From positions 186,001-250,000 of the forward strand of contig JALWTD010000018.1 of assembly GCA_027082925.1 (NCBI GenBank): a stretch of 64,000 nucleotides of DNA, written 5' to 3'. Origin of the DNA: Flavobacteriaceae bacterium (lineage in GTDB: Bacteria > Bacteroidota > Bacteroidia > Flavobacteriales > Flavobacteriaceae). Positions 1 to 64,000 of this stretch are shown here, piece by piece. The position numbers and the translations under genes are program-made. The notes under the pieces were generated by a model. That model ran no database searches and was not told the origin of the DNA. It worked only from the letters and a program-made list of their open reading frames with translations. Within the stretch, counting starts at the first letter, position 1, and the number at the start of each line of letters is the position of its first letter.

Positions 1-671
1 TGTTGGCAGGAAAAAGAGTAGTTGTTTGTGGATATGGAGATGTAGGAAAAGGTACTGCAGCATCGTTTAGAGGAGCCGGAGCTATTGTAACGGTTACCGA
101 AATTGATCCAATTTGTGCTTTACAAGCAGCAATGGATGGATTTGAAGTAAAAAAATTAAATACGGTAGTTGAAAAAGCAGATATTGTAATTACTACAACC
201 GGAAACAAAGATATTGTTGTGGGTGAGCATTTTGAAAAAATGAAAGACAAAACAATAGTTTGTAACATTGGTCATTTTGATAACGAAATTGATATGGCTT
301 GGTTAAATGAAAACTACGGAAATACGAAAGTAGAGATTAAACCACAGGTAGATAAATATACTTTAGGAGATAAAGAAATTATTATTTTGGCAGAAGGAAG
401 ACTTGTGAATTTAGGTTGTGCAACAGGACATCCTAGTTTTGTAATGAGTAATTCTTTTACAAACCAAACACTTGCACAGTTAGAATTGTGGAATAATGGC
501 GATGCTTACGAAAACAAAGTTTATATGCTTCCGAAGCATTTAGATGAAAAGGTAGCTAGATTGCATCTAGATAAAATAGGTGTTGAATTGGAAACGTTAC
601 GTGAAGATCAAGCATCATACATTGGTGTTAAAGTTGACGGACCATTTAAACCAGACTATTACAGATATTAA
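1..671 (+). CDS. ahcY: Adenosylhomocysteinase, C-terminal part (5' end outside window)
   Basis: This is the C-terminal half (about 222 residues) of S-adenosylhomocysteine hydrolase. The cytosolic NAD-dependent enzyme splits S-adenosylhomocysteine into adenosine and homocysteine in the methyl cycle. The visible part opens in the NAD-binding domain with the Rossmann loop GYGDVGKG. It ends with the family's typical C-terminal tail [11 protein letters not shown], whose Lys and Tyr reach the neighbouring subunit's NAD site. The reading frame is open at the left edge, so the true start lies upstream. The TTG at position 3 is only the first complete codon. A hairpin terminator follows the stop codon. 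Confidence 0.97.
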
Positions 672-696
672 GAAATAATTAATACTTGCTAAATAA

Positions 697-726
697 AAAA
701 AACCTCTCAAATTCTGAGAGGTTTTT
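697..726 (+). terminator. Rho-independent terminator after ahcY
   Basis: A perfect 9-bp stem (AACCTCTCA at 701-709 with TGAGAGGTT at 715-723) and a 5-nt loop are followed by a T run, 30 nt after the ahcY stop. Confidence 0.9.
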
Positions 727-821
727 CATTGCAATTTCCCATAAATTAACAATAACATATATTTCTTTTTCCTACCTCAAAAGTAGGGCAACCTTAAAAA
801 AAATGGTTAAGGCTAATACCT

Positions 822-852
822 AAAAAAGAATGGGGAAATTTCCCCTTTTTTA
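822..852. terminator. Bidirectional terminator between ahcY and comM
   Basis: The palindrome GGGGAAATTTCCCC (832-845) is flanked by an A run on the left and a T run on the right, so it can terminate in both directions. It lies 20 nt past the stop of the leftward comM-like gene and probably serves mainly that gene. Confidence 0.75.
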
Positions 853-864
853 TTGGGGGGAAAT

Positions 865-2400
865 TTAACCAAGCCATCCTTCTCTATCTAAACTTCGATA
901 CTGTATTGCTTCAGAAATATGTGAAGTGTTGATTTCTAACGAATTATCTAAATCAGCAATGGTTCTAGCGACTTTTAAAATTCGATCGTAAGCTCTTGCC
1001 GATAGGCTTAACCTTTCCATTGCACTTTTTAAAAGCATTTTACTTTCGTTGGTTAGTTTGCAAAAAGCTCTAATGTGTTTTACGTTCATTTGAGCGTTGT
1101 AGTGTACTTTTTTAAGACTATTAAATCGTTTCATTTGAATTTTTCGAGCGTCAATAACTCGTTTTCGAATGGTATTGCTTGACTCGCTTGTTGACTCTTC
1201 AGAAAGTTTATTAAAAGGTACAGGAGTAACTTCTATATGAATATCAATTCTATCTAATAGCGGTCCTGAGATTTTACTTAGATAGCGTTGCATTTCGGCA
1301 GGAGAGGATGTAACAGGAGAGCTAGGGTCGTTAAAATAGCCACTAGGGCTCGGGTTCATACTTGCTACTAGCATAAAACTGCTGGGGTACGTAACGGTAA
1401 ACTTAGCTCTTGAAATGGTAACTTCTCTATCTTCTAAAGGTTGTCTCATAACCTCTAACACAGTACGTTTAAATTCAGGAAGTTCATCTAAAAATAAGAC
1501 TCCGTTATGAGATAATGAAATTTCTCCCGGTTGTGGATATTGGCCGCCACCAACCAGAGCAACATCAGATATGGTATGGTGAGGAGACCTAAATGGACGT
1601 TGACTCATTAAACCACTATCTTTTATTTTTCCAATTACCGAATGAATTTTTGTAGTTTCTAAAGCTTCTTGAAGTGTCATAGGAGGTAAAATAGAGGGCA
1701 ATCGTTTGCTAAGCATTGTTTTTCCACTACCCGGAGGTCCTATTAAAATAATATTATGCCCTCCTGCAGCTGCAATTTCCATAGCGCGTTTTACAGATTC
1801 TTGTCCTTTTACATCGGCAAAGTCAAATTCGGGATTTTCGAGTCCTTTAAAAAAGGTTTCACGAGTATTTATGACGGTTGGTGTTAACAGAGTTTCTCCG
1901 TTAAAAAAACGGATAACTTCTTCAATGTTTTCTACACCAAATACCTTTAATCCGCTAACAATAGCAGCTTCTTTAGCATTTGCTTTAGGTAAAATAAAAC
2001 CTTCAAAACCTTCTTCTAAAGCTTTTATAGCAATGGGAAGTGATCCTTTTATAGGTTGTAAACTTCCATCTAAAGAAAGTTCACCCATAATAATAAACCG
2101 TTCTATGTGTGTTGCTTTTATTTGGTTTGATGCGGCTAAAATTCCAATGGCTAATGTTAAATCGTATGCAGATCCTTCTTTTCGTAAATCTGCCGGAGCC
2201 ATATTTATTGTTATTTTTTTACCCGGAAGTTTGTAGTTGGTATTATTTAGGGCGGCAGATATTCTGTAACTGCTTTCTCTTATTGCGTTATCGGGTAAAC
2301 CTACCAGATGATAACCAATACCTTTATCAATATTTACCTCAACGGTAATAGTGGTAGCTTCAACGCCAAAAATGGCACTACCAAAGACTTTAACTAGCAT
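865..2400 (-). CDS. YifB/ComM-family Mg-chelatase-like AAA+ ATPase
   Basis: This is a 511-residue protein of the YifB/ComM family. It has an N-terminal Lon-protease-like fold (residues 1-170), a central AAA+ Mg-chelatase-type ATPase with Walker A GPPGSGKT (221-228), and a C-terminal lid with the family signature [10 protein letters not shown]. ComM in naturally transformable bacteria is a hexameric helicase that promotes branch migration during integration of incoming DNA. Whether that holds in Bacteroidota is inference. Length is normal for the family. It lies downstream of the LacI-type regulator on the same strand, behind a 16-nt T run (coding strand) about 13 nt before the start. Confidence 0.92.
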
Positions 2401-2413
2401 ATTTTTTTTCTAT

Positions 2414-2429
2414 AAAAAAAAAAAAAAAA
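2414..2429. repeat. 16-nt A/T homopolymer upstream of comM
   Basis: There are sixteen consecutive A residues on the + strand (T on the coding strand of comM) in the 61-nt gap between the LacI-type gene and comM. A tract of this length is prone to slippage. It lies in the comM 5' leader or promoter region, not inside a reading frame. Confidence 0.85.
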
Positions 2430-2461
2430 TAATGCATTAAATAAGGTGAAACGTATTTTTG

Positions 2462-3496
2462 TTAAAATTTGATAAACGCTTTTTTTGTGGAAGACCGTTC
2501 AATTAACTCTGTCCGGATAATTTCAGTTTTATTATCATCAAAATCAATTTTACCTTCAATTTTATCGATAAGTCTTGAAGCTGCAATTTCTCCTATTTTA
2601 GTTCCAAACTGGTTAACGGTTGTAAGAGGAGGAGTAATGTGTTTAGATAAAATACCATTTGTAAAACCAATAATAGCAACATCGTCAGGCACACTTAACC
2701 CTCTTGAGTTTAAAACTTGTATGGCAATAGCTGCAGAAGATTCATCAACAGTGAAAATGCCATCCACAAGTTTATAATCTAGCATTTCGTTTATTTTGTT
2801 GGTGAGTTCTTCTTTTTTTGTAAGTCTAATAGTTAGTTTTTCATCTACTTTTACACCGTATTTTGTCAGTGCTTTTTTATAGCCTTCGGCTCTAAACTTC
2901 CCTACGTTTAAGCCTTCAATAGAAGAAATAAAAGCGATGTTTTTACAGCCGTATCTCATTAAATATCTTGTTGCTTTGTAGGCACTTTTAATGTTATCAA
3001 TAACCACTTTATCGCAATCAATACTTTTGTGCACTCTGTCGTATAATACAAGTGGAGTTTTATTGTCAATGATTCTATTAAAGTGTTCAAATTTTTCAAG
3101 ATTTAAGGTTTCTTCAGAAATACAGGCAATAAACCCATCAATACTTCCATTGTCTAACATTTCCATAGTAGTTACTTCTTTATGATACGATTCGTTGGTA
3201 ATACACGTAATCATATTGTACCCTTTTTGGGTGGCAACTTTTTCGATACCGCTAAAAACTCTTGCGAAAAAATGATTTAAAATATCGGGAATAATAATTC
3301 CTATTGTTTTTGTTTTTTTATTTTGAAGACTTAGTGCTAGTGTGTTAGGTTTGTATTTGTGTTTTTTTGCGTACTCTTTAATTTTTCTTTTGGTTTCACT
3401 ACTTATTTCATAACTATCATTTAACGCTTTTGAAACGGTAGATATAGAAACATGCAATGCTGCTGCAATTTGTTTTATGGTAATACGCTTACTCAT
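2462..3496 (-). CDS. LacI-family transcriptional regulator
   Basis: This is a 344-residue LacI/GalR regulator. The N-terminal helix-turn-helix and hinge (residues 4-55, with TIKQIAAALHVSISTVSKAL) carry the canonical LacI signature. A periplasmic-binding-protein-like effector domain follows from about residue 62 (KTKTIGIIIPDI). Such proteins dimerise and bind palindromic operators, and their effector is normally a sugar or a metabolite. Its start overlaps the stop of the upstream penicillin-acylase-family gene by 8 nt, so the two are translationally coupled. It therefore may regulate that gene or be carried with it. The ligand cannot be told from sequence. Confidence 0.93.
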   Translation of the reverse strand: MSKRITIKQIAAALHVSISTVSKALNDSYEISSETKRKIKEYAKKHKYKPNTLALSLQNKKTKTIGIIIPDILNHFFARVFSGIEKVATQKGYNMITCITNESYHKEVTTMEMLDNGSIDGFIACISEETLNLEKFEHFNRIIDNKTPLVLYDRVHKSIDCDKVVIDNIKSAYKATRYLMRYGCKNIAFISSIEGLNVGKFRAEGYKKALTKYGVKVDEKLTIRLTKKEELTNKINEMLDYKLVDGIFTVDESSAAIAIQVLNSRGLSVPDDVAIIGFTNGILSKHITPPLTTVNQFGTKIGEIAASRLIDKIEGKIDFDDNKTEIIRTELIERSSTKKAFIKF

Positions 3497-5879
3497 TTTT
3501 AGGCTCGAAAGTTAATTTAGTTGATACGCTAATAATTTCATCTTTATTCAATTTCATTTTTCTGAATTTGCCGGCATTGTACATTTCGACTTGATCTTTA
3601 TAATGTTCGCTAAAAGGATTTCCCGATTGACCTGTTGGTAAAATACTGATGCTATTTTCTACATCTGAAAAGTCGACAACTCTTCTGGTAGAAGGTCCCA
3701 TAATTGTTTTGTAAAGTCCAGCGTTTTTATACACATACCCTCTATTGTCTATTACTTCGGCATTTCCTTTTATAGGGAATGGCCCTACGTTAAAATACGT
3801 TCTAAGAGCGGCTATTTTTCCAAGTGGATGTTTGTGTTCTATACTACTTACTTTTCCCCAATTCCAATCTTTTATATTTTCTCCTAATTGGTTTTCTAAA
3901 AAAGCAACAGCTTCTGTGAGTGAGGCTGATAAAATTTCTTTTTGAGTTTCTTTTTTGTTTGGAGTTTTAACATTATCCCACCAAATAGAGTTGTCATTTT
4001 TTAGTTGTTCTGCAATGGTTCGTTGCATAACGTGGGTTTCAACTAACTGGTCAAAAAGGGTTTCTCCTAATTCATCTTCAAAAGTATTTTTTAGATAGTT
4101 GTGAATCCACCTATTGTAAATGGTAGAGGCAACATTATTTACGGTACTTGCACCATCCCAAAGTTGTAATACATCTATGGCTTGTTGTTCTTTTTTTGAG
4201 AACGAATTGTAATCCATAATATTGGTAAATTCCTTTATAATTTCTACAGAAACCGGAGATGTTACGTCGTTAATCATTTTTGCAAAGGTTTCTTTATTCC
4301 AATTGTTTTTAGGTTCTAATAGTTGAACAATTCTTTTTGCTCTATTTTCAGGAAGGTAATAACCGGGATAAAGCATATTTGCAATACTGTCTGGTTGATT
4401 GTTTGCAGAATACACGTAATTCCAGCTAGGGTTTTGCGCCATAGGATTTTCACTAAAATCAAGATATTCTACAATATCATCTTCACCTGAAGCACCGTCT
4501 AATATAAATTTAGTGTTTACATGAGGTTTGTGTTTGTATAATTTTCCGGCTGCCCACCAAGCTATATTTCCTTTTGCATCTCCATACATAATATTTAAGC
4601 CCGGAGCATGAATCATTGATGCTCCTTTTTTAACATCTTTCATTTCCTTAGCTCTTGATATGGTGTATAGTGCACTAAGAATTTCAGCATCTACTTGAGT
4701 GTAAATCCACGACATTGCAATAGGTTGGCTTTGGGAAATTTGTTTTAGTGCCGAATTCATAATAGGTCCGTGTCTAGAAATTTTTACTTTTAAAGTAGCA
4801 TCTTCGGCATCTTTAACTTTAATGGTTTTTGTTCTTATTTTATAATTTTCGTATCCCGTAGGTGTTTTATATTTGTTTTCATCTGTTGGATGGTTTTCCT
4901 CCTTGTAAAAATCAATATCATCGTTTTCAAACATAGTAAGTCCGTAAGCGTAGTTTCTGTTATGTCCTAACAAAGGAAACGGAATTCCTGCTAAGTGATA
5001 TCCGTACATTTCATAGTTGGGAGTTTTTATGTGCGCTTCGTACCATACGGCTGGTTGTGCATAGGCAATATGTGGGTCGTTGGCAAAAATAACATTTCCG
5101 GTGGTTGTTTTTTTAGCAGAAACTACCCAGCTGTTACTACCAATAAAAGGAGGAATAGGAGTTGTTTTTAGAACATCGTTAACGTTTGAGACAATGTTTT
5201 CTAAGTTTTCAATATCTTCTTTAGCATTTTTAATAAAAGTGGTTTTTGGGCTAATTTGAATATTTAACTCTTTTAAATAGGCGTCACCTAATTTATCTTT
5301 AATTACAGTAAGCAAAGGATCGGTTTTGTGTGCCATGGCAAAACTAAAAGACATATAACCTAAAATATTATACATATCGTTAAGTGTATATGGTTGTTTT
5401 TCAATTCCAATTAATTGAAACTCTATAGGTGTTGGCCCTTCTTTTATAAATTGATTTACACCGTTTAAATAAGCAATGGAAAGCTTGTAAGCCTCGCTGT
5501 TTTTATCAATATTTTTGATTGTTTTTTTTGAAGCCTCATCAATACCTAAACTCAAGAAAAAGGTGTCGTTTTTAAGCATATCTTTTCCAAAAATTTCCGA
5601 TAAGCGTCCTGGAGCAATTCTTCTCATAAGCTCCATTTGCCAAAGTCTGTCCTGAGCATGTACGTATCCAAGTACGGTTAACGCATCTTCTTGATTTTCT
5701 GCATAAATATGCGGAATGCCGTAATCGTCAAAATAAACGGTAGTTTGCTTACTTATATTTTTAAGTTTAATATTTCCGGCGTATTTAGGTTTTAAACTAT
5801 TGATGTAAAACCAGCCTCCAACAAATATAAGAATAAGTAATACAGCGATTATTTTTAGGGCTTTTTTAAGAGTGCGCAT
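3489..5879 (-). CDS. Penicillin acylase family N-terminal-nucleophile amidase
   Basis: This 796-residue Ntn-hydrolase belongs to the penicillin/acyl-homoserine-lactone acylase family. An N-terminal hydrophobic segment (residues 9-27) acts as signal or membrane anchor and suggests export to the periplasm. The alpha-chain motif is at 54-95 (GIPHIYAENQEDALTVLGYV and DRLWQMELMRR). The predicted self-cleavage site is G247|S248, giving a beta chain starting SNSWVV that matches the SN-x-W start of mature acylases. Ser248 is then the nucleophile. Members hydrolyse amides such as penicillins, acyl-homoserine lactones or fatty-acyl amino acids. The substrate is not predictable here. The gene starts opposite the membrane protein at 6008 and its 3' end overlaps the LacI-type gene. 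Confidence 0.93.
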   Translation of the reverse strand: MRTLKKALKIIAVLLILIFVGGWFYINSLKPKYAGNIKLKNISKQTTVYFDDYGIPHIYAENQEDALTVLGYVHAQDRLWQMELMRRIAPGRLSEIFGKDMLKNDTFFLSLGIDEASKKTIKNIDKNSEAYKLSIAYLNGVNQFIKEGPTPIEFQLIGIEKQPYTLNDMYNILGYMSFSFAMAHKTDPLLTVIKDKLGDAYLKELNIQISPKTTFIKNAKEDIENLENIVSNVNDVLKTTPIPPFIGSNSWVVSAKKTTTGNVIFANDPHIAYAQPAVWYEAHIKTPNYEMYGYHLAGIPFPLLGHNRNYAYGLTMFENDDIDFYKEENHPTDENKYKTPTGYENYKIRTKTIKVKDAEDATLKVKISRHGPIMNSALKQISQSQPIAMSWIYTQVDAEILSALYTISRAKEMKDVKKGASMIHAPGLNIMYGDAKGNIAWWAAGKLYKHKPHVNTKFILDGASGEDDIVEYLDFSENPMAQNPSWNYVYSANNQPDSIANMLYPGYYLPENRAKRIVQLLEPKNNWNKETFAKMINDVTSPVSVEIIKEFTNIMDYNSFSKKEQQAIDVLQLWDGASTVNNVASTIYNRWIHNYLKNTFEDELGETLFDQLVETHVMQRTIAEQLKNDNSIWWDNVKTPNKKETQKEILSASLTEAVAFLENQLGENIKDWNWGKVSSIEHKHPLGKIAALRTYFNVGPFPIKGNAEVIDNRGYVYKNAGLYKTIMGPSTRRVVDFSDVENSISILPTGQSGNPFSEHYKDQVEMYNAGKFRKMKLNKDEIISVSTKLTFEPKNE

Positions 5880-5909
5880 TGGTAAAAATTATTATTTTTA
5901 TTAGTACTT

Positions 5910-5917
5910 CAAATATA
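5910..5917 (-). promoter_or_regulatory. Putative -7 element for the penicillin acylase gene
   Basis: On the minus strand the sequence reads TATATTTG, matching the Bacteroidota -7 consensus TAnnTTTG, 31 nt before the ATG. I see no good TTG -33 element at the usual distance. Confidence 0.45.
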
Positions 5918-5954
5918 ATATTTTAAATGATATTAATACTAAATGTAAAAAATA

Positions 5955-5986
5955 TTTGTCTAAATGTAAGATAAACTTTACATTTG
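5955..5986 (+). promoter_or_regulatory. Promoter of the membrane protein/XRE operon with operator repeats
   Basis: This is a Bacteroidota-type promoter: TTTG at 5955-5958, a 20-nt spacer, and TACATTTG at 5979-5986. It is embedded in three copies of an 8-mer. AAATGTAA occurs directly at 5941-5948 and 5962-5969, 21 bp apart, and inverted (TTACATTT) at 5978-5985 over the -7 box. This is the arrangement expected of an autoregulated operator for the XRE protein two genes in. Confidence 0.75.
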
Positions 5987-6007
5987 AGTTTTCAAAAGAT
6001 AAAAAAT

Positions 6008-6484
6008 ATGAAATCTAGATTTTTATTGCCACATACATTTAAACCTCTAGGCTGGGTGTTGTTTTTAATAGGATTGGTATTGGGAGTGTTTCTATTAATT
6101 AACAATTTTGATTATTTTGATTGGGAAGTTAAGGTTTTTCCTTTGTTGGGAGATAGTGGTTTATTTTCATCAAACCCTTCTCTTACTTGGAGTACAAATA
6201 ATATTGCCGATGAAATTGCTTCTATTTTATTAATAATAGGAGGTGTGTTGGTTGTGTTTTCCAGAACAAAAGATGAAGATGAATATATTTCTAAAATTAG
6301 AATGGAATCGTTAATATGGGCAACATATGTAAATTATTTTGTGCTGTTATTAGCTGTTTTGCTTGTTTTTGACTTTAGCTTTTTTACAGTGCTTGTTATT
6401 AATATGTTTACGGTGTTATTTTTCTTTATTTTCCGATTTCATTACGTATTGTATAAGTCAAAACAGGTTATTAGAGATGAATAA
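6008..6484 (+). CDS. Small multipass membrane protein paired with an XRE regulator
   Basis: This 158-residue integral membrane protein has four hydrophobic segments (about residues 14-34, 69-87, 104-122 and 124-144). I do not recognise a specific family. Its gene organisation, a membrane protein overlapped by a very short Cro/XRE-like regulator, is common in Bacteroidota and Firmicutes. The ATG at 6008 was chosen over the TTG at 5984 because the latter lies inside the promoter -7 box. The gene overlaps the downstream regulator by 8 nt, implying translational coupling. No enzymatic motif is visible. A role as sensor or target of the regulator is inference. Confidence 0.8.
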   Translation: MKSRFLLPHTFKPLGWVLFLIGLVLGVFLLINNFDYFDWEVKVFPLLGDSGLFSSNPSLTWSTNNIADEIASILLIIGGVLVVFSRTKDEDEYISKIRMESLIWATYVNYFVLLLAVLLVFDFSFFTVLVINMFTVLFFFIFRFHYVLYKSKQVIRDE

Positions 6485-6677
6485 TACCATTAAAATTGAA
6501 CGGGCAAAGCAAAATATTACACAAGCAAAACTGGCAGAAATGGTTGGGGTAAGCAGACAAACCATAAATGCAATGGAGCTAAACAAGTACATACCTTCTA
6601 CAGTGTTAGCATTAAAAATTTCAAAAATTTTTAATAAAAATGTAAACGAGCTGTTTTTTTTAGATAAGACCGATTGA
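6477..6677 (+). CDS. Short XRE/Cro-type transcriptional regulator
   Basis: This 66-residue protein is essentially a single helix-turn-helix domain: KQNITQAKLAEMVGVSRQTI is the XRE-type HTH, followed by the usual NKYIPSTVLALKISKIF. It belongs to the YozG-like group of tiny regulators. The start is the ATG that overlaps the preceding stop codon. Longer versions of the frame read through the membrane-protein gene and are not credible. It probably binds the AAATGTAA repeats over the operon promoter and represses its own transcription. Confidence 0.9.
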   Translation: MNNTIKIERAKQNITQAKLAEMVGVSRQTINAMELNKYIPSTVLALKISKIFNKNVNELFFLDKTD

Positions 6678-6678
6678 T

Positions 6679-7194
6679 TTAAAGATACCGTTCTTTAATA
6701 ATTTTGGTGTGGTGCATTAGATGTCCCGAAATAATAAACCCTAAAGCTCTAACGCTTATAGTATCTCCGTTGGCATTTCCGGTTCTGGTAAGCATTTCAT
6801 TAGTAAAACTTTGAAACATTAAAATGGAGGATTTTCTAACAAGCGATAACTCTTCTACAATAGTTTTAAAATTTCTGTGGTTACAGTCGGCATTTTTCAC
6901 ATACCAATCTTCATCAAATCCGTTTATTTGGGTTTTATCATTTCTAGAAAACCGGAGTGCCCTGTAACACATTATTCGCTCGGTATCTATTAGGTGTTGA
7001 AATAATTCTTTTAGTGTCCATTTATCTTTAGCATATCGGTAGTTCGATTTTTCTTCAGAAATACTATTGGCAATTTTTAAAATATCTTTAAAAGAATTGT
7101 TTAGAGCTTCTAATAACTCTATGTTGTTTAACATTTTGATGTAGCCTTCGTAAAATGAGGCATACTCGTTGTTGTTTAGCTGAGATACATTCAT
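6679..7194 (-). CDS. DinB-family metal-dependent protein
   Basis: This 171-residue four-helix-bundle protein is of the DinB/YfiT-like superfamily. The likely metal-binding triad is His67 (ELFQHLIDTE) plus His158 and His162 (GHLMHH, the HxxxH motif). Members include bacillithiol or mycothiol S-transferases and hydrolases of unknown substrate. The gene starts 3 nt after the stop of ppc and is presumably co-transcribed with it. No link to PEP carboxylase function is known to me. Its stop lies one base from the stop of the convergent XRE gene. Confidence 0.88.
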   Translation of the reverse strand: MNVSQLNNNEYASFYEGYIKMLNNIELLEALNNSFKDILKIANSISEEKSNYRYAKDKWTLKELFQHLIDTERIMCYRALRFSRNDKTQINGFDEDWYVKNADCNHRNFKTIVEELSLVRKSSILMFQSFTNEMLTRTGNANGDTISVRALGFIISGHLMHHTKIIKERYL

Positions 7195-7197
7195 TGT

Positions 7198-9786
7198 TTA
7201 GGCCGAGTTTCTACTTGCGTTAATATTTCCGAAGAGAGAGCGTGTTACTATTTTTTCGTAAACACGAATCAGCTCTTTGTTTTGAGGGTTGTTTTTTTGC
7301 AGTTCCTGAATATTCAACAATGCGTATTGTTGGATGGTAAGCAATGGTAAAACAATATTCTCTCGTACATCAATTGAAGCTTTTCCTACCAGATTATCTT
7401 GCATAAGTTTTTGGTCTCCTGAAAGCTTTAATATTAAGCGTTTGGTTGTTTTATATTCATTGTAAATTAAATTCCAAAAAGCACCAAATTCTTTGTCATC
7501 GGCCATGTATTTTGTAAGCTCAAAAAACGATTTTGAAAGAGACATCATACTGTTTTTTATAAGTGCTTTGAAAAAATCGGAGTTGTTGTAAAATTGTATT
7601 AACCGATTGAAATTTCTTTGATCTTCATATTTTTTTAAGGCGGTTCCAACGCCAAAAAATCCGGGTACATTTTGTTTGAGCTGACTCCACGACCCAACAA
7701 AAGGAATGGCTCTTAAATCGGAAAAATTTAATTTTTTAGATTCAGATCGTTTAGAGGGTCTACTTCCAATATTTGTTTTAGCATAATATTTTAAAGTGCT
7801 CATTTTTTCTAAATAATCTAAAAATTTAGGATGATTTTTGAAGCGAACGTATGCGTTGTAGCTCGTTTGCGCCAAATCTTCCATAATTTTAATATCATCT
7901 TTGGTCATTTTGCCGCTTGTATTAGAAAACAACTCGTTAGAAATGCCTGAGCTTAATAGTTGCTCTATATTGTATTGTGAAGAGTCTAAGGTTCCAAAAT
8001 TAGAACTTATGGTTTGACCTTGTACGGTGAGTTGAATTTCTTCATTTTCAATGGTTGGTCCTAATGATGCGTAAAACTGATGTGTTTTTCCTCCTCCTCG
8101 AGCCGGAGGTCCTCCACGACCGTCAAAAAAAATAACCTTTATACCGTATTTTCTAGAAATTGCAGTTAAATTTTCTTTGGCTTTGTAAATAGACCAATTT
8201 GCCATTAAATAGCCTCCGTCTTTTGTTCCGTCAGAAAAACCAAGCATAATGGTTTGCTTGTTTTGCCTGTGTTTTAGATGATTTTTGTAAGCGGTATTGT
8301 TGTAGAGTTTTTCCATAACATTTGCTGCATTTTGCAAGTCTTCAACAGTTTCAAATAAAGGAACAATATCAACAGTAGCCTCCGATTTAAATCCACATAA
8401 GTTAATCATTGCAAAAGACTCCATAACATTTAAAGCAGTTTGATTATTGCTTATAATGTATCTGTGAGCGCCTAATTCACCGTTGTTTTTTTGAATTGTT
8501 TTTAATGCATGAATAGATTCTAGTGTTTTTAAAACCATTTCATCATCAAAAACAGAAATCGCAATATTTTCTTTAATGGTTGACAGTATTTCAATTTGTT
8601 CGTCTTCGGAGAGTGATGTGTAGTTTTCAGGAAAAACGCGCTTGTTACTTTTGTTAAGTGTTTCAACTATTTTTGTAAATACTTGATGGTGGATTCTGCT
8701 GTCTTGTCTAATGTCTAAACTCGCAAAGTGATACCCAAACAAATGAACTTTATTAATAAAGTCATTTATTTCTTCTAAAAATAACGATTGGTGTTTTTGA
8801 ATAAGTGTGCCTCTAATATCGTATAGTTTTTTCTTAAATTCATCGAGAGATATTAAGCTGTTTGTCTCTGGATTTACGCTATTGTCAAATAGCATTTTTT
8901 CCAGTTCAGAAATGGTTTGTTCTACACCACTAAAAGTGAGTCTTCGCTTTAAAACACGAATGTCTTTATAGTAGTTTTTAAGAATGGTTTGTTTTAAACG
9001 TTTTGCAACATTTAGTGTTATTTCTGTTGTAACAAAAGGGTTTCCGTCACGATCGCCTCCCGGCCAAAAGCCCAAATTAATAATTTCGTTGGCAATTGGT
9101 TCGTTTTCAAATATATTTGTTTGTATGTAGTTATATACTTTAGAAATAGAATAATAAAATACATTTTCTAAGTACCAAATTAAGCTAACGGCTTCATCAA
9201 AAGGCGATGGTTTTTTATGTTTAAAAAAAGGTGTTTTACCTAGTTGCGCTAAAAGATTATTTATAGCTAAAAGGTTATTGTTTTGTATGGCCTCTGCTAA
9301 ATCGGTAATAATCCCCAAAACAGTTCCCGGATAAAATTGTGTAGGGTGTGCGGTTAAAACAATTCTAACTTTAAAGTCTTCTAAATGTTTTTTTAAGGCT
9401 TCTTTTTTATTCTCTAAAGCAGCAGTTTCTTTACTATTTCTTAATGTTCCAATACCATCCATATTGTTAACAATAGGAAAAGCTGCATCTTCAACTGCAT
9501 CAAAAAGTACAACTTGCCGTTCAATGTATTGAATAAATTGAAAGAGTAAGTTTATTTTTTCTTCTTCTGAAGGGTTGTTTAAGTATGACTGAAAGAAAAA
9601 TTCAATAATCTCTTTTGGGTTTTTACCTTTTGCAAATCCATTTTTACAAATATCGTGGAATAGAGGAAGTAAAACGCCTGTTCTGCTAATAGTATCAAAG
9701 GGAAGCGTCATAAAAATACTGTTGTAAATTTGATACTTTGACAGTACATTTTCTTTAAATCGGATAAGTTTGGGTTGTATTGCCAT
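7198..9786 (-). CDS. ppc: Phosphoenolpyruvate carboxylase
   Basis: This 862-residue PEP carboxylase makes oxaloacetate from PEP and bicarbonate to refill the TCA cycle. The catalytic histidine is His147 in VLTAHPTQFYP. The second active-site region contains LGFSDGTKDGGYLMANW, and the Arg/Gly-rich loop reads FFDGRGGPPARGGGKT, the Bacteroidota variant of the usual FHGRGGTVGRGGG. The C-terminus SLFGNINASRNSA is a variant of the conserved NxxAxxRNTG tail, whose Arg binds the inhibitor aspartate in the E. coli enzyme. Length is near the usual 850-880. It is the first gene of a two-gene unit with the DinB protein. Confidence 0.95.
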   Translation of the reverse strand: MAIQPKLIRFKENVLSKYQIYNSIFMTLPFDTISRTGVLLPLFHDICKNGFAKGKNPKEIIEFFFQSYLNNPSEEEKINLLFQFIQYIERQVVLFDAVEDAAFPIVNNMDGIGTLRNSKETAALENKKEALKKHLEDFKVRIVLTAHPTQFYPGTVLGIITDLAEAIQNNNLLAINNLLAQLGKTPFFKHKKPSPFDEAVSLIWYLENVFYYSISKVYNYIQTNIFENEPIANEIINLGFWPGGDRDGNPFVTTEITLNVAKRLKQTILKNYYKDIRVLKRRLTFSGVEQTISELEKMLFDNSVNPETNSLISLDEFKKKLYDIRGTLIQKHQSLFLEEINDFINKVHLFGYHFASLDIRQDSRIHHQVFTKIVETLNKSNKRVFPENYTSLSEDEQIEILSTIKENIAISVFDDEMVLKTLESIHALKTIQKNNGELGAHRYIISNNQTALNVMESFAMINLCGFKSEATVDIVPLFETVEDLQNAANVMEKLYNNTAYKNHLKHRQNKQTIMLGFSDGTKDGGYLMANWSIYKAKENLTAISRKYGIKVIFFDGRGGPPARGGGKTHQFYASLGPTIENEEIQLTVQGQTISSNFGTLDSSQYNIEQLLSSGISNELFSNTSGKMTKDDIKIMEDLAQTSYNAYVRFKNHPKFLDYLEKMSTLKYYAKTNIGSRPSKRSESKKLNFSDLRAIPFVGSWSQLKQNVPGFFGVGTALKKYEDQRNFNRLIQFYNNSDFFKALIKNSMMSLSKSFFELTKYMADDKEFGAFWNLIYNEYKTTKRLILKLSGDQKLMQDNLVGKASIDVRENIVLPLLTIQQYALLNIQELQKNNPQNKELIRVYEKIVTRSLFGNINASRNSA

Positions 9787-9883
9787 TACTCAAGTATTTT
9801 TTTATGAAATTACAAAAAGAGAATTAAATAATCTTTTAGTGAAATGTTAATTTAACGAAAACGTTTTTTACACGTATTAACTT

Positions 9884-11239
9884 TTAGTGGGAAATAGTGA
9901 TTTTTAAAATAGATGAAGATTTAGGAGTTACTTTAAACCTGTTATCTAACCGTTTTCCAATAATCCAAACAATTGCATTTTTAGAACACAGCAACCAAGT
10001 ATGTTCTTTATCTATTAACGAAAATTGCTCGTCTTTAAAGTATTTACTTACTTTCTTTTTACCTTTAAGTCCTAATGGGTAAAAGTAATCGCCGATTTGC
10101 CATTTTCTAATTACGAGCGGAAATGTAAGAGAATTGTAATCTAACAAAGCGGTATTAACACTGTTGTTTGTTGAAATAAGTTCCTCTATTATTTTATTTT
10201 GATGTTTTTTAGTGTCGAACGGAATAATGATTTTTTCAAATTTGAGGCCAATTGGTTTGTAAATCTCTTTTACATTTTCCAATACGGTATATTCTTGTTT
10301 ATTGTTTGAAGTAATTTCGGTTAAAAGAAGCGCTGTTCTATTTTTAAGCAATCGGTGTGTTTTACTAAAAAGTTGTTTTCCGCTTTGAGCATCTAATAAA
10401 TTAGCAACATCATTCCATTCGGTAAAGCCGTATTCTTTCAAGAGTTCAAACAAATAAACAGGAGCGTTTTTTAATTTCTTAAGATGTTTAATGCTAAAGG
10501 TTATTTCATTTTCAGAAGTACTTACAACTTGTTTTTTAACAATCTCTACAGCATCTTTTGCAATGGCTTTTGTTTTGTGAAGGTTGTCTAATGTTTTTTG
10601 AAACGAATTTAATAGGTTAGGGTTAATTTCTTTTAAAACAGGAATCACTTCATGTCTAATTTTGTTTCGAGTGTATTTTGTTGAAGCGTTGCTTTTATCT
10701 TCTCTCCAATGTAGCTTATTCGCTAAGGCAAAATCGAGAATATTGTTTCTAGAAAAAGAGAGTAGCGGTCTAATAATATTTTCATTTTTTTGTGGAATTC
10801 CAGATAGCCCATCTATACCGGTACCTCTAGTAAGATTAATTAAGAAAGTTTCTAGCGCATCATCGCTATGGTGTGCTGTTAAAATATAGTCAAACTTATG
10901 AGTTTTACAAATTTCCTGAAACCAGTTGTAGCGGAGGTCTCTAGCTGCCATTTGTGTAGAAATTCCCTTTTTTTGAGCATACTCTGAGGTGTTAAATTTT
11001 ACAGTGTACACAGCAACATCTAATTCTCTTGCTAGTTTTTTAACAAAAAGTTCATCTTTATCACTTTCTTCATTTCTTAACGAAAAGTTACAATGAGCCA
11101 AAGCAATTTTACAGTGTAACCGATGTAATAAATGTGTTAGAACAACGCTATCAACACCTCCAGATATGGCAACAAGTAACTTTTTTCCTTCTAAAAAAGG
11201 AAAATGATGACTAATATGTTTTTCAAAATTACGATTCAT
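9884..11239 (-). CDS. tilS: tRNA(Ile)-lysidine synthase
   Basis: This 451-residue enzyme uses ATP to attach lysine to C34 of the CAU anticodon of tRNA-Ile, so that AUA is read as isoleucine. The N-terminal PP-loop ATP-pyrophosphatase domain has SGGVDS (residues 26-31). The C-terminal substrate-binding TilS-C domain is recognisable from [20 protein letters not shown] to the end. The gene starts 21 nt downstream of the pabB stop on the same strand, so the two are likely co-transcribed. It should be essential, because no other AUA-decoding system is seen here. Confidence 0.95.
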
Positions 11240-11260
11240 TATTAAAGGAGGTAAAGATAA

Positions 11261-12553
11261 CTATTTCGTGTTTAATAATACTTTTTTCATAGCTTCTGCT
11301 TTAAGCAAACACTCATTGTATTCTTTTTCGGCAACAGATTTTGAAGTAATTGCGCTCCCTACTGTGTACGATATGTATTTGTTGTTGGCGTTATACAGAA
11401 TACTCCTAATAACCACGTTAAAATCAAAATCGTTATTTGGTGTAAAATACCCGACAGCTCCTGAATATAAGCCTCTTTTAGTTTCTTCGATGCTTTCTAT
11501 TATTTTCATTGCTGAAATTTTTGGAGCTCCGGTCATACTTCCCATGGGAAAAGTATGTTTTATAATATCGACAGGGTGCGTATGTACGTTTACGTTACAT
11601 GAAATAGTTGATATTAACTGGTGTACTTGTTTAAACCGATAAGCTTTGCAAAGTTCGTCTACTTTAACCGAACCTTTTTCTGCAAAACGAGAAAAGTCGT
11701 TACGAACCAAATCTACAATCATTATATTTTCTGAAATTTCTTTAGGATTTTGTTCTAGGTTTTTACGAAGCAATTCATCTTCTGTTTTTAAAACAGCTCT
11801 TTTTTCGGTTCCTTTAATAGGTTGAGAAATTACCGTTGCTCCATTTTTTTTTAGATATCGTTCGGGCGATGCGGAAAGCAAATAGTGATTGTCAAATTTT
11901 AAAAATGAAGCAAATGGAGGTTTGGATATTTTATTTAAGTTTAAATACGTACTAACAGGATTTATGTGTGTGTTTTCGCTATAAAATTCTTGACAGAAAT
12001 TGACTTCGTATAAATTTCCTTTTTGAATGTGTTCTAGCAGAGCATCAAATTTTTTAAAATAAGCTTGTTTTTTAATTCGAGGCTTTATGTTGCAATTTGT
12101 AACGGTATTTTCTTTTTCTTTTTGTGATGAAATTTCATGAATATCATGCGTTATTTCGTCACTTAAATGTTTTAAGTATTTTACTTCTAGTGAGTTTTGT
12201 TTTATAATGAATATTTTTTTTGGTTGGAAAAAATACAACTCAGGAAAATGCAATCCGTCAAAGTTAGTGGAGTTTAGTTTTTCAAGATTATTTTTTAAAT
12301 CGTAGCTTAAATACCCAAAAATAAAATCATGGGTCTCCAATTGGTATTTTTTCAGCTTTTCAAAAGCATTTTTATCGCTTGTTTTAATCTTTGTGTAACT
12401 GTCTACAGCTAAAATTGCATCAAAAGTGATATTTGCTTTATGGTTGTTACTGTCTAACCAAACAACATTTTTAAACTGCTGTGCCCAAAGTAATAACTTT
12501 TGTTTAAAACCATCGCTGTTAGTTAACCGTATCTTTTGACTAGTTCTAAGCAT
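11261..12553 (-). CDS. pabB: Aminodeoxychorismate synthase component I
   Basis: This 430-residue chorismate-binding enzyme aminates chorismate to 4-amino-4-deoxychorismate for folate synthesis. The C-terminal catalytic domain has [10 protein letters not shown], where PIKGT with Lys is diagnostic of PabB (TrpE has PIAGT). It also has [27 protein letters not shown] and the SGAVGYF motif. The N-terminal about 150 residues are weakly conserved, as is usual. No pabA or pabC lies next to it. The glutaminase subunit must be elsewhere or shared with tryptophan synthesis. It forms an operon with tilS. Confidence 0.92.
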
Positions 12554-12566
12554 TATTGGGTTGCAA

Positions 12567-12600
12567 AATAAAAAAACCTTTCAATTTGAAAGGTTTAAAA
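12567..12600 (-). terminator. Terminator after lpd
   Basis: A stem AAACCTTTCAA/TTTGAAAGGTTT (about 12574-12596) ends, on the minus strand, in a T run. It begins about 14 nt beyond the lpd stop and separates lpd from pabB. Confidence 0.85.
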
Positions 12601-12609
12601 AGTTGTTAA

Positions 12610-14010
12610 TTAACTGTGAATAGCCCTTTTGTTAACGGCCAAACACGCTTCTTTAAATGCTTCGGTAAATGTAGGGTGTGCGTGTGAAGAACGAGCAATA
12701 TCTTCAGAAGATGCTCTAAACTCCATTGCAATTACTGCCTCGGCAATCATATCAGCAGCTCTTGCGCCAATCATATGCACTCCTATAATTTCATCGGTTT
12801 CAGCATTTGCCAAAACTTTTATTTGTCCTTCAATATCCATACTAGCTCTAGCTCTTCCAAGTGCTCGCATAGCAAAAGTTCCAACGTTGTACTTAATACC
12901 TTCTTCTTTAAGTTGCTCTTCGGTTTTACCTACGGTTGCAACTTCAGGCCAAGTGTAAACAACACCGGGTATTAAATTGTAGTTAATATGTGGTTTTTGT
13001 CCTGCTATAATTTCAGCAACCATAGTGCCTTCTTCTTCGGCTTTGTGTGCTAGCATAGGACCTTTTACCACATCACCAATGGCATAAATATTAGGGACAG
13101 CTGTTTGTAGTTGTATATTGGTCTCTATTTGACCTATGTTGTTTGTTTTTATTCCAATATTTTCTAACCCTAATCCATTTGTATAAGGTTTTCTTCCAAC
13201 AGAAATTAACGTGTAATCTCCTTCAAAAGTAACTTCTGCCCCTTTTTTGTTTTCAGCCTTAATGGTAACGGTATCTCCGTTGTTAACCACAGATGTTACC
13301 TTATGACTTGTGTAAAATTTTATACCTTGTTTTTTAAGTGTTTTTTGGAGTTCTTTGGATAGCATAGCATCCATTCCCGGGGTAATGGTTGGCATGTACT
13401 CTATAACAGATACTTCTGAACCTAATCTTTTATATACAGATCCTAGCTCTAATCCAATAACGCCACCACCAATTACAATTAAATGTTTAGGGATTTCAGA
13501 TAAACTTAGCGCTTCTGTTGAGGTAATAATTCTTTTCTTATCAATATTAATAAACGGAAGGGTAGCAGGTTTAGATCCTGTAGCAATAATTGTATGTGTA
13601 CTTTCAATTTTTTCTAAAGATTTATCCTCTTTTAAAATAGCAATATGGGTGCTGTCTTCAAAACTACCCACACCTTGGTACACATCAATATTATTTTTAT
13701 CCATCAGGTAATTAATGCCTCCAGATGTTTGATTGACAACTTCGTTTTTACGAGCAATCATTTGTTTAAAATCTACATCTAACCCAGAAACTTTAATACC
13801 GTGAGTTTCAAAATGTTTGATAGCATCATAGTAATGATGAGAAGAATCAAGCAGTGCCTTTGAAGGAATACAACCCACATTTAAGCAAGTACCGCCCAAA
13901 GTGTTGTATTTTTCAATAATGGCTGTTTTTAATCCTAGTTGTGCGCATCTAATGGCTGCAACATATCCTCCTGGTCCAGAGCCGATTACAGTAACGTCGT
14001 ATTTATTCAT
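12610..14010 (-). CDS. lpdA: Dihydrolipoyl dehydrogenase (E3)
   Basis: This 466-residue FAD-dependent pyridine nucleotide-disulfide oxidoreductase reoxidises lipoyl groups of the 2-oxoacid dehydrogenase and glycine cleavage complexes. It has the N-terminal FAD site GSGPGGYVAA, the redox-active disulfide GGTCLNVGCIPSK, the NAD-binding GGGVIGLELG and the C-terminal catalytic HAHPTFTEA His-Glu pair. It is a stand-alone gene with its own terminator and a minus-strand -7 box (TATTTTTG, 14041-14034). No E1 or E2 genes are nearby, consistent with an E3 shared among complexes. Confidence 0.96.
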   Translation of the reverse strand: MNKYDVTVIGSGPGGYVAAIRCAQLGLKTAIIEKYNTLGGTCLNVGCIPSKALLDSSHHYYDAIKHFETHGIKVSGLDVDFKQMIARKNEVVNQTSGGINYLMDKNNIDVYQGVGSFEDSTHIAILKEDKSLEKIESTHTIIATGSKPATLPFINIDKKRIITSTEALSLSEIPKHLIVIGGGVIGLELGSVYKRLGSEVSVIEYMPTITPGMDAMLSKELQKTLKKQGIKFYTSHKVTSVVNNGDTVTIKAENKKGAEVTFEGDYTLISVGRKPYTNGLGLENIGIKTNNIGQIETNIQLQTAVPNIYAIGDVVKGPMLAHKAEEEGTMVAEIIAGQKPHINYNLIPGVVYTWPEVATVGKTEEQLKEEGIKYNVGTFAMRALGRARASMDIEGQIKVLANAETDEIIGVHMIGARAADMIAEAVIAMEFRASSEDIARSSHAHPTFTEAFKEACLAVNKRAIHS

Positions 14011-14033
14011 TAGTTTATCTTAGATTGAGGAGG

Positions 14034-14041
14034 CAAAAATA
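14034..14041 (-). promoter_or_regulatory. Putative -7 element of lpdA
   Basis: On the minus strand the sequence reads TATTTTTG, matching TAnnTTTG, 24 nt before the ATG. The nearest upstream TTG is only 15 nt away, so the -33 element is doubtful. Confidence 0.45.
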
Positions 14042-14076
14042 TAATTTTTATTTATTCAATACCTAAAAACAATAAA

Positions 14077-14144
14077 AAACTTATTTAAATTCATCATAAA
14101 CTGAAGTTGTGGGGACAACAATTTGTGTGAATTTAAATAAGTTT
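14077..14144 (-). terminator. Large hairpin (17-bp perfect inverted repeat), probable terminator
   Basis: The arms at 14077-14093 and 14128-14144 are exact reverse complements (17 bp). The 34-nt loop holds a second small hairpin (GTTGT-GGGG-ACAAC, 14106-14119). Read leftwards, the outer stem runs into a T-rich tail, so it can terminate the CAP lipoprotein/61-codon ORF transcript before it reaches lpd. The stem is longer than a standard terminator needs. Confidence 0.6.
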
Positions 14145-14182
14145 AAAGGTATATCGAGGGGAAAATATACAATAATATAACT

Positions 14183-14368
14183 CTATAAGAGAACACATTT
14201 TTTAGGGGTAATCACTTGCCCTAGGTGGTTTGTATAATTGAAACCTGGCATTAAAGTATTAATGTAAAGCTTGTGATTTATTTTTTTCTTTCTACCTGCT
14301 GAAATATTGTTGTTAACAATCTTTAGATGAGGTTGAGCATCGTTGCGTTTTAAAGATGTTGCTTTCAT
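14183..14368 (-). CDS. Possible small protein of 61 residues, unknown
   Basis: This is a short basic ORF (61 residues, rich in Lys, Asn and His, with RKKK at 26-29) and no hydrophobic segment. I do not recognise it. It has an ATG preceded by an A/G-rich stretch that could act as ribosome contact. It lies 65 nt downstream of the CAP-domain lipoprotein on the same strand and before a strong hairpin, so it would be in that transcript. In AT-rich DNA an ORF of this size can arise by chance, so I give it modest confidence. Confidence 0.35.
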   Translation of the reverse strand: MKATSLKRNDAQPHLKIVNNNISAGRKKKINHKLYINTLMPGFNYTNHLGQVITPKKCVLL

Positions 14369-14433
14369 AATTTTTTCTTTTTAGGGTTAAACAATTACTT
14401 CTTTAGGTATTGAAGATATTATTAGGGGTTGAT

Positions 14434-14943
14434 TTATTTTTTTATAAAAATTTGTGTGAAGAAATTTCTGCCTTCACTATTTGATTCTGTCGATATTCCA
14501 AAGTGCGTAAAATTTGGATTTTCGATAACAGCTCTATGGCTTTCGCTGTTGAGCCAACCGTTTACTACGGTTTCTGCAGAATTGTAACCATAGGCTACGT
14601 TTTCAGCTACAGATTTCGCATTGGCGTCATTCATTAAAATTTGAGCTCTTTGATCAAAGTTGTCATGGTTAATTTGCCCAACTTGAATCATGTACTTGGT
14701 ATGACCATCGGCCACACCCGAAATAATTGTCAGAGATTGAAGTGGTGTTAAGCCAAGATCAACTCTGTGTTTATTAACCAAATCTAAAATTTCGAGTTCA
14801 ATTTTAGAGTACGAAACACTATTAATGTCAACGGTTTCGGCAGTTTCAGTAAAAACCAAATCGCTATCGTCTTTTGTACAAGCTACTAATGAAAATACAC
14901 TTAAGAGAATTAATGAAACAAACTTTAGAGTCAGTGTTTTCAT
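14434..14943 (-). CDS. CAP-domain (SCP/PR1-like) lipoprotein
   Basis: This 169-residue predicted lipoprotein has a signal peptide with lipobox SLVAC (Cys22) followed by KDDSD, typical for Bacteroidota lipoproteins. A CAP/SCP domain covers about residues 48-168. Visible hallmarks are the first helix LDLVNKHRVDLGLTPL, the histidine motifs (HTKYM and INHDNF), the AENVAYGY segment and WLNSESHRAVIENPNFTHFG, which includes the second conserved His. Bacterial CAP proteins are secreted or envelope proteins, often of unknown activity. The gene's 5' leader contains a tandem GGGGTTTT-type repeat on the opposite strand (14948-14965). Confidence 0.9.
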   Translation of the reverse strand: MKTLTLKFVSLILLSVFSLVACTKDDSDLVFTETAETVDINSVSYSKIELEILDLVNKHRVDLGLTPLQSLTIISGVADGHTKYMIQVGQINHDNFDQRAQILMNDANAKSVAENVAYGYNSAETVVNGWLNSESHRAVIENPNFTHFGISTESNSEGRNFFTQIFIKK

Positions 14944-15120
14944 TTTTGTGGGGTTTTGGGGTTTTGGAACTGTTTAATTCAGAAGTGATTATACTACAAT
15001 CGATAAACTAGCAAACTAATTATGGTATAACCACTACTGAATCACCATTCTTACTAAAAATACTATTTTCTAAAATTATACTAATGAAATTTGGGGTTTT
15101 AGGTTAAACAATTTTTTAAA

Positions 15121-15157
15121 ATCATCAAGTTTATTTACATCGGATAAACTTGATGAT
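15121..15157. repeat. 13-bp perfect inverted repeat
   Basis: ATCATCAAGTTTA (15121-15133) and its exact reverse complement (15145-15157) flank an 11-nt loop. Read leftwards it is followed by TTTTAAAAAATTG, a weak T tract. It may be a terminator for leftward transcription or a protein-binding site. Confidence 0.7.
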
Positions 15158-15396
15158 TTGATCCATTCATCAATTAATAAGACATAATGGTAAAGAACTA
15201 TTTTAATCAAATTAAAATTCACCGAATATTGTGGGGTTGTGAACTTTTAACACAGCTAAGATATAAAATATTTTTATGTTTCCAAATAAAAATGAAAAAA
15301 AATTAACCATTTAACGAAAAAAACATACCGTTTATTATGAAAAATGCGCAATTTATTTATATATAACACCCTATTTAAGGGGTAAATCGCATCCGT

Positions 15397-15430
15397 TTAT
15401 TTAAAATAAAATGCATTTTATTTTAAATAA
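15397..15430. repeat. 34-bp perfect palindrome
   Basis: The half-sites 15397-15413 and 15414-15430 are exact reverse complements with no spacer, centred on ATGCAT. Only A/T bases occur outside the centre. It starts 49 nt past the M3 peptidase stop. There is no T run to make it an ordinary terminator. Confidence 0.8.
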
Positions 15431-15478
15431 TGCGCTATTTATTTTTTGAAAAAATGAGTTTTTGATTTAAAAAACAAC

Positions 15479-17512
15479 TTATTTTAAAAGTCCGGCTCTT
15501 TTTAAAAGAGCATTGTTAGTTGGCTTTTTTCCTCTAAAATTAATGTAGAGTTCCATTGGTTTTTGAGTTCCTCCTTTTGATAGCACTTCATTTTTAAATT
15601 TTTGAGCTACTTGTTTATTAAAGATACCTTTTTCTTTAAAAAATTCGAAAGCGTCGGCATCTAGTACTTCTGCCCATTTGTATGAGTAGTATCCAGAAGA
15701 ATACCCTCCTTGAAAAATATGAGAGAAAGAGGTACTCATACAGTTTGTTGCTACATCAGGAAATAGTTGTGTGTTTTTAAAGGCTTCTGTTTCAAAGCTT
15801 TTAACATTTGTGATGTTCGTAGGGTTTTTTCCGTGCCAGTTCATATCAAGAATTCCAAAGCTAAGCTGACGTAAGGTTTGCATTCCTTCTAAGAAATTTG
15901 CAGATTGTTTAATGTTGTCTATTAGTGTTGTTGGAATTAACTGATTTGTTTTGTAGTGGTTTGCAAATAAGTTTAGAGCTTCTTTTTCATAACACCAGTT
16001 TTCTAGCAGTTGACTAGGAAGCTCTACAAAGTCCCAATATACACTAGTTCCCGATAGGCTTGGGTAGGTGGTGTTTGCTAGCATTCCATGAAGTGCATGT
16101 CCAAACTCGTGGAATAGAGTAGTTACCTCGCTAAAGGTTAATAAAGAAGGTTTTGTGTTTGTTGGTTTGGTAAAATTACAAACGATAGATATGTGAGGTC
16201 TAGAGTTTTCCCCATCTTTTATCCACTGGTTTTTAAATGAAGTCATCCAAGCACCGTTGCGTTTACCTTCTCTAGGGAAAAAATCGGCATACAGTACAGC
16301 TATAAACCGGTTGTTGGTATCGGTTACTTTATATGTTTTAACATCGTTATGGTATTTGTCAATATTAAAAACTTCTTCAAACTGCAAATCGTAAAGTTTA
16401 TAAGCAATTGTAAAAACACCATTTATTACATTTTCTAGCTTAAAATAAGGCTTTAGTTTTTCTTGATCTATGTTAAAAAGTTTTTTCTTTAGTTTTTCGG
16501 CATAGTAGGCACTATCCCATTTTTCAAGTTTTTTTACACCGTCTTTTTTTGCGAATTCCGATAAGGTTTTAAACTCTGATTCAGCAGCAGGTTTTGCTTT
16601 TTTTAAAAGATCTTCTAAGAAAAGATTTACATTATCAGGATTTTCAGCCATTCGCTCTTCTAACACAAAATGAGCATGTGTATTATAGCCTAATAATTGA
16701 GCTCTTTTATGACGGAGTTTAACAATGTTAAGTATTACATTTTGGTTGTCGTATTTATTGTTTCTAAAGGCTTTAGCTCCAAAGGCAATAGCCATTTCTT
16801 TTCGAAGTTCTCGGTCTTCTGCATAAGTAACAAAAGGGATATAGCTAGGGTAGTCTAGTGTAAAAATCCACCCGCTTTTACTTTTTTGTTTTGCAGTTAT
16901 TTGAGCGGCTTCTACAACACTTTCAGGAAGTCCTTTTAATTGATCTTTATGGGTAATATGAAGCTCAAAAGTATTGGTTTCAGCAAGTACATTTTCCCCA
17001 AATTGTAATTTTAACTTGGCAAGTGCTGTGTCAATTTTTCTAAGTTCAGCTTTGTCTTTATCGTTTAAGTTAGCACCGTTTCGTACAAAACTTTTGTAAT
17101 TTTTAGTTAAAAGAGTAAGCTGTTCGGTAGAAAGGTTTAAATCATCTTTTTGGAGATAAAGCTTTTTTATTTTATTAAAAAGTGATTTGTTAAGTGTAAT
17201 ATCATTTGAAAATTCAGATAACAATGGAGAAATTTCTTGAGCAATTTTTTGAATTTCACTTGTTGTTTCTGCGGCGTTTAAGTTGAAAAAAATACTAGAA
17301 ATTCGCTCTAATTTTTGTCCACTAAACTCTAATGCTTCAATGGTGTTTTTAAAAGTAGGTGTTTTAGGGTTGTTTACAATATTTTCAATTTCTTGTTTGG
17401 CCAGTTTAATAGCTTCAATAAAAGCAGGTTTAAAATGTTCAGGTTTAATTTTAGAAAAAGGAGCTGTAGAAAAGGGAGTGTTGAAATTTTGTAGTAGCGG
17501 GTTACTCATCAT
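15479..17512 (-). CDS. M3-family zinc metallopeptidase (oligopeptidase A / Dcp type)
   Basis: This 677-residue thimet-oligopeptidase-family enzyme is predicted to be cytosolic because no signal peptide is visible. The zinc site is HEFGHALHG with the downstream glutamate in the segment FVELPSQLLENW. The N-terminus (NPLLQNFNTPFSTAPFSKI) is the form found in Bacteroidota M3A peptidases. Length (about 680) fits. Members degrade short peptides, such as signal-peptide remnants. The start has two adjacent ATGs (17512 and 17509) and either is possible. It follows purE by 5 nt and is the last gene of a purK-purE-peptidase unit. Confidence 0.93.
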   Translation of the reverse strand: MMSNPLLQNFNTPFSTAPFSKIKPEHFKPAFIEAIKLAKQEIENIVNNPKTPTFKNTIEALEFSGQKLERISSIFFNLNAAETTSEIQKIAQEISPLLSEFSNDITLNKSLFNKIKKLYLQKDDLNLSTEQLTLLTKNYKSFVRNGANLNDKDKAELRKIDTALAKLKLQFGENVLAETNTFELHITHKDQLKGLPESVVEAAQITAKQKSKSGWIFTLDYPSYIPFVTYAEDRELRKEMAIAFGAKAFRNNKYDNQNVILNIVKLRHKRAQLLGYNTHAHFVLEERMAENPDNVNLFLEDLLKKAKPAAESEFKTLSEFAKKDGVKKLEKWDSAYYAEKLKKKLFNIDQEKLKPYFKLENVINGVFTIAYKLYDLQFEEVFNIDKYHNDVKTYKVTDTNNRFIAVLYADFFPREGKRNGAWMTSFKNQWIKDGENSRPHISIVCNFTKPTNTKPSLLTFSEVTTLFHEFGHALHGMLANTTYPSLSGTSVYWDFVELPSQLLENWCYEKEALNLFANHYKTNQLIPTTLIDNIKQSANFLEGMQTLRQLSFGILDMNWHGKNPTNITNVKSFETEAFKNTQLFPDVATNCMSTSFSHIFQGGYSSGYYSYKWAEVLDADAFEFFKEKGIFNKQVAQKFKNEVLSKGGTQKPMELYINFRGKKPTNNALLKRAGLLK

Positions 17513-17517
17513 GTTTT

Positions 17518-18003
17518 TTATTTTTTTAGTTCTTTAGCAGCATTTGAAACTTTTAGTTTCAACTTTTCTTTAAATTGAATTATTTTAGACTGAATGTTTT
17601 TGCTAGAAGCACCCATAATTTGAGCAGCTAAAATTCCTGCGTTTTGTGCACCATCTAAAGCAACAGTAGCTACCGGAACTCCTGCAGGCATTTGTAAAAT
17701 AGAGAGAATAGAGTCCCACCCATCAATAGAATTTCTAGATTTTACAGGGACTCCAATTACGGGTAACGGACTTATAGCCGCCACCATACCTGGTAAATGA
17801 GCAGCTCCTCCTGCACCTGCAATAATAACCGAGATATTATTTAAATGTGCGTTTTTTGCGTAATCAAATAGTTTTTCAGGAGTTCTGTGAGCTGATACAA
17901 TATCTACGTCTGTTTCAATACCAAATTCATGTAAAATATCTATAGCTTGTTGCATAATTGGGAGGTCAGAGTTGCTTCCCATAATAATTCCTACTTTGCT
18001 CAT
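17518..18003 (-). CDS. purE: N5-carboxyaminoimidazole ribonucleotide mutase
   Basis: This 161-residue class I PurE interconverts N5-CAIR and CAIR in purine synthesis. It has the phosphate-binding start [13 protein letters not shown], the AHRTPEK motif and the [14 protein letters not shown] active-site segment with the catalytic His. It lies 8 nt downstream of purK, the enzyme supplying N5-CAIR, in the normal bacterial pairing. Confidence 0.97.
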
Positions 18004-18011
18004 AATTGTAT

Positions 18012-19157
18012 TTATTTGCTTATTACCTTTATCGTATTTTTAACTTTTTCTGCAATTTTTCGTGCTTCATGAATATTGTTATTTACCACAGTAATATGTC
18101 CCATTTTTCTAAAAGGACGAGTTTGCTTTTTTCCGTATAGATGCGGTGTAACACCATTCATTTGAAGTATTTTTTCTAAATTTTTATAAACCACATTACC
18201 TGTATATCCTTCTTCGCCTACCAAATTTACCATAATTCCGGCAACTTTACTATCGGTGTTTCCAAGAGGTAGGTTTAAAATACTTCTTAAATGTTGTTCA
18301 AATTGATTTGTATATGAGGCTTCTATGCTGTAGTGGCCACTGTTATGTGGTCTTGGAGCAACTTCGTTTACCAAAATAGTGTTGTTGTATGTTTGAAACA
18401 TTTCAACTGCCAGTAACCCTACGTGTTTAAAATGTTTGGCAACATCTAAAGCAATTTGTATGGTTTTTTCTGAAATTTCTTCTGAAATTCTAGCAGGGCA
18501 AATAACATATTCAACCTGATTGGCTTCTGGATGAAATTCCATTTCAACTACAGGGTATGTTTTTAAATCGCCATTTTTATTTCTAGACACAATCACGGCT
18601 AATTCTTTTACAAAAGGAATTAATTTTTCAACAATACAAGGTGTGTTGGGAAGTGCCTTTAAATCGTTTTCATTTTTAACAATTTTCACACCACTACCAT
18701 CGTAACCAAACTGAGCTGACTTCCATACAAAAGGAAAAGGAGGAGTGTTTTTAAGCAACTGTACCAAAGTTGCAAATTTTTGGTACGGAGCGGTAGGAAT
18801 GTTGTTTTTTGTAAAAAAATCTTTTTGAGTTCCTTTGTTTTGAATAATGTTTAAGACTCTTGGCTGAGGGTATATGGTTAATCCTTCTTTTTCAAGTTTA
18901 AAAAGAGCTTCTATGTTAACGTGTTCTATTTCAATAGTAAGTAAATCTACTTTTTTGCCAAAATTATAAACAGCTTCAAAATTGTTTAAATCACCTACGT
19001 AAAATTCATTGCAAATTTCGGCACAAGGAGCTTCTTTAGAGCTGTCTAGGATGCAAGTGTAAATATCAAATTTCTGAGTTTCGGAAAGAAGCATTCTTCC
19101 AAGCTGACCTCCACCTAAAATTCCTAGTTTAAATGTTGAAGAGAAATAATTTTTCAC
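18012..19157 (-). CDS. purK: 5-(carboxyamino)imidazole ribonucleotide synthase
   Basis: This 381-residue ATP-grasp ligase makes N5-CAIR from AIR, ATP and bicarbonate. It has the N-terminal pre-ATP-grasp [12 protein letters not shown], the ATP-grasp core ([18 protein letters not shown]) and the catalytic [17 protein letters not shown] segment. It is the first gene of purK-purE-M3 peptidase. A minus-strand -7 box (TATTTTTG, 19181-19174) lies 17 nt before the ATG. Confidence 0.96.
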
Positions 19158-19173
19158 GTTAATTGCTTTCGCA

Positions 19174-19181
19174 CAAAAATA
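19174..19181 (-). promoter_or_regulatory. Putative -7 element of purK operon
   Basis: On the minus strand the sequence reads TATTTTTG, matching TAnnTTTG, just ahead of purK. I found no clear -33 TTG at 19-21 nt. Confidence 0.4.
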
Positions 19182-19214
19182 CTAATCTGTTTTTAAATTA
19201 CAGGGTTTAAATAG

Positions 19215-19634
19215 TTAAAAATTAGTAATGTTTAATGTGGTAGCATTTATAACATTTACTCTGTATTCTCTTGCAAAATGAGGATTTCCGGTGGTTTGTG
19301 GAGAACCGTCAATAATACTATACTCGCTATCGTCGCAAGGACATTTTAATTTTAAACTTCCGTCAAAAATCATAGCACTACTACAATCGTTATTAGGGCA
19401 CGCTCTATCAAAAGCCTTGTAAGGAGGCGTTCCTGTGCCGGTATTTAATACTAAAATTCCTTTAATACCTCCGGTTGTATATGCCCAACCGCTGGGAATT
19501 TGTAGATCTATATATTGCGGTAAATTTAAATCGATGGTCACATTTACATCAATATCAGGTAAAATATCGTTGGTTTCATTTTTTTCACAAGATGAAAAAG
19601 AAAAGAAGAGGAATAGTAAGAATAAAGTACGCAT
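19215..19634 (-). CDS. Rieske-like lipoprotein with altered cluster ligands
   Basis: This 139-residue predicted lipoprotein has a signal peptide with lipobox SFSSC (Cys16). The second half resembles a Rieske [2Fe-2S] domain. Where canonical proteins read CxHxxC and CPCHGSxFD, this one reads ACPNNDC and CPCDDSEYSIIDG. The cysteine spacing and the following DGSPQTTG turn are kept, but both cluster histidines are replaced (by Asn and Asp). A normal Rieske cluster is therefore unlikely. It may bind another metal or be purely structural. It is a stand-alone gene, divergent from greA. Confidence 0.75.
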   Translation of the reverse strand: MRTLFLLFLFFSFSSCEKNETNDILPDIDVNVTIDLNLPQYIDLQIPSGWAYTTGGIKGILVLNTGTGTPPYKAFDRACPNNDCSSAMIFDGSLKLKCPCDDSEYSIIDGSPQTTGNPHFAREYRVNVINATTLNITNF

Positions 19635-19686
19635 TGTTAAAAAATGATAGTTTGTTTATAAACGATGGCAATTTACAAATATTTTG

Positions 19687-19694
19687 TACATTTG
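19687..19694 (+). promoter_or_regulatory. Putative -7 element of greA
   Basis: The sequence reads TACATTTG (TAnnTTTG), 61 nt before the greA ATG. The nearest upstream TTG is about 32 nt away, too far for a standard -33. If used, it gives a roughly 55-nt leader that contains the hairpin at 19703-19728. Confidence 0.45.
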
Positions 19695-19702
19695 TATTCA
19701 AG

Positions 19703-19739
19703 TCTCATTCTGTTATTCAGAATTGAGATTTTTGTCTTT
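19703..19739 (+). promoter_or_regulatory. Terminator-like hairpin in the greA leader
   Basis: A 10-bp stem with one bulged T (TCTCATTCTG 19703-19712 with CAGAATTGAGA 19718-19728) and a 5-nt loop is followed by TTTTTGTCTTT. It sits between the likely promoter and the ATG, so it would act as a leader terminator or attenuator. Confidence 0.55.
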
Positions 19740-19755
19740 ATTAAAATGATAAGTT

Positions 19756-20232
19756 ATGAGTAAAGTATCGTATTACACTGTAGAAGGATTAAAGAAATTA
19801 AAAGCCGAATTAGAACATTTAGAGCACGTTGAGCGCCCTAGAGTAAGCAATGCTATTGCTGAAGCCAGAGATAAAGGAGATTTAAGCGAAAATGCAGAAT
19901 ACCATGCTGCAAAAGAAGAACAATCGTTATTGGAATTAAAAATAGCAAAGCTAAAAGAGGTAGTTGCGAATGCTAGAATTATTGATGAATCACTGTTAGA
20001 CACTTCTAAAATTTTAATTCACTCAACGGTTAAATTAAAAAATGTAACAAATAATATGGAGTTTACCTATACGTTGGTTGCAGATTCTGAAACAAATATA
20101 AAAGAGGGTAAACTTTCTGTAAATTCTCCTATAGGAAAAGGGTTGTTAGGTAAAAAAGTGGGAGATGTTGCTGAAATTAAAGTACCTAGCGGAATGATGA
20201 AGCTAGAAGTTTTAGAGATTTCAAGAGACTAA
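19756..20232 (+). CDS. greA: Transcription elongation factor GreA
   Basis: This 158-residue factor rescues backtracked RNA polymerase by stimulating transcript cleavage. The N-terminal coiled coil covers about residues 5-75, with the tip acidic motif around DKGDLSENAEYHAAKEEQ. The C-terminal FKBP-like domain has SPIGKGLLGKKVGD. Length is typical (158). It is followed 48 nt later by a HIT-family gene on the same strand. Confidence 0.97.
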   Translation: MSKVSYYTVEGLKKLKAELEHLEHVERPRVSNAIAEARDKGDLSENAEYHAAKEEQSLLELKIAKLKEVVANARIIDESLLDTSKILIHSTVKLKNVTNNMEFTYTLVADSETNIKEGKLSVNSPIGKGLLGKKVGDVAEIKVPSGMMKLEVLEISRD

Positions 20233-20280
20233 CATAATTGCTTCAATATTATTAGAATTGACGCTTTTTAATACATTACA

Positions 20281-20670
20281 ATGAGCAGTATTTTTACTAA
20301 AATAATAAACGGAGATATTCCTTCTTATAAGATTGCCGAAGATGAGCATTTTTATGCCTTTTTAGATATAAATCCAAATGCGAAAGGACATACATTGGTA
20401 GTTCCTAAAAAAGAGGTTAATAAACTTTTTTCTTTAGACGAAGAAACGTACAATGGGTTAATGAAATTTTCACGAAAAATTGCCTTAGCAATGGAAAAAA
20501 CAATTTCTTGTGAACGTATTGGAATGGCTGTAATTGGATTAGAAGTGCCTCATGTGCATGTGCACTTAATTCCACTACAAACAATGGAAGATATACAGTT
20601 TAGAAAAAAAGTTTCACTTCAGCCTGAAGAATTTGAGGCTGTTGCAAAAGCAATAGCGTCGTATTTGTAA
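20281..20670 (+). CDS. HIT-family nucleotide-binding protein
   Basis: This 129-residue histidine-triad protein has the N-terminal IFTKIINGDIPSYKIAEDE and the catalytic HVHVHLIPL triad near residue 90. HIT (Hint-type) proteins hydrolyse adenosine phosphoramidates and related AMP conjugates through a covalent His-AMP. It is probably co-transcribed with greA. Its stop is one base from the stop of the convergent histidine kinase gene. Confidence 0.93.
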   Translation: MSSIFTKIINGDIPSYKIAEDEHFYAFLDINPNAKGHTLVVPKKEVNKLFSLDEETYNGLMKFSRKIALAMEKTISCERIGMAVIGLEVPHVHVHLIPLQTMEDIQFRKKVSLQPEEFEAVAKAIASYL

Positions 20671-20671
20671 A

Positions 20672-21859
20672 TTATTTTTTTAAGGTTATTTCAAAAGTAG
20701 TTCCCTTTCCTAAGGTAGATTTTTGAACTATAATTTTACCGTTGTGATAGTCTTCTATAATTCGTTTAGCCAGTGATAAGCCCAATCCCCAACCTCGTTT
20801 TTTTGTAGTATATCCCGGCGAGAATATTTTTTGTTGTAATTTTTTTGGAATACCTTTTCCTGTATCGGAAATGGTAATGTGAACAGACTTATATTTTTCG
20901 GTAATCTTTAAATAAATAGCGCCTTTCCCTTCCATAGCATCAATGGCATTTTTTACCAAATTTTCTATTACCCAGCTAAATAATTGCAAGTTTATTTTAA
21001 GTGAAATGTTAGAAGTGCTGCTTTCAAAATTAAAATGTACTTGTTTAGAACTTCTAGATTTTAGGTAATTAAATGAATTTTCGGTAGCTTCAACAATATT
21101 GCAAACTTCTAGTTTTGGAACAGAGCCAATTTTAGAAAATCGTTCGGCAATTACATTTAATCGCAATACATCTTTTTCTATTTCTTGAACAGTATTTTCG
21201 TCAGTATTTTCTAGGCGCAAAATTTCTATCCAAGCAAGTAACGAAGACAAAGGAGTGCCTATTTGGTGTGCAGTTTCTTTCGCCATTCCTGTCCAAAGTT
21301 TATTTTGTTCAGCAACTTTGTTAGATTTAAAAAATAGGTATATAACACTTGCAAACAGAAACAGGATAAGTATTAAAGCAATTGGATAATATTTTAGTTT
21401 GGTCAGTAAATCGGAATCTCTGTAGTAAATATATTGTTTTACATTTCCTCCTTTATGACTTACTAAAATAGGTTGGTTTTGGCTTTTCATAATAGCCAAT
21501 TGTTTTAGTAAATAATCGTTATTTTTTGCTTGGATACTATCTAGGTTAGACCATTCTGTAATACTGTCTTTTTCATTAGTAATAATCATAGGAATGTTGT
21601 TGTTATTCCCTATAATTTTATACTCTAACGAAATGTCAGCATTTAAATCGGCACTACTTAAACGTTCATAAACTTTAGCCAAAATTTCCATTTTGGCACG
21701 TTCTTCGTTTTTAAATTTTTTAAAAAAATCGTAGGTGTTCCACAGTATAAGAGAAACTATAATAAACGAAGCTATTATGACCAGCCAACGTATAATTTGT
21801 GTGCGTTTGTAAGAAACCATTTCAACAAAAATACTTAAAAAGTATTGATATAACTTCAT
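20672..21859 (-). CDS. Membrane sensor histidine kinase (orphan)
   Basis: This 395-residue histidine kinase has two transmembrane helices (about residues 24-41 and 157-176) enclosing an approximately 115-residue extracytoplasmic region. The phospho-acceptor region is ETAHQIGTPLSSL (His198). The HATPase domain has ENLVKNAIDAM, DTGKGIP and GWGLGLSLAKR. It belongs to the HisKA-type kinases. No response regulator gene is adjacent, so its partner is elsewhere. The start may be Met14, since a -7-like TATTTTTG precedes that codon on the minus strand. The longer form is given here. Confidence 0.9.
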   Translation of the reverse strand: MKLYQYFLSIFVEMVSYKRTQIIRWLVIIASFIIVSLILWNTYDFFKKFKNEERAKMEILAKVYERLSSADLNADISLEYKIIGNNNNIPMIITNEKDSITEWSNLDSIQAKNNDYLLKQLAIMKSQNQPILVSHKGGNVKQYIYYRDSDLLTKLKYYPIALILILFLFASVIYLFFKSNKVAEQNKLWTGMAKETAHQIGTPLSSLLAWIEILRLENTDENTVQEIEKDVLRLNVIAERFSKIGSVPKLEVCNIVEATENSFNYLKSRSSKQVHFNFESSTSNISLKINLQLFSWVIENLVKNAIDAMEGKGAIYLKITEKYKSVHITISDTGKGIPKKLQQKIFSPGYTTKKRGWGLGLSLAKRIIEDYHNGKIIVQKSTLGKGTTFEITLKK

Positions 21860-21872
21860 AAGTTCTCCAATA

Positions 21873-21901
21873 TTGTTTTAAATCGGAATTAGTTACATTT
21901 G
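21873..21901 (+). promoter_or_regulatory. Promoter of the flavin reductase operon
   Basis: TTG (21873-21875), an 18-nt spacer and TACATTTG (21894-21901) give a good Bacteroidota promoter ending 17 nt before the ATG. Confidence 0.65.
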
Positions 21902-21918
21902 TTAAAAATATAAATTTA

Positions 21919-22779
21919 ATGCTAACAATAAGTCCAAAAGAAATACCTGTAGCAAAACTACACAGTTATTTACTGGGAGCTATAGCACCAAGACCTATAG
22001 CTTTTGCTAGTACTATAGATGCAGAAGGAGTTCCAAACTTATCGCCTTTTAGTTTTTTTAATGTATTTAGTGCCAATCCGCCAATTTTAATTTTTTCTCC
22101 GGCACGGAGAGTAAAAAATAACACGACAAAACACACATTAGAGAATGTATTGGAGGTGAAAGAGGTGGTAATAAATGTGGTAAGTTATAATATGGTTCAG
22201 CAAATGTCGCTGTCGAGTACAGAGTACCCAAAGGGTGTAAATGAGTTTGAAAAGGCTGGTTTTACAATGGTAAAATCAGAAAACGTAAAACCTTTTAGGG
22301 TAGGAGAGTCACCCGTTCAGTTTGAATGTAAAGTTACAAATGTAACCGCTTTAGGAAAAGAAGGCGGTGCAGGAAACTTGGTTATTTGTGAAGTTATTAA
22401 AATACATATTGATGAAACTGTTTTAACAGAGGCCGGAACAATAGACCAACACAAAATAGATTTGGTTGCCAGAGCAGGTGGAAGTTATTATACAAGAGCT
22501 AAAGAAGGCTTTTTTGAAATACCAAAACCACTCACTAGTTTAGGTATTGGCGTAGATGCGCTTCCTTTTGAAATAAAAAACAGTGCAGTTTTAACAGGAA
22601 ATCATTTAGGAATGTTAGCCAATGTTACCGAAATACCTTCTAAAGAAACTGTTGATAAATTTTTGAAAGAACACCCGGAGTATGTAAATATTAATACAGA
22701 AGAAAAACATATATTTGCGAAAACATTTTTAGAGAAAAATGACGTAATAAGTGCTTGGAAAGTACTTTTAATGAAATAA
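21919..22779 (+). CDS. Flavin reductase family protein (FMN-binding)
   Basis: This 286-residue protein has an FMN-binding split-barrel domain in the first about 190 residues. Recognisable segments are GAIAPRPIAFASTIDAEGV, NLSPFSFFN and the later DLVARAGGSYYTRA. Relatives are flavin reductases or oxidoreductases acting on unknown substrates. The extra C-terminal about 90 residues (from GIGVDALPFEI) are conserved in the Bacteroidota version. It is followed after 8 nt by a DUF3127 gene. Confidence 0.88.
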   Translation: MLTISPKEIPVAKLHSYLLGAIAPRPIAFASTIDAEGVPNLSPFSFFNVFSANPPILIFSPARRVKNNTTKHTLENVLEVKEVVINVVSYNMVQQMSLSSTEYPKGVNEFEKAGFTMVKSENVKPFRVGESPVQFECKVTNVTALGKEGGAGNLVICEVIKIHIDETVLTEAGTIDQHKIDLVARAGGSYYTRAKEGFFEIPKPLTSLGIGVDALPFEIKNSAVLTGNHLGMLANVTEIPSKETVDKFLKEHPEYVNINTEEKHIFAKTFLEKNDVISAWKVLLMK

Positions 22780-22787
22780 TTTATATA

Positions 22788-23162
22788 ATGGAAGTTACAG
22801 GGAAAATTAAAAAAATTGATGAAACTAAAACCTTTGGAGCAAGTGGTTTTAGAAAAAGAGAAATGGTAGTTACTACAAATGAGCAATACCCTCAAATGTT
22901 GTTGATTGAATTTGTTCAAGATAAATGTGATTTGTTAAACAACTTTCAAGTAGGGCAAGATGTAAAAATTTCTATAAACCTACGAGGTAGAGAGTGGATT
23001 AATCCTCAAGGAGAAGCCGTGTATTTTAACTCAATACAAGGTTGGAGAATTGAGAATCTTCAAGCTGAAACTTCTGGAGAGATACCTCCAACAGCTCCGT
23101 TAGAAAATTTAGAAACAACTCCTTCTATTGATGATAGTGAGCCGGATGATTTACCATTTTAA
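22788..23162 (+). CDS. DUF3127 protein with SSB-like acidic C-terminal tip
   Basis: This 124-residue protein of the Bacteroidota DUF3127 family is predicted to have an OB-type fold. Visible features are MEVTGKIKKIDETKTFG, a KREMVVTTNEQYPQML strand and GREWINPQGEAVYFNSIQGW. After a flexible acidic/Pro/Thr linker it ends SEPDDLPF, nearly identical to the DDDIPF tip with which bacterial SSB recruits replication and repair proteins. I chose the ATG at 22788 because the only upstream in-frame starts lie within the flavin reductase gene. A terminator follows. Confidence 0.85.
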   Translation: MEVTGKIKKIDETKTFGASGFRKREMVVTTNEQYPQMLLIEFVQDKCDLLNNFQVGQDVKISINLRGREWINPQGEAVYFNSIQGWRIENLQAETSGEIPPTAPLENLETTPSIDDSEPDDLPF

Positions 23163-23183
23163 GGGCGATTAATAATAAAATTG

Positions 23184-23217
23184 AAAGAGAAAAGTGGTTG
23201 TAGCTTTTCTCTTTTTT
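23184..23217 (+). terminator. Terminator after the DUF3127 gene
   Basis: A perfect 11-bp stem AAAGAGAAAAG (23184-23194) / CTTTTCTCTTT (23204-23214) with a 9-nt loop ends in a T run, 22 nt after the stop. Confidence 0.9.
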
Positions 23218-23247
23218 GTTTAATAACAATTTGTAAAAACAACCACC

Positions 23248-23889
23248 ATGTACTTTCTTTCAGAAGAATTATTTTTTCCTCCTGTAACTATAGCAAATGA
23301 GTACGGAATAGTAGCAATAGGGGGCGACTTATCTACAGAACGACTTCTATTAGCGTATAAGAGTGGTATTTTTCCGTGGTACACTACCGAAGAACCTATT
23401 GTGTGGTACAGTCCAAATCCTAGAATGGTTTTATTTCCGGAAAAGTTAAAAGTATCAAAGAGTATGAGGCAGGTTTTAAGAAGGGAAATTTTTAAAGTTA
23501 CCTTTAACACCGCTTTTAAAGAGGTTATTTATAACTGTAAAACAATTGATAGAAATGCGCAAGGAGAAACAGATACTTGGATTACCAATGAAATGGAAAA
23601 AGCATACATAAAACTTTATGAGAAAGGTATTGCAAAATCTGTTGAAGTGTGGAAAAACGATGAGCTAGTAGGCGGATTATATGGGGTTGATTTGGAATCC
23701 GTTTTTTGTGGCGAAAGTATGTTTAGTAAGGTAAGTAATGCTTCAAAAGTGGCATTTATTTATTTGGTACAAAAATTAAAGAAAAAAAATTACAAACTGG
23801 TTGATTGTCAGGTTTACAATAAACATTTGGCAAGTTTGGGTGCTGAAGAAATTCCGAGAAACGAATTTTTGAATTTTTTAAAGCAATAG
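23248..23889 (+). CDS. aat: Leucyl/phenylalanyl-tRNA-protein transferase
   Basis: This 213-residue enzyme adds Leu or Phe to N-terminal Arg or Lys of proteins, marking them for ClpS/ClpAP degradation. It has the family start LFFPPVTIANEYGIVAIGGDL, the motif YKSGIFPWY...PIVWYSPNPRMVL and the later GGLYGVDLESVFCGESMFS. The GNAT-like fold and length are normal. Confidence 0.95.
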   Translation: MYFLSEELFFPPVTIANEYGIVAIGGDLSTERLLLAYKSGIFPWYTTEEPIVWYSPNPRMVLFPEKLKVSKSMRQVLRREIFKVTFNTAFKEVIYNCKTIDRNAQGETDTWITNEMEKAYIKLYEKGIAKSVEVWKNDELVGGLYGVDLESVFCGESMFSKVSNASKVAFIYLVQKLKKKNYKLVDCQVYNKHLASLGAEEIPRNEFLNFLKQ

Positions 23890-23931
23890 CTAATATGTAA
23901 ATCAGAAATCTATATTTCTATAAAGAATTGA

Positions 23932-23939
23932 TATCTTTG
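23932..23939 (+). promoter_or_regulatory. Putative -7 element of the MazG-like gene
   Basis: The sequence reads TATCTTTG (TAnnTTTG), 21 nt before the ATG. There is no convincing -33. Confidence 0.45.
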
Positions 23940-23960
23940 AATGGTATAAAAAGTTAAATA

Positions 23961-24287
23961 ATGGATATTAAAAATGCACAGCAGGTAGTTGATAACTGGA
24001 TAAAAGAACACGGAGTTCGTTATTTTAACGAACTTACAAATATGGCGCAACTAACAGAAGAAGTAGGAGAGGTAGCACGTATTATCGCAAGACGCTATGG
24101 AGAACAGAGTGAAAAGGAAAGTGATAAAGAAAAAGATTTGGGCGAAGAGTTGGCAGATGTTGTTTTTGTAGTGTTGTGTTTGGCAAATCAGACAGGAATT
24201 GACTTACAAGATGCTTTTGACAAAAAAATGAACCTCAAAACCAAAAGAGACCATAACCGTCATCACAATAATCCAAAACTACGTTAA
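23961..24287 (+). CDS. MazG-like nucleotide pyrophosphohydrolase
   Basis: This 108-residue all-alpha NTP-PPase of the MazG/dUTPase-like group has metal-binding acidic motifs EEVGEVAR (EExxE) and EELADVVF (ExxD). Such proteins hydrolyse non-canonical or excess nucleoside triphosphates to monophosphates. The substrate is not known for this one. The next gene begins directly after its stop codon. Confidence 0.9.
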   Translation: MDIKNAQQVVDNWIKEHGVRYFNELTNMAQLTEEVGEVARIIARRYGEQSEKESDKEKDLGEELADVVFVVLCLANQTGIDLQDAFDKKMNLKTKRDHNRHHNNPKLR

Positions 24288-24527
24288 ATGAAGACCGATA
24301 AAAAACAATCATTTTTTAAAATGTTATTCTATTTTGGAATTTTCTTCTTAATTGTTGTTACCTTTATTAAGATACTAATATCAATTGTTAAAAACGGAGG
24401 AGTTTCAGGAATGATATCCGAATATTTTGCAGCAGGTGTATGGCAACAATTTATAAAAGTACAAGTTGTTTTATCATTAATATATGGTGCTTTTATGGCG
24501 GGATATTATAAGTTTATTAAAAAATAA
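24288..24527 (+). CDS. Small two-helix membrane protein, unknown
   Basis: This 79-residue protein has two predicted transmembrane helices (about residues 10-30 and 52-73) and a Lys-rich N-terminus. I do not recognise a family. Its ATG follows the MazG-like stop codon without a gap, so it is in the same operon. The stop codon overlaps the left base of the terminator stem. Confidence 0.75.
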   Translation: MKTDKKQSFFKMLFYFGIFFLIVVTFIKILISIVKNGGVSGMISEYFAAGVWQQFIKVQVVLSLIYGAFMAGYYKFIKK

Positions 24528-24546
24528 AGAGGCCGAAGCCTCTTTT
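24526..24546. terminator. Bidirectional terminator between convergent genes
   Basis: AAAGAGGC-CGAA-GCCTCTTT (24526-24545) is a perfect 8-bp stem with a tetraloop and A/T runs on both sides. It serves the rightward small membrane protein operon and the leftward VPS10-like gene. Confidence 0.9.
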
Positions 24547-24551
24547 GTGTT

Positions 24552-27500
24552 TTAGTTTAAATTTATAAGATTTATATCGCTTTGTTTCACCTTCTTATTT
24601 AAGGTTTTTACATCGTTATTAAAAATAGAATAAACGTTGTTTAGCACAATATCAATTTCTTTTATAAGTTGATTTTTAAACTCAACAGACTGTGCAGTTG
24701 GTTTAAAATCGCCAATAGAATTTAGCGCATTTAAATGAGCCAATTTGTTGTTTAGTTTTATAGGATAATTAAGTGGGTCTTGCGCACTTTTACTCTTAGT
24801 TTGGTACAACTCATTTTCATATTTGGTTAAATCTTTTACAATTTTGTCAGCTAAATCTACAATTTTTTGATGCTTTTTAGTATCGGTTATAGCTAATTTT
24901 AACTGTTCAATTTGCTTTTTAATTTTTGTAATATTTTTAAGTGTTTTATGTATTTCTGTGAGTTTTTCTTGAACTTCAATAATATAGTTAAATTGAGCTT
25001 GTAAATCTTCTTGAGTACTACTGCTTCTAGGGTCTTTCAATAGGTTAAAATTTTGCTCAGAAACCGTGTTTCCATTTTTGCTCAGTTTAACAGTATACGC
25101 TCCCGGTAACGCTTTTGGTCCTCGCAATGAAGCCCACCACAAAATCATACCTTTTACTTTTTCAGCATCGGGATAATACATGTTCCAGTTAAATTGATTG
25201 TCACCTTTTTTAACTTTTAACTTTTCTTCATGTTGTTTTTTGTCAGGCTTCGTTGAAAATGTTTTAATATGTTTGCCAGACGCTTCGTAAAAAGAAATAC
25301 TCAAGGTATCTTTTTCGTTAAAATCTCTTACAAAATAATTGATAATAACACCGCCTGGATGATTTTGTCCTGCTGTTTTTGATTTTTGACTGCTTCCTTC
25401 CAGTCTGTAGCTATCCATTGGTTTGTACAAGAAAATATCTTTAGCAATAAGCGATTTATCAAGTTGTTGTAAAGGTGTAATATCATCAATCAGCCAAAAA
25501 GATCTTCCTTGAGTAGCTGCAATTAAATTGTTGTTTTTTATTGCTAGGTCGGTAATAGGAACAATTGGCAGGTTGAGTTGAAAAGGCGCCCAATTTTGCC
25601 CATCATCAAAACTAATGTACATTCCAAACTCTGTACCTGCATATAGTAAACCTTTTCTTTTAGGATCTGCTCTAAGTGCTCTGGTAAAATGTTGAGGATT
25701 AATGCCGTTGGTTAACAATTTCCAACTCTTTCCGTAGTTTTCGGTTTTATAAATGTAAGGGGTATTATCACTTAACTTATACCGTGTACCTACAATGTAT
25801 GCTCCACCGGCAGTAAAAGGATCAACTTCAATGCAGTTAATCATCATCCATTCGGGCATTTTTTTAGGTGTCACATTTACCCAATTTTTACCACCATCTC
25901 TAGTAATATGAACAAGGCCGTCATCAGAACCTGTCCAAATTAAATCTTTTTCAAAAGGAGATTCTACAGCAGCAAAAATAGTTCCGTAATATTCTACACC
26001 GGTATTGTCTTTTGTTATAGGTCCTCCTGAAACTTTTAAGGTTTTAGGATCGTTTCGAGTTAAATCGGGACTAATTACCTCAAATGATTGACCTTCATTA
26101 TAAGTTACGTGTACATGATTTGAAGTGGTGTACATTTTCTTTTTGTTGTGAGGAGAAAAGAAGATAGGGTAATTCCATTGGAAACGGTACTTCATATCTT
26201 CAGCACCATGTCCCATAGGGTCATCGGGCCAAACGTTAATCACTCTCACTTCTCCAGTTTTATGATTAATTCGGGTAAGTAAGCCACCATAACTACCTCC
26301 GTAAACAATATCATTATTTAAAGGATCTACGGCAATATGAGCACTTTCTCCTCCGGCAGTAGGTTCCCAATCTTTTTCTCCAATAGTACCTCTATCGGTT
26401 CTGTGTGCTATTCTAAATGTAGAGTTGTCTTGTTGTGCACCGTAAATTCGGTAAGGGAAATGATTGTCTGTAGTAACTCTATAAATTTGTGCTGTTGGTT
26501 GGTTTAAGTAGGTACTCCAATTTTTACCGGCATCAAAACTTACTTGTGCACCACCGTCATCAGCAATTATCATACGCTGATTGTTTTCTGGAGCAATCCA
26601 TAAATCGTGATGATCTCCATGTGGAGCATTAAACGTTTTAAATGTTTTTCCTCCATCTTTAGATTGATGATATTTTACATTTAAAACATATAGTGTGTTT
26701 TCATCTTGCGTATCGGCATAAATACGAGTGTAATACCATGCGCGTTGTCGTAATTTTCGTTTTTTATTAATAAGTTTCCATGTTTTTCCGGCATCGGTAG
26801 ATTTGTACAATCCGCCATCTTTATTTTCTATTAGTGCCCAAACAATATCCGAATTAACAGGAGATACCGCAATACCACTAATACCCCAAATACCTTCAGG
26901 GAGTCCTTCATTTTTTGAAATGTTTACCCATGTTTCTCCTTCGTCGGTACTTTTCCACAATGCAGAACCTTCGCCTCCACTAGACAAGCTGTAAGGAGTT
27001 CTTCTAACACGCCAAGTACTAGCGTATAGTATTCTTGGGTTATTAGGATCTATAATTAAATCTACAGCTCCTGCATCGGCATTTGAAAAAAGTACTTTTC
27101 TCCAAGTAGTTCCTCCATTGGTAGACTTATAAACACCTCTTTCGGTACTAGATTTAAATAAATCGCCTAAAACGGCTGCATATACAATATCGGGATTTTT
27201 AGGATGAATGCGCACTCTGGTAATGTGCCTAGATTTATCCAATCCTATATGAGTCCATGTTTTTCCGGCATCAATAGATTTCCACATACCATCACCTGAA
27301 GATACATTTCCTCTTACAGTTACTTCTCCATTTCCTACATAAATAACATTATTATCAAATTCGCTTACGGCAATAGCTCCAACAGAGCCTCCAAAAAAGC
27401 CATCAGAAATATTGCTCCAAGTATTTCCGGCATCGGTAGTTTTCCATACGCCACCACCGGTAGCTCCAAAATAAAATAGGTTTGCTTTATTAGGAACTCC

Positions 27501-27659
27501 TGTTACTGCAGCGCTTCTACCACCTCTAAACGGACCTATATTTCTCCATTGAATGGCATCATAATATTCTTCACTAAATTTGGATACCATTTTTTGAGCG
27601 TTAACTTTGTACGCTGTAATAAAAAATAAGCAACTGATAATAAAAACGTATTTTTTCAT
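24552..27659 (-). CDS. Secreted VPS10/sortilin-like Asp-box (BNR) repeat protein
   Basis: This 1035-residue exported protein has signal peptide MKKYVFIISCLFFITAYKVNAQ cleaved near residue 21-22. A large beta-propeller region contains many Asp-box repeats of the form S-x-D-x-G-x-T-W (for example STDAGKTWKLI, STDEGETWVNI, SFDAGKNWSTY and TRDGGKNWVNV). A helical, Lys-rich tail covers about residues 880-1035. Family members are annotated as sortilin/VPS10-like or glycosyl hydrolase-like, and their substrates are unknown. I see no obvious type IX secretion C-terminal domain. It interrupts an otherwise rightward gene run. Confidence 0.88.
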   Translation of the reverse strand: MKKYVFIISCLFFITAYKVNAQKMVSKFSEEYYDAIQWRNIGPFRGGRSAAVTGVPNKANLFYFGATGGGVWKTTDAGNTWSNISDGFFGGSVGAIAVSEFDNNVIYVGNGEVTVRGNVSSGDGMWKSIDAGKTWTHIGLDKSRHITRVRIHPKNPDIVYAAVLGDLFKSSTERGVYKSTNGGTTWRKVLFSNADAGAVDLIIDPNNPRILYASTWRVRRTPYSLSSGGEGSALWKSTDEGETWVNISKNEGLPEGIWGISGIAVSPVNSDIVWALIENKDGGLYKSTDAGKTWKLINKKRKLRQRAWYYTRIYADTQDENTLYVLNVKYHQSKDGGKTFKTFNAPHGDHHDLWIAPENNQRMIIADDGGAQVSFDAGKNWSTYLNQPTAQIYRVTTDNHFPYRIYGAQQDNSTFRIAHRTDRGTIGEKDWEPTAGGESAHIAVDPLNNDIVYGGSYGGLLTRINHKTGEVRVINVWPDDPMGHGAEDMKYRFQWNYPIFFSPHNKKKMYTTSNHVHVTYNEGQSFEVISPDLTRNDPKTLKVSGGPITKDNTGVEYYGTIFAAVESPFEKDLIWTGSDDGLVHITRDGGKNWVNVTPKKMPEWMMINCIEVDPFTAGGAYIVGTRYKLSDNTPYIYKTENYGKSWKLLTNGINPQHFTRALRADPKRKGLLYAGTEFGMYISFDDGQNWAPFQLNLPIVPITDLAIKNNNLIAATQGRSFWLIDDITPLQQLDKSLIAKDIFLYKPMDSYRLEGSSQKSKTAGQNHPGGVIINYFVRDFNEKDTLSISFYEASGKHIKTFSTKPDKKQHEEKLKVKKGDNQFNWNMYYPDAEKVKGMILWWASLRGPKALPGAYTVKLSKNGNTVSEQNFNLLKDPRSSSTQEDLQAQFNYIIEVQEKLTEIHKTLKNITKIKKQIEQLKLAITDTKKHQKIVDLADKIVKDLTKYENELYQTKSKSAQDPLNYPIKLNNKLAHLNALNSIGDFKPTAQSVEFKNQLIKEIDIVLNNVYSIFNNDVKTLNKKVKQSDINLINLN

Positions 27660-27720
27660 GATATTTGATGTATTAATTGATGAACGATACTAGAAAGTAA
27701 AGCTACTAATTTTATATAGA

Positions 27721-28935
27721 ATGAAATTGTTAAAAATTAATAAAATAAACAAAACGGTAAAAGGAAGCGTTCAAATTACCGGCTCTAAAAGCGAAACAAA
27801 TAGGTTGTTAATTTTAAAACAGTTTTATTCGAACTTACATATTGAGAATGTATCTAATTCTGATGATTCTCAGTATTTACAAAAAGCACTTCAAAGTACT
27901 TCTGAAACAATAAATATAGGACATGCCGGTACTGCTATGCGCTTTTTAACGGCTTATTTTTCGGCTAAGACACATGCTAAAGTTGTATTAACAGGTTCTG
28001 AACGAATGAAAAACAGACCTATAAAAATTTTAGTAGATGCTTTGAGAGAATTGGGTGCCGAAATTGAATATGTTGAAAAAGAAGGCTTTCCTCCGCTAAA
28101 AATTTCAGGAAAAGAAATTGTAAAAAAAGAGGTTAAAATTGATGGAAATGTAAGTAGTCAATACGTTTCGGCGCTACTTTTAATAGCGCCAACATTAAAA
28201 AACGGATTGGTATTGCAGTTTAAAGGTGAGGTTACCTCAATTCCTTATATAAAAATGACTTTACAACTGCTAAAAGAGTTGGGAATAGCGTTTTCTTGGA
28301 ATGAAAATAAAATTTTGGTGCAGCCTAAAAAAGAAATTAAACCAAAAAAGATTACAGTTGAATCTGATTGGAGTTCAGCATCTTATTTTTATAGTTTAGC
28401 AGCGTTAAGTACAAATGCTGAAATTCAGCTTTTTGCATTTAAAAAAGACAGTTTACAAGGCGATGCAATTTTAGCAACTATATACAAAAAACTGGGAGTA
28501 GATACTCGTTTTTTGACACATTCAATAGTGTTAAAAAACAATCCTGAATTTAGCCTTCCTAAGAAATTAACGTTAGATTTAATACAAGCGCCAGATATAG
28601 CACAAACAATTGCGGTGACTTGTTTTGGGCTGGGTATTTCATGCTACTTAACAGGACTTCATACTTTAAAAATTAAAGAAACAGACAGGTTGGTAGCTTT
28701 AAAAAACGAATTGGAAAAATTAGGAGGAGAGGTTACCATTACAAATAGTACTTTAGATCTTAAAGCTTCAAAAAAAATACACAAAAATTGCAGCATTGCT
28801 ACCTATGATGATCATAGAATGGCAATGGCTTTTGCACCTTTAGCTTTAAGAGTTCCTATTCAAATACAAGATGCAAACGTAGTGTCAAAATCGTACCCTT
28901 CTTTTTGGCTTGATTTTAAAAAAATAACAAGCTAA
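27721..28935 (+). CDS. aroA: 3-phosphoshikimate 1-carboxyvinyltransferase (EPSP synthase)
   Basis: This 404-residue enzyme condenses shikimate-3-phosphate with PEP to EPSP in chorismate synthesis. It has the active-site segments GSKSETNRLL, IGHAGTAMRFL, NVSSQYVSALL and the C-terminal KETDRLVAL...YDDHRMAMAFA. It is a little shorter than the E. coli enzyme (427), as is usual for Bacteroidota. I see no matching Bacteroidota promoter in the 61-nt gap upstream. Confidence 0.96.
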   Translation: MKLLKINKINKTVKGSVQITGSKSETNRLLILKQFYSNLHIENVSNSDDSQYLQKALQSTSETINIGHAGTAMRFLTAYFSAKTHAKVVLTGSERMKNRPIKILVDALRELGAEIEYVEKEGFPPLKISGKEIVKKEVKIDGNVSSQYVSALLLIAPTLKNGLVLQFKGEVTSIPYIKMTLQLLKELGIAFSWNENKILVQPKKEIKPKKITVESDWSSASYFYSLAALSTNAEIQLFAFKKDSLQGDAILATIYKKLGVDTRFLTHSIVLKNNPEFSLPKKLTLDLIQAPDIAQTIAVTCFGLGISCYLTGLHTLKIKETDRLVALKNELEKLGGEVTITNSTLDLKASKKIHKNCSIATYDDHRMAMAFAPLALRVPIQIQDANVVSKSYPSFWLDFKKITS

Positions 28936-28968
28936 AAGGCATTGAAATAAACTTTTATAGGTAAACAC

Positions 28969-29000
28969 TTGACAACGCCTATGTTGATGTTGTATATTTG
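28969..29000 (+). promoter_or_regulatory. Promoter of queA
   Basis: TTG at 28969-28971, a 21-nt spacer and TATATTTG at 28993-29000 are a near-ideal Bacteroidota promoter. It supports the queA start at 29025, since the in-frame TTG at 28998 lies inside the -7 box. Confidence 0.8.
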
Positions 29001-29024
29001 CGCTCATTTCAATTAAAAAAATAC

Positions 29025-30074
29025 ATGAAATTATCACATTTTAAATTCGATTTGCCAGAAGAATTATTGGCAGAATACCCTGCAGAGCACCGAGATGAAG
29101 CACGTTTAATGGTGTTAAATAGAAAAGAACAAACTATTGAGCATAAAATGTTCAAAGATTTGATTGAATATTTTGACGAAGGAGATTTAATGGTGTTAAA
29201 CAATACAAAAGTTTTTCCGGCACGTATGTATGGTGAAAAGGAAAAGACAGGTGCTAGAATTGAAGTTTTTTTATTGAGAGAATTAAACGCCGAAAGTAGA
29301 TTGTGGGATGTATTGGTAGATCCGGCAAGAAAAATTAGAATTGGAAATAAATTGTTTTTTGGAGAAGATGAAAGTTTGGTTGCTGAGGTAATTGACAATA
29401 CTACATCACGTGGAAGAACTTTACGCTTTTTGTTTGATGGATCTTACGAAGAGTTTAGAAAAAAATTGCAAGAATTAGGCGAAACACCATTACCTAAATA
29501 CATTAAAAGACCTGTTGAACCAGAAGATGAAGAGCGTTACCAAACCATTTACGCAAAACACGAAGGAGCTGTTGCAGCACCTACAGCAGGACTACACTTT
29601 TCTAAGCACTTAATGAAACGTTTAGAAATTAAAGGAATCGATTTTGCAGAAGTAACACTTCATGTTGGATTAGGAACATTTAACCCGGTTGAAGTAGAAG
29701 ACTTATCTAAGCATAAAATGGATTCTGAACAAAATTTAATTACACCAGAAACAGCCAATATTGTAAATAAAGCAATAGATCAAAAACGCCGTATTTGTGC
29801 TGTGGGAACCACTGTGATGAGAGCTTTAGAAAGTTCAGTTTCATCAAACAAACACTTAAATCCGTTTGATGGTTGGACCAATAAATTTATTTTTCCTCCA
29901 TATGAATTTAGTATCGCCAATAGTATGATTACTAATTTCCATACACCAAAATCTACGTTAATGATGATGGTTGCGGCATTTGCCGGTTACGACTTTTTGA
30001 TGGAAGCCTATCAAGAGGCTGTAAAAGAAGGATACAAGTTTTATTCGTACGGAGATGCAATGTTAATTATATAA
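29025..30074 (+). CDS. queA: S-adenosylmethionine:tRNA ribosyltransferase-isomerase
   Basis: This 349-residue enzyme transfers the ribosyl moiety of SAM to preQ1-modified tRNA, forming epoxyqueuosine at the wobble position. It has [49 protein letters not shown] and the C-terminal [18 protein letters not shown]. The ATG at 29025 matches the family's N-terminus. It ends in a strong terminator. Confidence 0.96.
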
Positions 30075-30076
30075 AA

Positions 30077-30104
30077 AAAATCCCGCTTTTGCGGGATTTT
30101 TTAT
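30077..30104 (+). terminator. Terminator after queA
   Basis: AAAATCCCGC-TTTT-GCGGGATTTT (30077-30100) is a perfect 10-bp stem followed by a T run. Confidence 0.93.
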
Positions 30105-30146
30105 GGGTTATTTCCTAAAAGATAACAGCATATTATTTTAACCTTT

Positions 30147-30154
30147 TATCTTTG
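30147..30154 (+). promoter_or_regulatory. Putative -7 element of rlmN
   Basis: The sequence reads TATCTTTG (TAnnTTTG), 50 nt before the proposed TTG start. The -33 is weak. Confidence 0.45.
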
Positions 30155-30204
30155 TATAGACCATACAGATTGGTAGAAGGACCGATAAAAAAACACAATC
30201 GATT

Positions 30205-31242
30205 TTGAGTAATAAAAAAGACATACGAGCATTGAGCAAAGAGCAATTACGCGATTTTTTTACAGAAAATGGCGATAAGGCTTTTAGAGGCAATCAGGTA
30301 TACGAATGGTTGTGGCAAAAAGGAGTTCATTCTTTTAGCGATATGACAAATATTTCGAAGGAAACCAGAGAAATGTTACAAAATAACTTTGTAATCAATC
30401 ATATTGAAGTTGATCAAATGCAACGAAGTAGTGATGGAACTGTAAAAAATGCCGTTCGCTTGCATGATGGTTTGGTGGTAGAATCTGTTTTAATTCCAAC
30501 AGAAACTAGAACAACAGCATGTGTGTCTAGTCAAGTAGGGTGTAGTTTAGATTGTCAGTTTTGTGCAACTGCCCGTTTAAAGCGAATGCGAAACCTAAAT
30601 CCCGATGAAATTTACGATCAAGTTGCAGCCATAAATAAAGAAAGTTTACTTTATTATAACCACAAACTATCTAATATTGTGTTTATGGGAATGGGAGAGC
30701 CTTTAATGAATTACAATAATGTGTTAAAGGCCATAGAGAAAATCACCTCTCCTGAAGGATTAGGAATATCGCCCAAACGAATCACAGTTTCAACTTCCGG
30801 AGTTCCTAAAATGATTAAAAAATTGGCTGATGATGAAGTAAAATTTAACCTAGCGGTTTCGTTGCATTCGGCAATAGATGAGGTTCGTACCCAAATAATG
30901 CCTTTTAATAAAAACTTTCCGCTAGCAGATTTAAAAGAAGCACTTCAGTACTGGTACGCTAAAACAAAACGAAGAGTTACTTACGAATACATTGTTTGGA
31001 ATGGAATAAACGATACCAGAGAAGCCATAAACGCTCTAGTAAAGTTTTGTAAATACATTCCTTGTAAAGTAAATTTGATAGAATACAATCCTATTGATGA
31101 TGGTGACTTTCAGCAGGCAAATGCAAAGGTAATAGACGATTATATTAGCATTTTAGAAATGAACGATATTATTGTAAATGTACGTAGAAGTAGAGGAAAA
31201 GATATTGATGCAGCTTGCGGACAATTGGCGAATAAAAGTTAA
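30205..31242 (+). CDS. rlmN: 23S rRNA/tRNA (adenine-C2)-methyltransferase RlmN
   Basis: This 345-residue radical-SAM enzyme methylates A2503 of 23S rRNA and A37 of some tRNAs. The CxxxCxxC iron-sulfur motif is C113-C117-C120 (GCSLDCQFC). The conserved methyl-carrying cysteine near the C-terminus is Cys338 (AACGQLA). There is no ATG in frame between the upstream stop and residue 1 of the family alignment, so a TTG start at 30205 is the best choice. Confidence 0.94.
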   Translation: MSNKKDIRALSKEQLRDFFTENGDKAFRGNQVYEWLWQKGVHSFSDMTNISKETREMLQNNFVINHIEVDQMQRSSDGTVKNAVRLHDGLVVESVLIPTETRTTACVSSQVGCSLDCQFCATARLKRMRNLNPDEIYDQVAAINKESLLYYNHKLSNIVFMGMGEPLMNYNNVLKAIEKITSPEGLGISPKRITVSTSGVPKMIKKLADDEVKFNLAVSLHSAIDEVRTQIMPFNKNFPLADLKEALQYWYAKTKRRVTYEYIVWNGINDTREAINALVKFCKYIPCKVNLIEYNPIDDGDFQQANAKVIDDYISILEMNDIIVNVRRSRGKDIDAACGQLANKS

Positions 31243-31262
31243 AAATATCCTTTTATTTTTCC

Positions 31263-31270
31263 TATTTTTG
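31263..31270 (+). promoter_or_regulatory. Putative -7 element of the polyprenyl synthetase gene
   Basis: The sequence reads TATTTTTG, 8 nt before the ATG, which would give an almost leaderless mRNA. No -33 was found. Confidence 0.35.
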
Positions 31271-31278
31271 AAACATAA

Positions 31279-32256
31279 ATGAAGCTAGTAGAAAAAATAA
31301 AAGAACCTATTCTTACCGAAATGGAACTCTTTGAATATAAATTCAAAGAGGCTATGATTTCAAAGGTACCTTTACTAAACAGAATTACTCATTATATTGT
31401 TAGAAGAAAAGGAAAACAAATGCGACCAATGTTTGTTTTTTTGGTAGCAAAAATGGTTTCAGAAGGGAATTTTGACGAACGCACTTATAGAGGTGCTGCT
31501 ATTATAGAACTTATTCATACGGCAACACTTGTTCATGACGATGTGGTTGATGATAGCAATAGGCGTAGAGGTTTTTTCTCGATAAATGCTTTGTGGAAAA
31601 ATAAAATTGCTGTTTTAGTAGGTGACTTTTTACTATCAAAAGGACTATTACTCTCAATAGATAATAACGATTTTGACATTTTAAAACTTATTTCTGTAGC
31701 AGTAAGAGAAATGAGTGAAGGAGAGTTACTACAAATAGAAAAAGCCCGAAAATTAGATATTACAGAAGCCGTTTATTTTGAAATAATACGACAAAAAACA
31801 GCAACTTTAATTGCGGCTTGTTGTGGAATAGGTGCCGCCTCTGTTGGATGTAAAGATGAAGAGATTGAAAAAATGCGCTTATTTGGAGAACTTATAGGAA
31901 TTGCTTTTCAAATAAAAGATGACTTGTTTGATTATACCGATGACAAAATAGGAAAGCCAACAGGAATTGACATTAAAGAACAAAAAATGACACTTCCTCT
32001 TATTTATGCACTAAATAATTGTACCGATAAAGAAAAAAAATGGCTGATAAACTCTGTTAAAAACCATAATAGAAATAAAACTAGAGTTAAAGAAGTTATT
32101 GCTTTTGTGAAAGAAAAAGGAGGAATAGAGTACACTACTTCAAAAATGAAAGAATACCAAGTTAAAGCATTAGAGTTGTTAAATAGCTATCCAAACTCAC
32201 CTTATAAAGAATCGCTTCTCACTATGGTAAACTACGTTATTGAGCGTAAGAAATAG
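31279..32256 (+). CDS. Polyprenyl (probably octaprenyl-type) diphosphate synthase
   Basis: This 325-residue trans-isoprenyl diphosphate synthase has the first aspartate-rich motif DDVVD (residues 87-91, in LVHDDVVDDSNRRRG) and the second FQIKDDLFDYTDD. Small residues rather than Tyr/Phe just before the first motif (HTATLVHDD) suit a long-chain product, as needed for the menaquinone side chain in Bacteroidota. The last 20 nt overlap the end of the convergent GH3 gene. Confidence 0.9.
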   Translation: MKLVEKIKEPILTEMELFEYKFKEAMISKVPLLNRITHYIVRRKGKQMRPMFVFLVAKMVSEGNFDERTYRGAAIIELIHTATLVHDDVVDDSNRRRGFFSINALWKNKIAVLVGDFLLSKGLLLSIDNNDFDILKLISVAVREMSEGELLQIEKARKLDITEAVYFEIIRQKTATLIAACCGIGAASVGCKDEEIEKMRLFGELIGIAFQIKDDLFDYTDDKIGKPTGIDIKEQKMTLPLIYALNNCTDKEKKWLINSVKNHNRNKTRVKEVIAFVKEKGGIEYTTSKMKEYQVKALELLNSYPNSPYKESLLTMVNYVIERKK

Positions 32257-33769
32257 AATTGTCTGCTGCTAAAATGGCTTCTAAAAAAGTTCTGGTGTTA
32301 GACAATCTAGGAATTTTATGTTGTCCTCCTAATTTGTTTTTTTGTTTTAGCCAGTTATAAAACAAACCTTCTTTAGCCAATGTTATTTTAGGTAATGTAA
32401 GAGTCATATTATGATATCTTTTAGCATCATAATCAGAGTTAATAGCTCTAAGTGCTTCGTCTAAAATTAGCGTAAAGTTGTGTATATCTTTAGGTTCTTT
32501 TTTAAATTCTATAAGCCATTCGTGACTTCCCTTTTGCCCATCATTCATAAAAATAGGAGCTACGGTATATTCTAATATTTCAGAATCAGTTTTTAAACAA
32601 GCTTGTTTTAAAGCTTCTTCAGCATTTTCTATAATAAGTTCTTCTCCAAAGGCATTTATAAAATGTTTGGTTCTTCCCGTAATTCTAATTCGGTATGGGT
32701 TTAAAGAAGTAAACTTAACGGTATCGCCAATTAAGTATCTCCACAAACCGCCATTTGTTGTTATTACTACGGCATAATTTTTATGAAGTTCTACTTCAGA
32801 AAGCGGAATGGCAACAGAGTTTTCTCCGTCAAAGTTTGCCGTTGGAATAAACTCGTAAAAAATACCATAATCAAGCATTAACAATAAGTCTAGAGAATTA
32901 TTTCTGTCTTGTATGGCAAAAAAACCTTCAGAAGCATTGTATATTTCGTAGTATTTAAATTCTTTTTTAGGAATAAGTCTTTTAAATTGTGATCGGTACG
33001 GGTTAAAGTTAACGCCACCGTGAAAATAGACTTCTAAATTTGGCCATACCTCAAGAATATTTTGTTTTCCTGTTTTTTCTAATACTTTATTGAGCAGTAC
33101 AAGCATCCATGAAGGTACGCCAACCAGACTGGTTATATTCTCCTTAATTGTTTCATCAACAATAGCTTCCATTTTACTTTCCCATTCATCCATTAAAGCT
33201 ACTTCTTGTTTTGGAGCACTACTAAAATCGGCCCAAAAAGGCATGTTTTCAATAATAATAGCCGATAAATCTCCAAAAAAAGAATTGTTATCTTCATACA
33301 TGGCGCTACTACCACCAAGCCTTAATCCTTTTCCTGTAAATAGTTCAGCATTAGGATTGTTGTTAAAAAATAGGCATAGCATATCTTTTCCGGCTTTAAA
33401 ATGGCAATCTTCTAACGCTTCATTACTCACTGGAATAAATTTACTTTTTGCGTTTGTTGTACCGCTAGATTTTGCAAACCATTTTATAGGTGTTGGCCAA
33501 AATATATTTTGTTCTCCTTGTCTGTTTCTTTCTATTAAAGGCTCTATAGATTCGTATTGCTGAATAGGAACTTGTTTGGTAAATTTTGAATATGAATTTA
33601 TTTCAGAAAAACAATAGTTACGACCTATCTCGGTATCCTTTGCCATGCGAATTAGTTTGAATAGCAATTCGTTTTGCACATCAATAGGATATTTTAAAAA
33701 TAACTCCATTTGATGTTTTCGTTTTTTTAAAAACCATGAAATTATTGAATTTACTATCTGAAAAGGCAT
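32237..33769 (-). CDS. GH3-family (acyl-adenylating) protein
   Basis: This 510-residue protein resembles the GH3 auxin-responsive/JAR1 family of ANL-type adenylating enzymes. It has an ATP-binding P-loop-like segment (WFAKSSGTTNAKSKFIPVS), a central YNASEGFFAIQD motif and the C-terminal RITGRTKHFINAFGEELIIENAE. Plant GH3 enzymes conjugate amino acids to jasmonate or auxin. The bacterial homologues' substrates are unknown to me. The 3' end overlaps the convergent polyprenyl synthase gene. Confidence 0.9.
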   Translation of the reverse strand: MPFQIVNSIISWFLKKRKHQMELFLKYPIDVQNELLFKLIRMAKDTEIGRNYCFSEINSYSKFTKQVPIQQYESIEPLIERNRQGEQNIFWPTPIKWFAKSSGTTNAKSKFIPVSNEALEDCHFKAGKDMLCLFFNNNPNAELFTGKGLRLGGSSAMYEDNNSFFGDLSAIIIENMPFWADFSSAPKQEVALMDEWESKMEAIVDETIKENITSLVGVPSWMLVLLNKVLEKTGKQNILEVWPNLEVYFHGGVNFNPYRSQFKRLIPKKEFKYYEIYNASEGFFAIQDRNNSLDLLLMLDYGIFYEFIPTANFDGENSVAIPLSEVELHKNYAVVITTNGGLWRYLIGDTVKFTSLNPYRIRITGRTKHFINAFGEELIIENAEEALKQACLKTDSEILEYTVAPIFMNDGQKGSHEWLIEFKKEPKDIHNFTLILDEALRAINSDYDAKRYHNMTLTLPKITLAKEGLFYNWLKQKNKLGGQHKIPRLSNTRTFLEAILAADNSISYAQ

Positions 33770-33811
33770 TTATTAAGTATATTTAGCGTGTTAAATTTAC
33801 TAAAATATTTT

Positions 33812-34609
33812 ATGAAATATCAGGGAGTTTTAAAAAAAATGATAACTGAATTGCAAGATGAGGTTCAGTATTATTTAGATATGGAGGAAGATTTTTTAAA
33901 TATGAATCAGCTTCTTTCAAAAAATATAGAAATTCAATTTGAAGGATATCAGTGTTTATGTTGCGGAGAAGCTAAAAAAATATACCGACAAGGCTATTGT
34001 TACGACTGTTTTTACACGAGTGCAAGTGTAGGAGATTGGATTATGAAACCCGAGTTAAGTAAGGCCCATTTAGATATTGAAGATAGAGATTTAGCATACG
34101 AAAAAAAAGCACAGTTACAACCTCATATAGTTTATTTGGCAGTTTCAAGTAATCTTAAAGTTGGAGTTACCAGAAAAACCCAAGTCCCAACACGTTGGAT
34201 TGACCAAGGTGCAACGGCAGCGATAGAGGTGGTAGAAGTTCCAAACAGGTATTTAGCAGGAATTGCAGAGGTAGCATTAAAATCGTTTGTTTCTGATAAA
34301 ACAAGCTGGCAAAAAATGCTTAAAAATGAAATTGTTTCGGTTGATTTGGTTGAGGAGAGAGAAAAACTTAAAGTGTATTTACCTGAAGAAGTTAAACCGT
34401 ACTTTTCAGAAACAACTAAAAAAATTACAGAAATCCATTATCCGGTTATTCACTATCCTAAAAAAGTAAAATCGTTGAATATTGAAAAAGAAAACTCTTA
34501 TTCTGGAAGGTTGGTTGGAGTAAAAGGTCAGTATCTTCTGTTTGAAGGAGGAACCGTGTTTAATGTTCGAAATAACGAAGGGTATAAAGTGAGCATTTCC
34601 ATTTTTTAA
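33812..34609 (+). CDS. DUF2797 protein (zinc-ribbon-like N-terminus, GIY-YIG-like core)
   Basis: This 265-residue protein of the DUF2797 family has a Cys cluster (CLCCGEAKKIYRQGYCYDC) suggesting a zinc-binding knuckle. It then has IVYLAVSSNLKVGVTRKTQVPTRWIDQGA, which resembles the start of a GIY-YIG nuclease domain, with a later Glu (IAEVALKSF) and DKTSW. The catalytic state is unclear and the function unknown. I chose ATG 33812 (MKYQGVLKKM), the family's usual start, over the GTG at 33788. Confidence 0.85.
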   Translation: MKYQGVLKKMITELQDEVQYYLDMEEDFLNMNQLLSKNIEIQFEGYQCLCCGEAKKIYRQGYCYDCFYTSASVGDWIMKPELSKAHLDIEDRDLAYEKKAQLQPHIVYLAVSSNLKVGVTRKTQVPTRWIDQGATAAIEVVEVPNRYLAGIAEVALKSFVSDKTSWQKMLKNEIVSVDLVEEREKLKVYLPEEVKPYFSETTKKITEIHYPVIHYPKKVKSLNIEKENSYSGRLVGVKGQYLLFEGGTVFNVRNNEGYKVSISIF

Positions 34610-34658
34610 AACCTTGCAATTTTATTTAAACCCAGCGAGTAGCAAACTAAATAATTAC

Positions 34659-34666
34659 TATTTTTG
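34659..34666 (+). promoter_or_regulatory. Putative -7 element of fabD
   Basis: The sequence reads TATTTTTG, 22 nt before the ATG at 34689. It supports that start over in-frame codons upstream. No -33 TTG lies in range. Confidence 0.5.
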
Positions 34667-34688
34667 CCTTTTAAAAAATAAACTAGAT

Positions 34689-35576
34689 ATGAAAGCATAT
34701 ATTTTTCCGGGTCAAGGAGCACAATTTACAGGAATGGGATTGGATTTATATGAAAGCAATCCGTTAGCCCAAAATCTTTTCGAAAGTGCAAATAAGATAT
34801 TGGGATTTTCTATTACCGATATTATGTTTGAAGGTACTCCGGAAGCTTTAAAACAAACAAAAGTAACACAACCTGCCATATTTTTACATTCGGTAATATT
34901 AGCAAAAACACTCGGTGAAAATTTTAAACCTGAGATGGTTGCCGGACATTCTTTAGGAGAATTTTCTGCGTTGGTTGCAAACGAAACACTCTCTTTTGAA
35001 GATGGATTACAGCTGGTTTCAAAAAGAGCTTTAGCAATGCAAAAAGCCTGTGAAATGCAAGAATCTACAATGGCTGCTGTTTTAGGTCTTGACGATGCTA
35101 TTGTAGAGCAAGTTTGCGAAAGTGTTGAAGGTATTGTGGTTGCTGCAAATTATAATTGTCCGGGGCAGTTGGTTATTTCAGGAGAACTAAAAGCTATAGA
35201 TAAAGCTTGTGAATTATTGTTAGAAAAAGGTGCCAGAAGAGCCTTAAAGTTACCTGTTGGTGGTGCTTTTCACTCTCCTTTAATGGAGCCTGCACGAGAA
35301 GAATTGGCCTTGGCTATTGAAAATACGACATTTAGTACACCTATTTGTCCTGTTTATCAAAATGTGGTTGCAAAAGGAGTTACCGATGCTTCAGAAATAA
35401 AAGAAAATTTAATAGCTCAATTAACAGCTCCAGTACGATGGACACAAACAATTAAACAAATGATTGCCGATGGAGGAACTGAATTTATTGAGGTTGGTCC
35501 GGGGAAAGTACTACAAGGATTGATGCGAAAAATAGATAGAAGTGTGGCTGCAAGTGGAGCAGCGCTTACCAAATAG
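34689..35576 (+). CDS. fabD: Malonyl-CoA:ACP transacylase
   Basis: This 295-residue enzyme loads malonyl groups onto acyl carrier protein for fatty-acid synthesis. It has the N-terminal IFPGQGAQFTGMG oxyanion region, the nucleophile motif GHSLGE (Ser88) and the later GGAFHSPLM with the catalytic His. Length is close to the family norm (about 300). The start follows a -7 promoter box. No other fab genes are adjacent. Confidence 0.95.
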   Translation: MKAYIFPGQGAQFTGMGLDLYESNPLAQNLFESANKILGFSITDIMFEGTPEALKQTKVTQPAIFLHSVILAKTLGENFKPEMVAGHSLGEFSALVANETLSFEDGLQLVSKRALAMQKACEMQESTMAAVLGLDDAIVEQVCESVEGIVVAANYNCPGQLVISGELKAIDKACELLLEKGARRALKLPVGGAFHSPLMEPAREELALAIENTTFSTPICPVYQNVVAKGVTDASEIKENLIAQLTAPVRWTQTIKQMIADGGTEFIEVGPGKVLQGLMRKIDRSVAASGAALTK

Positions 35577-35596
35577 TATTTGGTTGTAAGAAGCTA

Positions 35597-36127
35597 TTAT
35601 TCAAAAAATGCAGAAGGGTATTCTACTTTTCCAGAAACGCCTTTTAACCCATTTTTTGTGAGTGCTATAACCATACAGTTTTTTTCAGGAACATCAAATG
35701 GAATTTCAATTCCATATTTGCTAGTTCGTTCGTATCCAAATTTTGGGTAGTAGTTTTCGTGTCCTAAAAGCACAACAGATTTAAAATTTAATTCTTTAGC
35801 TTTTCTATGAGCTTCTTTAATAAGCTTGCCTCCAATTCCTTGATTTTGGAATTTTGGAAGAACTGAAACAGGAGCAAGTGCTAAAGATTCAAAGGAATTG
35901 GAATTATTAATAATGTTGATTTTAGTTAACAGTATATGCCCAACAATTTCATTTTTGTATACTGCTACAATAGAAAGTTCTGGTATAAAAGCAGGAGATT
36001 TTCTCAGTCTTTCAACTAAAAAATGCTCTTGATGGTCACTAATTTTGACCTGTTCAAAAGCGAGTTTAATAACATTTGAAACTTTAGGGAAATCGTTAGA
36101 AGTTTCTTGCCTAAGTGTTAGAACCAT
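35597..36127 (-). CDS. GNAT-family N-acetyltransferase
   Basis: This 176-residue GNAT has the acetyl-CoA pyrophosphate-binding loop FQNQGIGGKL in motif A. It ends with VVLLGHENYYPKFGYERTSKYGI, typical of the YhbS-like subgroup. The substrate is unknown. The ATG lies 2 nt after the galE stop (36130), so it is translated from the same operon. Longer frames overlap galE and are not supported. Confidence 0.88.
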   Translation of the reverse strand: MVLTLRQETSNDFPKVSNVIKLAFEQVKISDHQEHFLVERLRKSPAFIPELSIVAVYKNEIVGHILLTKINIINNSNSFESLALAPVSVLPKFQNQGIGGKLIKEAHRKAKELNFKSVVLLGHENYYPKFGYERTSKYGIEIPFDVPEKNCMVIALTKNGLKGVSGKVEYPSAFFE

Positions 36128-36129
36128 TT

Positions 36130-37143
36130 TTAAGTTATTAAAGTTTTTTGCCATTCCCAAGCCGAAAGTAAAGCTTCTTCTAAAGTTTGTTCTGCCTTCC
36201 AACCAAGTTCGGTATTAGCAATGGTTGTATCGGCATAAGCGGCGGTAATGTCGCCTTCTCTTCTTTCAACAAGTTTGTATTTTAATTTTTTTCCTGAAAC
36301 TTTTTCAAACGTTTTAATAATTTCCAATACAGAATTTCCTTTTCCTGTACCAATATTAAAAACTTCAAATGTTTTTTTATGATTATTGTTTAGTAACCTT
36401 TTTAAGGAAACAATATGAGCTTTTGCCAAATCGACTACATGAATATAATCACGAATTGCAGTGCCATCAGGAGTTGGATAATCACTGCCAAAAACAGAAA
36501 GTTCTTCTCTAATACCGGCAGCCGTTTGTGTTACAAAAGGAATTAAATTTTGAGGAATGCCAATAGGAAGTTCTCCAATTTTTGCAGATTTGTGAGCTCC
36601 AATTGGGTTAAAATATCTAAGAGCTATTGCCTTTAAATGACTGGCTTTAGTGGTGTCAAAAATAATTTCTTCTCCTATTTGTTTGGTATTTCCGTAAGGA
36701 GATTCTGCAAATTTGATAGGCGCATCTTCAGTAATAGGCAACTTATCGGCTTGTCCGTAAACAGTACATGATGAGCTAAATATAAAATTGTGTATTTGAT
36801 GCTTTTGCATTTCTTGTAAAAGATACACTAGAGAGCTAATATTATTCTCGTAATAGTCTAAAGGTTTAAGAACACTTTCTCCAACAGCTTTGTATGCCGC
36901 AAAGTGAATGACACCTTGTACAGCGTTTGTGTTAAAAAAATGTTGTACCGCTTCCTTATTTTTTAAATCGATATTAAAATAGGCTGGTTTAATACCTGTA
37001 ATTGAGGTAATATTGTCTAATACACTAATACTGGAGTTTGATAAATTATCAATAATAATAACATCAAAACCTTCATTTTGAAGTTCAACAACGGTGTGTG
37101 AACCAATAAATCCAAGTCCTCCTGTGACTAAAACGGTACACAT
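36130..37143 (-). CDS. galE: UDP-glucose 4-epimerase
   Basis: This 337-residue extended SDR interconverts UDP-glucose and UDP-galactose (or the N-acetyl forms). It has the NAD motif TGGLGFIGSH (residues 7-16), the catalytic Ser124/Ser125 region (IFSSSCTVYG) and Tyr150-x3-Lys154 (SPYGNTK). It sits 3 nt after the DegT-type aminotransferase, which suggests supply of nucleotide sugars for surface polysaccharide rather than galactose catabolism. Confidence 0.94.
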   Translation of the reverse strand: MCTVLVTGGLGFIGSHTVVELQNEGFDVIIIDNLSNSSISVLDNITSITGIKPAYFNIDLKNKEAVQHFFNTNAVQGVIHFAAYKAVGESVLKPLDYYENNISSLVYLLQEMQKHQIHNFIFSSSCTVYGQADKLPITEDAPIKFAESPYGNTKQIGEEIIFDTTKASHLKAIALRYFNPIGAHKSAKIGELPIGIPQNLIPFVTQTAAGIREELSVFGSDYPTPDGTAIRDYIHVVDLAKAHIVSLKRLLNNNHKKTFEVFNIGTGKGNSVLEIIKTFEKVSGKKLKYKLVERREGDITAAYADTTIANTELGWKAEQTLEEALLSAWEWQKTLIT

Positions 37144-37146
37144 ACG

Positions 37147-38277
37147 TTATTGTTTAATAAAATTTAAAACGGTTGAAGTAATAAATGTTAACTGCTCTTC
37201 ATCCAATTCTGTATGCATAGGTAACGACAATACTGTGTTTACTAACTCGTTGGTAACGTTAAAATCACTTTCACTGTATCGTGTATCTGCGTATGCTTTT
37301 TGACTGTGGAGTGGAACAGGATAATAAATAGCATTTGGAATTTCTTTATCTAGCAAATGTTGATGTAGTGCATTTCTATCAATATTTTTTACCTGAATAG
37401 TGTATTGGTGAAATACATGAGTTGTAAATGAACTAACCGAAGGAGTAACAATATTTTCGCAGTTTGTAAATGCCGTTGAATAAAATTCAGCAGCTTTTCT
37501 ACGAGCATCACAATAGCTATCTAAATGTGGTAGTTTTATTCTTAAAATAGCAGCTTGAATACTGTCTAGTCTTGAATTAACACCTACTACATCGTGGTAA
37601 TATCTTTTATACATACCGTGATTTACAATTCCTTTCAAAGTATGTGCAAGTTCGTCATCATTTGTAAAAATAGCACCTCCATCACCATAACATCCTAGAT
37701 TTTTTGAAGGAAAAAACGATGTGGTTCCTATAGTTCCAATAGTTCCGGCTTTTTTAACAGTTCCATTACTAAAAGTATAATCGGCGCCAATAGCTTGAGC
37801 AGTATCTTCAATCACGTATAAGTTATGTTCTTTAGCAACTTCTAAAATAGCTTCCATATTAGCACATTGTCCAAACAAGTGTACAGGAACTATTGCTTTA
37901 GTTTTAGGTGTTATTGCCTTTTTTAAGGCGTTAATATCTATGTTAAAAGAGTCTTTTTCTATATCTACTAAAACAGGTGTTAATTTTAGCAAGGCTATAA
38001 CTTCAACAGTTGCAGCAAATGTAAAATCTACGGTAATTACCTCGTCACCTTGTTTTAATCCAAGTCCCATCATTGCAATTTGCAAGGCATCAGTCCCATT
38101 AGCACACGGAATAACATGCTTTACACCTAAATATGCTTCTAGTTCTTTTTGAAATTCTTGAACTTCAGGACCATTTATATATGCTGAAGATTTTACAACC
38201 TCTAATATTTTGGAATCTATTTGTTTTTCAATTTTAGCGTATTGACCTTTAAGGTCAACCATCTGAATTTTTTTCAT
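37147..38277 (-). CDS. DegT/DnrJ/EryC1/StrS-type sugar aminotransferase
   Basis: This 376-residue PLP enzyme of the sugar aminotransferase family has the PLP lysine Lys192 (FFPSKNLGCYGDGGA), the substrate loop QMVDLKGQYAKI at the N-terminus and the EDTAQAIGA motif. It resembles WbpE/WlbC-type enzymes that aminate a UDP-3-keto sugar. The precise sugar is inference. It heads an operon with galE and a GNAT, the set of activities needed for an acylated amino sugar. A full Bacteroidota promoter precedes it. Confidence 0.88.
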   Translation of the reverse strand: MKKIQMVDLKGQYAKIEKQIDSKILEVVKSSAYINGPEVQEFQKELEAYLGVKHVIPCANGTDALQIAMMGLGLKQGDEVITVDFTFAATVEVIALLKLTPVLVDIEKDSFNIDINALKKAITPKTKAIVPVHLFGQCANMEAILEVAKEHNLYVIEDTAQAIGADYTFSNGTVKKAGTIGTIGTTSFFPSKNLGCYGDGGAIFTNDDELAHTLKGIVNHGMYKRYYHDVVGVNSRLDSIQAAILRIKLPHLDSYCDARRKAAEFYSTAFTNCENIVTPSVSSFTTHVFHQYTIQVKNIDRNALHQHLLDKEIPNAIYYPVPLHSQKAYADTRYSESDFNVTNELVNTVLSLPMHTELDEEQLTFITSTVLNFIKQ

Positions 38278-38300
38278 GGTAAGTAAATATATAAATCAAG

Positions 38301-38341
38301 CAAATTTACAAATAAAGGGGTTGTTAACCAATCTAATTGGT
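38301..38341 (-). promoter_or_regulatory. Promoter of aminotransferase-galE-GNAT operon with overlapping palindrome
   Basis: On the minus strand TTG (38331-38329), a 20-nt spacer and TAAATTTG (38308-38301) form a standard Bacteroidota promoter. The inverted repeat ACCAAT-CTA-ATTGGT (38327-38341) overlaps the -33 element and could be an operator. Confidence 0.75.
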
Positions 38342-38349
38342 ATAGATAT

Positions 38350-39087
38350 TTATGACCATTGTGTATAAACTTTTTCAAAAGGGATTCTAAAACGCTCTCC
38401 GTATACACCTTCAGGTTTGCGGATACCACAAGAGATAACCATGTTAATTTCGGCACTAGGCGGAAGTTTTAGTATTTTTTTAACCCTTAGTGAGTCAAAA
38501 CCTTCCATAGGGCAAGTGTCATAACCTTCGGTAGCCATACTAAGCATAAATGTTTGTGCTGCCAAACCGGCACTTTTTTGAGCAACTACGCGTAAGTCTG
38601 AATTTCTAAATTGCCTGTAGGTTGGTTTAAAAAAACCTATAATGCAAGCGTAGATGTATTTTATATAACCCGAAATCCCTAAGAAATTTGAATATACGTA
38701 AGGAATAATTTTTTTGTAATATCCAAGTGCAAATTTTTCTCTAGGAGTATATTCATAAGGTTGTTTTTTACCAAATAAGCGATATAGATAAGAAGCGTTT
38801 TCTTCTGCTCTTTTTTTCCATAAATCTTTACGAGATACGACTACCACAAGTTGTTTAGCAGTACTTGCTGCACTTTGACCTAGACAGGCTTCAGAAAGTT
38901 TTTTTAACATAGCTTCTGAAACTACATGATGAAATTCCCAAAGCTGTAAATTACTGCTGTTTGGAGCTAAAGTTGCTTGCTGAATACATTTTTTTACAAT
39001 ATCGGTGTCAATTTCTTTTTTCTCGTCATAAACTCTGATTGAACGACGGAATTGAAGCGCATTGGTAAAAGTTTGGGTTTTTTCCAT
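38350..39087 (-). CDS. Nitroreductase family protein
   Basis: This 245-residue FMN-dependent nitroreductase-like protein has the N-terminal FMN-phosphate site FRRSIRVYDEKKEI and LAPNSSNLQLWEFHHV. The C-terminal glycine-rich segment CGIRKPEGVYGERFRIPFEKV also belongs to the fold. An unusual central insertion (about residues 105-165) contains YKKIIPYVYSNFLGISG. The substrate is unknown. The ATG at 39087 gives the expected N-terminus. Confidence 0.88.
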   Translation of the reverse strand: MEKTQTFTNALQFRRSIRVYDEKKEIDTDIVKKCIQQATLAPNSSNLQLWEFHHVVSEAMLKKLSEACLGQSAASTAKQLVVVVSRKDLWKKRAEENASYLYRLFGKKQPYEYTPREKFALGYYKKIIPYVYSNFLGISGYIKYIYACIIGFFKPTYRQFRNSDLRVVAQKSAGLAAQTFMLSMATEGYDTCPMEGFDSLRVKKILKLPPSAEINMVISCGIRKPEGVYGERFRIPFEKVYTQWS

Positions 39088-39132
39088 GCGTGTAAAACTA
39101 CAAAAAAACAATTACAGCGTTTTTTAAGGCTT

Positions 39133-40248
39133 TTAAATAATGGTTGATTGTCCTAAATCGATATTATTTTTGTTATAAAAAGTGTTTTCGTCATCTAAAA
39201 TATAATCTCTAATAAAGTTCCCCACATTTGTTGTAGAAAAATGGTTTGTGGTGTTTAAATCGGGAGTTGTAATGTTTAACTCAATAGATTTTTCTACAGC
39301 GATTTTAATATCTTCGGCTTCTTCGTACATTTCAAAATGATCTAAAAGCATTGCAGCTGATAAAATAGCGGCTAATGGATTGGCAATATTTTTACCTTTA
39401 GCTTGTGGGTACGAGCCGTGAATAGGCTCAAACATAGCAGTGTGTTTTCCTACGGAAGCAGAGGCTAACAATCCTATAGATCCGGAAATAACACTTGCTT
39501 CATCAGAAAGAATATCACCAAACATATTTTCTGTTAGAATAACATCGAATTGAGCCGGATTTAAAATAATTTGCATTGCAGCATTGTCTACAAATAAAAA
39601 CTGAAGATTTACATCGGGATAGCTTTCGGCAATTTTAGTAACACGTTTTCTCCATAATCTTGAAGTTTCAAGTACGTTTGCTTTGTCTACAAGCGTTAGT
39701 TTTTTTCTTCTAACCTGAGCAGCTTTAAATGCGAGATGTGAAATTCTATCTATTTCATCAGCAGTATATTTACAATTGTCTGAAGCTGTTTCTCCTTTTT
39801 CATCAGCTTCTTTTTCGCCAAAATAAATACCACTGGTAAGCTCACGGTAAATTACAAAATCGGTTCCTTTAATTACGTGTTCTTTAAGGTTTGATTTATG
39901 AATTAATGCATCATAGGTACAAAGTGGACGAATATTTGCAAAAAGACCTAAGCTTTTGCGAAGTTTAAGCAATCCTTGTTCTGGTCGTACCTTAGCGCTA
40001 GGGTTGTTGTCGTACTTTGGATCTCCAATAGCTCCAAATAAAATAGCATCAGAATCGATACACGTTTTTAAGGTTTCTTCAGGAAGCGGGTCTCCTGTTT
40101 TGTCAATGGCAATTGCACCTACATCGGCTTTTTCGTATTCAAAAGTGTGGTTGTATTTTTCGGAGATAGCATTTAAAATTTTTAAAGCTTGTTGGGTTAC
40201 TTCAGGACCAATTCCATCGCCTGAAAGTACAGCGATTTTTAATTTCAT
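39133..40248 (-). CDS. leuB: 3-isopropylmalate dehydrogenase
   Basis: This 371-residue NAD-dependent beta-decarboxylating dehydrogenase is the third step of leucine synthesis. It has the N-terminal [10 protein letters not shown], the substrate arginine region [14 protein letters not shown], the metal-binding [17 protein letters not shown] and the NAD-binding [15 protein letters not shown]. It is the last gene of leuA-leuC-leuD-leuB, and its start overlaps the leuD stop by 4 nt. Confidence 0.96.
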
Positions 40249-40838
40249 AATTCTATTTTTTTTGCTTCGTATGCTTCAATTTTATCTTTTATGCTTACCA
40301 AATAATCAATATCATCATAACCATTTTGTATGCATAATTTTTTATACGGATTTATTTCAAATTTTTCTGACTGCTTTGTTTCTTCTAATGTAATAGTTTG
40401 TTGCTCAATATCAATTAAAATTAGTGATTTTGGATTACTTAGCGTTGTTTTTAATAAAATTTGTAAAAAATCTTCAGAAACTTGTACGGGTAAAATGCCA
40501 TTATTTAGTGCGTTTCCTTTAAAAATATCGGCAAAAAAGCTGGAAACCACCACTTTAAATCCATAATCGTGAATTGCCCAAGCGGCGTGTTCTCTACTAG
40601 AGCCACATCCAAAATTACTGCCGGTAATAAGTATTTTTCCGAAATAAGCATCGTTGTTTAAAATAAAATCGTCGTTTATAGAATTGTCTTTATGAAAACG
40701 CCAATCTCTAAAAAGATTTTTACCAAAACCTTCTCTGTCGGTAGCTTTTAGAAAACGAGCGGGAATGATTTGATCGGTGTCAATATTTTCAATAGGTAGC
40801 GGAACGGCGGTTGATATAATTTTTGTGAATTTTTCCAT
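40245..40838 (-). CDS. leuD: 3-isopropylmalate dehydratase small subunit
   Basis: This 197-residue swivelling-domain subunit works with LeuC. Together they isomerise 2- to 3-isopropylmalate. It has [16 protein letters not shown], the signature [15 protein letters not shown] and the helix NNGILPVQV. It starts 3 nt after the leuC stop. Confidence 0.96.
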
Positions 40839-40841
40839 AGG

Positions 40842-42221
40842 TTAAAGAACTTTTGTAATATCAATAATTTTACCTTCAATAGCTACAGAAGCAGCTAATA
40901 AAGGGCTAGCCAATAATGTTTTTGATCCTTGTCCTTGTCTTCCTTCAAAATTTCTGTTTGAAGTTGAAACACAGTATTCTCCTTCAGGAATTTTATCGTC
41001 ATTCATAGCCAAGCAAGCAGAACACCCAGGTTGTCTAAGTTTAAATCCGGCTTGTTCAAAAATAGTTTGCAAGCCTTCTTCTTTAATTTGCTTCGCTACC
41101 AAGTGCGATCCGGGAACAATAAGTGCATTTACATTTTTAGCTTTTTGCTTGCCTTTAATGTAATTGGCAACAACTCTAAAATCTTCTATTCTAGAATTTG
41201 TACAGCTACCTATAAATACATAATTTACAGGGAGATTTATTAACGAATCTCCTTTTTCAAATCCCATGTATTGCAATGATTTTTCGAACGATTTGTTGTT
41301 TTCTGAAGGAATTTTTTCGTTGATTTTAATTCCCATACCGGGATTTGTTCCGTAGGTTATCATTGGAGAAATATCAGAAGCATTAAACTGATATTCAGCA
41401 TCAAAAACGGCATCAGTATCTGTTTTTAAGGTTTTCCAAAAGGTTACCTTTTTATTGAAATCTTCATTTTTTGGTGCAAACTTACGGCCTTCTATATAAT
41501 CAAAAGTAGTTTGGTCAGGAGCTATAATTCCTCCTCTTGCACCCATTTCAATGCTCATATTACACACGGTCATTCTTCCTTCCATTGTCATGTTTTCAAA
41601 AACATCTCCGGCATATTCAATAAAATAACCTGTACCTGAGTTTGTTCCCAGTTTTGATATGATGTACAAAATAACGTCTTTTGGCAACACTCCTTTAGAA
41701 AGCTTTCCATTTACGGTTATTCGCATTGTTTTTGGCTTTTCTGTAATAACACACTGGCTAGCAAATACTTGTGCTACTTGGCTGGTTCCTATCCCAAAAG
41801 CGATAGTTCCAAATGCTCCATGGGTAGATGTGTGGCTGTCTCCACAAACCATTGTCATTCCGGGTTGTGTAATTCCTAATTCCGGAGCAATTACATGAAT
41901 TATTCCGTTGTATTTATGACCTAAACCATATAATTCTATCTGATTTTTTTTACAGTTTTCGGTTAATTGTTCTAGCTGTTTTTTAGATAGCGCATCTTTT
42001 ACCGGTAAATGTTGGTCTTTTGTAGGAGTATTATGGTCGGCAGTGGCAACAACTTGCTTAGGACGAAATAATTGGATGCCTCTATTTTCTAATTCTTTGA
42101 AAGCTTGAGGACTTGTTACTTCGTGAATCAAGTGTTTGTCTATATACAATACTTGCGGACCGTTTTCAATGGTGGTAACAATATGATTGTCCCAAACCTT
42201 GTCAAATAAAGTTTTCCCCAT
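40842..42221 (-). CDS. leuC: 3-isopropylmalate dehydratase large subunit
   Basis: This 459-residue aconitase-family catalytic subunit has iron-sulfur cluster cysteines in FIGSCTNSR and in GCSACLAMN, and the [12 protein letters not shown] substrate motif. I chose the ATG at 42221 ([10 protein letters not shown]), 4 nt after the leuA stop. A GTG further upstream at 42239 would overlap leuA and lacks family support. Confidence 0.95.
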
Positions 42222-42225
42222 TTTT

Positions 42226-43401
42226 TTAGATATGAACACCGGTTTTAAAGATATGATTTAATTCCATTAAATGATGAATGTCTTCGTCATTAATTTCTTT
42301 GTGATGGTCTGCAAATTGTAAAAATTGAGGATAGATATCGTCTAGCTCAATTTTTGTTAAATCATAGCCTACATTTTTAGCTCTGTACGCTAAAGCAGCT
42401 CTTCCGCTTCGAGCGGTTAGTACAATAGAAGATTCAGTAACACCTACATCGGCAGGGTTAATAATTTCGTAGGTTTCTCTATTTTTAATAACACCATCTT
42501 GATGAATCCCAGAGCTATGTGCAAATGCATTTTCGCCTACAATAGCTTTGTTAGGCTGCACACGCATTCCCATACTTTGTTGTACCAATTGGCTAGTATC
42601 ATATAGTAGTTTGGTGTTAACTCCGGTGTCTAAATTTAAATAAGGATGTTGTTTTAATATCATAACCACTTCTTCTAAAGCAGTGTTTCCTGCACGCTCT
42701 CCAATACCGTTAATAGTGCATTCTATTTGACGTGCACCATTTTGTACACCGGCTATGGCATTGGCAGTTGCCAATCCTAAATCGTTATGACAATGACAAG
42801 AGATAACAACCTTATCTATTCCGGTAACGTTTTCCATCAAATAGTTAATTTTTTCACCGTATTCATCAGGAAGACAGTATCCGGTAGTGTCAGGTATATT
42901 TAATACGGTTGCACCTGCTTTTATGACCTGTTCGCACACTTTAGCTAAAAATTCATTATCTGTTCTTCCGGCATCTTCTGCGTAAAACTCAACGTCTTCA
43001 ACAAATTTTTTTGCGTATGCAACAGCTTGGTAGGCACGTTCCATAATTTTTTCTTGGGTAGAATTAAATTTATGAATAATATGAGAATCGGAAGTACCAA
43101 TTCCTGTATGAATTCTTGGTCTTTTAGCAAAACGAAGTGCATCTGCAGCTGTTTCTATATCTTTTTTATTGGCTCTTGTTAAGCCACAAACAGTTGCGTT
43201 TTTTACAATTTTTGAAATTTCTTCTACCGATTTAAAATCACCCGGACTTGAAATTGGAAATCCAGCTTCAATAACATCAACACCCAGGATATCTAGCCTT
43301 TTTGCAATTACTATTTTTTGTTGTGTATTTAGTTTACAACCAGGGACCTGCTCACCATCTCTTAGTGTTGTATCAAAAATTTGAACTCTATTTTTACTCA
43401 T
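42226..43401 (-). CDS. leuA: 2-isopropylmalate synthase, short form
   Basis: This 391-residue enzyme condenses acetyl-CoA with 2-oxoisovalerate, the committed leucine step. The TIM-barrel signature is [16 protein letters not shown], with the metal site [13 protein letters not shown] and the domain [12 protein letters not shown]. It ends shortly after the subdomain helices and lacks the roughly 120-residue C-terminal leucine-binding regulatory domain of the E. coli enzyme (523 residues). Classic feedback inhibition is therefore not expected. Homocitrate synthase is an alternative by fold, but the leuCDB context argues for leuA. Confidence 0.93.
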
Positions 43402-43432
43402 TATTGATTTTTTTTTATCACATTTGGAATAT

Positions 43433-43440
43433 CAAAAATA
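43433..43440 (-). promoter_or_regulatory. Putative -7 element of the leu operon
   Basis: On the minus strand the sequence reads TATTTTTG, 32 nt before leuA. No matching -33 TTG is seen. The 149-bp gap to the divergent TPR-like gene shows no leader peptide rich in leucine codons. Confidence 0.45.
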
Positions 43441-43550
43441 GAATTAAAGGTTTTTTGAAAAACTTAATATAAGGTGTGTTTACTATATTCAAACAAAAAG
43501 CAACACTATTAAAATATTGAAAATCAGTAAAATACAATTAAATTAGTACG

Positions 43551-45095
43551 ATGGCTATTGAACAAAAAGATGCTTTATTTACATTAATTAAATCTCTTTC
43601 AAAATCGGAGAAGCGACAATTTAAGCTATATGTTGGTAGGTTAGGAGGTAATGCGCAAGCCAACTTTATGTCGTTATTTAATTTAATTGAAAAAGTAAAC
43701 TCTTATGACGATGAGCTTATTTTGAAAAAAACCGGAATAAAAAAACAACAAATATCCAATACAAAAGCTCATTTATACAAGCAATTGTTAATTAGTTTGC
43801 GATTTAATCCGGTACACTACAATGTAAGATCTCAGATTAGAGAGCAGTTTGACTTTGCTTCAATTTTATACAACAAAGGGTTGTATAAACAGAGTTTAAA
43901 AATTTTAGACAAAGCAAAAGAACTGGCATTAAATAGCGATGAAACAAATTTGGCGTATGAAATAGTTGAATTTGAAAAAGTAATAGAGTCTCAATACATT
44001 ACGCGAAGTATGAGTAATAGAGCCGATGAGCTGTCTACTCAAGCAAAAGAGTTGAGTTTAAAAAATGTACGCATAAGCAAGCTTTCAAACTTATCGCTTC
44101 AACTTTATAGTCTATTGCTAAAAGGTGGCTATGTGAAAGATGATGTAGATTCTAAACGAGTAACCGATTATTTTGAAAAAGCACTACCTTCATATCGGTT
44201 GTCAGATTTAGGGTTTAAAGAAAAACTTTTTTTGTACAAAGCGTATTTATGGCATAGCTTAATTAAACAAGACTTTGTTTCTAGTTATAAATATTCTCAA
44301 AAGTGGGTAGATTTATTTGAAGAGAACCCTGAGATGAAAAAGCAAAATCCGGTATTTTATTTAAAAGGAATTAACTACTTGCTAGAGTCGTTGTACCTAA
44401 TACAGCACAATACAAAGTTTGTGCAAGTTTTAAATAATTTTGAAAGTGATTTGAAAACACATCAAATTAGATTAAACGACAATACCAATACATTGTCATT
44501 TTTATATCTCAATCAAAACCGTTTAAATCAATACTTTTTAGAAGGAAAATTTACAAAAGGTTTACAGTTTATTCCTAAGTTGTTATTGGAAATAGAAGAA
44601 AACAAATCTAAAATAGATGCACATCACATTATGGTTTTTTACTATAAAATTGCCTGTATGTATTTTGGTGCAGGAGAAAATAAAATGTGCATACATTATA
44701 CTGAAAAAATTATAGCGAATAAAGGCTTAAAAATGAGAGAAGATCTATTGTGTTTTACAAGAGTACTCAATTTAGTAGCACATTATGAAGCAGGTTTAGA
44801 TTACAATATAGATAAGCTAATTATTTCTACGTATAAGTTTTTATTGAAAATGAACGACTTGCATGAAGTACAACGAAAAATGATTTCTTTTCTAAAAAAG
44901 CTAAGTACAATTTATCCACAAGACCTCAAAAAAGAATTTATCAATTTATACAACGAATTAATTCAATATAAAGACCATCCTTACGAACGAAGAGCTTTTT
45001 TATACCTAGATATTTTATCTTGGTTAGAGAGTAAAATTCAAAATGTTTCAGTAGAATCAATTATTGAACAAAAAGTCAAAAAAATTACCAAATAG
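43551..45095 (+). CDS. TPR-like alpha-helical protein, unknown function
   Basis: This 514-residue, mostly helical soluble protein has no signal peptide and no catalytic motif that I recognise. Repeated helix pairs such as GLYKQSLKILDKAKELALNS and HYEAGLDYNIDKLIISTYKF suggest tetratricopeptide-like repeats. The N-terminal region (SLSKSEKRQFKLYVGRLGG) is basic and distinctive. Similar long helical proteins seem common in Flavobacteria. It lies between the divergent leu operon and the ilv operon and is separated from ilvD by a terminator. A link to branched-chain amino acids is guilt by position only. Confidence 0.75.
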   Translation: MAIEQKDALFTLIKSLSKSEKRQFKLYVGRLGGNAQANFMSLFNLIEKVNSYDDELILKKTGIKKQQISNTKAHLYKQLLISLRFNPVHYNVRSQIREQFDFASILYNKGLYKQSLKILDKAKELALNSDETNLAYEIVEFEKVIESQYITRSMSNRADELSTQAKELSLKNVRISKLSNLSLQLYSLLLKGGYVKDDVDSKRVTDYFEKALPSYRLSDLGFKEKLFLYKAYLWHSLIKQDFVSSYKYSQKWVDLFEENPEMKKQNPVFYLKGINYLLESLYLIQHNTKFVQVLNNFESDLKTHQIRLNDNTNTLSFLYLNQNRLNQYFLEGKFTKGLQFIPKLLLEIEENKSKIDAHHIMVFYYKIACMYFGAGENKMCIHYTEKIIANKGLKMREDLLCFTRVLNLVAHYEAGLDYNIDKLIISTYKFLLKMNDLHEVQRKMISFLKKLSTIYPQDLKKEFINLYNELIQYKDHPYERRAFLYLDILSWLESKIQNVSVESIIEQKVKKITK

Positions 45096-45248
45096 TTAAA
45101 TAAAATAGAAAAAACTTTTTTGTTAACTAAAAAATACTAACATTTGTTGCGATAAATGAAGTACCTAGTAGTAAATATTATAATGATTCAAATTTTTGTG
45201 ATTATCAATCGTAAAAATTAGGAACGTTATTATACATATTTCAAGTTA

Positions 45249-45287
45249 AAAAACCTTCCTAAATAAATTTTTAGGAAGGTTTTTTAA
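45249..45287 (+). terminator. Terminator upstream of ilvD
   Basis: A 13-bp perfect stem AAACCTTCCTAAA (45251-45263) / TTTAGGAAGGTTT (45270-45282) with a 6-nt loop is followed by a T run. Confidence 0.92.
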
Positions 45288-45393
45288 TGGTATCGTTATT
45301 GTAAAACAAATTAATGTAACGCACTGTAAAACAAGATATTAAACAAAATAGACGCCTAATGGATATTGTAAAAAAACAAAATGCAATACAAAG

Positions 45394-45418
45394 AGGAATA
45401 ATTCCTAATATAAATTTG
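45394..45418 (+). promoter_or_regulatory. ilv operon promoter region with palindrome
   Basis: TAAATTTG (45411-45418) matches the -7 consensus. The palindrome AGGAAT-A-ATTCCT (45394-45406) lies immediately upstream, inside the spacer where a repressor or activator would act. No -33 TTG is seen, which fits an activator-dependent or weak promoter. Confidence 0.5.
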
Positions 45419-45494
45419 CGAATTGATGTTAAGTGTCATGTTAAAAAGCAACACATTTAAAAAACATCAAACAATATAAAAAAGAAGTAAATAC

Positions 45495-47177
45495 ATGCAA
45501 TTAAATAAATACAGTAAACGAGTAACTCAAGATCAAACTCAGCCTGCTGCACAAGCCATGCTTTATGGTGTAGGACTTTCAGAATCTGATATGAAAAAAC
45601 CGCAGGTGGGTATTGCCAGCACCGGTTTTGATGGAAATCCGTGCAATATGCACCTTAACAATTTAGCCTCTCAAATTAAAGAAGAGGTAAATAAAAACAA
45701 TTCGGTAGGTTTAATATTTAATACAATTGGTGTTTCTGATGGTATTTCTATGGGAACTTCAGGAATGAATTATTCATTGCCTTCAAGAGATGTAATCGCC
45801 GATTCTATTGAAATAGTTATGAACGCACAAAGTTATGATGCCTTGGTTACGGTGGTTGGTTGCGATAAAAATATGCCGGGAGCAATAATAGCAATGCTTC
45901 GATTAAACAGACCGTCATTAATGGTCTACGGAGGTACTATTGCTTCAGGAAGATACAAAGGGCAAAAGTTAAATATTGTTTCTGCATTTGAGGCTTTGGG
46001 TAAAAAAATAGCCGGAGTTATTTCAGAAGAAGAATATAAAGAAATAATTAAAAATGCCATTCCGGGAGCCGGTGCTTGTGGAGGTATGTACACGGCAAAT
46101 ACAATGGCTTCATCTATAGAAGCGTTGGGTTTTTCACTGCCGTATAATTCATCAATACCGGCAGAAAATCCACACAAAAATACAGAGACATCAAGAGTTG
46201 CTGCAGCAATACAAAATATGATGGAATTAGACTTAAAACCGCTAGATATTATTACTAAAAAGTCTTTAGAAAATGCCGTGGCATTGGTAAATGCTCTTGG
46301 AGGATCAACAAATGCTGTTTTACACTATTTGGCAATAGCTCATGCCGCAGGTATTGATTTTACACTGGAAGATTTTCAGCGTGTAAGCGATAGAACGCCT
46401 GTTATTGCCGATTTAAAACCTAGTGGAGCGTATTTAATGGAAGACGTACACGGAATTGGAGGTACTCCGGCAGTTATGAAATATTTGTTAGCTAATGGAT
46501 ATTTACACGGAGATTGTATGACCGTTACCGGGAAAACATTGGCTGAAAATTTAGCAGATGTAGCTCCTTTAGAGTTTGAAGAAACACAAAATGTAATTCA
46601 CCCAACCAATAAAGCCTTAAAATCTTCGGGAAATATTCAAATATTATTTGGAAATCTTGCAACAGAAGGAGCCGTAGCTAAAATAAGTGGTAAAGAAGGA
46701 GATTTATTTAGAGGAAAAGCAGTGGTGTTTAACAGTGAGCAAGAAGCAAATGACGGAATTGGAGCAGGAAAAGTTTCTAAAGGAGATGTTATTGTTATAC
46801 GATATGTTGGACCTAAAGGTGGACCGGGAATGCCGGAAATGCTAAAACCTACTTCTATGATTATGGGTGCCGGCCTTGGTAAATCGGTAGCCTTAATTAC
46901 CGACGGACGCTTCTCTGGAGGTACGCACGGGTTTGTAGTGGGACACATTACCCCTGAAGCTCAATCGGGAGGTGCAATTGCACTAATAAAAGACGACGAT
47001 GAAATAGTTATTGATGCCGCAAACAATACAATTAATGTTGAACTTTCTACAGCAGAACTACAACAACGAAAATTAGAATGGAAAGCTCCCGAATTAAAAC
47101 ATAAAAAGGGAATACTGTATAAATATGCGAAAACCGTTTCTTCAGCTTCTGAAGGTTGTGTTACGGATAAATTTTAG
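45495..47177 (+). CDS. ilvD: Dihydroxy-acid dehydratase
   Basis: This 560-residue iron-sulfur dehydratase is the third step of isoleucine and valine synthesis. Cluster cysteines are in [19 protein letters not shown] and [12 protein letters not shown]. The C-terminus has [17 protein letters not shown]. It is the first gene of ilvD-ilvB-ilvN-ilvC-ilvA, and ilvB starts 5 nt after its stop. Confidence 0.96.
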
Positions 47178-47182
47178 ACTTT

Positions 47183-48916
47183 ATGGAAACATTAAAAAAG
47201 GAAATTAAAGAAAAGAAATCTTCTAAGCCAGTTCGAGTTGCAGGAGCAGAAGCGGTAATTAAATGTTTACTGGAAGAAGGTGTTCATTTGGCTTACGGAT
47301 ATCCGGGAGGAGCTATTATGCCGGTGTACGATGAATTGTATAAATATAAAGATAAACTTCACCACGTACTCACACGTCACGAACAAGGAGCCATACACGC
47401 AGCACAAGGTTTTGCTAGAGTTACCGGTAATACGGGAGTTGTTTTTGCAACTTCAGGACCGGGAGCTACCAACTTGGTTACAGGTATAGCCGATGCACAA
47501 ATAGATTCTACACCTTTAGTGTGTATTACAGGACAAGTAGCTTCACATTTATTGGGTTCAGATGCTTTTCAAGAAACAGATATTGTAGGTATTTCAACGC
47601 CGGTAACTAAATGGAATTACCAAATAACCAAAGCTAGTGAAATTCCTGAAGTAATCGCAAAAGCTTTTTACATAGCAAAATCGGGAAGACCGGGACCTGT
47701 TTTAATTGATATTACCAAAGATGCTCAGTTTGAAGAGTTTGACTTTAGTTATAAAAAGTGTGAAAATGTAAGAAGTTATAGAGCCGTTCCTGAAACGGAT
47801 ATAACTCAAATTGAAGCAGCGGCAAAACTCATAAATAGTGCTAAAAAACCATTTGTAATTTTTGGACAGGGAGTTATTATTGGAGCTGCCGAAAAAGAAT
47901 TAAAAACATTTATAGAAAAAGCAGGAATTCCTTCAGCATCTACAGCTTTAGGCTTATCAGCACTAAAAACAAAACATCCGTTGCATGTTGGTATGGTTGG
48001 TATGCACGGAAATTATGCCCCAAATGTACTTACCAATGAATGTGATGTGCTTATTGCTATTGGAATGCGTTTTGACGATAGAGTAACAGGTAATTTAAGT
48101 ACGTATGCAAAACAAGCCAAGGTAGTTCACTTTGAAATAGATCCTGCCGAAATTGATAAAAATGTAAAAACAACCGTTGCTGTTTTGGGTGATGTAAAAG
48201 ATACATTAACAAAAATAACACCGTTAATTCAACAAAATTCACATCCACACTGGTTAGACCAGTTTCATAAACTCTATAAAAAAGAAGAAGAAGCGGTTAT
48301 AAACAATCAGTTAAACCCAACAAAAGAAGGATTAACTATGGGCGAGGTATTGCATACTATTAATAGTCAAACCAACGGAGAAGCTGTTATTGTTTCGGAT
48401 GTAGGACAACACCAAATGTTTGCTTGTCGGTATGCAAACTTTGAACAAACAAGAAGCAATGTTACTTCTGGAGGTCTTGGTACTATGGGATTTGCTTTAC
48501 CGGCAGCCATAGGTGCTAAAATGGGCGTTCCAAATAGAGAAGTAATAGCCGTTATTGGAGATGGAGGATACCAAATGACCATTCAAGAGTTGGGAACCAT
48601 TTTACAAACCAAAGCAGCCGTTAAAATTGTAGTATTAAACAATAGCTTTTTAGGAATGGTTCGTCAATGGCAAGAGTTGTTTTTTGACAGACGTTATGCT
48701 TCTACAGTAATGACAAATCCCGATTTTATAAAAATCGCCGAAGGTTATGGCATTGAAGCCGTTCGTGTTTCAGAAAGAAAAAATTTATCAAATGCCATAG
48801 AAAAAATGGTTGCTTCAACCGAAGCATTCTTTTTAGAAGTTGTTATAGAAAAAGAGGATAACGTGTTTCCAATGGTGCCTACCGGAGCAAGTGTGTCAGA
48901 TATTAGATTATGTTAA
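47183..48916 (+). CDS. ilvB: Acetolactate synthase large subunit
   Basis: This 577-residue ThDP/FAD enzyme makes acetolactate or acetohydroxybutyrate. It has the N-terminal YGYPGGAIMPVYDELY with the conserved ThDP glutamate in RHEQGAIHAAQGFAR, the FAD region and the ThDP/Mg motif GDGGYQMTIQELGTI...NNSFLGMVRQWQ. It overlaps ilvN by 7 nt. Confidence 0.96.
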   Translation: METLKKEIKEKKSSKPVRVAGAEAVIKCLLEEGVHLAYGYPGGAIMPVYDELYKYKDKLHHVLTRHEQGAIHAAQGFARVTGNTGVVFATSGPGATNLVTGIADAQIDSTPLVCITGQVASHLLGSDAFQETDIVGISTPVTKWNYQITKASEIPEVIAKAFYIAKSGRPGPVLIDITKDAQFEEFDFSYKKCENVRSYRAVPETDITQIEAAAKLINSAKKPFVIFGQGVIIGAAEKELKTFIEKAGIPSASTALGLSALKTKHPLHVGMVGMHGNYAPNVLTNECDVLIAIGMRFDDRVTGNLSTYAKQAKVVHFEIDPAEIDKNVKTTVAVLGDVKDTLTKITPLIQQNSHPHWLDQFHKLYKKEEEAVINNQLNPTKEGLTMGEVLHTINSQTNGEAVIVSDVGQHQMFACRYANFEQTRSNVTSGGLGTMGFALPAAIGAKMGVPNREVIAVIGDGGYQMTIQELGTILQTKAAVKIVVLNNSFLGMVRQWQELFFDRRYASTVMTNPDFIKIAEGYGIEAVRVSERKNLSNAIEKMVASTEAFFLEVVIEKEDNVFPMVPTGASVSDIRLC

Positions 48917-49440
48917 TTATGGAAGATAAACAAAAATTTACCGTTTCGGTTTACACCGAAAATAATATAGGATTATTAAACAGGCTTTCAGCAATATTTT
49001 TAAAACGTCATATAAATATAGAAAGTATGACTGTTTGCGAATCTGAAATTGACCATGTACACAGATTTACTTTTGTGGTAGAAGTTCCTGAAGAACAAAT
49101 TAGAAAAGTGGTAGGTCAACTCGAAAAACAAATTGAAGTTATAAGAGCCTTTTACCATACTGAAGAAGAAATCATTTATCAAGAAACAGCAATGTTTAAA
49201 CTATCAACAGCTTATTTATACGATGAAAAAATTCAAAATAAATTAAAACTGCGAAGAGCACATATAGTAACCATAACAACGAGCTTTTTTATTATTGAAA
49301 CTACAGGACTAAAAGAAGATATAGATAGGTTATACGAAAAATTAAAACCCTATGGCTTGCTTCAGTTTGTACGTTCTGGACGCATTGCAATTACGCGTCC
49401 TAAAATGGCAATATCAGAATTATTACAAGAATTTAATTAA
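48910..49440 (+). CDS. ilvN: Acetolactate synthase small (regulatory) subunit
   Basis: This 176-residue subunit has an N-terminal ACT domain ([20 protein letters not shown], then HINIESMTV) that binds valine in other bacteria, and a C-terminal ALS_ss domain. A second ATG at 48919 would give 173 residues. The first overlaps ilvB by 7 nt and both are possible. It confers valine feedback control on IlvB. Confidence 0.93.
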
Positions 49441-49457
49441 AAGAACAACATATAAAA

Positions 49458-50933
49458 ATGACAAATTATTTCAACACATTACCACTGCGTTTACAGCTTG
49501 AACAATTAGGGACTTGCGAGTTTATGGATATCTCAGAGTTTGGAGATGGCGTAAAAAAACTAAAAGGCAAAAAAATTGTAATTGTAGGCTGTGGAGCTCA
49601 AGGCTTAAACCAAGGGTTAAATATGAGAGACTCTGGTTTAGATGTATCTTACACGTTAAGAGCATCGGCTATTAGAGAACAGCGACAATCGTATAAAAAT
49701 GCGGTAACTAATAATTTTAAAGTAGGTGTGTATGAAGAAATGATTCCTACAGCAGATTTGGTAATTAACCTAACTCCCGATAAACAACATACAAATGTAG
49801 TTTCGGCAGTAATGCCGTTAATGAAACAAGGAGCTACATTGTCATATTCTCACGGATTTAATATTGTAGAGGAAGGAATGCAAATTAGAAAAGATATTAC
49901 GGTTATAATGGTAGCGCCTAAATCTCCCGGATCTGAAGTTCGAGAAGAGTATAAAAGAGGATTTGGAGTTCCTACATTAATTGCTGTGCACCCAGAAAAT
50001 GACCCAAATGGTGACGGATTTGAAATAGCAAAGGCATATGCAGCTGCTACCGGCGGACACAAAGCAGGAGTATTACATTCTTCTTTTGTTGCCGAAGTTA
50101 AATCGGATTTAATGGGAGAACAAACAATACTGTGCGGATTGCTTCAAACCGGCTCAATTTTATCTTTTGATAAAATGCTTGAAAAGGGAATTAACCCTAA
50201 TTATGCAGCTAAATTGGTTCAAAACGGATGGGAAACAATTACAGAAGCACTCAAACATGGCGGCATTACAAATATGATGGATCGTTTATCCAATCCGGCT
50301 AAAATAAAAGCCTTCAAACTTTCAGAAACGTTAAAAGAAATTATGCGACCGCTTTTTCAAAAGCATATGGACGATATTATGAGTGGTGAGTTTTCAAAAA
50401 CAATGATGGAAGATTGGGCTAACGATGATAAAAACTTATTAAAATGGAGAGCTGAAACAGGAGAAACAGCTTTTGAAAAAACATCGTCAGAAGGTATTGA
50501 AATTGCAGAACAAGAATATTTTGATAATGGTGTTTTAATGATTGCTTTTGTGAAATCAGGAGTTGAATTGGCTTTTGAAACAATGACTGAAGCAGGAATT
50601 AAAGAAGAATCTGCGTACTACGAATCTTTACACGAAACACCTTTAATAGCAAATACCATTGCAAGAAAAAAACTGTTTGAAATGAATAGAATTATTTCAG
50701 ATACAGCAGAATACGGATGCTATTTGTTTGACCACGCTTGTAAACCATTATTGGCAGATTTTATGAATGAAATTGATGTAGATGTTATTGGTGAAAAATA
50801 CACAGAAGGAAAAGACGATGGTGTTGATAATAAAGAGTTAATAGCCATTAATGAAGCTATACGATTTCATCCAATTGAAATTGTGGGGTACGATTTGAGA
50901 GAGTCTATGACAGCAATGACTAAAATTGTTTAA
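49458..50933 (+). CDS. ilvC: Ketol-acid reductoisomerase, class II
   Basis: This 491-residue enzyme converts acetolactate to 2,3-dihydroxyisovalerate. It is the long, E. coli-like class II form with a duplicated knotted C-terminal domain. The nucleotide site is [17 protein letters not shown], and the metal site lies in [17 protein letters not shown]. It lies 17 nt after ilvN and its stop overlaps the ilvA ATG by one base. Confidence 0.96.
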
Positions 50934-52195
50934 TGAAAGTACAGGTAAAAAATAGAATTTCTTTAGAAGATATTTACAAGGCTCAACAAAATGTCAAAGG
51001 AGTAGTAGAACATACTCCTTTGGTTTATATGAAAAACTTTTCTCAAAAGTACCAAGCCAATATTTATTTTAAAAGAGAAGATTTACAAGTAGTTCGATCT
51101 TACAAAATTAGAGGTGCATTTAATAAAATTCAAGGACTCTCTAAAGACGCGTTGTCAAATGGTATTGTTTGTGCAAGTGCCGGAAACCATGCACAAGGTG
51201 TTGCTTATGCTTGTAAAAAGCTAAAGGTAAACGGAACTATTTTTATGCCGGTAACCACTCCTCATCAAAAAATTAATCAAGTAAAAATGTTTGGAGGTGA
51301 ATTTATTCGCATTCAACTCTTTGGTGATAGCTTTGACGATAGTCAAAAGGCAGCTAATAATTATTGCAATACCACTCAAAGTACCTTTGTTCATCCTTTC
51401 AACGATTTAGATGTGATTGCAGGTCAAGGTACTGTTGCTCTGGAAATACTAAACGACAGCAGCTCAAAAATAGATTATTTATTTCTTCCTGTTGGAGGAG
51501 GAGGCTTGGCTTCAGGAGTCTCAAGTGTATTTAAAACCTTAAGTCCGCATACCAAAATTATAGGTGTAGAGCCCAAAGGTGCTCCTTCGTTAACAACATC
51601 GTTAAAAAATGGAAAAAACACCACACTTCAGCATATTGAGAAATTTGTTGACGGCGCAGCGGTTAAGCGTATGGGAGATTTAACATTTCAGTTTTGTAAA
51701 GAACTGCTAGACGATACTGATACGATTAACGAAGGACTTATTTGCTCTACCATTTTAAAAGTTTATAATGAAAATGCTTTAGTGGTTGAACCTGCTGGAG
51801 CATTAGCCATTGCGGCATTAGAAAATCATAAAGAACAAATAAAAGGAAAAACGGTAGTGTGTGTGGTAAGTGGCGGAAATAACGACATTACCAGAATGGA
51901 AGAAATGAAAGAACGCGCGTTACTATACGAAGGACTAAAACATTATTTTATTATAAAATTTCCACAGCGAGCAGGAGCCCTTAAAGAGTTTGTTGTAGAT
52001 GTATTGGGAGAAAACGATGATATTTCTTATTTCGAATACACTAAAAAAAATAATAGAGATAAAGGTCCGGCGGTAGTAGGTATTGAACTTACATCTAAAA
52101 ATGATTTTGAACCTTTGGTAAAAAGGATGGAAGAAAAAGGATTTTTAGGAGAATACCTAAATAACAACCCCGAATTATTTCAATTTTTAATTTAA
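50933..52195 (+). CDS. ilvA: Threonine dehydratase (biosynthetic)
   Basis: This 420-residue PLP enzyme makes 2-oxobutyrate for isoleucine. The PLP lysine is in RSYKIRGAFNKI, and the phosphate-binding glycine loop is PVGGGGLASG. The C-terminal about 85 residues (from LKHYFIIKFPQRAGAL) form a single ACT-like regulatory domain, as in the shorter Firmicutes-type IlvA rather than the two-domain E. coli protein. It closes the ilv operon. The arginine-operon leader region follows. Confidence 0.94.
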   Translation: MKVQVKNRISLEDIYKAQQNVKGVVEHTPLVYMKNFSQKYQANIYFKREDLQVVRSYKIRGAFNKIQGLSKDALSNGIVCASAGNHAQGVAYACKKLKVNGTIFMPVTTPHQKINQVKMFGGEFIRIQLFGDSFDDSQKAANNYCNTTQSTFVHPFNDLDVIAGQGTVALEILNDSSSKIDYLFLPVGGGGLASGVSSVFKTLSPHTKIIGVEPKGAPSLTTSLKNGKNTTLQHIEKFVDGAAVKRMGDLTFQFCKELLDDTDTINEGLICSTILKVYNENALVVEPAGALAIAALENHKEQIKGKTVVCVVSGGNNDITRMEEMKERALLYEGLKHYFIIKFPQRAGALKEFVVDVLGENDDISYFEYTKKNNRDKGPAVVGIELTSKNDFEPLVKRMEEKGFLGEYLNNNPELFQFLI

Positions 52196-52287
52196 GGATA
52201 CTTAAAAAATTAAACAAAACAGATAAATAGTGTTAAATAATTAACACGTTAAATATTCGTATCGTTATTTTACGTAATATTGTACCA

Positions 52288-52362
52288 ATGAAAATGCACA
52301 TTTCACATACAACTGTTTTATCTCCCATTCGCTTTACTGGGGAGCCGCGCTGTATTCGCTAA
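52288..52362 (+). CDS. Possible leader peptide 1 of the arg operon (24 residues)
   Basis: This ORF starts ATG-AAA-ATG and ends SPIRFTGEPRCIR followed by TAA. All three arginines (15, 21, 24) use CGC, an uncommon codon in this AT-rich genome, and the last sense codon is Arg. The ATG follows a -7-like TAATATTG (52275-52282) by only 5 nt, so the mRNA might be nearly leaderless. A leader-peptide role is inferred from position, codon content and structure. Confidence 0.45.
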   Translation: MKMHISHTTVLSPIRFTGEPRCIR

Positions 52363-52467
52363 TACACCAACTTACACCACAAAAACAGTTTTATTTATTT
52401 TCATAGAATACCTTTAATTTTGCAATCACTTTTTTACATAACATTTTTATCAAATCCGACATTCTCT

Positions 52468-52524
52468 ATGTCAGATAAAAAAGTAGTGCGTTTTATACCT
52501 AGTCGTCGCCCCGTATGGGCGTAA
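52468..52524 (+). CDS. Possible leader peptide 2 of the arg operon (18 residues)
   Basis: The peptide is MSDKKVVRFIPSRRPVWA. Arg8 is CGT and the tandem Arg13-Arg14 pair is CGT-CGC. The ATG lies in the 3' arm of a hairpin (GACAT-TCTCT-ATGTC, 52458-52472). A CGCCC/GGGCG hairpin spans the end of the ORF. The tandem Arg codons ahead of an arginine operon are the classic layout for ribosome-mediated attenuation. Confidence 0.5.
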   Translation: MSDKKVVRFIPSRRPVWA

Positions 52525-52537
52525 TTAATACTATTTT

Positions 52538-52558
52538 GAAAACGGTGCGTCCGTTTTC
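52538..52558 (+). promoter_or_regulatory. Terminal hairpin of the arg leader
   Basis: GAAAACGG-TGCGT-CCGTTTTC is a perfect 8-bp stem. It is 47 nt before the GNAT start codon and lacks a long T run, apart from the TTTT within its 3' arm. The CGTTTT in mini-ORF 2 (52489-52494) could pair instead with the AAAACG of its 5' arm (52539-52544), giving an alternative fold. Confidence 0.55.
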
Positions 52559-52604
52559 CTTCACAACACACATCAAATAAAAATTCTAATTAAATCATAA
52601 AACA

Positions 52605-53222
52605 ATGAAAGTTGTTATAGCTAATAAATTGCATATAAAATATGCAGATATTATTTGTGAAACCATTAAAGATTCTGCAAAAGTAAGAGGTACAGGTATT
52701 GCAGAAAGAACACCTGAATACATTACCCAAAAAATAGAAAATGGCAATGCGGTAATAGCAATTCACAATAACGAGTTTGCAGGTTTCTGCTATATAGAAA
52801 CCTGGGACAACAAAGAGTTTGTGGTAAACTCAGGACTTATTGTTCATCCTAAATTTAGAAATCAAGGACTGGCTAAAAAAATAAAGCAAAAAATTCTTGA
52901 ATACTCTAAAGAAAAATACCCCGACGCTAAAATATTTGGAATTACAACGGGTCTTGCAGTGATGAAAATTAATTATGAATTAGGATATCAGCCGGTAACA
53001 TTTTCTGAATTGACTAATGATGATGCTTTTTGGAATGGGTGTAAAACGTGTAAAAATTACGATGTGTTAATGAGAACAGATAGAAAAATGTGTTTTTGTA
53101 CAGCAATGTTATACAACCCAAATCATAAAACACTTGTGCAAAGACATCCGTATAACTCAAAAGCATTGAGCAGGTTAAAAAAAATAAAACAATCATTATT
53201 TCTTAAAAAAAGTAACGTATAA
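52605..53222 (+). CDS. GNAT N-acyltransferase, probable N-acylglutamate synthase
   Basis: This 205-residue GNAT has the acyl-CoA loop FRNQGLAKKIKQKI (residues 84-97). An unusual Cys cluster follows the fold: GCKTCKN (Cys146, Cys149) and KMCFC (Cys163, Cys165), probably a metal knuckle. As first gene of an arginine operon that has argB, argC, argD and argE but no argA or argJ, it most likely makes the N-acylglutamate that starts the pathway. Whether the acyl donor is succinyl-CoA or acetyl-CoA is open, though the ArgF' residue choice favours succinyl. argG begins 1 nt after its stop. Confidence 0.75.
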   Translation: MKVVIANKLHIKYADIICETIKDSAKVRGTGIAERTPEYITQKIENGNAVIAIHNNEFAGFCYIETWDNKEFVVNSGLIVHPKFRNQGLAKKIKQKILEYSKEKYPDAKIFGITTGLAVMKINYELGYQPVTFSELTNDDAFWNGCKTCKNYDVLMRTDRKMCFCTAMLYNPNHKTLVQRHPYNSKALSRLKKIKQSLFLKKSNV

Positions 53223-53223
53223 A

Positions 53224-54411
53224 ATGGAAAAGGTAGTAGTAGCATATAGCGGAGGTTTAGACACCTCATTTTGTGTAAAGTATTTGCAGAATGAATTAAA
53301 ATTGGAAGTACATAGTGTGTTGGTAAACACCGGAGGGTTTTCAAAAGCAGCACTTAAAGAAACCGAAAAAAAAGCATATGAAATGGGTGTTTTTTCTCAT
53401 GTAAACAAAAATATTTTGGATGTTTATTATAACAAAGCTATAAAGTATATGGTTTTTGGAAATGTGTTAAAAAATAACACATATCCTTTATCTGTTAGTG
53501 CTGAGAGGGTTTTTCAAGCTATTGAAGTGGTGAAATACGCAAAAAAAATAGGTGCAAAATACATTGCACATGGAAGTACCGGAGCCGGAAATGATCAAGT
53601 GCGGTTTGATATGATTTTTCAGACCATAGCTCCTGAAATAGAAATTATTACACCTATTAGAGATTTAAAACTATCTAGACAAGAAGAAATCACTTATTTG
53701 CAAAAATATGGAGTAGACTACACGTGGAATAAAGCAAAATATTCTATAAATAAGGGAATTTGGGGTACCAGTGTTGGAGGAGTTGAAACACTTACATCTA
53801 ACGAATCGTTACCTGAAAGTGCATACCCTAGCCAATTAGAAACCACCACACCTACAAATGTAACACTGCACTTTAAAAAAGGAGAATTGGTAGGTTTAAA
53901 TAACGAATTTGATACGCCTGTAAATGTAATTCTGAAATTAGAAAGTATTGCTTCTAAATATGCTATTGGTAGAGATATGCATGTAGGAGATACCATTGTA
54001 GGAATTAAAGGAAGAGTTGGTTTTGAAGCCGCTGCAGCCTTAATCATTATTAAAGCGCACCATGTTTTAGAAAAACATGTATTGAGTAAATGGCAGCAGT
54101 ATTGGAAAGAACAATTGGGAAACTGGTACGGAATGTTATTGCACGAAGGGCAATATTTTGATCCTGTAATGAGAAATATTGAAACTTTTTTAACAGATTC
54201 TCAAAAAACAGTTTCAGGAGATGTGTTGGTTAGTTTAAAACCGTATCATTTTACAGTTAACGGAATTGAATCTAAACACGATTTAATGAAATCTAAGTTT
54301 GGAGAATACGGAGAAACCAATAAATCTTGGACTGCCGAAGAGGCAAAAGGATTTATTAAGGTACTTGGAACAGCTACTAAAATTTACCATCACGTAAACT
54401 CAGAATTATGA
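53224..54411 (+). CDS. argG: Argininosuccinate synthase
   Basis: This 395-residue enzyme joins citrulline and aspartate using ATP. It has the PP-loop AYSGGLDTSF, the citrulline/aspartate-binding region IAHGSTGAGNDQVRFD and a C-terminal helix for tetramerisation. It overlaps argC by 4 nt. Confidence 0.96.
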   Translation: MEKVVVAYSGGLDTSFCVKYLQNELKLEVHSVLVNTGGFSKAALKETEKKAYEMGVFSHVNKNILDVYYNKAIKYMVFGNVLKNNTYPLSVSAERVFQAIEVVKYAKKIGAKYIAHGSTGAGNDQVRFDMIFQTIAPEIEIITPIRDLKLSRQEEITYLQKYGVDYTWNKAKYSINKGIWGTSVGGVETLTSNESLPESAYPSQLETTTPTNVTLHFKKGELVGLNNEFDTPVNVILKLESIASKYAIGRDMHVGDTIVGIKGRVGFEAAAALIIIKAHHVLEKHVLSKWQQYWKEQLGNWYGMLLHEGQYFDPVMRNIETFLTDSQKTVSGDVLVSLKPYHFTVNGIESKHDLMKSKFGEYGETNKSWTAEEAKGFIKVLGTATKIYHHVNSEL

Positions 54412-55382
54412 TAACAGTTGGAATTGTAGGAGGAGCAGGTTATACCGCAGGAGAACTTTTAAGACTTCTTGTAAATCATTTAAAAGTAACAATAGACTTT
54501 GTTTTTAGTACGTCAAATGCAGGAAATTACATTTCTCAAGTACACCAAGATTTGGTGAATATAGATTTGAAATTTACAAGTACTATTCATAAAAACGTCG
54601 ATGTTGTATTTTTATGTTTGGGACATGGAAATTCAACTGCATTTTTACAAGAGAATGCTTTTTCTGAAAAAACAAGAATAATAGATTTAAGTAACGATTT
54701 TAGGCTTCAGCAAAAAGCTTCTTTTCAACATCGAAGTTTTGTGTACGGTTTACCTGAATTTCAAAAGGAAGCGATTAAAAAGGCTAAAAATATTGCCAAT
54801 CCGGGTTGTTTTGCAACAGCAATTCAATTGGCATTGTTACCACTGGTTAAAAGTAATTTATTAAATAGTTCTGTACATATAAATGCTACAACTGGAGCTA
54901 CAGGAGCAGGTGTTTCGCCTAGTGAAACTACACATTTTAGTTGGAGAGATAATAATTTTTCTGTCTACAAAGCTTTTACGCATCAACATTTAGGTGAAAT
55001 ACAGGAAACACTTACTTGCTTACAGTCCAATTTTAACAAGGAGTTATTTTTTATTCCAAATAGAGGAAATTTTAGTAGAGGCATTTTTGCATCTATTTAC
55101 TTAAACTTTGACAACACCACTGAAGAAGTATTTGAAATGTATGAAGATTTTTATAAAAACGAACCGTTTACATTCATTTCTAAATCGCCAATTCATTTAA
55201 AGCAAGTGGTAAATACAAATAATTGCATAATTCATTTACAAAAACACAATAATACACTACTTATTACATCGGTAATAGACAATTTGTTAAAAGGAGCTTC
55301 CGGACAAGCAGTGCAAAATATGAATTTAATGTTTGGGTTTGAGGAGACAGAAGGATTACACTTAAAAGCATCAACATTTTAA
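54408..55382 (+). CDS. argC: N-acyl-gamma-glutamyl-phosphate reductase
   Basis: This 324-residue NADPH-dependent reductase has the N-terminal nucleotide site GIVGGAGYTAGELLRLL, the catalytic cysteine in ANPGCFATAIQLALLPL and a C-terminal His in FIPNRGNFSRGI. It acts on N-acetyl- or, here, probably N-succinyl-glutamyl phosphate. Confidence 0.94.
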   Translation: MITVGIVGGAGYTAGELLRLLVNHLKVTIDFVFSTSNAGNYISQVHQDLVNIDLKFTSTIHKNVDVVFLCLGHGNSTAFLQENAFSEKTRIIDLSNDFRLQQKASFQHRSFVYGLPEFQKEAIKKAKNIANPGCFATAIQLALLPLVKSNLLNSSVHINATTGATGAGVSPSETTHFSWRDNNFSVYKAFTHQHLGEIQETLTCLQSNFNKELFFIPNRGNFSRGIFASIYLNFDNTTEEVFEMYEDFYKNEPFTFISKSPIHLKQVVNTNNCIIHLQKHNNTLLITSVIDNLLKGASGQAVQNMNLMFGFEETEGLHLKASTF

Positions 55383-55392
55383 AAGAACACGT

Positions 55393-56184
55393 ATGAAAAT
55401 AGCCATTTTAGGAACCGGAAATTTAGGTTTATCAATAGCAAAAGGAATAGTTAATGGAGGGGTAGGTTTCCAATCGTTATACCTTACCAAACGGAATACA
55501 TCGTTACTAGAAAGTTGGAATTCAAAGCCAAAGGTAACGGTTACTTCAAGCAATTCAGAAGCTGTTAAAAATGCAGAGATAATACTAATTGCAGTGCAGC
55601 CTAAGCAGTTACAAACAGTTTTAAATGAAATTAAGCCGTTTGTAGTTTCAGAAAAGCACACGATTATTTCAGTAATTACAGGTAGAAAAATTAGTGAGAT
55701 AGAAAGTGTTTTAGGAGAACAAGTTGCCATTATTAGAAGTATGCCTAACACGGCTATTTCAGTGGCACAATCTATGACTTGTTTGTGTGCAAATACAAAA
55801 GGTGAGAAAAACCTTTTTTTAGCAAAAAACATATTTAATTCGCTGGGAAGAACTCTGGAAATCGACGAAAAACTAATGCAGGCATCAACGGTTATTTGTG
55901 CAAGTGGAATCGCTTTTTGGATGCGTCTCATAAGAGCTACAACACAAGGCGCTATTCAGTTAGGCTTTGATGCTAAAGAAGCACAAGAACTATCAATGCA
56001 AACTTGTTTGGGAGCGGCTAGTTTATTGGTTTCTTCAGGAAGTCACCCTGAAGAAGAAATAGATAAAGTTACCACGCCAAGTGGCTGTACAATTGAAGGA
56101 TTAAATGAAATGGAACACCAAGGATTAAGTTCTTCGTTAATTAAAGGTTTGGTGGCTTCATTTGAAAAAATAAATCAGATTTAA
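55393..56184 (+). CDS. proC: Pyrroline-5-carboxylate reductase
   Basis: This 263-residue enzyme makes proline from pyrroline-5-carboxylate. It has the Rossmann start ILGTGNLGLSIAKGI, the IRSMPNTAISV motif and the C-terminal signature TPSGCTIEGLNEME. It sits inside the arginine operon, 10 nt after argC and before argD. proA and proB are not in this window. P5C could come from ornithine or glutamate semialdehyde made elsewhere. Confidence 0.93.
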   Translation: MKIAILGTGNLGLSIAKGIVNGGVGFQSLYLTKRNTSLLESWNSKPKVTVTSSNSEAVKNAEIILIAVQPKQLQTVLNEIKPFVVSEKHTIISVITGRKISEIESVLGEQVAIIRSMPNTAISVAQSMTCLCANTKGEKNLFLAKNIFNSLGRTLEIDEKLMQASTVICASGIAFWMRLIRATTQGAIQLGFDAKEAQELSMQTCLGAASLLVSSGSHPEEEIDKVTTPSGCTIEGLNEMEHQGLSSSLIKGLVASFEKINQI

Positions 56185-56194
56185 ATTAAACGGT

Positions 56195-57325
56195 ATGGAA
56201 TTATTTGATGTATATCCGTTGTACAATGTTACGCCTGTGAAAGCTGAAGGTGTTTACGTGTGGGACGATAAAAATGTAAAATATTTAGACATGTACGGTG
56301 GGCATGGCGTTATTTCTATTGGGCATTCACATCCAATATACTTAGCATCGTTGTCAAATCAGTTAAAACACATCGGATTTTATTCAAATGCCGTTCAAAA
56401 TCCGTTACAGCAACAATTGGCTAAAAAGTTAGGCGCACTTTCGGGTTGTGAAGATTATAAATTGTTTTTGTGTAATTCGGGAGCTGAAGCAAATGAGAAT
56501 GCCTTAAAATTGGCTTCATTTAAAACAAAAAAACAAAGAGTTATAGCATTTAAAAATGCTTTTCATGGAAGAACATCTGCCGCAGTTGCTGCTACAGACA
56601 ACGATAAAATTAACGCTCCTATTAACAAACAGCAAGAAGTTACATTTTTACCATTAAATAATATCGATTTAGTTAAAATGGAACTTGAAAAAGGAGATGT
56701 TGCAGCTGTAATTATTGAAGGTATTCAAGGCGTTGGCGGTTTAGATGAAGGCTCAACAACATTTTTTAAAGCACTTCAAAAAGTGTGTTTAGACAACAAT
56801 GCGCTATTAATTTTAGACGAAATTCAATCGGGATATGGCAGAACCGGAGCATTTTTTGCTTTTCAGCATCATAAAATTCAACCAGATATTATTACAGTTG
56901 CTAAAGGAATGGGAAATGGGTTTCCGGTAGGAGGTGTTTTAATAGCTAACAATATTGAAGCTACATACGGAATGTTGGGAACTACCTTTGGAGGAAATCA
57001 CTTGGCTTGTGCTGCATCATTAGCTGTTTTAGAAGTGATTAAAAGTGAAGATTTACTAGCTCACGTAAATGAGGTTTACCAATATTTTTTGGAGCAAATA
57101 AAATCGGTGTCACAAGTAAAAAAAGTAAAAGGAAAAGGATTAATGCTAGGTGTTGAGTTTGATTTTGAAGTAGGCACATTGCGAAAACGCCTTATTTACG
57201 AAAAACACATTTTTACAGGAGGTTCAAGCAATAAAAATTTATTGCGAATTCTACCGCCTTTAACTGTTACAAAAGCTCAAATAAATCAATTTGTAAATGC
57301 ATTAAAAAGTTTGTTGAATGAATAA
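56195..57325 (+). CDS. argD: N-acylornithine aminotransferase
   Basis: This 376-residue class III PLP aminotransferase has GGHGVISIGHSHP, the PLP contacts NSGAEANENALKLA, LDEIQSGYGRTG and the PLP lysine in ITVAKGMGNGFPVGG. It converts N-acylglutamate semialdehyde to N-acylornithine. It overlaps argF' by 8 nt. Confidence 0.93.
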   Translation: MELFDVYPLYNVTPVKAEGVYVWDDKNVKYLDMYGGHGVISIGHSHPIYLASLSNQLKHIGFYSNAVQNPLQQQLAKKLGALSGCEDYKLFLCNSGAEANENALKLASFKTKKQRVIAFKNAFHGRTSAAVAATDNDKINAPINKQQEVTFLPLNNIDLVKMELEKGDVAAVIIEGIQGVGGLDEGSTTFFKALQKVCLDNNALLILDEIQSGYGRTGAFFAFQHHKIQPDIITVAKGMGNGFPVGGVLIANNIEATYGMLGTTFGGNHLACAASLAVLEVIKSEDLLAHVNEVYQYFLEQIKSVSQVKKVKGKGLMLGVEFDFEVGTLRKRLIYEKHIFTGGSSNKNLLRILPPLTVTKAQINQFVNALKSLLNE

Positions 57326-58268
57326 TTTTATAAACATATCAGATTTAAAAGATATTGATAAAGCAATAGAAGAAGCTATTTTGTTAAAAAAGCATCCTAC
57401 GAAGTATCAAAATATTGGAAAAAATAAAACCATAGGTTTATTGTTTTTTAATTCAAGTTTAAGAACACGTTTAAGTACTCAAAAAGCAGCGATTAACTTG
57501 GGAATGAATGTAATGGTAATGAATTTTTCTAAAGAAGGTTGGGCTTTAGAGTTTGATGATGGCGTGTTAATGAACAGTTCAAAATCGGAACATATAAAAG
57601 AAGCGGCTCAAGTTATTTCACAATATTGTGATATTGTTGCAGTACGAGCTTTTGCAGAATTAAAAAGTAGTGCAATAGATAATCAAGATAAAGTAATAAA
57701 CGGATTTTTAAAGTACGCCACTATTCCTGTTGTAAATATGGAAAGTGCGACAGGACATCCGCTACAAGCTTTAGCCGATGCTATTACAATTGCAGAGCAT
57801 ACACAAAAGAAACAACCAAAAATAGTATTGTCTTGGGCACCACACCCAAATGCCTTACCACAAGCTGTAGCAAATTCATTTGTAGAAATGCTACACCAAA
57901 CATCGGCTAGTTTTGTAATTACACACCCAAAAGGGTTTGAGTTAAATAGTGAAATCACAAAAAATGCAACGATAGAATACAATCAAGAAAAAGCCTTTGA
58001 AAATGCCGATTTTATTTATGTTAAAAACTGGAGTTCTTATACAAATTATGGAAAAACCTCTCAAGATGAAACATGGAAAATTACAATCGCTAAAATGAAA
58101 TTGACAAACCAAGCTAAATTTATGCATTGCTTACCTGTAAGAAGAAATGTTGTGGTTGATGATGCTGTTTTAGACGGCGAAAATACATTGGTTATACAAC
58201 AAGCAAATAATAGAACATACGCTGCTCAGGTAGTGCTTAAAAAAATTTTAGAAAATGAAAAGAAATAA
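57318..58268 (+). CDS. argF': N-acylornithine carbamoyltransferase, probably N-succinylornithine type
   Basis: This 316-residue transcarbamylase resembles Bacteroides fragilis ArgF'. It has the carbamoyl-phosphate motif FFNSSLRTRLSTQKAA (residues 43-58), where ordinary ornithine carbamoyltransferase has STRTR. It also has ATGHPLQALADA and MHCLPVRRN. The specificity residue, Pro90 in B. fragilis SOTCase and Glu92 in Xanthomonas AOTCase, is Ser90 here (NSSKSEHIKEA). From memory of published work, replacing Glu92 by Ser turns AOTCase into SOTCase, so an N-succinylornithine substrate is likely. It overlaps argB by 14 nt. Confidence 0.9.
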   Translation: MNNFINISDLKDIDKAIEEAILLKKHPTKYQNIGKNKTIGLLFFNSSLRTRLSTQKAAINLGMNVMVMNFSKEGWALEFDDGVLMNSSKSEHIKEAAQVISQYCDIVAVRAFAELKSSAIDNQDKVINGFLKYATIPVVNMESATGHPLQALADAITIAEHTQKKQPKIVLSWAPHPNALPQAVANSFVEMLHQTSASFVITHPKGFELNSEITKNATIEYNQEKAFENADFIYVKNWSSYTNYGKTSQDETWKITIAKMKLTNQAKFMHCLPVRRNVVVDDAVLDGENTLVIQQANNRTYAAQVVLKKILENEKK

Positions 58269-59040
58269 ACTTCAAATTGTAAAAATAGGAGGAAATGTTA
58301 TAGAAGATGATGTTGCTTTAGCTTCATTTTTAAAAGATTTTTCAGCAATTAATAATGCTAAAATTTTAGTTCATGGAGGTGGTAAATTAGCAAGCAAACT
58401 GGCGCTTAAACTAGGCCTTCAACCGGTAATGATTGACGGTAGAAGAGTTACAGATAAATCTAATTTAGAGGTAGCAGTAATGGTGTACGGCGGATTGGTA
58501 AATAAAAATATTGTCGCCGCCTTGCAGGCAAACAATACAAATGCTATTGGGTTATCAGGTGCAGACGCAAACCTTATCCAATCGGTAAAAAGACCGGTTA
58601 AAGAAATTGATTACGGTTTTGTAGGAGATATTGTAAAAGTAAATAGCAATACATTAAAATTGTTTATTGAAAACAATATGACTCCTGTTTTTTGTGCATT
58701 AACTCATGATAGAGAGAAACAATTGTTAAATACAAATGCAGATACAATTGCTGCCGAGATAGCAATTTCTATGAGTGCTTATTTTGAAGTAGAACTAAAT
58801 TACATTTTTGAGCTAAAAGGTGTATTGAAAAATATAGCCGATAAAGATTCGGTAATACCTCATTTAAACAAAACTACATACAAAAAATTGGTTGAAAATA
58901 ACACGATAAGCAGCGGTATGCTTCCAAAGCTAAAAAATTCTTTTGATGCGTTGCAAAAAGGCGTTTTTAAGGTGAAAATAGGAGCTACACAAGCCATAAA
59001 AAATAATGGTGCTGTTTGCACAACTTTAAGTTTAAAATAA
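58255..59040 (+). CDS. argB: N-acylglutamate kinase
   Basis: This 261-residue amino-acid-kinase-fold enzyme has KIGGNVIEDD, the glycine loop VHGGGKLASKLALKLG and the substrate site NTNADTIAAEIA. It phosphorylates the gamma carboxyl of N-acylglutamate. It belongs to the shorter, E. coli-like branch without the N-terminal arginine-sensing helix, so arginine inhibition is not predicted. Its stop overlaps the argE start. Confidence 0.93.
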   Translation: MKRNKLQIVKIGGNVIEDDVALASFLKDFSAINNAKILVHGGGKLASKLALKLGLQPVMIDGRRVTDKSNLEVAVMVYGGLVNKNIVAALQANNTNAIGLSGADANLIQSVKRPVKEIDYGFVGDIVKVNSNTLKLFIENNMTPVFCALTHDREKQLLNTNADTIAAEIAISMSAYFEVELNYIFELKGVLKNIADKDSVIPHLNKTTYKKLVENNTISSGMLPKLKNSFDALQKGVFKVKIGATQAIKNNGAVCTTLSLK

Positions 59041-60098
59041 TGATTGATATACTAACAAAAGAGGCTATTGTATTGCTTAAAAATTTAATTTCAACACCTT
59101 CTTTTTCAGGAGAAGAAGATAAAACGGCAGAATTAATTTCGAATTGGTTTTTAGCACATCAAATTCCTTTTAAAAGAAACAATAATAATGTTTGGGCTGT
59201 AAATAAAAATTTTGATGCAGCTAAAAAAACCATTTTGTTAAACTCGCATCACGATACGGTTCAACCAAATAAAGGATATACTAAAAATCCGTTTACGCCT
59301 GAAGAAAATGATGGTAAATTATACGGTTTGGGAAGTAACGATGCCGGAGGATGTTTGGTTTCTTTACTAGCACTATTTACCTACTTTTATGATAAAAAAG
59401 AGCTGAATTACAATTTAGTAATAGTTGCTTCTGCAGAAGAAGAAAGTTCAGGGTCAAAAGGGCTTAATAGTATGTTGCCAATAATTCCTGAAATAGATTT
59501 TGCTATTATTGGAGAACCTACACTTATGCAATTAGCTGTTGCTGAAAAAGGATTACTCGTGTTAGATTGTTATGCAAAAGGAACACCCGGCCATGCAGCA
59601 CACGGAAAAGGAGACAATGCAATTTACAACGCTATAGAAGCTATTCATTGGTTTAAAAATTTTCAATTTCCAAAACAATCGGCAGCATTGGGAAGTGTTA
59701 AAATGACCGTTACTCAAATTGATGCAGGTAATCAGCATAACGTTATTCCTGCAAGTTGTCATTTTGTGGTAGATATAAGGGTTACCGATAAATACTCAAA
59801 TCAAGAAGTACTAGACATTGTTAAGTCAAGTGTAAATTGTGAAGTAAAACCAAGATCGTTAACGCTAAATTCTTCATCAATCCCAATAGAGCATCCTATT
59901 GTAAAAGCAGGTGTTAAATTAGGAAGAAAAACATACGGTTCACCAACACTTTCAGACCAGTCAGTACTAAGTTGTCCATCGCTTAAATTAGGCCCGGGAG
60001 ATAGTTTAAGATCTCATACCGCTAATGAGTTTATTTATATGGATGAACTAAAAGAGGGAATAGATTTGTATATAAAAATGCTGAAAGAAATAATATAA
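59040..60098 (+). CDS. argE: N-acylornithine/N-acylcitrulline deacylase (M20 family)
   Basis: This 352-residue M20 zinc hydrolase has metal ligands in NSHHDTV, GLGSNDAGG and SAEEESSGSKG, and a late His in LRSHTANEF. In the route implied by ArgF' it would act on N-succinylcitrulline to release citrulline. I chose the ATG at 59040, overlapping the argB stop by one base. An upstream TTG at 59016 lies inside argB. Confidence 0.9.
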   Translation: MIDILTKEAIVLLKNLISTPSFSGEEDKTAELISNWFLAHQIPFKRNNNNVWAVNKNFDAAKKTILLNSHHDTVQPNKGYTKNPFTPEENDGKLYGLGSNDAGGCLVSLLALFTYFYDKKELNYNLVIVASAEEESSGSKGLNSMLPIIPEIDFAIIGEPTLMQLAVAEKGLLVLDCYAKGTPGHAAHGKGDNAIYNAIEAIHWFKNFQFPKQSAALGSVKMTVTQIDAGNQHNVIPASCHFVVDIRVTDKYSNQEVLDIVKSSVNCEVKPRSLTLNSSSIPIEHPIVKAGVKLGRKTYGSPTLSDQSVLSCPSLKLGPGDSLRSHTANEFIYMDELKEGIDLYIKMLKEII

Positions 60099-60118
60099 CA
60101 ATTAAAAACACTTACACA

Positions 60119-61402
60119 ATGAAACTTTGGGATAAAGGATATTCAACAGATCAGAAAATTGATTTATTTACTGTTGGTAACGATAGGGAATTGGATTTAA
60201 TTTTGGCTAAATACGACGTTATTGGAAATATAGCTCATGCTAAAATGCTTCATGAGATAGGAATTTTATCAGATTCAGAAGTTTACAATTTGAATAAAGA
60301 GCTAGAAACAATCTTAGTACAAATAAAGGAAGGTCATTTTATTATAGAAAGTAATTTTGAAGATGTACATTCTAAAATTGAATTTTTACTAACAGAAAAA
60401 TTAGGAGCTACCGGAAAAAAAATACACACAGCAAGATCTAGAAATGATCAGGTGTTGGTAGATGTACATTTATATGTAAAAGATGCTTTAGAAGGTGTAA
60501 ATAACGACATTGGTTTATTGTTTGATTTGTTGCTATCACTTGCAAAACAGTATAAAGAAGTACTGTTGCCGGGGTACACGCATTTACAAGTGGCAATGCC
60601 TTCATCGTTTGGAATGTGGTTTTCGGCGTATGCCGAAAGTTTAATAGATGATATTTATATTTTAAAAGCAGCATATAAAGTGGCCAATCAAAATCCTTTA
60701 GGCTCTGCAGCCGGTTATGGAAGTTCGTTTCCTATAGACAGAGAATTAACAACAACGCTGTTGCATTTTGGCACGTTAAAATACAATGCTGTTGCAGCAC
60801 AAATGAGCAGAGGAAAGTTAGAAAAAACAGTATCTTTTGCATTGAGTTCTGTAGCGAGCACTCTTTCTAAAATGAGTATGGATATTTGCTTGTATATGAG
60901 CCAAAATTTTAATTTTATTTCTTTTCCCGATGAGCTAACAACAGGCTCAAGCATTATGCCTCATAAAAAAAACCCTGATGTTTTTGAATTAATAAGAGGA
61001 AAGTGCAACAAGCTTCAAGCACTTCCGTACGAATTTACACTTATAACTAATAATTTACCAAGCGGATATCACAGAGATTTGCAACTGTTAAAAGAAGGGT
61101 TAATACCTGCATTTTCAACATTAAAATCATGTTTAGAAATGCTTACCTACTCGTTGCAAAACATAAAAGTAAATACCACAATAGTAAATGATGAAAAATA
61201 CACGTATATGTTTAGTGTAGAAGCGGTAAACGAGCTGGTAAAAAACGGTACACCTTTTAGAGATGCTTATAAAATAGTTGGGAAAAGTATAAATGAAGGC
61301 ACGTTTAGTCCTAAAAAGGACATTAAGCATACACATTGTGGAAGTATTGGTAATTTGTGTTTAAACGAAATTAAAAAGAAAAAAGAAAAAGCTGCTTTTT
61401 AA
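60119..61402 (+). CDS. argH: Argininosuccinate lyase
   Basis: This 427-residue fumarase/aspartase superfamily enzyme gives arginine and fumarate. It has HTARSRNDQV, AMPSSFGMWFSAYAE and the lyase signature GSSIMPHKKNPD. It is the last gene of the arginine operon. Its stop overlaps the convergent pseudouridine synthase gene by 4 nt. Confidence 0.96.
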   Translation: MKLWDKGYSTDQKIDLFTVGNDRELDLILAKYDVIGNIAHAKMLHEIGILSDSEVYNLNKELETILVQIKEGHFIIESNFEDVHSKIEFLLTEKLGATGKKIHTARSRNDQVLVDVHLYVKDALEGVNNDIGLLFDLLLSLAKQYKEVLLPGYTHLQVAMPSSFGMWFSAYAESLIDDIYILKAAYKVANQNPLGSAAGYGSSFPIDRELTTTLLHFGTLKYNAVAAQMSRGKLEKTVSFALSSVASTLSKMSMDICLYMSQNFNFISFPDELTTGSSIMPHKKNPDVFELIRGKCNKLQALPYEFTLITNNLPSGYHRDLQLLKEGLIPAFSTLKSCLEMLTYSLQNIKVNTTIVNDEKYTYMFSVEAVNELVKNGTPFRDAYKIVGKSINEGTFSPKKDIKHTHCGSIGNLCLNEIKKKKEKAAF

Positions 61403-62085
61403 GAACAAGCATTCCAAATAGCATCGTTTGGTGGAGTTGCGGTAATACAAATAGGTTCTTTTTTTACCGGATGAATAAACTCTATTTTTTTGGCATGTAA
61501 ATGAATACCGGCATTTTTGTTGCTTCTGCTAAATCCGTATTTTAAATCACCTTTAATTGGAGAACCTATTGAGGCAAGTTGACATCTAATTTGGTGGTGT
61601 CTTCCAGTTTCTAAATTAATTTCTAACAAATAAAAATTGTTTAGAGCTTTAATAACTCGGTAATGTAATATTGCTTTTTTACTGCCTTCAAATTCTTCGG
61701 CATACGAAGTTGATTTGTTGTTTTTAGGGTTTTTCTTTAAATAACTAACAATACTTCCTTCCTCTTTTTGAGGCTTATTTTTAACAACAGCCCAATATGT
61801 TTTGGTTACTTTTTTATCCCTTAGCATTTTGTTAAAACGTTCCAAAGCTTTTGAAGTTTTTGCAAAAACAACAATACCAGAAGTAGGTCTGTCAAGTCTG
61901 TGAACAACTCCTAAAAAAACATTTCCGGGTTTATTGTATTTGTCTTTTATGTAGTTTTTAACAACTTCACTAAGAGGAATATCACCTGTTTTATCGCCCT
62001 GAACAATGTCTCCACATTGTTTATTTACAACAATTAGGTGGTTGTCTTCAAATAATACGTCTAAATTGTTTTTTGTAGAAGCCAT
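61399..62085 (-). CDS. RluA-family pseudouridine synthase
   Basis: This 228-residue RNA pseudouridine synthase has the catalytic motif HRLDRPTSGIVVFAKT with the essential Asp, and the later LETGRHHQIRCQLA...GDLKYG. It has no S4 domain and is short, as in the RluA/TruC-like single-domain enzymes. The target nucleotide is not predictable. It is last in a leftward operon after the hydrolase and engB. Confidence 0.92.
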   Translation of the reverse strand: MASTKNNLDVLFEDNHLIVVNKQCGDIVQGDKTGDIPLSEVVKNYIKDKYNKPGNVFLGVVHRLDRPTSGIVVFAKTSKALERFNKMLRDKKVTKTYWAVVKNKPQKEEGSIVSYLKKNPKNNKSTSYAEEFEGSKKAILHYRVIKALNNFYLLEINLETGRHHQIRCQLASIGSPIKGDLKYGFSRSNKNAGIHLHAKKIEFIHPVKKEPICITATPPNDAIWNACS

Positions 62086-62093
62086 TATTTGAA

Positions 62094-62699
62094 TTACTCA
62101 TTTAGTTGTTGATTTAAAGTATCAATAAAGTTTAGCAATTCTTCTTTTCCGGCTTTGGCCGATGCAGAAGTAATAAAATATTGAGGCATAGATTCCCAAA
62201 TATCTTTTGTCATAACCTTATTATAATGTTGAATATTTCTATTTAACTGCGAAGGCTTTAATTTGTCTGATTTGGTAAAAACAATACAAAAAGGAATTCC
62301 GGTTTCACCTAAAAAAGCCATAAACTCCAAATCTATTTTTTGAGGTGCTAAGCGAGAGTCAACCAATACAAAAGTGCAGATTAATTGTTCTCGTTTTAAA
62401 AAGTAATCTTTTATAAATTTCTGAAATGTTTGTCTTTTAGATTTAGATACTTGTGCGTATCCGTAGCCGGGTAAGTCTACCAAAAACCAATTATTATTGA
62501 TTATAAAATGATTTATGAGCTGTGTTTTTCCGGGTCTTCCAGATGTTTTTGCCAGTTTGCTATTTCCTGTAAGCATATTAATTAATGAAGATTTTCCAAC
62601 ATTAGAACGACCAATAAAGGCGTATTCAGGAAGCCGATCTTTCGGACATTTAGAAATATCGGTATTGCTAATTACAAAATTAGCGGTTTTAATCTTCAT
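62094..62699 (-). CDS. engB: Ribosome-biogenesis GTPase EngB (YihA/YsxC)
   Basis: This 201-residue TRAFAC GTPase has G1 GRSNVGKSS, G3 DLPGYG, G4 TKSD and the YihA/YsxC-type C-terminus. It is needed for large-subunit assembly. It begins 3 nt after the hydrolase stop and ends 8 nt before the pseudouridine synthase start. Confidence 0.96.
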   Translation of the reverse strand: MKIKTANFVISNTDISKCPKDRLPEYAFIGRSNVGKSSLINMLTGNSKLAKTSGRPGKTQLINHFIINNNWFLVDLPGYGYAQVSKSKRQTFQKFIKDYFLKREQLICTFVLVDSRLAPQKIDLEFMAFLGETGIPFCIVFTKSDKLKPSQLNRNIQHYNKVMTKDIWESMPQYFITSASAKAGKEELLNFIDTLNQQLNE

Positions 62700-62702
62700 T
62701 GT

Positions 62703-63467
62703 TTATAATTTTCGCGCTTTCAGCCAGTCTGCTAAAATTTTATTGAATTCATCAGGATGTTCCATCATAGGAGCATGACCACACTTGTCAATCCAAAATA
62801 AGTCAGCGTCAGGAAGTAATTTTTGAAAGTCTACAGCTACTTCAGGAGGCGTTACAATATCATTTTTACCCCAAATTAGACAAGCAGGTGTGTTCATGTC
62901 TGGTAAGTCTTTTGCCATATTGTGTCTAATGGCACTTTTAGCAATAGCTAAAGTTCTAATTACCTTATGACGATCGTTAACAGACTCAAAAATTTCATCA
63001 ACAACTTCTTTTGTGGCAATTTTAGGGTCGTAAAATACTTCTGCCGTTTTTTCTTTTATGTAGTCGTAATTTCCTCTTTTAGGGAAAGTACTTCCCATAG
63101 ATTTTTCATATAAACCAGAGCTTCCAGTAAGTACAAGACCAGCTACTTGATGTAGGTTTAATTTGGTAAAATACAAGGCGATATGACCACCTAATGAGTT
63201 TCCTAATAAAATTGCTTTTTCAATTTTTTTAAAGGTCATAAAATCTTTTAAAAAGCGAGACAGGTTTTTTACATTGGTTTTTAAAAGCGGTAATTTATAA
63301 ATAGGTAACTCAGGAATAATTACTTTGTACCCATTATTAGAAAAATAGTCGAGCACGCCTTTAAAATTACTTAAAGCACCCATTAAACCATGAAGTACAA
63401 TTATAGGTTGTCCTTCACCAGCTTCAATGTAACTAAACTTCCCTTCTTTAATAAAATTATTGCCCAT
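62703..63467 (-). CDS. Alpha/beta hydrolase
   Basis: This 254-residue alpha/beta-hydrolase fold protein has the nucleophile elbow GNSLGG, the acid region WGKNDIVTPPEVA and the catalytic His in KCGHAPMMEHPDEF. No signal peptide is seen. Substrates range widely in this fold. Its position upstream of engB is common in Bacteroidota but does not reveal a function. Confidence 0.9.
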   Translation of the reverse strand: MGNNFIKEGKFSYIEAGEGQPIIVLHGLMGALSNFKGVLDYFSNNGYKVIIPELPIYKLPLLKTNVKNLSRFLKDFMTFKKIEKAILLGNSLGGHIALYFTKLNLHQVAGLVLTGSSGLYEKSMGSTFPKRGNYDYIKEKTAEVFYDPKIATKEVVDEIFESVNDRHKVIRTLAIAKSAIRHNMAKDLPDMNTPACLIWGKNDIVTPPEVAVDFQKLLPDADLFWIDKCGHAPMMEHPDEFNKILADWLKARKL

Positions 63468-63616
63468 TCAAATTTTGATTTTTAGCCAGTGACAAAGGTA
63501 GTTTTTTTTTCTAAAATATCTTCTTTTTTAAAGAGCGAATAAAAATAGCTGTAACTGGTTGTTTTTCAAAAAACTAACACAAAAATAATGAATTGTGTTA
63601 AAAGTTATCAACAAAG

Positions 63617-63658
63617 TGGGATTATGTGGGTAATTGTGGGAAAAAATTTATATTTTTG
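63617..63658 (+). promoter_or_regulatory. MraZ-box array and -7 element of mraZ
   Basis: Three TGGGN boxes start at 63617, 63627 and 63637, giving exactly TGGGA-N5-TGGGT-N5-TGGGA. This is the direct-repeat spacing described for MraZ in other bacteria. They lie just upstream of a -7 box TATTTTTG (63651-63658), so MraZ would occlude RNA polymerase and repress its own cluster. Confidence 0.85.
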
Positions 63659-63677
63659 AATTTAGATCTCACGAACA

Positions 63678-64000
63678 ATGGTAAACTTAATAGGAACATA
63701 CGAATGTAAAGCCGATTCAAAAGGCAGGTTAGCATTATCTGTGGCTTTGAAAAAACAGCTTTCTCCTGTTTTGCAAGAGGGATTTGTTTTAAAACGCTCT
63801 GTGTTTCAGCCTTGTTTAGAGCTGTATCCTATGTCTGAGTGGAATATTTTGATGAGCAAACTAAATAAACTAAACAGGTTTGTAAAAAAGAATAACGACT
63901 TTATTCGCCGTTTTACCGCAGGTGTAAAAATAGTTGAATTAGATGCTTCCGGAAGGTTATTAATACCAAAAGATTTACAATTGTTTGCTGGAATTACAAA
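63678..64000 (+). CDS. mraZ: Transcriptional regulator MraZ (3' end outside window)
   Basis: The first about 107 residues of MraZ are present, starting MVNLIGTYECKADSKGRLAL. The first of two SpoVT/AbrB-like repeats has the DSKGRL motif, and the second begins VKIVELDASGRLLIPKDL. MraZ forms a ring that binds TGGGN repeats and represses the division and cell wall (dcw) genes. The frame is open at the right edge. The rest of the dcw cluster (mraW/rsmH, ftsL, ftsI and so on) is expected just beyond. Confidence 0.95.
   Translation, partial: MVNLIGTYECKADSKGRLALSVALKKQLSPVLQEGFVLKRSVFQPCLELYPMSEWNILMSKLNKLNRFVKKNNDFIRRFTAGVKIVELDASGRLLIPKDLQLFAGIT

Follow-up and report, generated by a model that had tools for sequence, protein, structure and literature searches.

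Tandem arginine-codon leader ORFs and conserved hairpins ahead of the arginine operon of a Flavobacteriaceae bacterium: a probable ribosome-mediated attenuator

How GNAT-bearing Flavobacteriales control arginine biosynthesis is an open question, because ArgR, the usual arginine regulator, is nearly absent from those sampled. A search for this protein (PF01316) in 80 Flavobacteriales genomes that carry the GNAT gene discussed below returned a single weak match, just over the cut-off, and a Bacteroides genome searched as a control did give a match. The sample drew on GNAT-bearing genomes outside family f16, taking 80 of the 101 known; f16, with 19 such genomes of tiny size (0.6 Mb), contributed none. 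With one weak match in 80 genomes, ArgR was set aside as the regulator. Does the DNA ahead of the arginine genes hold a candidate for another one?

In the window (the whole stretch of DNA analyzed, 64,000 nt), an ilvA-like gene and a GNAT acetyltransferase gene flank a gap of 409 nt at 52196-52604. The first-pass annotation had placed this gap before an arginine operon of nine pathway genes, and both the coordinates and the neighbors agree with it: GNAT, argG, argC, proC, argD, an argF-type gene, argB, an ArgE/DapE-type gene, and argH follow (Table 1). The argF-type product is an N-acetylornithine carbamoyltransferase and the argE-like product an ArgE/DapE-family deacylase (NCBIfam/Pfam); the best models for argG, argD, and the ArgE-like protein match them with scores under the curated cut-offs, and the GNAT protein has general Pfam acetyltransferase matches only. 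The gap had also been described as locally GC-rich, which proved wrong, as its GC content is 30.8% compared to 33.0% for the window, and values near 40% are reached only in short stretches. The two short ORFs with Arg codons are present, and several of the predicted local hairpins reappear on folding the RNA; of 100 dinucleotide shuffles, 99 fold less well than the gap (z -2.35).

Table 1. Positions of features in and downstream of the leader (numbering of the window)
Feature	Position	Strand	Basis
Promoter -7-like box TAATATTG	52275..52282	+	sequence; recurs in relatives
Leader ORF 1, peptide MKMHISHTTVLSPIRFTGEPRCIR-stop	52288..52362	+	ORF; same layout in relatives
Stem S1, 5' arm, spans leader 1 start codon	52288..52295	+	perfect complement of 52397-52404
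Stem S2, 5' arm	52311..52319	+	perfect complement of 52382-52390
Hairpin CTCCC...GGGAG within leader ORF 1	52322..52344	+	RNA fold
Hairpin TGTATT-CGCT-AATACA, contains last Arg codon and stop of leader 1	52351..52366	+	RNA fold, sequence
Stem S2, 3' arm	52382..52390	+	relatives
Stem S1, 3' arm, ends 15 nt ahead of leader 2 start	52397..52404	+	relatives
TAATTTTG, exact -7 box fit, TTG start of leader 2 at its end	52415..52422	+	sequence
Leader ORF 2 from TTG, (M)QSLFYITFLSNPTFSMSDKKVVRFIPSRRPVWA-stop; alternative start ATG 52468	52420..52524	+	homologous ORF in relatives
Hairpin P1 in leader ORF 2, 5' of Arg codons	52455..52475	+	sequence, RNA fold
Hairpin P2, CGCCC-CGTAT-GGGCG, overlaps last Arg codon, ends at stop	52507..52521	+	70-locus alignment
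Hairpin P3, GAAAACGG-UGCGU-CCGUUUUC, U-tract absent 3' of it	52538..52558	+	70-locus alignment
Untranslated A/U-rich, G-poor stretch, P3 to GNAT start	52559..52604	+	composition over 70 loci
GNAT acetyltransferase, first operon gene	52605..53222	+	Pfam PF00583
argG, argC, proC, argD, argF-type, argB, argE-like, argH	53224..61402	+	profile matches

The comparative evidence comes from relatives of this locus. A search with the GNAT protein yielded 80 loci, one of which (L041) was left out for want of upstream DNA, and a script called the P3 hairpin in 75 of the remaining 79. Upstream DNA from another 45 genomic places was added, and the counts were made after the first 40 of these. The set of 91 loci used below consists of the 75 P3 loci, the window, and 15 further loci, and it includes near-duplicates (the leader of L086 is identical to that of L047). 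Four loci without a P3 call (L002, L003, L031, and L067) lie outside this set; in L031 an Arg leader is present and its P3 falls below the stem limit of the script. Counts over 70 rows were obtained by filtering the 91 loci for redundancy, which left 75, and then dropping the outgroups L105, L107, L110, L120, and L122.

Across the 91 loci, the ORF that ends just ahead of P3 carries a mean of 4.58 Arg codons among its last 20, compared to 0.99 in the other two frames. At least three Arg codons are found there in 87 loci, with the automatic choice of the leader 2 stop doubtful for L062 and L066, and 14% of 1,820 Markov-resampled sequences reach this number when similar selection is applied. This enrichment, together with the tie of P2 and P3 to the GNAT gene described below, supports the earlier suggestion of an amino-acid-sensing arginine leader. 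The clusters of the window itself are modest, with three Arg codons per leader, those of leader 2 lying within its last 20 codons. Third codon positions take a share of 0.39 (64 pairs), 0.41 (44 pairs), and 0.47 (2 pairs) of the substitutions in leader 2, compared to 0.34 in a non-coding control, a moderate skew drawn from pairs that are not independent. The stop codon of leader 2 lies 74-139 nt ahead of the GNAT start in the 91 loci.

The second ORF had originally been drawn from the ATG at 52468; the ORF itself stands, and its start was moved 48 nt upstream. Translation most likely begins at the TTG at 52420, because the homologous ORF of relatives starts at that point. The start codon of leader 2 is TTG in many tandem loci and ATG or GTG in single-leader loci, and L004 has an ATG exactly where the TTG stands. 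A second transcription start at TAATTTTG, giving a transcript that would lack leader 1 and the TTG, is possible. Most tandem relatives keep the TTG and lack the TA of the TAATTTTG-like box, and this loss, together with the ATG of L004, makes a start codon the better explanation for the conserved TTG. Hairpin P1, which has similar-looking counterparts in many relatives by eye, is a possible pause hairpin.

The peptide encoded by leader 2 might itself be the sensor. TnaC and SpeFL are arrest peptides, and a nascent Arg-rich peptide of this kind would sense free arginine and stall the ribosome at the stop codon. Many leader 2 peptides do end in RRP-stop or RRRP-stop, as might be expected of such a peptide, but the C-termini differ among loci (RRRP, RRPLRA, RRTFVRV, and RRPVWA), and outside the Arg codons there is little sequence conservation between genera. 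In the Lutibacter group, where the peptide ends in RPLRA or RPVWA, the stop codon has moved by some three codons and P2 and P3 keep their positions. An arrest peptide is therefore considered very unlikely.

Leader ORF 1 also has Arg codons, three (all CGC) among its last ten codons. The box TAATATTG resembles TAnnTTTG, which we take to be the Bacteroidetes -7 consensus, and it stands only 5 nt ahead of the start codon, so that the ORF would be near-leaderless. The same succession of box, 4-5 nt, and start codon is repeated at leader 1 of relatives, and a box within 12 nt of the start is present in all 43 hand-picked leader-1 loci, compared to 12% of random positions. Scanning for Arg-tailed ORFs whose start codon comes after a -7-like box reports leader 1 in 43 of the 91 loci, usually 4-5 nt past the box; of these, L044, L051, and L087 look spurious, and L098, which is tandem by eye, was missed. 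Tandem leaders are thus present in about 40 of the 91 loci. Of the 32 loci handled as single-leader, 10 lack a box directly before the leader. The third-position signal of leader 1 is weak (0.30, 0.34, and 0.36 over the three codon positions).

Two hairpins follow the Arg codons of leader 2 or overlap them. The four core pairs of P2 are formed in 96.4% of cells in the 70-locus alignment, with compensation at one pair (CG 58, AU 7, GC 1; CG changed in 8 rows). P3 comes after P2 at nearly constant spacing and has the loop UGNGU in 69 of the 70 loci and UGCGC in the other. Its inner pairs are GG/CC in 57 loci and GA/UC in 13, and its outer stem of six pairs exists in many sequence versions, with zero, one, or two bulged bases in 21, 27, and 22 loci. 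This outer stem is paired in 96.9% of cells, compared to a mean of 81.7% and a maximum of 86.4% in 2,000 mate shuffles in which the 3' arms were dealt to other loci and the bulge was re-chosen each time. In a 24-row set with a bulged A, the covariation of P2 and P3 is 0.190 compared to 0.090 after shuffling, a value that 0 of 500 shuffles reach. Measures of pair count and pair type are often equaled by shuffles (331 and 332 of 500 with 70 loci; 15 and 74 of 500 with 24 rows). RNAalifold missed the outer P3 stem in the 70-locus alignment because bulge variants shift the register, and the stem was counted by script instead.

Several other roles were considered for P3. It is not a repeated genomic element, as GGTGNGTCC occurs at three other sites of the same genome without a matching stem by eye, and a role for AGGUG resembling a Shine-Dalgarno sequence is untenable given the variants CGAUGCGUUC. 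P2 and P3 might instead form a small metabolite-sensing aptamer, that is, an arginine riboswitch, which would suit the nearly invariant P3 loop and the strict link to the arginine operon. Against this, P3 is a hairpin of 21-23 nt without a conserved junction, outgroup loops vary (UACGU or UCCGU, with L128 among the variants by eye), and an Arg-rich ORF nearly always lies alongside (87 of 91 loci), so that a riboswitch is highly improbable. Barely credible is a DNA operator for a repressor, despite the inverted repeat, about 20 bp long, that lies ahead of the operon. The invariant center TGNGT is asymmetric, the arms change while staying complementary with G-U pairs and one-sided bulges, and P3 lies well downstream of the promoter-like box.

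The leader can also be examined by asking where else its RNA structure occurs. A covariance model of P2 and P3, called R1, matches 47 of 80 genomes of the family at E<1e-3, with one match each; ten further matches have E values of 0.017 or worse. The GNAT gene is present in 51 of these 80 genomes (48 of 77 plus G000, G109, and G133), and R1 matches at the same threshold in 47 of the 51 and in 0 of the 29 without GNAT. Every one of the 47 matches is on the GNAT strand and upstream of that gene, at a distance of 37-93 nt, or 236 nt in G206. The operon genes were identified in the window, and in other genomes GNAT serves as the marker of the arginine operon. Among the four GNAT-bearing genomes without a match, G192 has a P2 and P3 like those of L009, G178 has a variant loop, G214 has no leader, and G210 has a short ORF without P3. 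Among 119 genomes of the class, only the genome of the window itself matches at E<=0.01; the family and class searches both used stricter filters, with which weak matches are lost.

Rfam 15 gave no match at the gathering threshold in the window, one chance-level match in 52150-52700 (E 0.44), and one chance-level match in the upstream regions of 20 relatives (E 0.39). The remark in the first-pass annotation that this leader could not be named is thus upheld, and where it had pointed to close relatives as the place to look for conservation, the leader ORFs and hairpins were found to be kept. As judged from these comparisons of sequence, the leader is a genuine and conserved element that belongs specifically to the arginine operon.

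Departures from the common layout offer hints regarding the role of P3. In L002 and L003, and likewise in seven genus g2 loci (probably Flavobacterium), leader 2 extends to 55-63 codons and reaches the GNAT start, most of its Arg cluster is lost, and P3 or its conserved loop is lost as well. The extended ORF overlaps the GNAT start as ATGA in L002, L003, L094, L097, and L101, and it ends at -4 in L099, L100, L102, and, by eye, L096. Since P3 or its loop disappears where leader 2 is extended, P3 seems to matter only where the RNA past leader 2 stays untranslated. Leader 1 with its Arg codons is kept in these derived loci, and in g2 its peptide has a conserved tail, (T)SPEVR. Two other g2 loci (L103 and L104) are without such a leader.

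The overlapping or abutting ORFs of the derived loci could be taken to mean that control is exerted on translation only, with ribosomes from leader 2 reinitiating at GNAT and P3 setting the efficiency of this process. In most loci, however, the P3 loop begins about 55-76 nt 5' of the GNAT ATG (109 nt in L068 and L093), and an A/U-rich gap separates the two, a distance too great for a direct block. Purely translational control is consequently judged quite unlikely.

Farther from the window, other arrangements appear. No Arg leader ORF was seen in the loci of f5, another family of the order (L111-L117 and L121), where AGATA-type boxes were noted by eye ahead of GNAT and ArgR was not found in the genomes; these loci likely use another regulator. 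In family f15, three loci (L109, L118, and L119) have a different leader ORF ahead of GNAT (MK.V.KY.P.E.PVL.IGIG..), which contains Arg codons and is accompanied by a hairpin of the GCGGG type; this may be an arginine leader that is either unrelated or has diverged very far.

The preferred explanation for these observations is that the GNAT-argGC-proC-argD-argF-argB-argE-argH operon is controlled by a ribosome-mediated arginine attenuator, which is probably correct. Its strongest inference is that sensing occurs by ribosome stalling at Arg codons. Transcription would begin just ahead of leader 1. Under a shortage of charged Arg-tRNA, ribosomes would stall on the Arg codons, and stalling at the end of leader 2 would keep P2 open and the RNA before P3 in an "on" state, in which RNA polymerase could proceed into the operon. 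With ample arginine, ribosomes would finish and release at the stop codon, P2 and P3 would form, and the untranslated G-poor stretch after P3 would become the site at which transcription ends or the RNA is cut.

Leader-peptide attenuators of the trp and his type have codons for the product amino acid in a leader ORF, the biosynthesis operon downstream, and hairpins over the codons. The arginine leader resembles them in that a leader ORF with Arg codons precedes an arginine operon and hairpins overlap these codons. It might therefore be asked whether P3 is an intrinsic terminator that competes with an antiterminator helix. The order of parts is right for this classical mechanism, with Arg codons, an adjoining P2, and then a GC-capped P3; a four-pair alternative between the P2 3' arm and GUYC of P3 is possible in 94% of cells, and in the outgroup locus L105, P3 is followed by a U-rich tail. 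Nevertheless, runs of at least four T in the first 9 nt past the P3 stem occur in only 8 of 70 loci, and no terminator-like site was found in 52100-52700.

The alternative pairing fares no better, since it is not maintained in the clade whose P2 arm reads GUGC, which breaks it by inspection. Alternative helices that join either P2 or the Arg codons to P3 were also rejected, as the partners are GC-rich and hence pair to a high degree, and the helices are broken in some clades. In the P2/P3 alignment of 111 columns, P2 and P3 were the only helices supported, and no antiterminator helix was. A classical attenuator is thus unlikely, and the arginine leader is not filed under the trp/his type because two of its defining features, a U-tract terminator and a maintained antiterminator helix, were looked for and not found; the tandem leaders of about 40 of the 91 loci are a further difference.

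The window happens to carry another leader with which this one can be compared. Upstream of ilvD, a peptide, MKYLVVNIIMIQIFVIINRKN-stop, is encoded at 45156-45221, followed by a strong hairpin and then TTTTTT at about 45248-45285. This ilv leader looks like a classical branched-chain amino-acid attenuator. Both leaders encode a peptide rich in amino acids of their operon, but the hairpin with TTTTTT is a feature of the ilv leader that the arginine leader does not share.

How, then, would the formation of P2 and P3 be converted into reduced expression? Because a U-tract is absent after P3, the output most likely depends on a factor, either Rho or a protein or nuclease that recognizes P3, rather than on an intrinsic terminator. 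The stretch after P3 contains 6.0% G and 16.3% C over 70 loci, compared to 10.6% G and 13.7% C in 24 other 5' regions of the window, and C exceeds G in 66 of the 70 loci compared to 17 of the 24 controls, a mild rut-like bias. Termination by Rho would fit both this G-poor stretch and the precedent of orf34-speF described below, and a protein or nuclease that binds P3 is an equally plausible means.

A role for leader 1 in the preferred attenuator can be sketched from the long-range helices. The two pairings predicted in the first-pass annotation are perfect complements, ATGAAAAT with ATTTTCAT in S1 and AACTGTTTT with AAAACAGTT in S2. Among 20 Lutibacter-type loci, S1 is paired in 97.5% of cells and shows no covariation, and because it hardly varies, its pairing says little. 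S2 has one covarying pair in the same loci (UA 12, CG 7, other 1). Taken together, the two stems are paired in 93.4% of cells compared to 92.1% after shuffling, with 13 of 500 shuffles as high. In other genera, the same two sites pair with different letters. The mean duplex energy of the sites is -14.0 kcal/mol for cognate partners compared to -9.3 kcal/mol for non-cognate ones, and across clades 12 of 37 cognate pairs beat every non-cognate pair. The best helix of tandem loci ends, on its 3' side, a median of 8 nt ahead of the leader 2 start (n=41).

Leader 1 might thereby provide a second sensing step, in which its early codons would pair just 5' of the leader 2 start and formation of the S helix could govern the frequency of leader 2 translation. 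In Flavobacterium johnsoniae, RNA structure is reduced from -20 to +20 around start codons, and structure in this region tends to reduce translation (PMC6847099), which makes such gating of leader 2 by the S helix plausible. A more elaborate version of the attenuator, which can be put forward only tentatively, is a two-stage, factor-dependent device of Flavobacteriaceae and near kin that replaces ArgR. A ribosome stalled on leader 1 would free leader 2, and the UGNGU loop of P3 would be read by a trans-acting factor, with Rho, a NusG-type factor, a nuclease, or some other trans-acting factor as equally tentative candidate readers.

The nearest precedent for such an output comes from Salmonella. 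Arg codons, a hairpin after the stop codon, and Rho act together in the orf34-speF leader, where ribosome pausing conveys the arginine response and termination is Rho-dependent (PMC6386406). The likeness is that of a long leader in which a short ORF has Arg codons in succession and a hairpin follows the stop codon (PMC6386406). The orf34-speF system itself controls ornithine decarboxylase in gamma-proteobacteria and has one ORF encoding a conserved peptide domain, DUF2618 (PMC6386406), whereas the arginine leader often has two ORFs, carries a different hairpin, and precedes an arginine biosynthesis operon.

The idea of leader-peptide attenuation is not new in this family, because strong clues for it before amino-acid operons have been reported in Flavobacterium psychrophilum, along with structured leaders that have no Rfam match, such as those of pheA, hisG, and others (PMC9723704, main text). 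The passages of that main text covered here describe neither an arginine leader nor tandem leaders nor P3. In Bacteroides thetaiotaomicron, small ORFs in long 5' UTRs are reminiscent of transcription attenuation, and one example, BT_4401, is not an arginine operon (PMC7366714); a Bacteroides genome does have ArgR. The work of Lopatovskaya et al. 2010, cited in PMC4833913, could hold related predictions. Among the literature matches listed, which leave most subscription journals outside, titles and abstract beginnings mention no Bacteroidetes arginine leader, tandem leaders, or P3.

For the GNAT-bearing Flavobacteriales sampled, which are nearly without ArgR, this leader represents a concrete, testable candidate for the control of arginine biosynthesis, and its P3 hairpin is a compact RNA motif. 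The tandem leaders are a natural setting in which to test how a pair of sensors for the same amino acid is integrated. If the proposed mechanism is true, amino-acid attenuation that functions without an intrinsic terminator, in mRNAs that lack Shine-Dalgarno sequences, would widen the range of regulation in Bacteroidetes.
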